Source of the DNA: a virus
Length of the DNA stretch: 38,245 nt
Strand: one strand, 5' to 3'
IMG/VR virus record: IMGVR_UViG_3300049255_000281
Span: 1 to 38,245 of that record
The notes beneath the pieces are model-generated. The model did not search any database. It was not told the origin of the DNA and saw nothing but the letters and a program-made list of their open reading frames with translations. How positions within the stretch are numbered: the first letter of the stretch is position 1; each line of letters starts with the position of its first letter. This document shows positions 1 to 38,245 of the stretch, one piece after another. Both the position numbers and the translations under genes were made by a program.

Positions 1-152
1 GCCACGGCCGCCCAGGTCCACCAGGGGCAGCCTGCTGCGGCAGAGTCGCCGCGGTCTTGGCCACGCCGAAAGTCCCAGCCTTTTCCCGAACTTGTCCGGC
101 CCCGCGCGCAACCACGCCTGAGACGTCTTTTCCCGCTTTTTCCGGAAAAACG

Positions 153-188
153 CATTTGCATTCTCATCCTCATCATAAATTGCAAATG
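153..188. promoter_or_regulatory. Inverted repeat upstream of the plus-strand operon, possible operator
   Basis: The 8-base arms CATTTGCA (153-160) and TGCAAATG (181-188) are perfect inverted repeats separated by 20 bases, in the gene-free stretch before the zinc-ribbon gene. A perfect 14-base palindrome with core TTTTTCCGGAAAAA lies just upstream (137-150). Such paired arms resemble a binding site for a dimeric regulator, and an Xre-type HTH gene follows 200 bases later, but no link is shown. No clear promoter boxes were found. The rest of 1-251 holds no gene I can support. Confidence 0.3.
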
Positions 189-251
189 GGGGTAAGGTAT
201 GGCAAGATGGTTATCATCATCATGGTGGTAGAGGAGGAGAAAAGCGGCGGC

Positions 252-392
252 ATGAAGGTACGATGCAATCAATGTGGGTATGAGTGGCAACCGCGGGTGA
301 AGGGGCGGGAGCCAGTGGTATGCACGCGGTGCAAGCGGTATGACTGGCGTGAGGGGAAGAAGGGGAGGAAGAAGGTAGTGCAGGCGAAATAG
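252..392 (+). CDS. Small zinc-ribbon protein, 46 aa
   Basis: A very small basic protein with two CxxC knuckles (Cys5/Cys8 and Cys24/Cys27) separated by a short Trp/Arg-rich stretch, followed by a Lys/Arg-rich tail. This is the layout of a single zinc ribbon, common among small phage proteins and usually linked to nucleic-acid or protein binding. The ATG at 252 is chosen because a strong purine-rich ribosome site (GAGGAGGAGA, 231-240) lies before it. An upstream in-frame ATG at 57 would add low-complexity sequence before the knuckles. Its exact role is unknown. It opens the plus-strand operon. Confidence 0.65.
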   Translation: MKVRCNQCGYEWQPRVKGREPVVCTRCKRYDWREGKKGRKKVVQAK

Positions 393-413
393 TTTGTGCT
401 ATTCTTGTGGCAA

Positions 414-845
414 ATGGCAGAAGAACTGTGGACAGGGCAACGGATGAAGGCGCTGCGGAAGCAGGCGAGGCTGACGCAGAAGGCGACGATGGAGCTATCG
501 GGGATACATTACAACACGATACTGAATCTGGAGAAGGGGAGGCGGAAGCCGCAGAGGGGGACGCTGCATCGTCTTTTGAATCTGTATGTTTCGCAGATAC
601 GGTATTGGCGGAAACTGGATGAGGAACTGAGGGGAAGTCATGGCGAAAGAAAGGTCCATAGCCAAGAGGCTGAGCGGGGAAGAGGCGTTGGACTCGATGA
701 TGCATCGGGTATACGAACGGCTGCGGCAGCACGGGCATTTTCACAGTCACAAGGCGTATCAGGGGTATCGGGCGCGGGTCACGGTGGAATTCATACCGGC
801 CATGTCGTTCTCTCCGCCGCTGAGCGACAGTTGCGTCATCGATGA
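414..845 (+). CDS. Xre/Cro-type helix-turn-helix protein with overprinted tail
   Basis: Residues about 12-58 form a recognisable Xre-family HTH: an LRKQARLTQ helix, then SGIHYNTILNLEKGRRKP, the usual recognition-helix region. It should bind DNA as a regulator. The ATG at 414 is used; an in-frame GTG at 396 is an alternative, and neither has a strong ribosome site. After residue about 75 the frame continues 206 bases into the next gene, which has its own ribosome site at 640, and the composition there (Gly/Ser/Ala/Arg) looks like overprint rather than a domain. A stop in the +1 frame near 627 would end the protein just before the next gene, so a lost base is possible. Confidence 0.6.
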   Translation: MAEELWTGQRMKALRKQARLTQKATMELSGIHYNTILNLEKGRRKPQRGTLHRLLNLYVSQIRYWRKLDEELRGSHGERKVHSQEAERGRGVGLDDASGIRTAAAARAFSQSQGVSGVSGAGHGGIHTGHVVLSAAERQLRHR

Positions 846-1122
846 GATGGAAGCCGATGCGGAGCCGGGTGTGCCGATGCGGGAGGTGGTGGAGTTACCG
901 CCTGAGCCGCCGAACAAGATACGCGAGGCATGCGGCATGGACTTACCTGTGCAGGTGGAAGAGAACGGCGTTTTGGTCGAGCGGTGGGTCAAGCCAGCCA
1001 AATATAAGGGCAAGGTTCGTTCGAAGCCCAAGGCTTCCGAACGGAGTGCGCCGCTGGTTCCGGCCAACAATCCGGTGAGTGAGATAGCCGAAGAGTATGG
1101 CGTGCAGCGGAGAGCAACGTAA
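640..1122 (+). CDS. Phage protein of unknown function, 160 aa
   Basis: I do not recognise a family. The start ATG at 640 has a good ribosome site (AGGGGAAG) about five bases upstream. The N-terminal third is helical and charged with several His residues; the middle is acidic and Pro-rich; the C-terminal third is basic. There are two Cys residues but no metal motif. It lies between the HTH gene (long overlap) and the small-terminase candidate (5-base gap), so it is probably co-transcribed with the packaging genes. A role in packaging or its regulation is only suggested by position. Confidence 0.6.
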   Translation: MAKERSIAKRLSGEEALDSMMHRVYERLRQHGHFHSHKAYQGYRARVTVEFIPAMSFSPPLSDSCVIDEMEADAEPGVPMREVVELPPEPPNKIREACGMDLPVQVEENGVLVERWVKPAKYKGKVRSKPKASERSAPLVPANNPVSEIAEEYGVQRRAT

Positions 1123-1127
1123 GGGCC

Positions 1128-1904
1128 ATGGAAAAGAGAAAACGGGGGCGTCCTCCTAAGAAGAAGGAAAACTTTGAGCCCGAGGTGGTGTTGCCGAAGC
1201 GGCCGCGGGGGCGTCCTGCGACCGGCAGGCAAAAGCGCGACCAGACCCGTGTGGCGATGCGCGGCAAGGCGCTCGATAATCTGCAGGCTCTGTGGCGGAT
1301 AGACCATGAGGGGGAAACCTGGTGTCCGGACGGGGAGCCTGTGATTACGCCGATGCTCGAGGCGGTTGAGGGCGGCATCGAGCATTGCATCCGGGCGTTG
1401 CGCTCGTATGAGGAAGAGGATGCCAAGCGCTTTCTTTTCTTCTGGGACCAGTTTACGGAGAATTGGCGCAAGCACCTGAAAATCGAAGAGATCGCCTATG
1501 CCAGCGGAATCGGCTCGCTGCGGCTGGCCGAGGTGATACAGACGGCGCTGTATCTTTATGGCAACATGCAGACGCAGATGATGCTGGCCGCAGGCCTTCC
1601 GGCCATTGTGGCGCAGTCGCTCAAGCAGGCCAAGAGAAGCAAGGGATTTGTGGACCGGGAATGGATGCTCAAGGCGGGCAAGATTCTGCCTATCCCCAAA
1701 GGCGCGCAGACGGCCATTCAGATTAATGCAGGGCAGATGGCCGAGGTGACCGAGGTGGAAGCGTCGCGGCAGGAATGGAAGTATCCGGAAGACCGCCTGA
1801 AAGAGATTGTGTCGGTGCTCAACCCAAAGCAGCTGCAGTCCAATCATGCTTCGGGTGAGATGATTCATCTGAACCCCAACCGTCCCACCGTGTTTGAGCG
1901 TTGA
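1128..1904 (+). CDS. Terminase small subunit candidate, 258 aa
   Basis: It sits directly upstream of the large terminase, the usual place of the small subunit that recognises viral DNA for packaging. The N terminus carries two AT-hook-like motifs (KRGRPP near residues 5-10 and PRGRP near 26-30) in a Lys/Arg-rich stretch, which fits minor-groove DNA binding. A central helical region around residues 115-145 could be a helix-turn-helix (IEEIAYASGIGSLRLAEV). The start ATG has only a weak AAGG upstream. No specific small-terminase family was recognised by motif, so the call rests on position and DNA-binding character. A general DNA-binding protein remains possible. Confidence 0.5.
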   Translation: MEKRKRGRPPKKKENFEPEVVLPKRPRGRPATGRQKRDQTRVAMRGKALDNLQALWRIDHEGETWCPDGEPVITPMLEAVEGGIEHCIRALRSYEEEDAKRFLFFWDQFTENWRKHLKIEEIAYASGIGSLRLAEVIQTALYLYGNMQTQMMLAAGLPAIVAQSLKQAKRSKGFVDREWMLKAGKILPIPKGAQTAIQINAGQMAEVTEVEASRQEWKYPEDRLKEIVSVLNPKQLQSNHASGEMIHLNPNRPTVFER

Positions 1905-1913
1905 AGGAGCAGG

Positions 1914-4082
1914 ATGTTTTCCAAACGTCTGGCGACGGCCCAGTTGGAAGCTCTTTCTGAGCATTGTGCCCAAAAAGGCGAAGTATGGATTCCCGAATAC
2001 CATAACCTTGCGCAGATTGATGCCTTCAATGCCCACTTCCGGGAACTGGCGGAAAAGGCCGAACGTAGGGGAAGAAACGTCGAAGAATTTCTTGGGCCTG
2101 AAGAACTGAAGTGGATTGCCAACGAATACCGCATCTGCGCCTGCGATGACCGCTATTGGATGGAATCCTATGCCTATATCAACATGGATGGCATCGTGCA
2201 GCGTTTTTCTCCGCGCGCCTCGCAGTCGATGTTGATTGATATGTGGGCGGAGCGGGAAGAGTCCGAATCGGCCATTGAGCAGCAAATCCTCAAAGCCCGC
2301 CAGCAGGGCATCAGCACATTGGTGGAGCTGGTTATCGCCAAAAAGGTTAACTTCGGCATCGGCGTCAAGGCGGCGGTGGCCTCCTATGACCAGGATGCCT
2401 GCGAGCGCATGGGCGGCATGATGGAGCTGGCCTTCAATGAGATGCCGCCGTGGATGAAGGCGCAGCCCACCTACGACCGTGCCGGCTCGCTCAAGGCCTT
2501 TGGCGGCCTCAATACCCGATTGACGCTTTATAGCGGCAAGAAGGCCTCCGGAATCGCCCGCGGCGACACCCCCAACCTGATTCATATTTCAGAGGTGTCC
2601 ATCTTTCCGGATGCCTCAAACGTGATTGAAAAGTCGCTCTTTCAGGCCGTCCACCCGTCGAAGAATACTTTCATGATTCTTGAGTCTACGGGCAATGGGA
2701 ATACCGACTGGTGGGCGCGGACCTGGTATTCGAGCCGGGATTACTGGGCCAGCGGCGGCGCGCGCCTGCAACCTGTGTTTTTCCCGTGGTATGTGGCCTC
2801 CGACATCTTTCCTACGCCCACATGGCGGCAGGACCATCCAGTGCCGCGGGACTGGGCCATGCTGCCAGAAACCCGCACCATGATGGCCCGGGCCGCCGCC
2901 TTCGTCCACCAGACCCCGCTGCTGCGCAAGTACATGGGCGATGACTGGAGGATGCCCGACTGGCAGGCCTATTACTGGGAGCAGCAGCTGCTGGAGGCGC
3001 GGCGCAAGGGCGAAGAAAATTCGTGGTACCAAGAAATGCCCATGGACGACGTAGAGGCCCTACGCCCGAAGAAGGACCTGGTCTTTAACATGCTGGAGAT
3101 TACCCGGCAGGAAGAGGAGCGGGATGCGTATAGCTGCTGGTCGATTATCGGCGAGCAGATTCAGGAGCGCTATCATCCGGATGCGGCGGACATTGATTAT
3201 GAAAAGGAGCGCTTCCGGGTTAGCTTTGATGGGTACGTCAGTGACCTGAGGGGAAAGGTGGGCAAAACCTTCTGGTGGGAGTTTATTCCGCTGAAGCAGC
3301 CTGTGGAAGCGGGGATTGATTTATTTGATGCCGAGCGTAAGTGCTTGATTTTCCGCTGGCCAGAGCCGGGATATACCTATAGCATCGGGGTGGACAATTC
3401 AGGCGGCGTGGGCCGGGATGGAACCTACATTTCGGTCAATGGCAAGGCGCTCTATGCCATCGAGCCGGACTTTCAGGCGGCCGCCTTCTGGACCAATCGC
3501 GTGGACCCCTCGCTGATTCATCCCTACATCATGGCTTTGGCCGCGCTCTACAGTTCCGAGATGCAGCCCGGAAACCATCCTGTGGTTGGCATTGAGCAGG
3601 TGTATGGACTGGGCGATACCCCGCAGATTCAGATGCTGGCTATGGGCTATCCCAGACGATGCTTTTATCATTTCTCCCGCCTTGACGGAAAGAACCCGGA
3701 TGCGGACAAAAAGCGCTCTCGCCGGCTGGGATGGTTTACTTCGGGTTCCTGGTCGCGGAACTTCCTGCTGTCGAGCTATAAGACGGCGGTGGAAAACCAC
3801 TGGCGCAAGGTCAATGACCCGTTCCTGCTCAAGCATGAGATTCCTGCCTTTCAGGTGGATAAGACCGAGACAGGACGCACCCGCTGGGAGCATCAGGACG
3901 GCAAGCGCGATGACCGCATCTTTGGCGATGCCATTTCTTATATCATCCTGAACGATACCGAATCGCTGAGCCGCCGGGCGCAGACAAAATTTGAAGGCGA
4001 GGTGGACGAGTTCGAGATAGACTACAGCTATCCTGTGGGGATCAATTCCTCGATGGAGCAGATGTTTGGGTTGGAACTCTGA
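1914..4082 (+). CDS. terL: Terminase large subunit (packaging ATPase/nuclease), 722 aa
   Basis: This protein pumps DNA into the prohead and cuts concatemers. The ATPase half shows a variant Walker A (KARQQGIST, residues 127-135), a Walker B with catalytic Glu (LIHISE, 222-227), the coupling motif LESTGNG (256-262) and the downstream FFPWY signature (289-293). The RNase H-like nuclease half begins near residue 488: Asp494 in IGVDNSG, Glu561 in VGIEQ, and a C-terminal acidic cluster DDRIFGD (666-672) are the expected metal ligands. A strong ribosome site AAGGAG lies at 1904-1909, overlapping the end of the preceding gene. Length is somewhat long for the family because of an N-terminal extension of about 100 residues. 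Confidence 0.95.
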   Translation: MFSKRLATAQLEALSEHCAQKGEVWIPEYHNLAQIDAFNAHFRELAEKAERRGRNVEEFLGPEELKWIANEYRICACDDRYWMESYAYINMDGIVQRFSPRASQSMLIDMWAEREESESAIEQQILKARQQGISTLVELVIAKKVNFGIGVKAAVASYDQDACERMGGMMELAFNEMPPWMKAQPTYDRAGSLKAFGGLNTRLTLYSGKKASGIARGDTPNLIHISEVSIFPDASNVIEKSLFQAVHPSKNTFMILESTGNGNTDWWARTWYSSRDYWASGGARLQPVFFPWYVASDIFPTPTWRQDHPVPRDWAMLPETRTMMARAAAFVHQTPLLRKYMGDDWRMPDWQAYYWEQQLLEARRKGEENSWYQEMPMDDVEALRPKKDLVFNMLEITRQEEERDAYSCWSIIGEQIQERYHPDAADIDYEKERFRVSFDGYVSDLRGKVGKTFWWEFIPLKQPVEAGIDLFDAERKCLIFRWPEPGYTYSIGVDNSGGVGRDGTYISVNGKALYAIEPDFQAAAFWTNRVDPSLIHPYIMALAALYSSEMQPGNHPVVGIEQVYGLGDTPQIQMLAMGYPRRCFYHFSRLDGKNPDADKKRSRRLGWFTSGSWSRNFLLSSYKTAVENHWRKVNDPFLLKHEIPAFQVDKTETGRTRWEHQDGKRDDRIFGDAISYIILNDTESLSRRAQTKFEGEVDEFEIDYSYPVGINSSMEQMFGLEL

Positions 4083-4103
4083 AGGGGGAAAGGAGATTCA
4101 GTC

Positions 4104-4586
4104 ATGAGCCTGATTGTGCTTCCCGAGCAAAATAAAAACAAAGATGAGTGGTGCTTTGAAAACGGCAAGGAGTGCATTTGGTATGATGAAAATCCTCAGA
4201 CCGGGCATGTCATCCTGACCTCTCCGATGACGCCGCGACGGCATGGATACGTCCGTCACCGCACCACCAAGCCCAAGGAAATGGACCGCGTCTTTCGCAA
4301 ACTGCATGTGCAGGAGCGGGAGAAGAATGAAGACCTGATTCGGCGTATCTGGGAGCGTGGCAAGGATAAGTATGAGGCGCTTCGCTCGCGGCTTTATCAG
4401 CGGCTGGCTTCGGCCGACTGCAAGGAATGGGAGAAATCTTTTATTCGAGAGGCTTTACAGCGCATGGCCGACCGGGACTTTGAAAACCAGAAGAACACGC
4501 TTTATGGCGTATCGGCCATGGAAGAGCAAGAAGCTCCGGTTCCTGGAGGAAGGACGAAGGTGACGGTGGAGGTTTGTGGTGAGTGA
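4104..4586 (+). CDS. Phage protein of unknown function between terminase and portal, 160 aa
   Basis: No family recognised. The N-terminal 45 residues look like a small beta fold (aromatics, Cys17 and Cys24), followed by a long charged helical region rich in Arg, Glu and Lys (about 55-135) that could form a coiled coil, then a short C-terminal beta stretch. The ribosome site AAAGGAG precedes the ATG. The gene overlaps the portal start by 11 bases, suggesting translational coupling. Position suggests a packaging or connector accessory protein; there is no direct evidence. Confidence 0.65.
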   Translation: MSLIVLPEQNKNKDEWCFENGKECIWYDENPQTGHVILTSPMTPRRHGYVRHRTTKPKEMDRVFRKLHVQEREKNEDLIRRIWERGKDKYEALRSRLYQRLASADCKEWEKSFIREALQRMADRDFENQKNTLYGVSAMEEQEAPVPGGRTKVTVEVCGE

Positions 4587-6720
4587 AAAAGAAACCAGCT
4601 GGCAGGCCCCGGTTTGGGAGGCCCCGGACGACGTAAAGCTATCCTTTGTCAAGCGCTGCATCGAGCAGGGAATTTCCTGGTTCCATGATTCCAATCGCTC
4701 GATGAATCTCACCCGCGCCATGGACATTCTTGCCGGAAAGACCGGCGGAAAGGTCTCCACGCGCTGGGCCAACTTCACGACCGGAGACCTCAAGCGCGGC
4801 GTTCTGGAAATCATCGAAGCGCTTTCCGACATCCGGCCGTACTGGGGATATTCGACAGAAAATAAAGCCTTTCTCTCCGAATGCAACATGATGTCGAAGG
4901 TGGCTAAGGCGATTTACATGGAGTCGTTTGTGGACCGCGCCATCCGCGACGCCCTGCAGTATGCGGCCATCTCCGGGGCTGGCTTTATTTACCCGTATTA
5001 TTCGCGTTCTCGGTTTGGCATGGGCGATGGGGAGTTTGTGTTTATGGCGCTGGGGCAGCCGGATGTGCTGCCGATTCAGCTTCCGCGCGGCCGCAACTAC
5101 CAGAATGCCTACATCGTGACGCTGGTGGTTCCCATGGGCGTGGCCGAGGCGCATGCCCGCTTTCCGGAGTATCAGGCGTATCTCAAGCCCTTTGCGGAAA
5201 AGACCTATGCCCGCACCCCATCGGGCGGGGCCGAACGCGCCTATGACCAGAACCGCTGGCGCATGCACAAAATCAACAATAAGCGCGAGCAGTTTGTTGA
5301 TATTTACTTTACCTACATTCTTGACCTGCGCGTGAACTACGGCATGGTGGATGAGAAGGGCAACCCGATTCTGGGGCCGGATGGCGAAACGATAGGCAAA
5401 GAGATGGAGATGGGCGAACCTGGCACGAGTTGGTACTACAAGGTGCCGTATGTGGGGCAGAGCATCACGCGCTTTGAGGATGGCCGCATGGTGACGCGCG
5501 CGGCCACGGAAGATGACTGCCGGGTGTATCCCTATCGCCGCCTGATGATATCGTGCAATGAAGCTTTGATGTACGATGGCCCGGCCTTTGACTGGCATGG
5601 CATGGTTCCGATTGTGCCGTTCTATTTGGACGAATGGGCATGGGAAGAAACCGGATTTTCTCTCTTTCAGGGAACGGCCAACACGCAGGATGCCATTGAT
5701 GACCTGATGCGCTACATCTACCGCGTGGCCATGGCCCGGGCCAATCCCGGCAAGGTCTACAACATGGACATCACGACGGGTAGCCCGACGGGCAAGCTGA
5801 CCTCGCGGCAGGCCGAAGCGCTCGACCCGTTCGACCCTGGAATTGGCTGGGGCGTGGATGGAGACATCAAGGAGCCTGTGCTACGGCCGCCCTTCCCGGA
5901 ATGGTGCTACAACATCCCGGAATGGGTGATGAAGATTGTGGAATTTCTTCAGGTAAGCATCCAGCGCCAGTTAGGGCACGACCAGATAAAGTCACTTGAA
6001 AAAATCCGGGCCAACATCTCCGACCCGGAGAAGCTGCTCGATGCCGAAGGCCCGACGGTGATGGGCACATCGCGCTCGATGGAGCGCGGATTCCGTGATT
6101 TGGCTGAGATGCTGAAGTATCTCATCATCCAGTACATGACCACGCCCCGCCTGATGCAATATGTTGGCGCAGACGGCATTTCTCCGGAAGTCTTTGATTA
6201 TGCTCCGGATATGGTGATTCCCTCGCATCTTCCGGGAGAAGTGACGGTAGATGCCTTTGGCAACCCGCTGCCCTCTTCGGTGCCGCTCTATGAGCGGGCG
6301 AAGCATTTTGCCAAAAATCTCCGTACCTTCACCACCCCGCACTCCATGCATTATATTGCACAGGCGCAGCGCAAGCTGAACCTGCTGGCCTTGCTGGGCA
6401 AGGGTGTTCCGATTGACCCATCGACGATAGCCACAGAGTTTGATTTGCCCAACTGGGGCACCATTGAAGGCTCGACCATCAAGGAAAAGGTCTTCAACTA
6501 CATGAAAGACCAGTTGATTCAGGAGGCAGAGATTCTGAAGCTGAAGGCTTCCCTTGGACTGGTTCCGCCTCCGGGAGAGGCAGGGGAAGGCAACAAGAAG
6601 CCGGGGCCAAAGCCGGGACAGCCGGGAGCGGGACGGCCGGCGCACAATCCAAGTCAGGGCAAGATTAAGCAAAAGGGAGCGGCCAGCGGCGGCCGCGCGG
6701 TCGTCGCAACCACAAAGTGA
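4576..6720 (+). CDS. Portal (head-to-tail connector) protein, 714 aa
   Basis: The portal forms the dodecameric ring at the capsid vertex through which DNA enters and leaves. Size (about 700 residues), position after the large terminase and before scaffold and capsid genes, and overall character fit the long portals of podovirus-like phages: alternating helices and beta segments, a central helical stretch around residues 370-400 (TQDAIDDLMRYIYRVAMARA), and a Gly/Pro/Lys/Gln-rich tail after residue about 660. No single diagnostic motif exists, so the call is by pattern and synteny. Translation starts at tandem GTG codons (4576 or 4579) overlapping the previous stop. Confidence 0.85.
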   Translation: MVSEKETSWQAPVWEAPDDVKLSFVKRCIEQGISWFHDSNRSMNLTRAMDILAGKTGGKVSTRWANFTTGDLKRGVLEIIEALSDIRPYWGYSTENKAFLSECNMMSKVAKAIYMESFVDRAIRDALQYAAISGAGFIYPYYSRSRFGMGDGEFVFMALGQPDVLPIQLPRGRNYQNAYIVTLVVPMGVAEAHARFPEYQAYLKPFAEKTYARTPSGGAERAYDQNRWRMHKINNKREQFVDIYFTYILDLRVNYGMVDEKGNPILGPDGETIGKEMEMGEPGTSWYYKVPYVGQSITRFEDGRMVTRAATEDDCRVYPYRRLMISCNEALMYDGPAFDWHGMVPIVPFYLDEWAWEETGFSLFQGTANTQDAIDDLMRYIYRVAMARANPGKVYNMDITTGSPTGKLTSRQAEALDPFDPGIGWGVDGDIKEPVLRPPFPEWCYNIPEWVMKIVEFLQVSIQRQLGHDQIKSLEKIRANISDPEKLLDAEGPTVMGTSRSMERGFRDLAEMLKYLIIQYMTTPRLMQYVGADGISPEVFDYAPDMVIPSHLPGEVTVDAFGNPLPSSVPLYERAKHFAKNLRTFTTPHSMHYIAQAQRKLNLLALLGKGVPIDPSTIATEFDLPNWGTIEGSTIKEKVFNYMKDQLIQEAEILKLKASLGLVPPPGEAGEGNKKPGPKPGQPGAGRPAHNPSQGKIKQKGAASGGRAVVATTK

Positions 6721-6735
6721 GAAAGGAAGAAGGCA

Positions 6736-6981
6736 TTGAAGACTCAGACGAAAATCACGCTGCATCGCAAAACCCTCTTTTTTCCGGAGCAGAAGCTGAA
6801 GGATGATGGTACCTCGCTGTTGATGGAGGCGCTGGCACTGATTCGGAAAGAGCGGCAGGTAGGGACGCTTACGGCGCAGATTGGCACTGGGGGAACCATT
6901 GCGAATCTTTCGTTCACGAAAGAGAACCGCATTCCTTCTGACTCGGAAGGCATTGTGTTTCAGCAGGCCGAAGAGGATTGA
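6736..6981 (+). CDS. Small phage protein, 81 aa, with stop codon supplied by a transposon
   Basis: Unknown function. It starts at TTG 6736 behind a purine-rich site (AAAGGAAG). The sequence is a short mixed fold, with helical residues about 20-42 followed by a beta-rich half. The stop TGA (6979-6981) and the last base of the final codon belong to the right end of the TnpB element. Removing the element restores GAA TAA instead of GAT TGA, so the insertion changed only the last residue (Glu to Asp) and kept the length. The protein is therefore probably still made. Confidence 0.6.
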   Translation: MKTQTKITLHRKTLFFPEQKLKDDGTSLLMEALALIRKERQVGTLTAQIGTGGTIANLSFTKENRIPSDSEGIVFQQAEED

Positions 6982-7130
6982 CATCCTCCCCGCCCTGAAG
7001 GGCGGGGATTCCCACTTCACCGAAGCCAGCCAATGCGCACTTACATGCACACGGGACTTACAGCTTCTCCATGGGCTGACACCGCCAGTCCGGCGGCCAA
7101 AACATTGCGGGCGGCGTTTATGTCACGGTC
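6958..7130 (-). ncRNA. Predicted omegaRNA of TnpB copy 1
   Basis: TnpB elements make a guide RNA from the 3' end of tnpB through the right-end hairpin and into the flank. Here the scaffold would cover the last part of tnpB and the right end (hairpin 6988-7007), with the guide reading out beyond TCAA into phage sequence starting TCCTCTTCGGCCTGCTGAAA on the minus strand. The 5' limit is a guess. Basis: known biology of the family plus the seen hairpin; no transcript evidence. Confidence 0.45.
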
Positions 7131-8174
7131 GTGGATTGATCCACATTCCGGACATACCCACTCACGCACGCTGAGCGGCATCTTTGGCATGGTGTATCCA
7201 CAATCAAAGCAACGCTTTGACGACGGATACCATCTGTCGATGCCTATCAATTCACGCCCGTACCAGCGGGCCTTGTATTCCAGTTGCCGAACGAATTCAG
7301 ACCAGCCTGCATCGCTGATAGTCTTCGATAGGCAACGGTTCTTCTGCATGTTCGACACGGACAAGCTCTCAATGGCGATCACTTGGTTCTCGTTTATCAG
7401 CCTGGTTGATAGCTTGTGCAGGAAGTCCCTGCGAGCGTCCGCGATCTTCGCATGCACACGTGCAACTTTGAGCTTTGCCTTCTCTCGGCGGTTCGATCCC
7501 TTGGTCTTTTTGGCGAGCCGACGCTGTAGCTTCGCCAGCTTCTTTTCGTACCTGCGGAACGTGTTTGGTGCAGCGACCTTCTCGCCAGTAGAAAGGATGG
7601 CGAAGTGAGTAAGTCCAAGATCAACGCCAACCTTTCCATTCGAGGCGGGCTTCTTGGCGACCACATCGTCGCAAAGCAGGCTCACGAAGTACCGCCCGGC
7701 GGAGTCCTTGCTGACCGTCACGGTTGTGACCTTGGCGGCCTTCGGTATCTGGCGCGACCATCGAATGGCCAGCGGTTCGCTCATCTTCGCCAGCTTGAGC
7801 GACCTGCCATCCCACTTGAACGCGCTTGTCGTGTACTCCGCCGATTGAGGCCCATTCTTCCGCTTGAATTGCGGGTAGCCGGAGCGCTTGGCAAAGAAGT
7901 TGGCGAATGCGGATTGCAAGTGGCGAAGCGCCTGCTGGACAGGGACGCTGGACACTTCGTTGAGCCAAGCGTATTCGGGCTGCTTTTTGAGCGCCGTAAG
8001 TGCCGCAGAAGTTTCGTGGTATCCGATGCGCTCCTGCCGCTGCATCCATGCATCCGTCCGAAGACGAAGCATGTAGTTGTAAGCAAAGCGAGCGCAGCCG
8101 AACGTCTTGGCAAGAATCAATTCTTGCTCAGACGTCGGGTAGAACCTGAACTTGTACGCTCGCTTGATTTGCAT
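7041..8174 (-). CDS. tnpB: TnpB RNA-guided endonuclease, 377 aa
   Basis: TnpB cleaves DNA next to a short target motif using an RNA from its own element's right end, and favours retention of the element. The RuvC-like catalytic residues are all visible: Asp185 in VGVDLGL, Glu269 in VIAIESL, and Asp351 in HDRDINAARN. A zinc ribbon (Cys322/Cys325 and Cys341/Cys344) lies between the last two. The N-terminal region has the usual KFRFYPTSEQE start. Length is normal for the family and there are no stops or shifts, so it looks active. It is antisense to the surrounding late genes. It differs clearly in sequence from copy 2, so the two arrived separately or diverged long ago. Confidence 0.95.
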   Translation of the reverse strand: MQIKRAYKFRFYPTSEQELILAKTFGCARFAYNYMLRLRTDAWMQRQERIGYHETSAALTALKKQPEYAWLNEVSSVPVQQALRHLQSAFANFFAKRSGYPQFKRKNGPQSAEYTTSAFKWDGRSLKLAKMSEPLAIRWSRQIPKAAKVTTVTVSKDSAGRYFVSLLCDDVVAKKPASNGKVGVDLGLTHFAILSTGEKVAAPNTFRRYEKKLAKLQRRLAKKTKGSNRREKAKLKVARVHAKIADARRDFLHKLSTRLINENQVIAIESLSVSNMQKNRCLSKTISDAGWSEFVRQLEYKARWYGRELIGIDRWYPSSKRCFDCGYTMPKMPLSVREWVCPECGSIHDRDINAARNVLAAGLAVSAHGEAVSPVCM

Positions 8175-8263
8175 TCACACACTATACTTGGTTTGTGTAA
8201 AGATAGCAAGCAAAACGGAGGATGCGAGAGGAAGGGGCACGCGAAGCGTGCCGCGCTATCCCT

Positions 8264-8283
8264 CCCCGGCATGAATGCCGGGG
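8264..8283 (-). repeat. Left-end palindrome of TnpB copy 1
   Basis: Perfect 9-base stem (CCCCGGCAT with ATGCCGGGG) around a two-base centre. The same 20 bases occur at 37387-37406 in copy 2. This is the expected subterminal hairpin of an IS200/IS605 left end. Confidence 0.85.
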
Positions 8284-8451
8284 TCTCTCGCGCAGAACGA
8301 TAAAACCACAACCTGCAGCACAAAATAAAATTTTCTCGCTTTCTTTGCCGAATCTCTGTTGTATTGTTTTACCTAGACAAGGATTACCGCCCCCTCCTCG
8401 CTGATGTGGTTAGCGGCTCCTCGAACATCTTCGATGAAAAAGGAGCTTATT

Positions 8452-8580
8452 ATGGCAAAGCACTCTCGCAGGAAGCTGACCGTCATTGGCCCGCATCTGG
8501 GGCATGGGAAAAAGCATCACAAAGCGGCCAAGGGCAAAGCGAGCCGCAAGCGTAGTGAAGGAAAACGGGTATCGCGTTAA
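8452..8580 (+). CDS. Small, strongly basic protein, 42 aa
   Basis: Starts MAKHSRRKLTVIGPHLGHGK and continues Lys/His/Arg/Ser-rich to the end. It has almost no acidic residues and no hydrophobic core, so it is probably disordered and nucleic-acid binding. An excellent ribosome site (AAAAAGGAG, 8437-8445) sits seven bases before the ATG. It lies between the portal block and the scaffold gene, a place where phages often have tiny head-assembly or DNA-binding proteins. No family is recognised. A virion DNA-associated role would fit but is inference. Confidence 0.6.
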   Translation: MAKHSRRKLTVIGPHLGHGKKHHKAAKGKASRKRSEGKRVSR

Positions 8581-8592
8581 GGATTCCTCCCC

Positions 8593-8829
8593 ATGGCCTC
8601 CGCAACCTTTCCTCCCTCCATCAACCCGCAACCGCAGGGGACGCCATCGCAAGGTGGCGTCTCTCCTTTGGGGAAGCTCGCCATGCTCTCGCAACTCATT
8701 CAGAGTCTTGCGCAACAGTTCCCACAGGCCGAGCAGGGGATTCAGATGATGATGAAAGGTTTGCAGATGGTACAGGCCAGTGCTTCGGCAGGGTCCTCGC
8801 TGCAGCAACCACCCGCTCCCCCGCGGTAA
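8593..8829 (+). CDS. Small phage protein, 78 aa
   Basis: Pro/Gly/Ser-rich at both ends with a helical Gln/Met-rich middle (residues about 26-62) that could oligomerise. The ATG follows TAAGGATTCC, a modest ribosome site overlapping the previous stop region. It lies 22 bases before the scaffold-like gene. No family recognised; a head-assembly accessory is a reasonable guess from position. Confidence 0.55.
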   Translation: MASATFPPSINPQPQGTPSQGGVSPLGKLAMLSQLIQSLAQQFPQAEQGIQMMMKGLQMVQASASAGSSLQQPPAPPR

Positions 8830-8851
8830 TTCTGTTGGAGGAGACACGAAC

Positions 8852-9694
8852 ATGACAGAACTCGAATGGCTCAAACAGCAATCCGGACTGACCGATGACG
8901 AACTGAACGCCTACGAGGCCATCCTCGGGGATGTAAAGTTCAAGCAGATGCTTCAGAAGGTGATTGAAGCCAATCAGGCCCTGGAACAGGCCAAGACGAA
9001 AGCCGAGCAGGACTTTGAACGGTTGTCGATGCAGTATCAGTCGGAATATCTTCCGGCCTTGCGCGATGCAACGCAGCAGGCTGTAGAGGCGGAAGCCAAG
9101 CGGGCCGCAGCCGAGGCGAAGCTGTCCAAGTTCAAGGACTTCGGATTTAACTTCGACGATCCCCAGCAGGACAAGCAGCCTCCACGCGCACCGGGTTCGC
9201 CTGACCCCAATCCCGCCTCCACATCGAATTTGACCAAAGAAGACCTCAGCCGTCTTTCCGACCAGCAGGCCGCGATGGTTTTGGCGCTGCAGGACCTCAA
9301 TGCAGAGCATTTCAGCCTGTTTGGCTCGCCGTTGGGCAACACGCAGGAGCTTGTAGCCGAGGTCAACCGCCAGCGCATGATGGGCAACAAGGGATTCACG
9401 CTGAAACATGCGTGGGAGCAGAAGTTCAACGTGGCGGCCAAGCGCGCAGAAATTGCTGCTGAAGCGCAGAAGAAGCATGATGAAGAGATTCGAGCGGCGG
9501 CCATCAAGGAAGAGCGAGAGCGGATGAGCGCGAATCCGCATGTGCGCCGCGGCCAGCCCAGCAAGTTTGACCGCTACAAAATTTCCGAATCGAGCCAGAC
9601 CAAACCCTGGCAATCCTCTCGCAGTGCACGGGAACGCAATACGGACTGGCGCAACATGGCCTTAGCCAAGGTGCGTGAGGCGCAGGTCGCGTAA
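8852..9694 (+). CDS. Capsid scaffold-like protein, 280 aa
   Basis: Located immediately before the major capsid gene, where scaffolds are found. It is dominated by charged helices: residues about 1-105 (many Glu, Gln, Lys, Ala, coiled-coil-like), a Pro-rich break (about 110-130: PQQDKQPPRAPGSPDPNP), and another long helical region to residue about 230 (AEIAAEAQKKHDEEIRAA). The C-terminal 40 residues are basic, as in scaffolds that dock onto the capsid protein. Start ATG 8852 is chosen for its GGAGGAG ribosome site; an upstream in-frame ATG at 8780 would overlap the previous gene. The scaffold role is inferred from composition and synteny. Confidence 0.7.
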   Translation: MTELEWLKQQSGLTDDELNAYEAILGDVKFKQMLQKVIEANQALEQAKTKAEQDFERLSMQYQSEYLPALRDATQQAVEAEAKRAAAEAKLSKFKDFGFNFDDPQQDKQPPRAPGSPDPNPASTSNLTKEDLSRLSDQQAAMVLALQDLNAEHFSLFGSPLGNTQELVAEVNRQRMMGNKGFTLKHAWEQKFNVAAKRAEIAAEAQKKHDEEIRAAAIKEERERMSANPHVRRGQPSKFDRYKISESSQTKPWQSSRSARERNTDWRNMALAKVREAQVA

Positions 9695-9714
9695 GGTTTT
9701 AAGGAGATACTTAT

Positions 9715-10938
9715 ATGCCGTTTGGACCGCTCTTTCCAGAGCTTTCAGCAACGACCCTGAATGAATTGGTGGATGGATATATCTACCAGAACTCCTACGT
9801 GGGAACCCCACTACAGCGCTATTTCCGTGCGTCTGGCGCGTATGACCCATTTGGCGGCGGCGCAGCGATGCAGGTTCCTGACCTCTATCAGGGGGTAGGG
9901 GGCGGTGCGCTGTTCCCGGGTGAGGACATCACCATCATGGACGAGCAGGTCATCACGGCCTCGCTCTTCCAGCCCAAGGCCTACGCGAAGTACAAGCTGA
10001 TTAACGAGTTTGTCATTGAGGCGCAGAACAAGGGTCCGGAGGCCCGTGTGGCGCTTCTGGAAGCGTACCTCAATCAGATGATAGAAGGCATTGACTTCCA
10101 GATTGAGGGCGACATGTTCCGCCACGGCCAATCTTCGGGCAATGGCGTGAATGACAACCGGCTGGCCTCGATTAACGGATTTTCTGAGGCGATGAATGAT
10201 GGGGTAACGCCGTCGTGGGATGGCAACGTCTTTCCGACCTATGGCGGCCAGACGCGCAATGGTGCGATTGGTTCGAGCCTGAACTCCACGCCAATCTGGG
10301 TGGGAGACCAGAACGGCAACCCGGCCCCGCCGAACTACCAGACGCTGCTTAAAACCTATTTGGCTCCTATCCTCAATGGCGGCGACAAGCTGGGCGTGAC
10401 CTCTTATCTTGGATATTCGGCGATTACGGCTGCATTTCAGAGGCAGGAGCGTTACTTCACGCGCGAGGACAAGCACATCAATTGGGAAGGCATTAAGCTG
10501 GAAAACGCGACGATTTTCTACGATGATATTGTTCCTTCGTCCGCGCCCAAGCCGTCCATCGCCAATCTTTTCCAGTCCCCGGCAGGAACATCGCCGTCAC
10601 CGGGCGCGATTCAGACAGGGCAGTTTGTGCTGACTTCGTCCATGCTGGCGAATCAGGCCATTTCGAATCTGCCGAATCTTGGGTTTACCTCGAATCCGAC
10701 CAAGAGCGGCCTGAGCGGTGGACTGAACACGATTGTGGTGGGAGAGCCGTTGTTCTGGGTGACTCCCGACAAGTGGAAGTATCGTGAGGCCGACGGCGCT
10801 CCGGTAAATTACTACTTCATGGAGCCAGCGCGGTGGCCGGAGAACCCGTTCCTCTACGTGCAGTGGCTGCGGCATGTGCTGAACTTCTACACGCCCACGC
10901 CACGCGAAGAGCAGCAGGTATATGGCATTTTGGGATAG
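9715..10938 (+). CDS. Major capsid protein, 407 aa
   Basis: Placed directly after the scaffold-like gene with a strong ribosome site (AAGGAG). Size and pattern fit a phage major capsid protein of the HK97-fold type: an N-terminal arm (about 1-60), an extended loop region rich in Gly and Pro, a long helix around residues 105-130 (EARVALLEAYLNQMIEGIDF) like a spine helix, and a mixed domain with many aromatics near the C terminus (VTPDKWKYREADGAPVNYYF). No protease gene lies next to it, so maturation may not involve prohead cleavage. The call comes from synteny and pattern rather than a motif. Confidence 0.8.
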   Translation: MPFGPLFPELSATTLNELVDGYIYQNSYVGTPLQRYFRASGAYDPFGGGAAMQVPDLYQGVGGGALFPGEDITIMDEQVITASLFQPKAYAKYKLINEFVIEAQNKGPEARVALLEAYLNQMIEGIDFQIEGDMFRHGQSSGNGVNDNRLASINGFSEAMNDGVTPSWDGNVFPTYGGQTRNGAIGSSLNSTPIWVGDQNGNPAPPNYQTLLKTYLAPILNGGDKLGVTSYLGYSAITAAFQRQERYFTREDKHINWEGIKLENATIFYDDIVPSSAPKPSIANLFQSPAGTSPSPGAIQTGQFVLTSSMLANQAISNLPNLGFTSNPTKSGLSGGLNTIVVGEPLFWVTPDKWKYREADGAPVNYYFMEPARWPENPFLYVQWLRHVLNFYTPTPREEQQVYGILG

Positions 10939-10973
10939 GCCAGAATGATTGAAGATTCAGCAAAGGAGACGTC

Positions 10974-11618
10974 ATGGCAAGGTTAACCACCCCAGGAATT
11001 TGGCTTCCCGGGCCGCTCAACACGATTAACAGTACGAGTCCGACTTCTCAGGCCGACATGGCGGGCAATCCCTATTTTATGGGACTGAATGCCGGAAAGC
11101 TGATTGTCCTGAGCAAGCAGGAAGCGCAGAACGTCGCCGCTCCAGGAACCAACCTGTATGACGGTGCCTACCAGTATGTGCAGCTGGACTCGGGTGCGAC
11201 GGCGTCCTATGCGACGCAAGGGATGCCTGCCTATCTGCTCCTCAATCAGGGCTTGTCTGAAGGCAATCCGCCGGAACTGGCCTATGAGACGCCTATTGTG
11301 ACGACTGCCGATATTGCCAACACGGCGGGCATCTCTACGCTGTTCTGCGGCGTCTTCATCAATCCTCCGGCATACGGGCCGACTCCCGGAAACTGGACGA
11401 TGATGTTTGCAGGCGCGGGCCGGGCATCGTTGAACTACGCTGGGTCTGCGGTTCTGGGGCACGTAGCTGTACCGACGGGTGGAGGGGCACCGACCTTTAC
11501 CGATTCGGCGACGGCTCCGACTTCAGGGATTCCGTGGGGCCAGAACGTTCAGCCGAGGACTGGAGCGGGACAGGCGCTTGCCTACTTCAACGACATTATC
11601 CTGCGCTTTGCGCAATAA
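10974..11618 (+). CDS. Head-associated structural protein, 214 aa
   Basis: Unknown family. Beta-rich, Gly/Ala/Pro/Thr-rich protein with few charges, as is typical of capsid decoration or head-fibre proteins. The ribosome site AAAGGAG precedes the ATG. It follows the capsid gene by 35 bases and was probably expressed with it. There are no transmembrane segments or signal peptide. A decoration role is plausible; a second minor head protein is the alternative. Confidence 0.6.
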   Translation: MARLTTPGIWLPGPLNTINSTSPTSQADMAGNPYFMGLNAGKLIVLSKQEAQNVAAPGTNLYDGAYQYVQLDSGATASYATQGMPAYLLLNQGLSEGNPPELAYETPIVTTADIANTAGISTLFCGVFINPPAYGPTPGNWTMMFAGAGRASLNYAGSAVLGHVAVPTGGGAPTFTDSATAPTSGIPWGQNVQPRTGAGQALAYFNDIILRFAQ

Positions 11619-11628
11619 GTGAGGATTC

Positions 11629-12003
11629 ATGCCACAGGGAGTTGGAACAACTAAGCCAGTCGTTGGTACCTCGGATACCTTTGGAGGGCACTTCTACAAC
11701 TGGGTGCCCTACAATGGCCCTCAGAGCTATGTGCAGGGCGGGGACTCCATCAGCGCCAGTCAGTTTGGCTTTTACAATGCCATCTTTTCGTTGTATGGAA
11801 GCGTCGGATTTGTGAACGGCGTGGCGACGTATCGGGCCGTGCCCGGAGTGATGAGTGCCGGGCCAAATCCGGTATGGCGGATTGTCTGGGTGAGTCTGGT
11901 GACGGGCACCGCAGGCGGGCAAGCGCAGACGGCAGGCGCGGAGGTGGCAGCAGGCACGAATCTTTCTGGCGTGACGGTGATTCTTTCGGCTATCGGGTAT
12001 TGA
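11629..12003 (+). CDS. Small structural protein, 124 aa
   Basis: Unknown family; Gly/Ser/Val/Thr-rich with a C-terminal beta-rich half ending ILSAIGY. Ten bases after the previous gene. The end of this gene is followed by a strong intrinsic terminator (12022-12062), making it the last gene of the capsid block. Composition and place point to a head or decoration protein. Confidence 0.6.
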   Translation: MPQGVGTTKPVVGTSDTFGGHFYNWVPYNGPQSYVQGGDSISASQFGFYNAIFSLYGSVGFVNGVATYRAVPGVMSAGPNPVWRIVWVSLVTGTAGGQAQTAGAEVAAGTNLSGVTVILSAIGY

Positions 12004-12021
12004 GCATTCTGGTTGCCTTAG

Positions 12022-12062
12022 GGGCGGGGGCGTTCGGCAGCGCCCACCGCCCTTTTCTTTTT
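12022..12062 (+). terminator. Intrinsic (Rho-independent) terminator
   Basis: An 11-base-pair GC stem (12022-12032 with 12041-12052, one bulged A at 12046) and an 8-base loop, followed by TTTTCTTTTT. It separates the capsid genes from the adaptor and tail genes, and would lower expression of the latter relative to the capsid proteins. Confidence 0.85.
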
Positions 12063-12069
12063 CGGAGCC

Positions 12070-13101
12070 GTGCATGCAGAGTGGAGCGTAAACACAATGG
12101 CTTTGTTGGACATGGTCTCAGAAATTACGGACCTGGTTCCGGCCCTTGGCAGGGTGCGGGCAAGGAAGCTGATTAACCGTGCATGGAAGTACGTGCAGGA
12201 TTCCAATTTGTGGAGCTTCCAGTTAACTACGGGGTCGTTTTCCACGCCTTCCATCACTACGGCTGGCACTATCAGCGTGACGCTGGGGCAGAATACCGTG
12301 ACTGGCGATGCAAATGCTTCGGCCGCATGGCTGGCGCTGCCGTTTTACTGGAGGCCGACGGTGCAGCAGTTTCGCGCCATGGGCTACAGCGTGTATTCGG
12401 TGATTGCCATGAATGCATCCAACCCGAATGCCGTGGTGCTGACGCTGGACCGCCCGTTTACCGACCCGCTTCCGTTCTACACGGGCGTGGCCTACCAGAT
12501 GTACATGGCCTATATCCCGATGCCTTTGGGATTCAAGCGCTTTTTAAGCGTATCGGACCTGTTTGATGTGTGGACGATGGATATCTGGACATCGCGCCGC
12601 ACGCTGGATTACTACGACCCTGCCCGTCTGGTGGCGTCGAATCCGACCGTATGCGCGCCGCTTGGCGTGGATAACCGTGGTGCGGGCACGCCAACTCCTT
12701 CGGCGACGCTGGGCCAGCCGCTGATTGAGCTTTATCCATATCCGACGTATCCCATCAGTTATTCCTGGTATGGCGTGGTCGAATATCCCTATCTGGTGAA
12801 CAACAGCGATACGCTGCCGTACCCGATTGATGAGGAAGTGGTGACGCAGAAGGCGCTTACGTGGGCTTACCGGGATGCAGAGGCGCGCAAGGATATCATG
12901 GCTTCCAAAGGCGCTACGGCCGATTATCTTCGCCTGAAGAAGATGAGCGAAGACGACTTTCTGACGCGGCTGAAGACGCTGCGCCTCCTCGATCGAGATG
13001 CAGTGGATTCCTACATGGCAAACATGAAGAATGCCACAAGGAACTGGAATCAGGCTTACTTTAATGCCCAGACGTTATCCTCCGGACCGTGGGGAGGATA
13101 A
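12070..13101 (+). CDS. Head-tail adaptor-like protein, 343 aa (start 12070 or 12097)
   Basis: The N-terminal 45 residues form helices (LLDMVSEITDLV then VRARKLINRAWKYVQDSNLWSF) like those of phage head-completion or adaptor proteins; the middle is beta-rich with many Tyr and Pro, and the end is a helical pair with charges (about 245-320). The start at 12070 has CGGAG seven bases upstream; the in-frame ATG at 12097 (MALLDMV) gives a more typical N terminus, with GGAG 13 bases upstream. I could not decide between them. Its place between capsid and tail-nozzle genes supports a connector role. Confidence 0.6.
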   Translation: MHAEWSVNTMALLDMVSEITDLVPALGRVRARKLINRAWKYVQDSNLWSFQLTTGSFSTPSITTAGTISVTLGQNTVTGDANASAAWLALPFYWRPTVQQFRAMGYSVYSVIAMNASNPNAVVLTLDRPFTDPLPFYTGVAYQMYMAYIPMPLGFKRFLSVSDLFDVWTMDIWTSRRTLDYYDPARLVASNPTVCAPLGVDNRGAGTPTPSATLGQPLIELYPYPTYPISYSWYGVVEYPYLVNNSDTLPYPIDEEVVTQKALTWAYRDAEARKDIMASKGATADYLRLKKMSEDDFLTRLKTLRLLDRDAVDSYMANMKNATRNWNQAYFNAQTLSSGPWGG

Positions 13102-13126
13102 ACGATGGGAGAAGGGGAAAAAGAAG

Positions 13127-13393
13127 ATGGCACGTCTTAGTTATCGCGCACGCAAGCGGCTTCCAAACAGGGAGTTTGCTCTCAAAGGAAGGCGGTATCC
13201 TATTCCGGATAAGGCCCATGCCCGCAACGCACTGGCCCGTGTTTCCCAATACGGAACGGAAGCGGAAAAGCGGGAGGTGCGGGCGAAGGTGCACCGCAAG
13301 TATCCGGACATCGGCAAGCGGAATCTGGGAAAAGGGAAGCGCCGCAACCCAAAATGCTGCACCAAGCGCCCTGTGGCCAGAAAGCGAGTCTAG
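13127..13393 (+). CDS. Small basic conserved protein (DUF6582-like), 88 aa
   Basis: Very basic protein with the pattern LSYRARKRLPNREFAL..RRYPIPDKAHARNALARV followed by an EKREVRAKVHRKYP segment. I recognise this layout from small proteins annotated as DUF6582, found in phages and bacteria; their function is not established. The ATG at 13127 is used because the family begins near the basic helix; it follows a long purine-rich tract (GGAGAAGGGGAAAAAGAAG). The Lys/Arg-rich C terminus with two Cys could bind DNA or RNA. It sits between two adaptor-type genes. Confidence 0.65.
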   Translation: MARLSYRARKRLPNREFALKGRRYPIPDKAHARNALARVSQYGTEAEKREVRAKVHRKYPDIGKRNLGKGKRRNPKCCTKRPVARKRV

Positions 13394-13399
13394 GCATAG

Positions 13400-14746
13400 G
13401 TGGCAGGATACGCCTACATCACGCTGTATCAGCTGAGGTCTGCGCTGCTGAACCGCCTGCAGGATGCGGGTGCGGTTTACACGACGACGGCCGAGGCCAA
13501 TCTGTACCTGCAGGAGGCCCTGCGCGTGTTGAATGCCCTGACGGCGGCATGGCCGACGGATTTTGTTCTGAATTTCAATCCGGGTGACCGCTGGAAGTCG
13601 CTGAACTTTGCTGGCTCGCCGCGCCAGCGCACGCTGACCGACGCGGCCCTCTACACCCAGATGCAGGCGATGCTGCTTGAGCCGATGAGTGGCGGGACGT
13701 GGACGGGAACGGCACAGTACAACATTGCCATGCTGGCCGGGGCGCTTGCGTACCGCCGCGACGAGCTTCTTCTGGCCTCATCGGCCAATGTCGTTAACCT
13801 GCTGATGCCCTCGCCTGCGCTGTCTACCCGCACCTACCTGCCGGACTCCACGCTGGACCTGCTTCGGGTGCGGTGGATTCCGGTCGACTCCACGGCGGCG
13901 ATGCCTTATGCGCTGGGGCGCGAGGATATCGTGACGCGGAATGCCTTTGGGGTGCAGCTGCCCATTCAGCCGGGCGAGCCGGATTCCTGGATGATAACGG
14001 CGACGACGCCTCCGGCCTTTGATGTTTCCTGCCCGCCCAACCAGCCCGGCCAGTGGGACCTGCTGCTTGCGTTTTCCGGTACGCCCTTTGCGCCTCCGGT
14101 TCCGCAGCTTATCAACCTGCCGGATGATTGGGCATGGGTGGCGATGTATGGGGCTTTGGCCGATGTGCTTTCGAATGCTCCGGAAGGCAGGGATGCCGAA
14201 CGGGCCAAATACTGCCAGCAGCGCTATGAAGAGGGCAAAAAGGCCATGCTGACGTTGCCGTGGCTGCTACAGGCCATGACAGGAGGGGTAAGCATCGACA
14301 CTTTGGGCTTTAAGGAGATAGATACCCAATGGCAGAACTGGGAGCAGCGGCAGCCTGCTTCCGACCCTCAGATTGTGGTAGGCGGCATGGACCTGGTGGC
14401 CCTTGCACCGTTTCCCACGACGGCATCGGTTTCCACCATGCTGACGGTAGTTCAAAATGCGCCTGTTCCGGTGAACGACACAGACCTCATCCAGCTAAGC
14501 CGGGACGGGGTGGATGCGGTGCTGGCCTACGCGCAGCACATTGCGCTGTTTAAGGCTGGCGGGGCAGACTTTGCCGCGACGCTTCCTCTGTATGCGCAGT
14601 TTGAGCAATACTGCAAAATGAAAAATGCCATGTACTCTGCTTTAAGCATGGACAGAAGACAACTGCTTGGAGAGGGTAACCGACAGGATGAAGACGACCC
14701 GAGATTTGAGCCGGAGGGCATGACGCGTGGCAAAAAGGCCCGATAA
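13400..14746 (+). CDS. Head-tail connector or tail-adaptor protein, 448 aa
   Basis: Starts at GTG 13400, seven bases after the preceding stop. The N terminus (residues about 5-60) is helical (YQLRSALLNRLQDAG, then EANLYLQEALRVLNAL), resembling adaptor proteins that bind below the portal, and a similar N-terminal layout is seen in the protein at 12070. The middle is a Pro/Trp-rich beta region and a helical part follows (about 225-270, with RDAERAKYCQQRYEEGKKAM). The last 60 residues are charged. It overlaps the next gene by 20 bases. Function is inferred from position and pattern only. Confidence 0.6.
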   Translation: MAGYAYITLYQLRSALLNRLQDAGAVYTTTAEANLYLQEALRVLNALTAAWPTDFVLNFNPGDRWKSLNFAGSPRQRTLTDAALYTQMQAMLLEPMSGGTWTGTAQYNIAMLAGALAYRRDELLLASSANVVNLLMPSPALSTRTYLPDSTLDLLRVRWIPVDSTAAMPYALGREDIVTRNAFGVQLPIQPGEPDSWMITATTPPAFDVSCPPNQPGQWDLLLAFSGTPFAPPVPQLINLPDDWAWVAMYGALADVLSNAPEGRDAERAKYCQQRYEEGKKAMLTLPWLLQAMTGGVSIDTLGFKEIDTQWQNWEQRQPASDPQIVVGGMDLVALAPFPTTASVSTMLTVVQNAPVPVNDTDLIQLSRDGVDAVLAYAQHIALFKAGGADFAATLPLYAQFEQYCKMKNAMYSALSMDRRQLLGEGNRQDEDDPRFEPEGMTRGKKAR

Positions 14747-17432
14747 TTTTTCTGGCAATGATTTGACCTCTCCGCTGAATCGCATTCCTCCGGGGAAGGC
14801 GGCGCTGGCGGTCAATGTACGTGCCTATATCGAGGGAGGATTCACCCTCCGCAACGGACTCAGCACGCCTGTCTTTACCGTAGACTCTTCGGTCAACACC
14901 ATACAGAGGATGAACGACACGACGCCTGCCGGCCCTGCACAGGGCTACTGCACCATCGTCACAACCGACTCTGGAACGCTTTATGTCAATCCGGCCAGCG
15001 CTGCGCCGGTGGTCACAGGACTCAGCGGAAATCCTGTCTCGATTGTTCCGTTCCGCCCCAATGCCAGCGTCCAGCCGTGGGCGTACGTAGGTGACAGCGC
15101 GCCGTATCCGAATGTGACGGTGGACTCTGGGTTTGCCTGCACGGGCATGGTGAAGGTGCGCTCCGACGGCCTTTCGCGGAAGATGGGCATTGCCGAGCCG
15201 CAGCAAGCGCCTTTGGTGAACTTTCCCGGCGGCGGCAATGGGCCTTCGCTGATTTATTACTACTACACGTATTTTTCCTCGGAAACCGGGGCCGAATCGA
15301 ACCCTTCTCCGGTATCCATTCCGGGAACCAACTCGGCGGCCAATCCGTCGAATACGCAGAATGCCGCGAGCGGTTCGACGCCCAACCCAAACTATACCTT
15401 CAATGCCACGCAGTATGAGGCAAACTCCGGCCAGTTGCGCACGGCAGGCGGCGTGGCTCCGGGGACGACGACGGACCCGGTGATTGCGGTAGGCTTTGGG
15501 CCAAGTCTCAACGTGCCGTCGAATGTTACGGTGAGTGGCGTGACGGCAGATTTGAACTGGGTTGGGCAGAACTCCGGCACAGGCGTCCTTTCCAAGGCCC
15601 AGCTTTACTATCTGGGAAACCCTATCGGCAACCCGAAGTTTCCCAATGTCGCCAATCAGGCCTTTTCCGTCGATACGCTGGTAGGGGGCAGCACGGATAC
15701 GTGGGGGGCCGCGCTTACGCCTGCCATCGTCAATGACCCATCGTTTGGCGTGGGATGGACGATTACCACGCAAAGCGTTGGCGGCACAGACCGCTCGTTT
15801 ATCAACTACACCAAAATTACGGTGTCTTACTCTACGCAGGATGCCAACATCACCCCGACCCCGTCCCCAGACCCGCAGGTGGACAAGATTAATTTCTATC
15901 GGCAGGGCGGAGGTCTGGCGAATCCGACCTTTGTCGGGCAGGGACCCAATGCTGCGACTCCATTTAATGACCAGCTTTCAGACCTTGCTGCGGCAGACAA
16001 TCGGGAGATGGTCTACTACAACTATGAGCCTGTGCCGTCCATCGATTTGCCGCGTTCTGGCACCCTGAATGCCTCCAACCAGGTGCTGACATGGGTGAGC
16101 GGAGACCTGTTCAATACGCGATGGCTGCCGGGCACGGTCATTCTCATTGGCTCTCCGACGCAGGTGGCCTATACGGCGGTGCGTCGCCCCTCGTCCACCA
16201 CCTCGTGGGACTTCACCAACAATGACCCCAACGTCCCCACCATACCCAACGGCACAAATCTGGTGTGGAACATTTCAGAGCCGATTCTGGCGGCGCAGCC
16301 CTTGCCATACCTTGCCGGGCCTACGGACAACATCAACTACGTCTTCGGTGTAGGGGACCCAAACCGTCCGGGGACGCTTTACTGGTGTGCTGGCTCGAAT
16401 CTCGATGCATGGCCGGACACCAACCAGATGGATGTGACAGACCCTTCAGAGCCTTTGGTCAATGTGGTGCTTTCCGGGGGCCTTGGCGTGCTGTTTTCCA
16501 TCAAGCGGGCATGGTTCATCTACCCGAATTTTTTCAATGCCTTGGCCACGGTGACGGGCACCTCAGGCTCGACGTGGACGCTGCAGGCAACCCTGATTGA
16601 CCGTGGCCTCTACATGCCGCGCTGTCTGGCGGTGACCAAGTCGCAGAACATCTATTTCCGCGTGGATGATGGCATTCATCTCAGCAAGGGAGGCTACACC
16701 TCGGTTTCGATTACCGACGACACGCTATACCCGCTCTTTCCCCATGAATCTACGGGTTCGGGCACGTCGGTGCCTACGCCGATAACGCGGAATGGAGTCA
16801 CCATCTATCCGCCAGATGATTCCAAGCCGGAAAAACAGAGGTTCCGCTATCAGAATGGCTATCTGTACTATGACCACGTAGCACTGGATGGGCTGGCCCA
16901 TACATGGGTCTTTGATGAGCGGGCCGGAGCCTGGATTTTTGATGCGTATCAGGGTTCGTTGCCTACGGCGCACGCGCCCAATGAAGGCGAAAGCCAGCAG
17001 GGCACGCTGGTGGGCTGTCAGGATGGCACCGTGCGGCTGATGGAGTCTTCTGCTCCGGAATCTATCTCGGGGCAGTTGGTGACTCCGGCCATTGGGGGCG
17101 AAGGCTGGATGTCGGCCTATGAGCTTACCGTAGAGTACAGCGCGCAGAATGCCGGAGCCACGCTTTCCTTCCTGGTTGCCGATGAGGGGAATGGGAGCTA
17201 TCCGCCTGCTTCCGTTTCCCTGCCGTCTACCGGAGGGGCGCTGACCAAGTACACCGTGAAGGTCAGTGCCAACAAGTGGAAGCTTTTACAGGCCGTATTT
17301 ACCTTTACGGACCCAACCTTTCAATGCTATCTTGCCGGAACCGGCCTCAGCGTGAAGCCGTGGGGAAGTCAAGGCACCTTTCAGTTTGTGTCCTTCTTCT
17401 CTGGAGCCGGTGGCAAAGGACCGCAGGAGTAG
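14727..17432 (+). CDS. Tail nozzle / tail tubular B-like protein, 901 aa
   Basis: A large, beta-rich protein with many Gly, Thr, Ser, Pro and Asn residues and repeated strand-like units. It begins LTSPLNRIPPGKAALAVNVR..GGFTLRNG, the pattern common to phage proteins that close the short tail (nozzle, often a beta-propeller): an early 'N...PG.....N......G....R.G' signature. Starts at GTG 14727, overlapping the previous gene. The middle third has long loops; the C-terminal part (about 690-870) has WVFDERAGAWIFDAY and further strands. Nozzle identity is inferred from size, signature and location between adaptors and internal virion genes. Confidence 0.6.
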   Translation: MAKRPDNFSGNDLTSPLNRIPPGKAALAVNVRAYIEGGFTLRNGLSTPVFTVDSSVNTIQRMNDTTPAGPAQGYCTIVTTDSGTLYVNPASAAPVVTGLSGNPVSIVPFRPNASVQPWAYVGDSAPYPNVTVDSGFACTGMVKVRSDGLSRKMGIAEPQQAPLVNFPGGGNGPSLIYYYYTYFSSETGAESNPSPVSIPGTNSAANPSNTQNAASGSTPNPNYTFNATQYEANSGQLRTAGGVAPGTTTDPVIAVGFGPSLNVPSNVTVSGVTADLNWVGQNSGTGVLSKAQLYYLGNPIGNPKFPNVANQAFSVDTLVGGSTDTWGAALTPAIVNDPSFGVGWTITTQSVGGTDRSFINYTKITVSYSTQDANITPTPSPDPQVDKINFYRQGGGLANPTFVGQGPNAATPFNDQLSDLAAADNREMVYYNYEPVPSIDLPRSGTLNASNQVLTWVSGDLFNTRWLPGTVILIGSPTQVAYTAVRRPSSTTSWDFTNNDPNVPTIPNGTNLVWNISEPILAAQPLPYLAGPTDNINYVFGVGDPNRPGTLYWCAGSNLDAWPDTNQMDVTDPSEPLVNVVLSGGLGVLFSIKRAWFIYPNFFNALATVTGTSGSTWTLQATLIDRGLYMPRCLAVTKSQNIYFRVDDGIHLSKGGYTSVSITDDTLYPLFPHESTGSGTSVPTPITRNGVTIYPPDDSKPEKQRFRYQNGYLYYDHVALDGLAHTWVFDERAGAWIFDAYQGSLPTAHAPNEGESQQGTLVGCQDGTVRLMESSAPESISGQLVTPAIGGEGWMSAYELTVEYSAQNAGATLSFLVADEGNGSYPPASVSLPSTGGALTKYTVKVSANKWKLLQAVFTFTDPTFQCYLAGTGLSVKPWGSQGTFQFVSFFSGAGGKGPQE

Positions 17433-17434
17433 GC

Positions 17435-18127
17435 ATGGCACCGTCATACAACCCCATCAATGTCCGAACGCCGTACTTCAATCTGGAGAGCGAAGAGGGC
17501 CGTCAGGCCGCGCATCGCTATCTGGCGTCAGGGATTGTCGACCTCAATCAGGCGATTGCCTATCTGAACAGCCGCATCGCGCCATCGGCCAGCGCATCCT
17601 CTACGACGACCACCATCCTCGAATCTGCAGGCGGCGGTGGTGGTCAAACGCCATCGCTCATCGTGGGTGGAGTGAACGACCAAATCGGAGCGAACGCCTA
17701 TACGACGCAGCAGACCGATTACGGGGTAAAGATTCTGGTGGGTGATTCGTCTCCGGTCACGGTCACGCTCAATAGCGCCGTCACAACGCCATGGTTCACC
17801 ATCATCGACAATGATTCGTCCTCGATGGTCTCGCTGACCACGAACCCGCCAGCTACGGTTCAGGGGGAAAACGCGATTCTTCCGGGTGGTTTTGCCATCG
17901 TTTACTTTGATGGGCAAAACTTCTGGTCGGGAGCCACGCGGATAGCCACGGATTCGTCTCTGGGCTATGTGCAGCCGGACAATGCGACGATTGAAATAAA
18001 CCCGTTTGGCGTATTGTCTACCCGGGGAGCGAGCGGAACGATTCACATTCCATCGGTGGATTCCGGCGCGGCAGGCTCCATCACGGTGGTCAATGGGCTG
18101 ATTACAAATTTCGTAAACCCAACCTAA
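17435..18127 (+). CDS. Tail-associated structural protein, 230 aa
   Basis: Start ATG 17435 lies three bases after the nozzle-like gene; the overlapping stop region CAGGAGTAGGC acts as a ribosome site. The N-terminal 50 residues are helical (EEGRQAAHRYLASGIVDLNQ, then AIAYLNSRI), then a Ser/Thr/Gly linker, then a beta-rich C-terminal half with Gly-rich turns ending SITVVNGLITNFVNPT. A helical stalk followed by beta sheets fits a fibre-adaptor or small tail-fibre protein. No family recognised. Confidence 0.6.
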   Translation: MAPSYNPINVRTPYFNLESEEGRQAAHRYLASGIVDLNQAIAYLNSRIAPSASASSTTTTILESAGGGGGQTPSLIVGGVNDQIGANAYTTQQTDYGVKILVGDSSPVTVTLNSAVTTPWFTIIDNDSSSMVSLTTNPPATVQGENAILPGGFAIVYFDGQNFWSGATRIATDSSLGYVQPDNATIEINPFGVLSTRGASGTIHIPSVDSGAAGSITVVNGLITNFVNPT

Positions 18128-18146
18128 TCGGAGGTATGCTTATCCT

Positions 18147-18785
18147 ATGGGTGGCTTGATTTCAGGACTTTACGGACTCTTCAGCGGCAATCCTGCTCAG
18201 CAGGAAGAAAACGCTTTGGGCAGCCTTGCCGGGTATGAGGGCAACACCGGAGAGGGCGCAGTCAATGCGGGTCTTGGGTTTTATAACAGCATTCTTTCCG
18301 GAAACCCAGAGGAGATTGCGCAGGCGCTGGCTCCGGAGATTTCTGCCGGGCAGGGGCAGATTCAGCAGCAGGCCGAGCAGAATGCCTTTTTTGGCAACCG
18401 TGGCGGCGGCACCAATGCGTCCACGCAGGCGGCACAGGCGCAGCAGAGGGGAAATCTCATCAACCTGATTGGCGGGCTGCAGCAGGGAGCCGCGGGGGCG
18501 GAGTTGGGGGCCGGGATGGGGCTGTTGGGCCAGAGCGGCACAAACTACATGAATGAGGCCGAGCTTGCCAATCAGTGGCGGCAGCAGCAGTTGTCCGACA
18601 TTGGCGACATTACGCAAGGGGTCGGGCAGATTTTTTCCGGTCTGACGGGCGGCGGCGGTGGTGGGATGTTTGACCCGTATCAGGCTCTTTATAATGCCCA
18701 GCATGCGGACATGAGTTCGCTTTCCACGGAGTCTCCGGAGGTAAGCAGTGGCCTGAGTTCGTTCAGCAATAACAGCGCCTTCTAG
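18147..18785 (+). CDS. Internal virion / ejection-type protein, 212 aa
   Basis: Gly-, Ala-, Gln- and Asn-rich helical protein with almost no Cys or Trp: an amphipathic N terminus (GGLISGLYGLFSG), long Gln/Ala helices (about 65-110), and a Gly-rich linker near 165-175. Such composition is typical of small DNA-ejection proteins packed inside podovirus heads. It is the first of three genes with this character (see 19195 and 20674). The ribosome site is GGAGG at 18131-18135. Function is inferred from composition and gene order. Confidence 0.55.
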   Translation: MGGLISGLYGLFSGNPAQQEENALGSLAGYEGNTGEGAVNAGLGFYNSILSGNPEEIAQALAPEISAGQGQIQQQAEQNAFFGNRGGGTNASTQAAQAQQRGNLINLIGGLQQGAAGAELGAGMGLLGQSGTNYMNEAELANQWRQQQLSDIGDITQGVGQIFSGLTGGGGGGMFDPYQALYNAQHADMSSLSTESPEVSSGLSSFSNNSAF

Positions 18786-18800
18786 GGAAAAGGAGAGTTT

Positions 18801-19187
18801 ATGGCAGCACAAACACAGAAGGTTGTCCGGGCGATTGGCGGAGTGACTCCGCTGGGCGTCTTTACGCTGACTCCCGGCACCCCGCAGAACATCCTCGCCA
18901 ACACCGCTTTGGTCTCCAAGCGCTATGCCCTGCAGTGTCGGCAACTGGGGTTCAGCGTGTCCAGCAAGGTAGCCGGAGAGGTCTATGTGAATTACGGCAA
19001 CTACAACGGCGTGGGCGGCGGCGCACCGGATGCGCTGGCCACCGTGTTGATTCTCCAGTCCGGCACCTCAGCGGGCCTGCCGCAGGGCGCACGTACGACG
19101 GATGGAATGCTGGACTGCTCGCAGTATTGGCTGGATGGCAGTGCAGCCTGCATTGTGGCCGTCTACGCGATGGACGCAACCGACTAG
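18801..19187 (+). CDS. Small beta-rich structural protein, 128 aa
   Basis: Unknown family. Beta-rich with repeated hydrophobic/Thr/Gly strands and three Cys. A strong ribosome site (AAAGGAG) precedes the ATG. It sits between two internal virion-type genes, which suggests a minor virion component. Nothing in the sequence gives a more specific role. Confidence 0.55.
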   Translation: MAAQTQKVVRAIGGVTPLGVFTLTPGTPQNILANTALVSKRYALQCRQLGFSVSSKVAGEVYVNYGNYNGVGGGAPDALATVLILQSGTSAGLPQGARTTDGMLDCSQYWLDGSAACIVAVYAMDATD

Positions 19188-19194
19188 AGGCAAG

Positions 19195-20673
19195 ATGAGC
19201 ATCGCAGACATCCTTTCATCGCTTGGCCGAGGCGCAGAAGACACGGGCCGCGCCTTAGGGGCGGTATTGAAGCCGATTGGCGAGCGTACGGCCTTGGTGT
19301 TGTCGGGAGAGGCTCCGGAGGTGGATGCGGAGCGACGGCAGCAGGCGATGCGGCAGAAGGAAGAGGCGACGGCGCGCCGGGCCGCCTATCTCGAGAACCA
19401 GCTTGCGCTGGATGAGCAATACGGCACGCTGACGCCAGAGCAGCGCAAGGCCCTGCTGACGGAAATGGACAACCTTGGAAAGGCAGAGCCGCAGCCGTCT
19501 TTGTGGCAGAGGGTGGTGCAGGCCTTTCATCCGAACGGCATTGTGCGCCAGTCGATGCCGGTTACCTATACGGGAAATGCGGTGCCTGCGGGAGGAACGG
19601 CGGCGGCCCAAGCCGCGCTGTCTCAGATGAAGCGCCAGACGCCGCTCAAGGAATATGTGAGTCCGGACGGCAAGCAGAGGGATTGGTTTCCTGCGGGAGA
19701 GGCTCCGGAAGGGTGGAATGCGGTGGCAGGTTCCCCGCATCTATCGATGTCCAAGACGCTTCCTGTGCCGGGCGACCAGCTTCCTCGTGATGCGGTAGGG
19801 CCGAATGGCGAGCCGATTCCTGCGGAACGTCGCAATGCGCAGCGCGCTTACGTGCAGCAGAATGGGGTTTGGTACGAAGCGCCCCAGCCAAAGCCCGTCT
19901 ATCGCATCATCAAGGGCCATGTAGCGTTGATGGACCCGAAGACAGGGCTGCCCATGCGCGACCTTGGGCCAGCGTCTGCGGTAAAGTTCACGACGCGACA
20001 GGAGCCGTATCTGGGCGATGACCAGCAGATGCACCTGATGACGCTGACGACCGTAACCACGCCGCAGGGCGAGGCGATTGAGGTGGAAGCGCCCCCGCCG
20101 GAGCAGCCCGCAGCGGCCACACAGGCGCAGACGGGCTCTGCGGTGAAGAAGGGGACTCCGGCCCATGTTCTGCGGAATGCCGCCGCCCAAGGAATGGCAC
20201 CGGCCATTCCCGGCTCGCATCTCTGGGCTGCCTCGAAGAATCCTCTGGTCAAGGCAGACATCACCACCTACCAGAAGCTGAATGCGGATGCAGCGCAGAA
20301 GGAGTTGCTGGCGAAAAATGCGCAGGATTTGCTGAATGACAAAAACCGCGTGACGGACCTGGACCTGGTTTTCATGTGGGTGCGCTCGAATATTCAGGGA
20401 GCGGGCCGGATGACGAATACTGAAATTCAGCAGGCGGCCAAGGCAGGCAGTCTGGGCACGCGGGCGCAGTCTGCATTGCAGCAGGCCCTGCATGGCAGGC
20501 TGGCTCCTCAGGTGGAACAGCAGTTCCTCAACGACATTCAGCGGGCGGCGGTGAATGCCCGCCAGCAGGCTGAGCAGATGCGGCAGGGCCTTGGGCAGGG
20601 AGGAACCGCTTCCGGCCAGAGTGCGACGCCCAAGGTATGGAAGTATAACCCTGCAACGGGAAGGCTGGAATAG
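19195..20673 (+). CDS. Internal virion-type protein, 492 aa
   Basis: Starts at ATG 19195, just after the preceding stop, behind GAGGCAAG. Helical at the N terminus (about 1-100, many Ala/Glu/Arg), with a Pro- and Gly-rich middle (about 105-320, including VEAPPPEQPAAATQAQ), then a helical C-terminal domain (about 335-470, rich in Gln and Ala). No enzymatic motif was found. The pattern and the adjoining 650-residue gene suggest DNA-ejection or inner-core proteins. Its stop is directly followed by the next ATG, so the two are likely translated together. Confidence 0.55.
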   Translation: MSIADILSSLGRGAEDTGRALGAVLKPIGERTALVLSGEAPEVDAERRQQAMRQKEEATARRAAYLENQLALDEQYGTLTPEQRKALLTEMDNLGKAEPQPSLWQRVVQAFHPNGIVRQSMPVTYTGNAVPAGGTAAAQAALSQMKRQTPLKEYVSPDGKQRDWFPAGEAPEGWNAVAGSPHLSMSKTLPVPGDQLPRDAVGPNGEPIPAERRNAQRAYVQQNGVWYEAPQPKPVYRIIKGHVALMDPKTGLPMRDLGPASAVKFTTRQEPYLGDDQQMHLMTLTTVTTPQGEAIEVEAPPPEQPAAATQAQTGSAVKKGTPAHVLRNAAAQGMAPAIPGSHLWAASKNPLVKADITTYQKLNADAAQKELLAKNAQDLLNDKNRVTDLDLVFMWVRSNIQGAGRMTNTEIQQAAKAGSLGTRAQSALQQALHGRLAPQVEQQFLNDIQRAAVNARQQAEQMRQGLGQGGTASGQSATPKVWKYNPATGRLE

Positions 20674-22626
20674 ATGCCGAAATACGTGCAATTGCCGAAT
20701 GGGGATATTGGGCAGTTTCCGGATTCGATGAGCAATGAGGACATTGAGAAGGTTCTGGCCAAGCAGTTTTCTCCGCAAAAGGGATTTGTTGAGCGGCTCA
20801 CGGAGATTCAGCCGCATCAGCCTGTGCATTCTGCATCGGATGTGGGGCGGGAAGTGGTGCGGGGTCTGGGCAACATCGGCGGAGCGGTGCTGGGCGTCGG
20901 TCTTCATCCCATACAGACGGCTGAGGGCATGCTCGAATCGACGGGAGGCATGCTGACAGCTCCGGTGGAAATGATGATGGGCAAGCCGTTTCGTGAGACG
21001 GTGCCCGGAGAGCTTTACGAGTCTTTCCGCAAGCATCCTCTTGAGACTCTGGAGAGCGCGGTTGGGCAGTCTGCGGCCTTAGGTCCGCTGGGGGAGGCGG
21101 TGGAGTCCGCGCCTCGCGTCGGCGAAATTCTTTCGAAGGCAAGGGACACCGCCATCAAAGGCATTTCCGGCTCCGGAAAGGCCGTTATCCCGTCTCTGAT
21201 TGAAAAGACGCGGGAAGCCAACCGGCTGGCCGCAGAAGAACACCTCAACAAGGCCCAGAACGCGGTGGGCAAGTACCTGGAGCAGCGCAAAGGGGCGATG
21301 GAGAAGGCCCGCGAGCAAAGCGAGGCCTATCGCGCAAAGAAGGAAAAGCTTTCTGAGGAGAACCAGAAGGCCGTGCGTGCCCAGAACGCCCGTGCCCGGC
21401 TGGATGAGATGCGGAAAAAGGCTTACCGTGACATGCAGGCGGAAGTTGAGTCTGCGCGGCAGCGGGCCTATAAGCTCGGCCATGAGAAGTATGCTCCTCT
21501 CAATGCCGCTCTGGGCGCGATGGAAGCCGACCCGGAAGCGATGATGAATGCTTTGGAGCAGGCCGCAGAAAGCCTGCGGGGCAGCGCCAATGAGCCGAAG
21601 CTGCTCAAGGACATGGAAAATCGCATCAAGACCGGAGGCGGATGGACGTATGAAGACCTTCAGGGAGATTATTCCCGGCTGGGGAAGGAGCTTTCCAAGG
21701 GCACGCTGCCGGGCGATGTTTACCATGCCTATGACCAACTCCATGAGGCCGTGGGCGAGGAGATGCAAAGGATTGCGCAACAGGCCGATGAGGCCGCCGT
21801 GGCCGCAGGGGAACGCAATCCGCATTTTGCCGCTCGCCTGAACGATGCCCGAAATTACTGGCGGCGCATGAAGCAGGCCTTTGGCAAGCCCTTTGACCCA
21901 AGTGACAGCGCCACGCATACGCTTGAGAAGACCGCGCCCGACCTAGCCCGCGCCGAGGAGTATGCCAACCGCCTGAGGCTGCTGGGGAATCCGGAATGGG
22001 GCGGCGAAGGCATTGTGAAGGCCCAGCGTGTGCTGGATGTGCTGAACCGGGCCGACAAGAATCTTCCCAAGCCTGAGCCTGTGCGCAAGGTCGTTCAGCC
22101 GTATCCGCCCAAGCCCGAAGGCGTAACCCTTGAAGGAAAGCCGATTACGCCCTCCCAGACACCGCGGGCGCTGGCCAAGGAGGTTCCGGAGCGGCCGGTA
22201 GAGCAGAAGATTGGCACGGAGGAGATTCGGAAGGCCCGGGAGCAGGCGCTCAAAGACTTTCAGGAAAAGGTGAAGAAGCGGGGCGTATGGATTGCCCTTG
22301 GGGCTGCCGGCTATAAGCTTGCCTCCGACCTGATGAAGATGCACCTTGGGACGGCCTTGACCTGGGACATCCCTGAGGCCGTTCTGTCTCTGGCTTCGGT
22401 ACAGTTTATTTCGCATCTTCTCGATGACCCTGTTCTGGTCGAGCGGCTGACCCGTCCTACGGAGAAAGACATCGAGCAGATTCCTCCGGAAATGCGCGGC
22501 GGCATTGAGGCGATTGCCAAGGTGGCCGCCAAGAAGGGCATTCGCGTCGATCCTCGTCTTTATCTGGCGACGGGAACCGCAGGAGCGGCCGGGAAAATCC
22601 TCCAACAACCACAAAATCAGCCATAA
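20674..22626 (+). CDS. Internal virion-type protein, 650 aa
   Basis: Begins with a short beta-type motif, YVQLPNGDIGQFPDSMSNED, a pattern I know from the N termini of several phage inner-core or tail proteins. A Gly/hydrophobic stretch (about 60-105) could insert in a membrane, followed by very long charged helices (about 175-265, coiled-coil-like, KAREQSEAYRAKKEKLSEEN) and more helices to about 440. A hydrophobic segment lies near 550-590. This layout fits an ejection protein that helps DNA cross the cell envelope. No lysozyme motif is visible. Confidence 0.55.
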   Translation: MPKYVQLPNGDIGQFPDSMSNEDIEKVLAKQFSPQKGFVERLTEIQPHQPVHSASDVGREVVRGLGNIGGAVLGVGLHPIQTAEGMLESTGGMLTAPVEMMMGKPFRETVPGELYESFRKHPLETLESAVGQSAALGPLGEAVESAPRVGEILSKARDTAIKGISGSGKAVIPSLIEKTREANRLAAEEHLNKAQNAVGKYLEQRKGAMEKAREQSEAYRAKKEKLSEENQKAVRAQNARARLDEMRKKAYRDMQAEVESARQRAYKLGHEKYAPLNAALGAMEADPEAMMNALEQAAESLRGSANEPKLLKDMENRIKTGGGWTYEDLQGDYSRLGKELSKGTLPGDVYHAYDQLHEAVGEEMQRIAQQADEAAVAAGERNPHFAARLNDARNYWRRMKQAFGKPFDPSDSATHTLEKTAPDLARAEEYANRLRLLGNPEWGGEGIVKAQRVLDVLNRADKNLPKPEPVRKVVQPYPPKPEGVTLEGKPITPSQTPRALAKEVPERPVEQKIGTEEIRKAREQALKDFQEKVKKRGVWIALGAAGYKLASDLMKMHLGTALTWDIPEAVLSLASVQFISHLLDDPVLVERLTRPTEKDIEQIPPEMRGGIEAIAKVAAKKGIRVDPRLYLATGTAGAAGKILQQPQNQP

Positions 22627-22639
22627 ACGATGGGCGGCC

Positions 22640-23572
22640 ATGCTTTTGAGTGCTTTGCTGTTAGACACCTTTGACCGCTGTCCCCGGCGCTATGCCCTTG
22701 AGCAGCAATATCAGCCCCGCGTGCTTTCTCCGCTCGCGCTGCTTTATGCCGGAGTGGAAGGCGGGTTGCTGGCCGACGACCCCTGCGAAGGGGCCAGGGA
22801 CGCCGTGCGGGCGCTGGCAGCGACCCGGGACATCGACTCGCCACATCTGGCAGCCATTTCCTGCGTGCGCCACGTAGGGCTGATGGCCGAGGTCATCGCG
22901 CTGGAACTGCGCCACAGGCTTGGCCTGCTTCATCGCCTTGCTCCCATGCCGTGGCACGGCCATGAATGGCAGTCCGCGCTGTTTGAAGACAAAAAAGGCC
23001 AGCTGCATCGCGTCATCCTGGTGGCCCACGTGGACGATGATGTGCTGCGGGGATTCGCTCACGCGTGGGGCACGGTAGGCGAGATGGCCGTACTCGAGCG
23101 AGACCTGAATCTCATCTTTGTGGCGATTGGCGCGCAGCGGCAGGGAAGGCGGCATTCGCATTGGACCAAGGGATTCCGGCACCCTGTGCAGCGTTCGGCG
23201 CTCAGGTTCGCCGCCAGAAAGAAGGCAAATGGATTTACCTCAGGATGGATGCCCGTCTGGAGAGACCAGACCGACATCCCGGCTGGGGTTTGGCTGAAGC
23301 AGATGCATGCCGATGATGTTCTGGGCGATATGGTGCAGTGGCGACGGATTTCCTACCGTCCGGACGACCAGAGAATCGAGCGGGCCAAAGACGATATCCT
23401 TGCGCTTTTGCCTAGCCTTGCGCAGGCGTCTCCTTCTTCGCCGATGCGTCGTTCGAGTTGCGACGACCCGATTCGCGGCGCGTGCGTATTTCAGGCGGTT
23501 TGCTGGACTCCGGCAGAGGCGGAGGAACTGGTACACCTGTATTCCCGGAAAGACGGCCCGCCATCATCTTAG
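22640..23572 (+). CDS. Cas4/RecB-like PD-(D/E)XK nuclease candidate with four-Cys Fe-S pattern, 310 aa
   Basis: The N terminus LLDTFDRCPRRYALEQQY matches the opening of RecB/Cas4-type nucleases. Cys14 there and three C-terminal Cys (274, 282, 288) reproduce the one-plus-three arrangement that binds a 4Fe-4S cluster in Cas4 and AddB. Possible core residues are Glu109, Asp132 (HVDDD) and Glu148 (GTVGEM), but the usual E-x-K lysine is not evident, so it may be inactive or divergent. The ATG at 22640 is used; the ribosome site is weak. Its last 161 bases overlap the opposite-strand poly-Pro gene. A role in DNA processing near virion genes is unexpected; the family call is moderate. Confidence 0.45.
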   Translation: MLLSALLLDTFDRCPRRYALEQQYQPRVLSPLALLYAGVEGGLLADDPCEGARDAVRALAATRDIDSPHLAAISCVRHVGLMAEVIALELRHRLGLLHRLAPMPWHGHEWQSALFEDKKGQLHRVILVAHVDDDVLRGFAHAWGTVGEMAVLERDLNLIFVAIGAQRQGRRHSHWTKGFRHPVQRSALRFAARKKANGFTSGWMPVWRDQTDIPAGVWLKQMHADDVLGDMVQWRRISYRPDDQRIERAKDDILALLPSLAQASPSSPMRRSSCDDPIRGACVFQAVCWTPAEAEELVHLYSRKDGPPSS

Positions 23573-23945
23573 CCGCAAGCGCGTCCAGTTGCGCAATCTG
23601 GGCTTCGGCGTCCCGCGCGGCCTCTTCCATCGACATCTTGGACAAAGACGGCCTTGGCGGTGGCGGCGGTGGTGGTGGCGGCGGTGGAAGTTCCTCTTTC
23701 TCGCTCTCTTCCTTCTTTTCGATGGTCCGCTGCCGCACCTTCTCTGCCGCTTCTCGCGCCAGCCGCTCTACCTCGTACTCTTCTACTTTCTTTTCAAACA
23801 CTTCCGTCAATGTGGCAAGGATAAAGCTCTGCACATCCCAACGGTGCTTGTAAGCCTGCTCGCACATAAACTCATAGAGGCGTACATCCTCCGGGCGCAG
23901 GAAGCTTAGCTGAATGCGGCGCTCGCCTTTACGCAGTTTGGCCAT
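23412..23945 (-). CDS. Ribbon-helix-helix-like protein with poly-proline linker, 177 aa
   Basis: The N-terminal 55 residues (GERRIQLSFLRPEDVRLYEF, then helices) resemble a short beta strand plus two helices, as in ribbon-helix-helix DNA-binding proteins. A charged helix follows (about 50-84), then eleven consecutive Pro residues (about 87-97), then a helical segment (MSMEEAARDAEAQIAQLDAL) and a disordered basic tail. Such a poly-Pro run would slow translation unless the host has EF-P, and forms a rigid spacer. It is the last gene of the minus-strand glycosyltransferase cassette and overlaps the nuclease-like gene tail to tail. Function unknown. Confidence 0.6.
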   Translation of the reverse strand: MAKLRKGERRIQLSFLRPEDVRLYEFMCEQAYKHRWDVQSFILATLTEVFEKKVEEYEVERLAREAAEKVRQRTIEKKEESEKEELPPPPPPPPPPPRPSLSKMSMEEAARDAEAQIAQLDALAAKMMAGRLSGNTGVPVPPPLPESSKPPEIRTRRESGRRNSNDASAKKETPAQG

Positions 23946-24111
23946 TCCAGTTCTCCAATACGCTTTTTGCCTGCTCGATTAGCCGCTCCGCCTCTTCCAG
24001 GTGCTGTGTGCGCACCTCGGCAAACGATTCCGTTTTCGCACTCGCAAGAAACACCAAGGCGTAGCTCAGGCGCTCGAGCACGGTGGCCAAAGGTCCTTTT
24101 AAATTCCCCAT
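23929..24111 (-). CDS. Small helical protein in the glycosyltransferase cassette, 60 aa
   Basis: All-helical, with heptad-like hydrophobic spacing (LATVLERLSYALVFLASAK, then HLEEAERLIEQAKSVLENW), so a helical hairpin or oligomer is likely. The ATG at 24111 overlaps the end of the glycosyltransferase gene by 13 bases, and its stop overlaps the next gene's start by 17. A longer in-frame start (24150) exists but would lie deeper inside the previous gene. No family recognised; a partner of a neighbouring product is a fair guess. Confidence 0.5.
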   Translation of the reverse strand: MGNLKGPLATVLERLSYALVFLASAKTESFAEVRTQHLEEAERLIEQAKSVLENWNGQTA

Positions 24112-24728
24112 TTTGTTTTGAAGGTTTCCTTTCCCGGGTCTCCGCCCCACATGGCCCGATAGAGTTTTGTGCGGTACTCCACCTGCAGCCCAACGCGGCG
24201 GTTCTGTGCCGCGTCGGAACGGATGGTCTGGCTGCCCTCATCATGGCCTACAGGGATGCCTGACTCCATTCTGGCATATCCGGATAGGTCCATGCGGCGG
24301 TAGAGGTCGCAATCCGAAGAGTAGTCAAAAAACAGCGTGTCATAGCCGCCAAGAGCATCCATCGCCTCTGTGTTGTAGGCACAGAGGATGTCGTAGTTAG
24401 TGTAGAGAACGCCCCATTTCGTTCCCTTTTCCTCCTCCTCCTCCGCTCTCTGGCAGAGCCTGTCCACGCTGTCGGGTTCAGGAACGGCATCGCAATGGCA
24501 CCAGAGGTAGAAGGGAACCGCCATGGCCTTTGCCAGAAGCAGCATCCAGTTCTGGGTCTGGGTGAAGGTAAGCGGCACCGTCGGGTAGAGAACGATGTCC
24601 TCAAACGTCAGACGGCATCCCGAATTGTTCAAAATCACAGGAACCGCATATTTTGCCTGCCGCAAAACCGTAAGCAGCCGCTCAAGCAAATCCAGACGGT
24701 TGACGTAAGGTACAAATACAGGAATCAA
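24099..24728 (-). CDS. Family 2-like (GT-A) glycosyltransferase, 209 aa
   Basis: Begins IPVFVPYVNRLDLLERLLTV, a typical nucleotide-sugar-binding strand and helix. Around residue 76 it has LWCHCDAVPEPDSVDRL, in which Asp80 sits where the DxD-type metal ligand is expected, and later DALGGYDTLFFDYSSDCDLY, like the acceptor-side acidic motif of family 2 enzymes. Start TTG 24728 is chosen because it overlaps the upstream stop as TTGA and follows GGGAGGGGG; the in-frame ATG at 24779 would give 226 residues. Likely substrate: a nucleotide sugar; the acceptor is unknown (host surface sugar, virion protein or DNA). Confidence 0.7.
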   Translation of the reverse strand: MIPVFVPYVNRLDLLERLLTVLRQAKYAVPVILNNSGCRLTFEDIVLYPTVPLTFTQTQNWMLLLAKAMAVPFYLWCHCDAVPEPDSVDRLCQRAEEEEEKGTKWGVLYTNYDILCAYNTEAMDALGGYDTLFFDYSSDCDLYRRMDLSGYARMESGIPVGHDEGSQTIRSDAAQNRRVGLQVEYRTKLYRAMWGGDPGKETFKTKWGI

Positions 24729-25888
24729 GCGACCCCCTCCCGAAACCACTGCTCCCACCGAGGCCATAGATTTTTCCAATCAAGCGATTCCGGTAAAAGA
24801 CTCTTTCTTGCTGTTTGTTTTGCCTCAAGCATCATGACTTCCACGCGGTCTGCCCAGTCTTCCGGCTGAAATACGGGACGCTTCGAGCAGAAGCCCCCTT
24901 CATAATGGAAAGCAATCGGAGGAACCAGCATGCGCTCCGGCGCGTAATCGGCTTGGGCCGCATACTTTCCTGTCACGCACGGCACGCCGCAGGCCAAACT
25001 CTCCATGATGGGATATCCCGCACCCTCCGGGCCGATGCCCATCGTAACATTGCAGGCCGCATACATCATGGACATCTGCTCATCCGTGTAGCGCTGCGTG
25101 GTTACGGCGACGCGGCCCAAAAGGCCGTAGTCCACAATCAGGTTTGGCAGAGACCAATGGCGCTCGAGCACGTCGGTATGGCACCAGAGGCGAACGTCAT
25201 GGCCGCGGTTCATGAGGATGTGCGCGACGGCAAAGGCCAGTTGCCAGTTCTTCCGCGCCTGATTGGTCGCCACCACGCCCAGCAAAAGAGAATCCTGGTT
25301 CAGCCCCTGAAACCCTCCGTCTATCATGCACTTACGGCTTTCCCTGCGGTCACGGGGAAAGAAGGTTTGTGTGTCGATGCCGTGGGGCAGCCAGTGCTTG
25401 TTTCCGGTAATCCTTGAGGAAAATTCGGAGTAGTCCAGAACCCGGTCAAAGCCCTTCATGGTTTCGGCGATGGACGAGGGAAGTTTTCCGAGAGGGCCTT
25501 CGGCGTCGATGGCGTGGTAGGCCCACTTCTTTACGTCCTTGCGCTCGGCAAAGCGGCGAAGATGCGGGATGGGGCATTTCTGCGGCGTTCCCAGCCAGTA
25601 CAGGCGGCTCATATCCCAGACAACCATTAAGATGCCTTCCCGCCCCTGTGCCCAGTCCTCCCAGACCTGCGGCAGTTCTGGTACCAGCCAGTTTGAAATA
25701 TCGTGGACGTGGTATTCCATGAAGGGAAGTTCCTGGTTTCCTACCCCTCCATAGCCAACCGCGGCTACGTCATACACATCTTGGCAGTGCTGGCTGAGGT
25801 GAAAAGCAAGGTCTCGGGTGATGCGGCCCAGTCCGGTGGTCGAAGATACGGCATCGGAAAGAAAAAGAATCGGGATTTTTTTATCCAT
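24725..25888 (-). CDS. Family 4-type (GT-B) glycosyltransferase, 387 aa
   Basis: N-terminal Rossmann half with FLSDAVSSTTGLGRITRDLA, the Gly-rich acceptor-side loop, and C-terminal half with the donor-binding elements NQARKNWQ (Lys213) and the E-x7-E motif EGAGYPIME (Glu288, Glu296) followed by SLACGVPCV. These are hallmarks of family 4 glycosyltransferases, and the length is normal. It is the first gene of a four-gene minus-strand cassette. The 71-base gap to the divergent tail-protein gene must hold the promoter, which I could not define. The cassette likely glycosylates a host envelope or virion target. Confidence 0.85.
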   Translation of the reverse strand: MDKKIPILFLSDAVSSTTGLGRITRDLAFHLSQHCQDVYDVAAVGYGGVGNQELPFMEYHVHDISNWLVPELPQVWEDWAQGREGILMVVWDMSRLYWLGTPQKCPIPHLRRFAERKDVKKWAYHAIDAEGPLGKLPSSIAETMKGFDRVLDYSEFSSRITGNKHWLPHGIDTQTFFPRDRRESRKCMIDGGFQGLNQDSLLLGVVATNQARKNWQLAFAVAHILMNRGHDVRLWCHTDVLERHWSLPNLIVDYGLLGRVAVTTQRYTDEQMSMMYAACNVTMGIGPEGAGYPIMESLACGVPCVTGKYAAQADYAPERMLVPPIAFHYEGGFCSKRPVFQPEDWADRVEVMMLEAKQTARKSLLPESLDWKNLWPRWEQWFREGVA

Positions 25889-25959
25889 CAGTCACAAGAT
25901 ACCACACAATTCTTGCCGGACTGCAATCTTTTTCCGCAACCCCGTAGGATAATCAGACC

Positions 25960-28932
25960 ATGGTATACCTTCGGGCACTCTCAAAGGTTTTGTGTCTTTC
26001 TGCGGCGGCTTTAGGGCTTGCTCTGCCTCTGTTTGGGCAGATAGGCGTTGTGCAGGGACACTGCTATCAGGGAGGAACACCTGCAACGACTTCGGGGATG
26101 AGTTCCTCGAATTTCCTTCAGGGAATTATTCCGGCCTGCACGGTGACGGTATATCTGCACGGAACCACCACTCCGGCACAGATTTACACCCCAAGCGGAG
26201 GCACGCTGACCAATCCGTTCACGGCCAATGCGGTGCCCGGCGTTGACCCCGGAGGATGGGTATTTGCCGCGGCCACCAATCAGGCCCTCGACGTCGTGCT
26301 TTCCGGGGGAAACGGCAACCCCAATTGCACTACGCCCCCGCTCTGCTATGTCCAGCCCGTCACGCTGATTGATGTATTCCCTTCAGGCTCAGGCAGCGGC
26401 GGCCTGCCGCCCAACATCGCCTTCGGCGGCACCAATGCGTCCGGCACCTTTCAGGCCTCGCCCTACACTCCAGTCAACAAGGCTGGTGATACGATGACGG
26501 GCACTCTGAACTTCTCAAACCCTCCGCTCAGCTTTACTCAGGTCACGGCATGGGGTGATTCGCTGACCTGCGGCAATCAGGATGGTTCTGGTGGAAGCCT
26601 ATGCGGTTCTCCATCTACTGGATCGTGGACCAACATTGCCGCGACGCTGTTAGGCAAGCCCGTCTCCAATCAAGGTATTCCCGGTCAGACTTCTTCGCAG
26701 ATTGCTGTACGGGCCAATGCCTATGCAGGCACTTGGAAGCAGCAGGCCACGGTGAGCGGCAATACGATTCCTGCCTCTGGCGGCGTGACCATCACCTTTC
26801 CCACGGGCTACGAGCCTGCGATGAATACGAACCTGACCAATATGACGGTAGCCATCAATCTTTGCGGAGTGCGGGGCACGGTGGCTGACAATGGCTCGCA
26901 CGTATATACCTTCACGCGTACGACTTCAGGTTCTGCCGTATCGTGCCCAGCAAACTCGCAGTGGACTCCAGACTTGACTGGTCTGGTAGGTCCGAATGTG
27001 GTCGAAGTCATCGAAGCAGGATACAACAACCGGAGTGGTCCTTCGATTTCTACGGTGACGGCTGATGTTGCCGCCATGGTAGCAGCAGCTCGCTCACGTT
27101 CCAACGGCTACGTTGTAGTGGGCATCCCCAACGGCGATACAGACACCTGCCCGCTGTGCTCGCAGTACCTCATTAATGCAAATTACAACGCGGCCCAGGC
27201 AGCCACGTATGGCAGCGCCTTCTACGACCTCAACACAGACCTCGTGAACCACGGCAACCCGTCAGTCCCGGCAGATGCTTATCTTGCCTCCTATCACAAT
27301 GCTACGCCTCTTTCGCTCAAGGCATGGGATTTGCAGGGCAATCTTACCGCGCCGATTGGTACTACAGGATGTCCTGTTACGTGGACAGTCAACAGCCTCA
27401 ATGGCGGCGCTTCCATGATTATGTATGGCACAGCCATGTATTTTCCTGACAATGGCGAAATTATCTACCTGAATGACCAATACCTGAATAACCCGCCACA
27501 GTCCTGTATTCGCGGATTCAATGGGACCACCGCGGCAGCACACTCCGGAACAGCGGTCTTCTATGCCACTGATGGGTTGCACCTCAGCAGCTCTGCCAAG
27601 TCATGGGCCCCGCCACTCAATGGCAATCCCGGCTACACAGTCATGGCGAATGGCATTGTTAACACCATCAATAACGCTGTCCAGCCCATCAGCAACGTCG
27701 TCCTGCCTTCTTCCAATGGAATGGCCATTTCGTCTTCAGATGGCTCGAAAAGTCTGGGGTTTGTTTCTGGAGGTCTGCAATCGAACACCGGATTGTTATT
27801 TGCCGGAGGATGCACGAATTGTCCGGTTGGCACGGCCAACAACCCGGCCACGGGACTCTATGTACAGGAAAACTCGATCTACAATCTTGACCTGAATACA
27901 TGGAATGGCGGCGTTCTGGCGTCTTCCGGATATAACTTCCATACGGCCACATTCAATTTCTCTCTGTCGAATGCTGGCACTTCCGGGTACGTCAACACCA
28001 ACAACGCGGCCACGACTACCAGCGGCTCCGGCAGCGGAATGATTGTAGACGTGTTTGCCAATGGGACGCAGATTACAGGCGTGCTCATCCTCAATAACGG
28101 CACAGGATACAATGTAGGTGACAAGGTATACCCAATCGTTCCGGGTTCGTCCGGAGACGCCTACATCACGCTGATTGCTGCTCCGAACACCAATTTCGGC
28201 ATGATGGCCAGCGCAGGCGGCTTTGTGCCTTCGTGTCAGGGTTGCGCAGGCATCGGGGCGTCTAACGACCCATTTGGAGCGCTATATGTCAACGACCCTA
28301 CAGGGAATGGGAGTATCCAGCTGATTGCGCAGGGCGCGGTTCTACAGTCGAGCGCGGGATACTGGGGGGTAACAGGCGGTCTTATGCCCTACGTAAATAC
28401 CTATCCACAATTTGGCAACAGCGGCGGATATCAGTGGGGCAGCCTGTTTGTGAAGGGCCAGAGTTCCGGGCGCATCAATCTGACCAATGCGGGCAATGGC
28501 AGCATTATTGACCAGTCCGGAGGGGCATGGGGAATTACCGGAGGGGTTGGGCTGACGGGGGTACTGAATCTACAAGGCACATCATCGCCATTGTGGATGA
28601 ATAGCCAGCCTGGCACACCGGGTCAGGTGCTGACCTCTCAGGGGGCGGGCAACACGCCTATCTGGGCCAATCCTACAGGCCCTACCAAATACACGCCATC
28701 GTTCACGCCATCGGCGGTCGCGGCATCTTCCTGTGCTGAGCAGACATTTTCCCTGACGGGGCTAACGGTGGGGCAGTCGGTAACAGTCAATCCTCCATCC
28801 AGCCTTGCGCCTCATCTATGGATAGGGGGACAACGAGTCAGCGCAGCCAATACGTTAGCGATAGAGTTCTGCGGTGATGCCACGTCGGGTACTCCACCGT
28901 CTGGAGCTTGGATCGTGACGGCCTATCAATAA
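25960..28932 (+). CDS. Secreted-type tail protein with SGNH-hydrolase domain, 990 aa
   Basis: Residues 1-27 look like a classical signal peptide (basic start, Ala/Leu-rich core, ending LPLFGQ). A beta domain with a TVTVYLHGTTTPAQIYTPSG pattern follows, as in phage tail fibres, then KAGDTMTGTLNF (174-185), a common fibre motif. An SGNH/GDSL esterase domain spans about 193-545: Ser201 in GDSL, the GIPGQ block (239-243), Asn356/357 in GYNN, and Asp538/His541 in DGLHLS. The rest is beta-rich and ends with a fibre-like Gly/Pro segment (TPGQVLTSQGAG). It probably deacetylates or deacylates surface polysaccharide during adsorption. A signal peptide on a virion protein is odd. Confidence 0.7.
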   Translation: MVYLRALSKVLCLSAAALGLALPLFGQIGVVQGHCYQGGTPATTSGMSSSNFLQGIIPACTVTVYLHGTTTPAQIYTPSGGTLTNPFTANAVPGVDPGGWVFAAATNQALDVVLSGGNGNPNCTTPPLCYVQPVTLIDVFPSGSGSGGLPPNIAFGGTNASGTFQASPYTPVNKAGDTMTGTLNFSNPPLSFTQVTAWGDSLTCGNQDGSGGSLCGSPSTGSWTNIAATLLGKPVSNQGIPGQTSSQIAVRANAYAGTWKQQATVSGNTIPASGGVTITFPTGYEPAMNTNLTNMTVAINLCGVRGTVADNGSHVYTFTRTTSGSAVSCPANSQWTPDLTGLVGPNVVEVIEAGYNNRSGPSISTVTADVAAMVAAARSRSNGYVVVGIPNGDTDTCPLCSQYLINANYNAAQAATYGSAFYDLNTDLVNHGNPSVPADAYLASYHNATPLSLKAWDLQGNLTAPIGTTGCPVTWTVNSLNGGASMIMYGTAMYFPDNGEIIYLNDQYLNNPPQSCIRGFNGTTAAAHSGTAVFYATDGLHLSSSAKSWAPPLNGNPGYTVMANGIVNTINNAVQPISNVVLPSSNGMAISSSDGSKSLGFVSGGLQSNTGLLFAGGCTNCPVGTANNPATGLYVQENSIYNLDLNTWNGGVLASSGYNFHTATFNFSLSNAGTSGYVNTNNAATTTSGSGSGMIVDVFANGTQITGVLILNNGTGYNVGDKVYPIVPGSSGDAYITLIAAPNTNFGMMASAGGFVPSCQGCAGIGASNDPFGALYVNDPTGNGSIQLIAQGAVLQSSAGYWGVTGGLMPYVNTYPQFGNSGGYQWGSLFVKGQSSGRINLTNAGNGSIIDQSGGAWGITGGVGLTGVLNLQGTSSPLWMNSQPGTPGQVLTSQGAGNTPIWANPTGPTKYTPSFTPSAVAASSCAEQTFSLTGLTVGQSVTVNPPSSLAPHLWIGGQRVSAANTLAIEFCGDATSGTPPSGAWIVTAYQ

Positions 28933-28955
28933 CCCCAAAAGGAGACGTTCTAAAA

Positions 28956-29063
28956 ATGGAATTGCTACTGGCGCAAACGAGACCCATAATGAACGAAGGT
29001 CAACCATGTCGGCTACGAAGCGCAGAGATGATGAAGTCACGTGGGATGGAGTGGAGAACATGA
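28956..29063 (+). CDS. Possible 35-aa peptide overlapping the XhlA-like gene
   Basis: A short frame starting MELLLAQTRPIMNEGQPCRL, with a good ribosome site (AAAAGGAG, 28937-28944) 11 bases before its ATG. It overlaps the start of the next gene by 58 bases. No family or strong feature is visible. It could be a leader for the lysis cassette, or chance. Low certainty. Confidence 0.2.
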   Translation: MELLLAQTRPIMNEGQPCRLRSAEMMKSRGMEWRT

Positions 29064-29404
29064 TTTCAACGTACTACGAGAAGGTCATCCGCCCCGCGCA
29101 AGAGGAAACCCTTGCACAGCAGAGGGAAGAGCACAAGTCCAACACCGAGTGGCTTCAGCGGCTGGACACGGATTTAGCGGTTTTGAAGAAGGAATCCGCG
29201 CGGGTGCAGGCGTATGTGGAGGCATGGATTAAGAAGACGGATGCGGCCATTGACTCCATTTCGCGCACGCTGAGCGAGTGGAAGGGCAGCATAAGGACAA
29301 CGCTCTGGATTATCGTGTCTATCCTGATACCGATGTTTCTGATGGTTTCCGGCCTGTTCGCCGACCTCATCAAGTGGGGCATTGAGCAAAACTGGAAATA
29401 CTAG
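29006..29404 (+). CDS. XhlA-like coiled-coil membrane protein of the lysis cassette, 132 aa
   Basis: Charged helices over residues 10-92 (likely coiled coil), then a single strong transmembrane segment (about 96-120, TTLWIIVSILIPMFLMVSGL) and a short tail. This coiled-coil plus C-terminal anchor layout resembles XhlA/hemolysin-type lysis accessory proteins. It is the first clear gene of the lysis cassette and is followed at once by a holin-like gene. The start is supported by GAAGG upstream. Family assignment is by layout only. Confidence 0.6.
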   Translation: MSATKRRDDEVTWDGVENMISTYYEKVIRPAQEETLAQQREEHKSNTEWLQRLDTDLAVLKKESARVQAYVEAWIKKTDAAIDSISRTLSEWKGSIRTTLWIIVSILIPMFLMVSGLFADLIKWGIEQNWKY

Positions 29405-29428
29405 GAGAATAACTTAGGAGAAGAACTT

Positions 29429-29686
29429 ATGTGGAATCAAATCAAGCTTTGGATTCAGTCTAAAGGCGGATGGGCACATGCTCTTGCCGCAGTGTGGGCC
29501 TTCCTGGTGCTGGCCTACGCTTCGGTTGCTCCCTTCCAGCAGCTGGTGCTTTCGATTTATGGAGCCATGCCGCATTGGCTGCATGAGCTTTCCGCCGCTT
29601 TGGTTGGACTCGTCATCTTTTACCTGAACACCAACAAGTCCAGTGCTTCGGCCGAAGATACGCCGCCACACCACCGCGGCAGCTAA
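29429..29686 (+). CDS. Holin-like protein with two membrane segments, 85 aa
   Basis: Two hydrophobic segments (residues about 17-40, HALAAVWAFLVLAYASVAPF, and 52-68, HELSAALVGLVIFYLN) joined by a short loop, then a polar Ser/His/Asp-rich tail. Size and layout are those of a class II holin, which opens the inner membrane at lysis time. An AGGAGAAG ribosome site precedes the ATG. Neighbours (XhlA-like protein, lipoprotein, endolysin) support the role. Confidence 0.65.
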   Translation: MWNQIKLWIQSKGGWAHALAAVWAFLVLAYASVAPFQQLVLSIYGAMPHWLHELSAALVGLVIFYLNTNKSSASAEDTPPHHRGS

Positions 29687-29695
29687 AGAGGCACT

Positions 29696-29848
29696 ATGCT
29701 TTTCTTTGAGATTGTTCTTGCTGTTTTTATGGCTTTGGTCATTCTGAGTTTTCTGTACAAACCGAGGGTTTGTGCATTGTGCAACGGAAAAGGAAAATCG
29801 TCAGATGGTATCCGCTGCTGTCTATGCAGCGGGAAAGGAAAATTGTGA
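29696..29848 (+). CDS. Membrane-anchored microprotein with two CxxCxGxG zinc knuckles, 50 aa
   Basis: An N-terminal transmembrane helix (about 3-21, FFEIVLAVFMALVILSFLY) is followed by CALCNGKG and CCLCSGKG, two copies of the CxxCxGxG motif known from the DnaJ zinc-binding domain, in only 50 residues. One pair of motifs would bind a single zinc. A ribosome site (AAAGAGG) precedes ATG 29696, and the stop overlaps the next ATG (TGATG), so it is coupled to the lipoprotein gene. DnaJ itself is not implied; the motif acts in protein or thiol handling. A lysis-timing or membrane quality role is only a guess. Confidence 0.7.
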   Translation: MLFFEIVLAVFMALVILSFLYKPRVCALCNGKGKSSDGIRCCLCSGKGKL

Positions 29849-30456
29849 TGAAAGCTTATCTGCAAACGGCAGGGCTGGCCCTTTTGGCAGCCTGCATGAT
29901 TATCGTACCCACTGGATGCACCTCCGCATCCATCGAGAAGGCCGTCTCCGAGATTGATGCGTACCTGCCAACGGCCATTCAGTTGGCGCAGATTGTTATC
30001 TCCGCGGTCGGCGTGGCACAGTCGAACGGATTGTCGCCGGATGCGCAGAACACAGCCAACACGGTGATTGCCGACCTGAAGGAGCTTCAGACCCTGTGCG
30101 ATAGCTACCTTTCGCAGCCCCAGGGGGGAACATGGCAGAACATCCAGAATGTGCTGGAAACCATCCTTTCGGCCAATCAGCAGCAGCTTGAAGCCGCCGC
30201 CGGCATCAAGTCGCATGATGCCAAGAATGCCTATGTGGCCGCGATTACCTCGCTGAGCGCAGCGCTGGCCGTGATTGATGGATACATCAACACCACCAAA
30301 ACATCGGCGCAGCTGAAGACCAAGGCGCAGGCCCGGCAGGCAAAGCTGAGTGCTTACGTCCAAGTTTGGACGCCGCAGGACAAGGCCCGCATTTCGGCTG
30401 CTCTGGGTGTTCCTTACCCGGTGCTCGAGAAAGAGGCGCTGGCCTATGGGCTATAA
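29848..30456 (+). CDS. Predicted lipoprotein of the lysis cassette, 202 aa
   Basis: The first 24 residues form a lipoprotein-type signal (basic start, hydrophobic core, VPTGC with Cys24 as the lipidation site; Pro at -3 is not ideal). The remainder is helical and rich in Ala, Gln, Thr and Ile. Its location between holin-like genes and the endolysin would fit an outer-membrane spanin partner, but it is longer than usual o-spanins and no matching inner-membrane spanin is obvious, unless the 29006 product serves. Start 29848 is favoured by AAAGGAAA and the TGATG overlap. Confidence 0.6.
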   Translation: MKAYLQTAGLALLAACMIIVPTGCTSASIEKAVSEIDAYLPTAIQLAQIVISAVGVAQSNGLSPDAQNTANTVIADLKELQTLCDSYLSQPQGGTWQNIQNVLETILSANQQQLEAAAGIKSHDAKNAYVAAITSLSAALAVIDGYINTTKTSAQLKTKAQARQAKLSAYVQVWTPQDKARISAALGVPYPVLEKEALAYGL

Positions 30457-31192
30457 GTACGCTGCTCTGCGCGACAAGCCGGACAATCGGGACAAGGTTG
30501 TCCGGCTGCCCAATTCCGTCATCCTTCCTTCCCGCGTAGATTTGTCCGAGTGGGAGCCTCCGGTGACCGACCAGGGACAGGAAGGCAGCTGCACGGCTCA
30601 TGCTGGCGTGCGGATGCTCTCATGGCTCTACAAGAAAATCTACGGCGAGAGCTACATCTTTTCCCCGCAGTTTCTCTACCGCGCTGAGCGCATCTGCGAA
30701 GGGGATGTAAACGAGGACGGCGGAGCACAGAGCCGTACCCTGATGGCCGTGCTCAACGAAGTAGGCTGCTGTCTGGAATCCACTTTCCCCTATTCCGATG
30801 ACGGATGGAAGCAGCCTACCACAGAGGCCATGCTGGCCGAAGCGCACAAGTACAAAATTGGTGCCTACCACCGCGTGCCAGCACTGGACGTGCTCAAGTC
30901 CGTGCTTGCCTCACAATATCCCGTGGTCATGGGCATTGAGGTGTATGCTTCCTTCGAGTCTGATGCAGTAGCGGCGACCGGGAATGTACCTGTGCCGGAT
31001 ACTGGAAAGGAGCAGTTCCTGGGCGGCCATGAGGTGTTCTGCCATGGGTACGACGATTCCGCCCAAGTGCTGCTAATGACCAACAGCTGGGGCACAGGAT
31101 GGGGCGAACAAGGGCACTTTGCTCTGCCTTATGACTATTGGCCATATGTGATGGACGTCTGGATTGGACATATGGGAGCGCCGTGGCACTGA
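30446..31192 (+). CDS. Papain-like (C1A) cysteine protease, 248 aa
   Basis: All catalytic elements of the papain family are visible in order: the oxyanion Gln43 and nucleophile Cys49 in DQGQEGSCTAHA, His195 in GGHEVFCHGY, and Asn213 in NSWGTGWGEQG. No signal peptide or long pro-region precedes the domain, so it should be cytoplasmic or delivered another way. ATG 30446 follows AAAGAGG and overlaps the lipoprotein gene by 11 bases. It lies in the lysis cassette, between the lipoprotein and a small membrane protein. Its target is unknown: candidates are envelope proteins, host defence proteins or peptide cross-links. Confidence 0.85.
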   Translation: MGYKYAALRDKPDNRDKVVRLPNSVILPSRVDLSEWEPPVTDQGQEGSCTAHAGVRMLSWLYKKIYGESYIFSPQFLYRAERICEGDVNEDGGAQSRTLMAVLNEVGCCLESTFPYSDDGWKQPTTEAMLAEAHKYKIGAYHRVPALDVLKSVLASQYPVVMGIEVYASFESDAVAATGNVPVPDTGKEQFLGGHEVFCHGYDDSAQVLLMTNSWGTGWGEQGHFALPYDYWPYVMDVWIGHMGAPWH

Positions 31193-31302
31193 AGGCGATG
31201 TTGCAGGCCATCCTGCTGCTCGTGGCACTGATGGGAGCGATAGCGGCCGCTGGTGCGCTTTTCGTTCTGACACTGAAGCTTGCTGAGCTTCTCCGCCTCT
31301 AG
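31183..31302 (+). CDS. Small membrane protein of the lysis cassette, 39 aa
   Basis: One strongly hydrophobic segment (about 7-35, QAILLLVALMGAIAAAGALF) in a 39-residue protein. GTG 31183 follows GGGAG five bases upstream and overlaps the protease stop by 10 bases; an in-frame ATG lies at 31198. The stop at 31300-31302 is part of the ribosome site of the endolysin gene. It could be a pinholin-like or antiholin-like partner. No family was recognised. Confidence 0.55.
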   Translation: MALKAMLQAILLLVALMGAIAAAGALFVLTLKLAELLRL

Positions 31303-31309
31303 GAGCACT

Positions 31310-31840
31310 ATGCTATCGCCGGCACAAGTCGCGTTTGCGCAAAACGTTGTTGCGCAGGCTAAGCTTTCCTCGCACCCTTTCCCGGGATATGCAGCCGCAG
31401 AGGCCTGCCTTGAAAGCGCATGGGGCCAGTCTGAACTCTGCATCCAGGCCAACAATATCTTTGGCCTGAAGGTGCCAACAGCATGGAGCGGCCCCACCTT
31501 GACCCTGCCTACCCATGAAATTGAGAATGGGCAGGTGAAGGAAGTCGAGGCTGTTTGGCCGGTATTTGACTCCTACCTGGATGCGTTTCAGGAGCGCCTA
31601 AGGGTGCTGCAGCACCCGATGTATGCGCAGGCTTTGGCCGCGAATACCGGAGAAATGTTTGTGCGCGACGTTTCTGGGGTGTTTGAGCCTGCCTCGGCTC
31701 CCGGAAACAACACCTTTCGCTTCAGCGATGGTCTCTACCGCTGGGTAGCTTCCCGATGGTCTACCGACCCTGCGCGGGCCAGCAAGGTTCTGGCCATCTA
31801 CAACGCGCATCCTCAAATTTTTGCACAATGCCAGGATTAG
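31310..31840 (+). CDS. GH73-type endolysin (glucosaminidase/muramidase-like), 176 aa
   Basis: Residues about 27-54 carry the family signature YAAAEACLESAWGQSELCIQ..NNIFGLK, in which Glu35 is the expected catalytic acid and NNIFGLK is the diagnostic segment of FlgJ/LytG-type enzymes. No signal peptide is present, so it would reach peptidoglycan through the holin. The ATG follows AGGAG directly after the previous stop. It is the last plus-strand gene before the minus-strand early genes; its end overlaps the chimeric minus-strand gene at 31761-32015. Confidence 0.85.
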   Translation: MLSPAQVAFAQNVVAQAKLSSHPFPGYAAAEACLESAWGQSELCIQANNIFGLKVPTAWSGPTLTLPTHEIENGQVKEVEAVWPVFDSYLDAFQERLRVLQHPMYAQALAANTGEMFVRDVSGVFEPASAPGNNTFRFSDGLYRWVASRWSTDPARASKVLAIYNAHPQIFAQCQD

Positions 31841-32015
31841 CAAGTTCCTGCAACATCGGCATATCTTGACATCCTCCCCGCCCTGAAGGGCGGGGCTTGT
31901 CGCGCACCGGGTCAACGGAAAACCACTTGTTCGCCTCTCCCTTCAGCCTTCCGCAGATGTAGCAGAAATACGCCATGCTCTTCGATGGATGGGTGTTTCG
32001 ATTCTCAGGTGCCAT
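31761..32015 (-). pseudogene. Zinc-ribbon protein, 3' part replaced by transposon-end sequence
   Basis: The frame starts at ATG 32015 with a good ribosome site (GAGGGA). The first 40 codons look genuine (residues 14-32: MAYFCYICGRLKGEANKWF, then SVDPVRDK) and carry one CxxC knuckle. From codon 41 the sequence is the TnpB right-end hairpin (31866-31895), read as PRPSGRGGCQ, and after it comes unrelated sequence antisense to the endolysin. The missing second CxxC would normally follow, so the gene was probably cut by the insertion or a later deletion. An 84-residue chimera could still be made. It is the last gene of the early minus-strand operon. Confidence 0.5.
31866..31895 (-). repeat. Solitary right end of a TnpB element
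   Basis: Thirty bases, identical to 6978-7007 of TnpB copy 1: TTGA, spacer, then the hairpin CCCCGCCC/GGGCGGGG with loop TGAA. No tnpB or left-end hairpin is nearby (31841-32026 holds only the 5' part of the cut gene). A one-ended remnant after deletion is the simplest explanation. Confidence 0.8.
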
Positions 32016-32026
32016 CGTATCCCTCG

Positions 32027-32791
32027 TCAGATTGGAATGTCGTATTTGTCTAAAAAATCGCAGTTGTCCAGGAACGATTTGCTGGGGTCATAGGCGTCCT
32101 CCTCTTCGGAATCTGCGGACGCTTGCGGCTTCATTTCGGCGGCCACATCCCAGACGGTAGGCGGAAGATTGTGCTGGGCAAGAAATGCTTCTATTTCCTG
32201 ATGCAGGGAAAGTGCGGCCTGCTCCATCTCGGCAATCATGGCCGCGTCGCGTTCGATGCGCGTAAGGAACGGCGGCATCCCGGGATACCATCCGTAGAAA
32301 TCGGCCCACTGCCGCTCGCAGCATACCATCTCCCACTGGCACTGCCGCTGGTACTCAATCGGAACTACACGCGTTTCCAGCCATTCCACCAGCGTTTCTG
32401 GTTTGGGGGACTTGATTTCAAGCACGCCTTCGGTGCCCACCAGGCCATCGGGCGTAGCTCCGGTGAAGTCGTAGTGCGGATGCAGCACAAAGCCACAACG
32501 CACCACCATCTCTCCGGTTGCTAATTCGTACATGGAGCGGGCCTCGTCTTCCCTTTCTGCACCCTCTTCCATCCAGCGCGTAACATAATGGTCGGCGGCG
32601 CGGCCAAGGATACGCTCGGCTATCAGTTCCCGTCGATAGCGCAGGCGCCTCCCTCCCGGCTCCCCTGCACTGCCATTTTTGCTCGCCCGCGTAAGGAAGT
32701 TCATCACATCGTCCATGCGCGAGCCTGTGATTCTGCCAATGCGGTTCTTCAGCCAACGGTCTGACTGCGGGCCCCCTGCAAGTTCTCTCAT
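32027..32791 (-). CDS. YqaJ/lambda-Exo-type viral exonuclease, 254 aa
   Basis: This enzyme would chew 5' ends to give 3' single strands for annealing. The opening RIGRITGSR (17-25) is the family hallmark, followed by the PD-(D/E)XK core: Asp115 in GATPDGLVG and Glu125-Ile-Lys127 in LEIKSPK, then YQRQCQWEM (147-155). Length is normal. Its start overlaps the stop of the ERF gene as ATGA, so the two are coupled; together they form a two-part recombination system. The acidic tail (about 220-254) is unusual and may bind a partner. Confidence 0.9.
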   Translation of the reverse strand: MRELAGGPQSDRWLKNRIGRITGSRMDDVMNFLTRASKNGSAGEPGGRRLRYRRELIAERILGRAADHYVTRWMEEGAEREDEARSMYELATGEMVVRCGFVLHPHYDFTGATPDGLVGTEGVLEIKSPKPETLVEWLETRVVPIEYQRQCQWEMVCCERQWADFYGWYPGMPPFLTRIERDAAMIAEMEQAALSLHQEIEAFLAQHNLPPTVWDVAAEMKPQASADSEEEDAYDPSKSFLDNCDFLDKYDIPI

Positions 32792-33504
32792 GCGCGTCCT
32801 CCGGTAAGTTTGCGATACATCTCGTTTTTGGCAGCATCCAGGGCTTTGCGGGCCGTGGCATCCCGGGCCGCTGCCTTTTGCGCCTCCATGTAGCGCGCCT
32901 TTAGCTCTGCCACGCTCGAAGCGGTGCGAATGCTATCCAGCCATTCCTGCAGGATTTCCTCAGAAAGAAGGTCTTCCGGCTTTGTTCTGGCTCCGTTGCC
33001 GTCGTCATCGTGCGTTCCATCATCCAGGCCCACGGCGGCAAAGAGGGTATAGCGTTCCAGGTACTTGATGCTGGACCCAAGCGCCTGTATAGCATTCTTG
33101 TTGCCGGAGGTATCGGCGGAAGCCTCGATGACGGGAGGGTCTGGGTCCGAGTATCCCATCTCGTGCGTGAGGATGCAGGATACGGAAACCTTGCCGTCGG
33201 CAACTTTGGTCTTCCACTGGTGGCTGATGCCGACGGCCGCCAGCGCCGGAATAATCTGCTCGCAGGCATCATGAAGCGTCGCGTACCGTGCGTTGTTATG
33301 GCCAACGCCTCGCTTCTGGATGCGCGGAGGATTATCTTTGAATCGCTTCAGAGCCGCGTAGTAGGCCGCTTTGGCCTGATTCTCGTGGTAGCGTTCGGCA
33401 AAATCCATCAGCGCGTTCAGCTGCTCGACGCTCACTCCCTTTTCCAGAGCCTGCTGCACCAAAGACACTGGATTTTGCTCCATGACTGCCAATGCGTTTT
33501 CCAT
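32788..33504 (-). CDS. erf: ERF-family single-strand annealing protein, 238 aa
   Basis: ERF proteins bind single-stranded DNA and pair it with complementary strands. The core is visible: a helical N terminus, KRFKDNPPRIQKRGVGHNNARYATL (about 53-77), a strand pair (VSVSCILTHEMG, 107-118), and the family's NAIQALGSSIKYLERYTLFA (137-156). The C-terminal 70 residues are charged helices. Partner: the YqaJ exonuclease encoded next. A promoter (33528-33557) lies just upstream, so this pair can be expressed apart from the replication genes. Confidence 0.88.
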   Translation of the reverse strand: MENALAVMEQNPVSLVQQALEKGVSVEQLNALMDFAERYHENQAKAAYYAALKRFKDNPPRIQKRGVGHNNARYATLHDACEQIIPALAAVGISHQWKTKVADGKVSVSCILTHEMGYSDPDPPVIEASADTSGNKNAIQALGSSIKYLERYTLFAAVGLDDGTHDDDGNGARTKPEDLLSEEILQEWLDSIRTASSVAELKARYMEAQKAAARDATARKALDAAKNEMYRKLTGGRA

Positions 33505-33527
33505 GACTGCACCTGCCTTTTATAATA

Positions 33528-33557
33528 AGGATAATCGCGCAAATGTGATGGAGTCAA
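33528..33557 (-). promoter_or_regulatory. Promoter candidate for the erf-yqaJ pair
   Basis: On the minus strand, TTGACT (33557-33552) and TATCCT (33533-33528) are separated by 18 bases and lie about 24 bases upstream of the erf start. Sigma-70-like by match (5/6 and 4/6); not tested. Confidence 0.4.
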
Positions 33558-33577
33558 GAGATATCCAAATCATGTAT

Positions 33578-33646
33578 TTACCCCCAAAACTCCTGAATAA
33601 TCAGATAAATCCACCAAAGAAGTTCCCGTTTGCCTCGGCCTCTCAT
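33578..33646 (-). CDS. Possible 22-aa peptide coupled to the Fis-type gene
   Basis: Sequence MRGRGKRELLWWIYLIIQEF plus two residues: a basic start and a hydrophobic/aromatic amphipathic segment. Its ATG overlaps the stop of the frame-corrected Fis-type gene (ATGA), and AGGGGG lies upstream. In the uncorrected frame the Fis-type frame runs directly into it. Too short for firm support. Confidence 0.3.
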   Translation of the reverse strand: MRGRGKRELLWWIYLIIQEFWG

Positions 33647-33856
33647 CGATTTTCCCCCTTTCGTACTCTGTGTCTGGGCTTTGTGGCCGCAATTTCGGCG
33701 TCGGTGATTCCGCAAGCCATCAGCTTGCGCGACATCGTGTTGCGGTGAAACCCCAGACTCTCGGCGGCGCGCCCCTGGTTCCCCCCCGGCCGCCCTGAGC
33801 GCTTCGAGCAAGAGCTCCCGCTCCCATTCCAAAAAAAGTTCCTTATAGGTCTTCAT
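33643..33856 (-). pseudogene. Fis-type HTH DNA-binding protein, frameshifted at a G7 tract
   Basis: Reads MKTYKELFLEWERELLLEAL, then RAAGG; after that the frame breaks at seven G (C7 on the plus strand, 33781-33787). Dropping one G restores NQGRAAESLGFHRNTMSRKL, an almost perfect Fis/NtrC-type recognition helix-turn-helix, to a stop at 33643 (about 70 residues). So a single extra base separates the two halves. It may be a true mutation, slippage that switches the gene, or a sequencing error. The role would be DNA binding or transcription control of nearby early genes. Confidence 0.7.
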
Positions 33857-33859
33857 CTC

Positions 33860-34136
33860 TGCCGTCCTGATGATCGAAAGTTGCCTCGTCTTTGCGCATG
33901 AACATCCCGCATATGCAGCACAGGTTCTGAAGGCTATTCGAAAGAGCAAATCGCCGAGTATGGCGAATACCTGAAATTAATGGCTTATGCGGCGGAGAGA
34001 ATCCGAAAGCAAGCGGAGGCCGCTTGAGCAGTGTTCCAGCCTTCCCAAAGCTTTCTCCTTTTGCATCAAGGCATACTGCTGAAGGTTGTAGACTGCGATA
34101 CTTCCGCAGGCCGTGCAGGCCACCGCCGAACTTTGG
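33860..34136 (-). other. Gap between two broken genes
   Basis: This stretch continues the frame of the truncated gene at 34137-34244: after its stop, the frame reads PKFGGGLHGL and then unlike sequence to a stop near the Fis-type gene. Another frame (33977-34165) shows one CxxC (ACTACGSIAVYNLQQ) but lacks a ribosome site. I see no intact gene; it looks like decayed coding sequence. Confidence 0.4.
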
Positions 34137-34244
34137 TTACGGGTCCCAGTCCGGGCAGGATACAAATCCCTTTTCCGGCCACCTAAATCCGCCGTAAGAG
34201 GTTAGGTCTTTGTTCACAGTACGCAGTACGAGTACTTTCTTCAT
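34137..34244 (-). pseudogene. Conserved phage protein (DUF7666-like), truncated by a nonsense codon
   Basis: Starts at ATG 34244 with an excellent ribosome site (AAAGGAGG), overlapping the HNH stop. The 35 residues (TVNKDLTSYGGFRWPEKG, then FVSCPDWDP) match the start of a protein family I know from phages, where 'TSYGGF.WP...V..PDW.P...CGGGLHGL' is conserved. Here an in-frame TAA (34137-34139) stops it, and reading through it gives PKFGGGLHGL, the next conserved block. The sequence after that does not match. The gene is therefore a decaying copy; the family's function is not established. Confidence 0.6.
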
Positions 34245-34705
34245 CACTTCCTCCTTTCAAAAAATCCTTTCCGCAATCCTATCCCTCCTGCCATGAGCCG
34301 TTTGCGGATATCCCGCTGTGCTGGCGGGCAAAGCGTGTTCATCCACCCGAGCAGCGACTGAAATTCCGCTACGGTCAGGCTGCCCTTCATCCGGTTGCAC
34401 TCAGCGCAGATGGCCTGAAGGTTCAGCAGGCCCAGGTCACCGCCGCGGCTTACGGGCAGGCAGTGGTCCAGGCTCATGCTGAACACATCGATGGGAGCGC
34501 CGCAGTACGGGCACGGATTGGCCTGATAGCCAATCTCCTCCATCACCCACTGCCGAAACTCGTGTTTCGTGAAGGGCAACTCCCGCCCAGGAACGCGTAC
34601 CATGCCAGCGCGCTTGCCGCTCTTCCAGTATTTGGCCCGGAAGCGGTTCCGCATGGCGCTGTAGAGGGCCGCAGTGCGTTGGTTGAATTGCGCTTGCGTA
34701 ATCAT
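34244..34705 (-). CDS. HNH endonuclease, 153 aa
   Basis: Zinc-binding HNH domain at residues 65-110: Cys65/Cys68 (CPYCG), the Asp80-His81 pair in LDHCLPVSRGGD, Asn95 (LNLQAIC), Cys100/Cys103 (CAECN) and MKGS. This set is complete, so the enzyme should nick or cut DNA. The N-terminal 60 residues are basic helices that probably bind DNA. It lies inside the replication operon, overlapping the loader-like gene by 4 bases (ATGA). It may be a free-standing homing-type enzyme or a replication/packaging nuclease. Confidence 0.85.
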   Translation of the reverse strand: MITQAQFNQRTAALYSAMRNRFRAKYWKSGKRAGMVRVPGRELPFTKHEFRQWVMEEIGYQANPCPYCGAPIDVFSMSLDHCLPVSRGGDLGLLNLQAICAECNRMKGSLTVAEFQSLLGWMNTLCPPAQRDIRKRLMAGGIGLRKGFFERRK

Positions 34706-35229
34706 GCGCCACCTGCCGCCCTGGTTTTGCCGTCGCTCGACGCCGCTTCAAAGGCCCGGGCCGCCTGCCTGCGCCATTCCCGCTTGCACGGGCATTCGGC
34801 CACATACCGCGGGCCGCCCTGATGCCAGTCGTAGGGGCTGCCATCGGCGTACACAAACACCATGCCCTCATCGCACTTCCCGCATGGCACATACGGGTGG
34901 TCCCGCAGAAACTGTTGTCGCTCTTTGGTTTGCATATCGTTCAGCACCTCAGCAAGTTCGGAGGGGTGGGGGAAGAATCTGCGGGTGACCAGAAGCTCCT
35001 GCATCGCTTCCTTGACCCGCACCAGGCCGTGGCGTACCGCCAGAATCTCGAACCCGCGCAAATACATCTCCGCCGCTTCCCCCAGTTCCTGGTGGGGGTA
35101 GGCCGCCATCATCTGCGCGAACAGCGTCGCCAGCATCGAGTATTCCGCGTCGCTCAAGCGCTCTTCGGACGGCCTGCTGGTTAGCGCGGACGCGCGCGTT
35201 GGCGCTGTTGTGATTGCGGATTTCTGCAT
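34702..35229 (-). CDS. Helicase-loader-like replication protein with zinc-binding C terminus, 175 aa
   Basis: After a disordered start (about 1-25), residues about 30-100 are helices with AAYPHQELGEAAEMYLRGFE and RRFFPHPSELAEVL, a pattern seen in phage helicase loader/inhibitor proteins of the G39P type, in which the 'FFP...E' turn is conserved. The C-terminal part has CGKC and CPC, possibly a zinc site. ATG 35229 is chosen for GGGGAGGAG upstream; GTG 35238 is an alternative. It overlaps the previous gene by 281 bases in another frame. The loader role is inferred. Confidence 0.55.
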   Translation of the reverse strand: MQKSAITTAPTRASALTSRPSEERLSDAEYSMLATLFAQMMAAYPHQELGEAAEMYLRGFEILAVRHGLVRVKEAMQELLVTRRFFPHPSELAEVLNDMQTKERQQFLRDHPYVPCGKCDEGMVFVYADGSPYDWHQGGPRYVAECPCKREWRRQAARAFEAASSDGKTRAAGGA

Positions 35230-36025
35230 CGGGCACACTCCTCCCCTTGTCCTGCTCTTTGGCGAGCCAGTGGTGAATGAATTTCAAAATGCCGCGTTTG
35301 GTTTTGCGCCGCGAGGGATGGGCCAGAATCCAGCCCTTCATGGTGCGGCACGCCTGCATCACGTCCACGGCCGGATACAGCTTCGACCATTCCGCGATTT
35401 GCGCTTTCGAGATGGGAAATGCACTGCCATCGTTGAGTGGCAAGGAACCGGCAACTTCATCGGGCGAGAGCGTCTCGGAGCCAGCAGACTTGGCTGGACG
35501 GCGCTTCGTTTCCTTGTCCGCCTCGGAGCGAACTGGTTTCGGCTCCGAGGAAGAAGACGAACGAAGTGAGTCTTCTTGAAGTATTTCTGAAAATGAAAAT
35601 GAAATACCGTGTGACATCGGCGTTACTGAGCCGTTACATGTGGCGTTACGTAACGCTTTTTGTGGGATTTCATCGTTCTTCCGGAAACGCTGTTGCCGTT
35701 CGGCATTGGCTTTCCGTTTTTGAGCATCGCGGACCATGCGGCGCAGATAGAGGATGCCTTCCGGTGTGCGGCTCAACTTGCCTACGCTGTCTAGCTCAGT
35801 AAGGAGGGTCTCGAATTGCTCAGGCGTGCAGGCGCAGCGTCGTGCGAGTGCATCGTGAGGAATAGGCGAGCCGTCGCTGTTTACGAGGTAGCCGTAGCGT
35901 GTTGAACTGTGTCCGATGAACATCAAGCGTAGCATAAGTCCTTGTGCTGCAATCGAGCACCCGGCGATTTCATCCTGCAGCCAATCACCGGGGTACAACA
36001 GGAGCGCTGGTAATTTCCTGGCCAA
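34949..36025 (-). CDS. DUF1376/YdaU-like replication protein, 358 aa
   Basis: The N terminus (ALLLYPGDWLQDEIAGCSIA, then LMLRLMFIGHSSTRYGYLVN and about 60 more residues) matches the DUF1376/YdaU-type winged-helix domain found in phage replication-initiation proteins. A Ser/Arg-rich linker (about 150-215) leads to a second helical part with WILAHPSRRKTKRGILKFIH and HWLAKEQDKG (about 240-270), like replication-protein C-terminal domains. The final 90 residues, Gly/Arg/Ala-rich, overlap the loader-like gene and are probably a by-product of high GC. Start TTG 36025 has GAGGAA upstream. It would recruit host helicase to the phage origin. Confidence 0.65.
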   Translation of the reverse strand: MARKLPALLLYPGDWLQDEIAGCSIAAQGLMLRLMFIGHSSTRYGYLVNSDGSPIPHDALARRCACTPEQFETLLTELDSVGKLSRTPEGILYLRRMVRDAQKRKANAERQQRFRKNDEIPQKALRNATCNGSVTPMSHGISFSFSEILQEDSLRSSSSSEPKPVRSEADKETKRRPAKSAGSETLSPDEVAGSLPLNDGSAFPISKAQIAEWSKLYPAVDVMQACRTMKGWILAHPSRRKTKRGILKFIHHWLAKEQDKGRSVPDAEIRNHNSANARVRANQQAVRRALERRGILDAGDAVRADDGGLPPPGTGGSGGDVFARVRDSGGTPRPGAGQGSDAGASGHPQILPPPLRTC

Positions 36026-36066
36026 GTCCGATTCCTCGTTTTTTGCTCTGCTCTAAGACCAATGGC

Positions 36067-36230
36067 TGGCGTGGACGTGTTCTCCATTGACATCCTCCCC
36101 CGCCTGAAGGCGGGGGATTCCAGCAGCGCCAACCATGCTACGCATGTTGAACGCCCTGTCGGTTCGCACTTCTCGGACAGTTGGCTTTCCGCTCCGTAGA
36201 GCGGACGGCTCTTACACCGTCTCCATGCGC
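36067..36230 (-). ncRNA. Predicted omegaRNA of TnpB copy 2
   Basis: By analogy with characterised TnpB systems, the RNA would cover the end of tnpB and the right-end hairpin (36097-36116), with the guide in the flank beginning TGGAGAACACGTCCACGCCA on the minus strand. The 5' end is an estimate. Confidence 0.45.
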
Positions 36231-37316
36231 TGTCACGGCATGCCCTGCCGCCAAAATGTTCACCGCTGCATTCGCGTCGCGGTCGTGGATTGTGCCGCAT
36301 TCCGGGCACGACCATTCCCGCACGCTCAGCGGCAGTTTCTCAACGAGGTATCCGCAGTCGGAACAGGTCTTCGAGGATGGGAACCAGCGGTCGATCTTGA
36401 CCACGGTTTTCCCGTATCGCTCGGCCTTTTCTTCGATCATGCGGATGGCCGCCCCGATGGATGCGTCGTGCAACGAGCGGGCAAGGCTGTGGTTCTTGGC
36501 CATGCCGCGCAGGTTGAGGTCTTCGACGCAGATCACATCGAAACGGGTTACAAGATCTGTGCTCAGCTTGTGCAGCGTGTCGAGGCGACTGTTGGCAATC
36601 TTCTCGTAGATGCGGGCAACTTGACGCTTGACTTTCTCGCGCCTCTTGCTGCCCTTCTTCGCCCTGGCAAGGCGCTTCTGATAGAACGCCAGCCGACGTT
36701 TCCACTTGGCCCCATACTTCGGGTTGCTGATGCGCTCGCCGTTGCTCAATGTGGCAAGCCGCGCAACACCAAAGTCGATACCAACCGCTTCGCCCGTTTT
36801 GGGCAGCGGCGCAGGCTGAGTTTCCACCACCAGCGACACGAAGTATTTCCCGCTCGCGGTGCGGATCAGGCGCACAGAAGATGGATGTGGGATGCGCTTC
36901 CGCGACCACTTCACCTTGATGGCACCGATCTTGGCCAGCTTGAGAACACGCCGCTCAGGGTCGAACGAGAATCCGCGCTCGGTGTAGTTGGCCGACTGGC
37001 GTGCATCCTTTCGCTTGAATGCCGGATAGGCGGCTCGCTTGGCAAAGAAGTTGGAAAACGCGGTCTGCAAGTCACGCAGCGACTGCTGCAAGCAAACACT
37101 GGACACTTCATTCAACCAGACGTGCTCAGGCGTTGCCTTCAGCGCCGTAAGCGCCTTGTCGGTTTCCGGGTAACTCATACGCTTACCGGCGCGGAACGCA
37201 TCTGTGCGAGCACGAAGTGCCCAGTTCCAGACGAACCGCACGCAGCCAAACGTCCGGCTCAGGTGTTCTTCCTGTTCCGGTGTCGGGTAGCAGCGGAAGG
37301 TCCATCTGGATTTCAT
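36138..37316 (-). CDS. tnpB: TnpB RNA-guided endonuclease, 392 aa
   Basis: The RuvC-like residues are complete: Asp181 in VGIDFGV, Glu265 in VICVEDLNLRGM, and Asp347 in HDRDANAAVN. The zinc ribbon uses Cys318/Cys321 and Cys337/Cys340. The N-terminal region opens with FRCYPTPEQEEHL, as in the family. No internal stops or shifts, so it looks functional. The C-terminal tail (about 365-392) is basic and reaches into the right-end region from which the guide RNA would derive. It shares architecture with copy 1 but is clearly divergent. Confidence 0.95.
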   Translation of the reverse strand: MKSRWTFRCYPTPEQEEHLSRTFGCVRFVWNWALRARTDAFRAGKRMSYPETDKALTALKATPEHVWLNEVSSVCLQQSLRDLQTAFSNFFAKRAAYPAFKRKDARQSANYTERGFSFDPERRVLKLAKIGAIKVKWSRKRIPHPSSVRLIRTASGKYFVSLVVETQPAPLPKTGEAVGIDFGVARLATLSNGERISNPKYGAKWKRRLAFYQKRLARAKKGSKRREKVKRQVARIYEKIANSRLDTLHKLSTDLVTRFDVICVEDLNLRGMAKNHSLARSLHDASIGAAIRMIEEKAERYGKTVVKIDRWFPSSKTCSDCGYLVEKLPLSVREWSCPECGTIHDRDANAAVNILAAGHAVTAHGDGVRAVRSTERKANCPRSANRQGVQHA

Positions 37317-37386
37317 GGTTCACATTCTAGCTGTGCTGTATGCGAAGCGCAATAACATGGCACGCTTCGCGTGCCGCGCTATCCCT

Positions 37387-37406
37387 CCCCGGCATGAATG
37401 CCGGGG
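37387..37406 (-). repeat. Left-end palindrome of TnpB copy 2
   Basis: Same 20-base perfect palindrome as 8264-8283. A second hairpin next to it (stem GGCACGC/GCGTGCC) has loop TTC here but GAA in copy 1. Confidence 0.85.
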
Positions 37407-37525
37407 CCTCTCGCGCAGATCGGTAAGGGCACGGACGGCAGCTTTCGCGGATGAGTTCCCGTAGCAGACGTTCGGATTCGTCCTGAGGATAATCCTTCGA
37501 AGGGTGGTGCATCTGTTTTTTCCCC

Positions 37526-37699
37526 TTAATCCCGAGCGTTGGATTCCTGGACGGGAACCAGTTGATAGAGCGACCAATCGAGGCAGGATTCAAAGCGTTT
37601 GACTTCGAGCGCCTTGCGGCCCAAGTCAAGGCTAGGGTAGACGTAGGAGTGAACTCCAGTCTCTTCACTCGTTTTATAAACAAGCACGTAAAGGCTCAT
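37526..37699 (-). CDS. Small early protein, 57 aa
   Basis: Starts MSLYVLVYKTSEETGVHSYV; Tyr/Leu/Val-rich strands with a charged middle and one Cys, like a small compact fold. The ATG at 37699 has an excellent ribosome site (GGGAGGAAAG). It is the first gene of the minus-strand early operon, directly downstream of the divergent promoter. No family recognised. Early position suggests a host take-over or regulatory role. Confidence 0.6.
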   Translation of the reverse strand: MSLYVLVYKTSEETGVHSYVYPSLDLGRKALEVKRFESCLDWSLYQLVPVQESNARD

Positions 37700-37718
37700 T
37701 GCTTTCCTCCCGACTCCT

Positions 37719-37747
37719 ACTACACTACATTTCTTTTTCGGTGTCAA
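37719..37747 (-). promoter_or_regulatory. Early promoter (minus strand)
   Basis: TTGACA (37747-37742) and TGTAGT (37724-37719) are 17 bases apart, about 20 bases upstream of the first early gene. The -35 box is perfect; the -10 matches 4 of 6. It forms one half of a mirrored pair with the plus-strand promoter. Confidence 0.6.
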
Positions 37748-37779
37748 TAGGCAACCAGAATATTTTTCTTAAATCCGCG

Positions 37780-37807
37780 TTGACACCATGTATTCCGGTA
37801 TTTTACT
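37780..37807 (+). promoter_or_regulatory. Promoter of the ribbon-helix-helix-like gene
   Basis: TTGACA (37780-37785), 16 bases, then TTTACT (37802-37807); 26 bases before the ATG at 37834. Its -35 region TTGACACC is the mirror image of GGTGTCAA at 37740-37747, making an inverted repeat that could be shared by a dimeric repressor. Confidence 0.55.
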
Positions 37808-37833
37808 CTAGAGGGAGAGAGGAGACCTAAAGG

Positions 37834-38103
37834 ATGCAGGAGCAGGAAACGATTCATAATAACGGGCAGGAAACGCAACCGAGGCGGCGCGGACGGCCAG
37901 CGGACCCTTCCAAGCGCACCCCTGACGGCCGCTATAAGTCGGCGATGGAATGGCGGCGCAGGCACACGCGGATGTCCTTTACGATAACCAAGGACGACCG
38001 CAAGGTGGTGCGGCAACTGATGCGGCACACCGGCATCTCTTCGATTGCCGCTGTCATCCGCTGGTCCATCCGTCAAAGCCTGCGGCAAACCACAGCACAA
38101 TAA
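37834..38103 (+). CDS. Ribbon-helix-helix-like DNA-binding protein, 89 aa
   Basis: Residues about 17-35 are basic, with an AT-hook-like RRRGRPADPSKR. Then MSFTITKDDRKVVRQLMRHT, then GISSIAAVIRWSIRQSL, form a strand and two helices as in ribbon-helix-helix repressors. The ribosome site is GGAGACCTAAAGG. It is transcribed away from the early operon across a shared, mirrored promoter region (37740-37787), so it is a good candidate for the early switch repressor. Its 3' end overlaps the tail of the opposite metallopeptidase gene by 50 bases. Confidence 0.65.
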   Translation: MQEQETIHNNGQETQPRRRGRPADPSKRTPDGRYKSAMEWRRRHTRMSFTITKDDRKVVRQLMRHTGISSIAAVIRWSIRQSLRQTTAQ

Positions 38104-38245
38104 AAAGGCCCTTCAGGGCGGGGCGGTCGCCCAAGGCAAAGAGATGCGCGTGAAGGAGCCCGTGGCCCCCTTCGTGGGCGAGCGTAGTGCGCAATCGCCT
38201 CTCGGCAGTCGCCGTGCCTTCTTCGTCGAGCGCCTGGGAAATTAC
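38054..38245 (-). CDS. HExxH metallopeptidase (ImmA/IrrE type), partial at window edge
   Basis: Read from the right edge on the minus strand, the open frame gives 63 residues with RRLRTTLAHEGGHGLLHAHL; His24, Glu25 and His28 of the visible part form the HExxH zinc site, in the context typical of ImmA/IrrE proteins (which cleave Xre-type repressors). The start lies outside the window. After the motif the frame passes through a hairpin (38108-38119) that shares 16 bases with the TnpB right-end core, and ends at 38054, earlier than usual for the family. It may be truncated, or the visible end may not be native. Confidence 0.55.
   Translation of the reverse strand, partial: VISQALDEEGTATAERRLRTTLAHEGGHGLLHAHLFALGDRPALKGLFIVLWFAAGFDGWTSG

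Follow-up and report, generated by a model that had tools for sequence, protein, structure and literature searches.

A xylellain-type cysteine peptidase gene paired with a lipoprotein gene in the lysis cassettes of probable Acidobacteria phages

The peptidase gene and its cassette

The window, which is the whole stretch of DNA analyzed, is a virus contig of 38,245 bases. A gene for a papain-family (C1A) cysteine peptidase lies in its lysis cassette (29006-31840), beside an endolysin gene and genes for holin-like transmembrane (TM) proteins, a position also seen in the group loci described below. The genes of the cassette, with the first gene 5' of it, are as follows:

25960..28932, + strand: tail-fibre/GDSL-like protein, 990 aa, with an N-terminal Sec-like hydrophobic segment; first gene 5' of the cassette
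29006..29404, + strand: coiled-coil-like protein with a C-terminal TM segment, 132 aa; weak match to PHROG "hemolysin" (E = 0.018)
29429..29686, + strand: TM protein, holin candidate, 85 aa; resembles the protein at the same place in locus L010 (E = 7e-9)
29696..29848, + strand: 50-aa ORF with one TM segment and two CxxC.GKGK motifs; PHROG 3931 (unknown function)
29848..30456, + strand: predicted helical lipoprotein, partner gene of the C1A gene, 202 aa; 11-nt overlap with the C1A gene
30446..31192, + strand: xylellain-type C1A cysteine peptidase (papain family), 248 aa, ATG 30446 to TGA 31192
31183..31302, + strand: small single-TM ORF, 39 aa from GTG or 34 aa from ATG 31198; overlaps the C1A stop by 10 nt
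31310..31840, + strand: glucosaminidase-type endolysin, 176 aa; PF01832 (E = 2.7e-14), PHROG endolysin (E = 9e-17); no signal peptide was found in it

The two CxxC.GKGK motifs of the 50-aa ORF inside the cassette recall half a DnaJ zinc domain. In 13 of the 22 loci that have a fibre/GDSL-like ORF 5' of the cassette (the window and 12 subgroup loci), the encoded protein has an N-terminal Sec-like signal that ends in FAQ/FGQ; it may be an exported fibre or a secreted depolymerase. Elsewhere in the window, a glycosyltransferase gene (24725-25888, minus strand; PHROG 2170, E = 3.5e-19) and two more minus-strand ORFs (23412-24767) sit between the structural genes and the fibre gene, and the glycosyltransferase insert is possibly a moron. 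Two minus-strand transposase ORFs, TnpB-like by eye, match PHROG 506: one at 7041-8174 in the structural region (E = 8e-146) and one at 36138-37178 near the contig end (E = 2e-116).

The ATG at 30446 is preceded by AAAGAGG. The ORF listing also offers a longer reading of 280 aa from GTG 30350, but the start at 30446 is preferred on grounds of homology and the ribosome site. The encoded protein passed the Pfam cutoff for PF00112 Peptidase_C1 (60.3 bits against 20.7; E = 3.7e-16), matched PHROG 16701 "peptidase" (E = 2e-18) and, among PDB sequences, matched xylellain (3ois; phmmer E = 2.8e-31). The best Foldseek matches of its AF2 model (pLDDT 86.6, pTM 0.84) were 3ois_A/B (E = 5e-22/7e-22, TM 0.86-0.88). 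The active-site residues, oxyanion Gln43, Cys49, His195 and Asn213, are in register and unchanged in 77/77 aligned relatives. PF00112 was the sole Pfam match above cutoff, no peptidoglycan hydrolase domain was recognized in the protein, and the fold match is to C1A. By profile, active site and modeled fold, the protein is thus assigned as a xylellain-type C1A peptidase, and it is presumably an active cysteine endopeptidase. An earlier note on this DNA had described a complete C1A triad with its oxyanion Gln, the absence of a signal peptide, overlaps with a lipoprotein gene and a small membrane protein gene, and a place in a lysis cassette. All of this holds: a search for an N-terminal hydrophobic segment in the peptidase found none, the overlaps measure 11 and 10 nt, and the cassette contains the Glucosaminidase/PHROG endolysin.

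Xylellain, the C1A enzyme of Xylella fastidiosa, and other short bacterial C1A peptidases share the fold and active site of the window protein and, like it, have a short N-terminal segment in place of a long propeptide. The window peptidase differs from xylellain in its location in a phage lysis cassette, its lipoprotein partner and its C-terminal HxGxPW motif (HMGAPW in the window).

The HxGxPW subgroup and its lipoprotein

The earlier note also called a papain-type protease unusual in a phage lysis module. What stands is the lysis setting, since in many phages the genes of one subgroup occur together with those for endolysins, holin-like proteins and lipoproteins; the gene type as such is no novelty and often has no lysis link. 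Xylellain-type C1A genes have already been reported in tailed phages (Caudoviricetes), and the accessible part of that report states no lysis role for them (PMC10380794). Relatives were found in at least 195 IMG/VR contigs by an alignment-based search, as against one by a single-protein pattern search, and in host genomes a first scan returned none and a second 378. Both phages and bacteria commonly carry xylellain-type C1A genes, mostly without a lysis link. The gene stands alone or in a tRNA cluster in huge phages and in Shaeky. In the family as a whole, among the matches listed, about 15 peptidoglycan-hydrolase genes were found among 265 immediate neighbors, compared with a single peptidoglycan-binding match in 133 control genes at a distance of 5-8 places. 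The proposition that every phage C1A gene is a lysis gene was rejected on two counts: isolated genes in LR756511, FLC9 and Shaeky, and the low hydrolase count, about 15 of 265 among the matches listed. Links to lysis that are independent of the subgroup do occur: the C1A domain of MMB025 is fused to an Rv2525c-type glycoside-hydrolase-like domain and PG_binding_1, and the gene directly follows that of a GH25 endolysin in THSA-485A and that of a holin in Mufasa8. A viral predicted structure with N-acetylmuramidase in its title (a name only) includes the C1A fold.

After dereplication, 38 sequences, that of the window protein included, carry an HxGxPW-like motif at the C-terminus. In a tree of 170 proteins, all 40 rows with the motif or the lipoprotein fall in one set of 43 (SH-aLRT 95), inside which the order is uncertain. 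A homologous lipoprotein is encoded no more than three genes away in 28 of 38 motif-positive loci versus 2 of 143 other loci (Fisher p = 3e-22, a property of the group and not of independent events, because the loci are related). With an HMM, lipoprotein homologues were found beside the C1A gene in 30/40 group loci, and when divergent lipobox proteins are counted too, a ~200-aa lipoprotein is present within three genes in 36/38 testable loci versus 6/58 viral C1A loci outside the group. C1A loci from 200 Acidobacteriaceae genomes served as an internal control: the four with the motif (L201, L202, L209, L211) all adjoin the lipoprotein gene, and those without it (L203-L208, L210, L212) also lack the lipoprotein. 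The subgroup includes Acidobacteriaceae and Terriglobia chromosomal loci and soil or peat viral contigs, and for this reason the host of the window phage, a soil phage, is probably a member of the Acidobacteria.

The subgroup is also enriched for lytic enzymes. Among the matches listed, Pfam peptidoglycan hydrolases account for 23/127 neighbor genes in the subgroup versus 4/127 around viral C1A genes outside it (p = 1e-4, or p = 0.02 once ten copies of a single chromosomal M15 locus are left out). The 23 comprise Peptidase_M15_3 (10), Hydrolase_2 (7), M15_4/VanY (3), and one each of lysozyme, SLT and glucosaminidase. These Pfam counts are used in place of those from a local hydrolase search (21/38 group versus 7/143 other loci), which are biased by seeds drawn largely from the group itself. 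Five endolysin types adjoin the lipoprotein-C1A pair (glucosaminidase, SLT, Hydrolase_2, M15_3 and M15_4/VanY), a mix which indicates that the endolysin varies and the pair is constant. The gene order is SLT, 2-TM protein, lipoprotein, C1A in L047; M15, lipoprotein, C1A in L048; and Hydrolase_2, TM protein, lipoprotein, C1A in L010 and L058. No recognized endolysin was found within the stretch read in group loci L035, L051, L064 and L067. In sum, the window C1A is no isolated oddity; it belongs to a conserved lipoprotein-peptidase element found in the lysis cassettes of phages whose hosts are probably Acidobacteria.

The lipoproteins are highly divergent, and their alignment has no conserved stretch. 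In the 36 listed, a Cys ends an N-terminal hydrophobic segment and the strict lipobox varies; the lipobox of the window copy is imperfect, with two candidates (LAAC16 and PTGC24), and its homologues mostly have good ones. A second, non-terminal hydrophobic stretch is present at residues 115-140 in most group lipoproteins and near residue 129 in the window copy, whose neighbor in the cassette, the 132-aa protein, has its TM segment at the C-terminus. Fold prediction of the lipoprotein from the single sequence was poor (pLDDT 47). A twin-arginine motif occurs in 9/36 lipoproteins; the window copy lacks it, and Tat hitch-hiking of C1A on the lipoprotein was rejected as a general export route on that account. 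A profile search detected the lipoprotein in 35 of the 200 Acidobacteriaceae genomes; C1A is missing from most of these, and the idea that the lipoprotein needs C1A was rejected as well. It is commoner than C1A and in several of these genomes stands alone between host genes; the two are therefore not bound to occur together, and a role in lysis may not hold at every site. The lipoprotein may be, on an equal footing, a partner, tether, substrate or regulator of the peptidase, or a neutral, independent neighbor.

Chromosomal blocks and a second protein in the peptidase slot

Ten Acidobacteriaceae/Terriglobia genomes carry a chromosomal block in the order fibre-like protein, M15_3, 2-TM protein, (1-TM protein), lipoprotein, C1A (loci L117, L119-L123, L125, L127, L130 and L202). 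The block appears to occupy one conserved place, with sucB-like and glnS-like genes flanking it wherever the contig reaches them. Nine of the ten genomes were searched whole, and each has one copy. Comparison of eight copies gave dN/dS values of 0.11 (C1A), 0.17 (lipoprotein) and 0.17 (M15); the block is under purifying selection. A terminase-like ORF was seen by eye upstream of the block in genome G003 and is absent from the matching stretch of G004. By eye, a terminase-like ORF is nearby in L197 and in L235/L240/L245. The block is apparently an inherited, useful remnant of a phage lysis block, perhaps a domesticated lysis cassette that is part of a GTA-like or tailocin-like element.

In 7 of 20 Acidobacteriaceae lipoprotein loci read, the lipoprotein gene adjoins a gene for a ~230-aa protein in which a HELLE motif is invariant. 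These host loci (L231-L250) lie between gatA-like and cysS-like genes. The HELLE family is also present in 65 viral contigs (L251-L315), and in at least three phages (L251, L253, L254) its gene comes directly after that of the lipoprotein; in L253, genes for a small 2-TM protein and for a product with a likeness, judged by eye, to a GH108 endolysin come before it. The search of 62 HELLE loci found no C1A gene in any of them, and PHROG, Pfam and PDB gave no useful match for the HELLE protein. Its HExxE motif is the basis for regarding it as perhaps a metallopeptidase. If that is right, two unrelated peptidases occupy one slot, which supports a peptidase function for the position after the lipoprotein.

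Possible roles of the peptidase in lysis

The reading that we hold to be somewhat probable, from gene content and order, is that C1A serves as an accessory lysis peptidase of Acidobacteria phages, which gets to the envelope together with the endolysin and works there in concert with the lipoprotein or close to it. The peptidase, which has no signal peptide, would be made late and accumulate in the cytoplasm like the neighboring endolysin until the holin opens the inner membrane and lets it reach the periplasm. There it would cut envelope proteins (e.g., outer-membrane or peptidoglycan-anchoring proteins, or the partner lipoprotein), and the envelope would disintegrate through this cutting once the endolysin had cut the wall. 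The lipoprotein conserved alongside the enzyme probably anchors it, receives it or regulates it. Late cytoplasmic synthesis, holin release and an envelope target are the steps that we infer from established lysis biology, and protease activity and lipoprotein-C1A contact are likewise presumed. That most structural genes of the window are without annotation was counted against this reading. The pattern suggests that, in some phages, a true protease helps to break open the host envelope.

Known systems offer partial parallels. Mycobacteriophage LysB is an esterase that detaches the mycolic outer membrane (PMC6116114); as an extra envelope enzyme beside the endolysin that acts on an outer layer it resembles the proposed C1A role by analogy only, being a lipid esterase and not a protease, with no homology. 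As with spanins (Rz/Rz1 and unimolecular; PMC6139136), the partner gene encodes an envelope lipoprotein and lies next to genes for an endolysin and holin-like proteins, and a second hydrophobic stretch is common in the product. The partner lipoprotein differs in being ~200 aa and helical, with 50-70 residues past the hydrophobic stretch; it matched no spanin family, and its predicted topology recalls unimolecular spanins without membership among them. Nor do spanins carry a protease, unlike the lipoprotein-C1A pair.

Other readings place the peptidase differently. The overlap of the two genes, their conserved adjacency and the occupation of the same slot by the unrelated, possibly peptidase, HELLE family would suit a regulatory pair that sets lysis timing, in which C1A acts specifically on the lipoprotein, or is inhibited or tethered by it, and is not a degradative enzyme. 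We consider this unlikely: C1A has no export signal and the lipoprotein is exported, so that the two should meet only after the membrane opens, the lipoprotein is found without a peptidase, and the lipoproteins are too divergent to reveal a conserved cleavage site. Purifying selection on the chromosomal block and retention of lipoprotein homologues between gatA-like and cysS-like genes of Acidobacteriaceae would suit a superinfection-exclusion or host-fitness module that is placed in the late region and is no lysis factor; the recurrent neighbors are, however, peptidoglycan hydrolases and small TM proteins, in the sucB-glnS block as well, and such a module is decidedly unlikely.

It is very unlikely that C1A is part of the virion, in the tail or as an injected protein, and digests proteins at the host surface or inside the cell on entry. 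A tail-fibre-like gene is just upstream of the cassette and some distant relatives lie near T4-like portal and capsid genes, but C1A is a small stand-alone enzyme inside the endolysin/TM block in the window and the group loci alike. An endolysin role, with C1A itself cutting peptidoglycan, is highly improbable. To our knowledge no C1A enzyme does so, the window protein matches C1A/xylellain and not the CHAP, NlpC/P60 or amidase families, and the cassette already has an endolysin. Against these points stand the fusion in MMB025 to glycoside-hydrolase-like and peptidoglycan-binding domains, annotated as an endolysin, and the papain-family N5 domains of mycobacteriophage LysA (PMC3314691). The latter also put a papain-family domain in a phage lysis enzyme, but N5 is a C39-like domain inside a peptidoglycan endolysin and the window C1A stands alone. 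The disarming of a host factor, also raised in the earlier note, is unsupported but conceivable.

The accessory lysis peptidase reading has a wider and more doubtful extension, in which Acidobacteria phages would use a lipoprotein plus an exchangeable peptidase (C1A or HELLE) as the last lysis step, destroying outer-envelope proteins enzymatically in place of spanins, with the module domesticated in host chromosomes. How the outer membrane of diderm hosts gives way to phages without recognizable spanins is a question raised by a survey in which no spanin was found in 91 of 677 phages and another route of outer-membrane disruption was called for (PMC6139136). Acidobacteria are one of the most abundant soil phyla. 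If the accessory role is true, a proteolytic envelope step and a new lipoprotein family would provide a directly testable answer for spanin-less lysis, and a function would be assigned to part of the phage xylellain-type C1A family.
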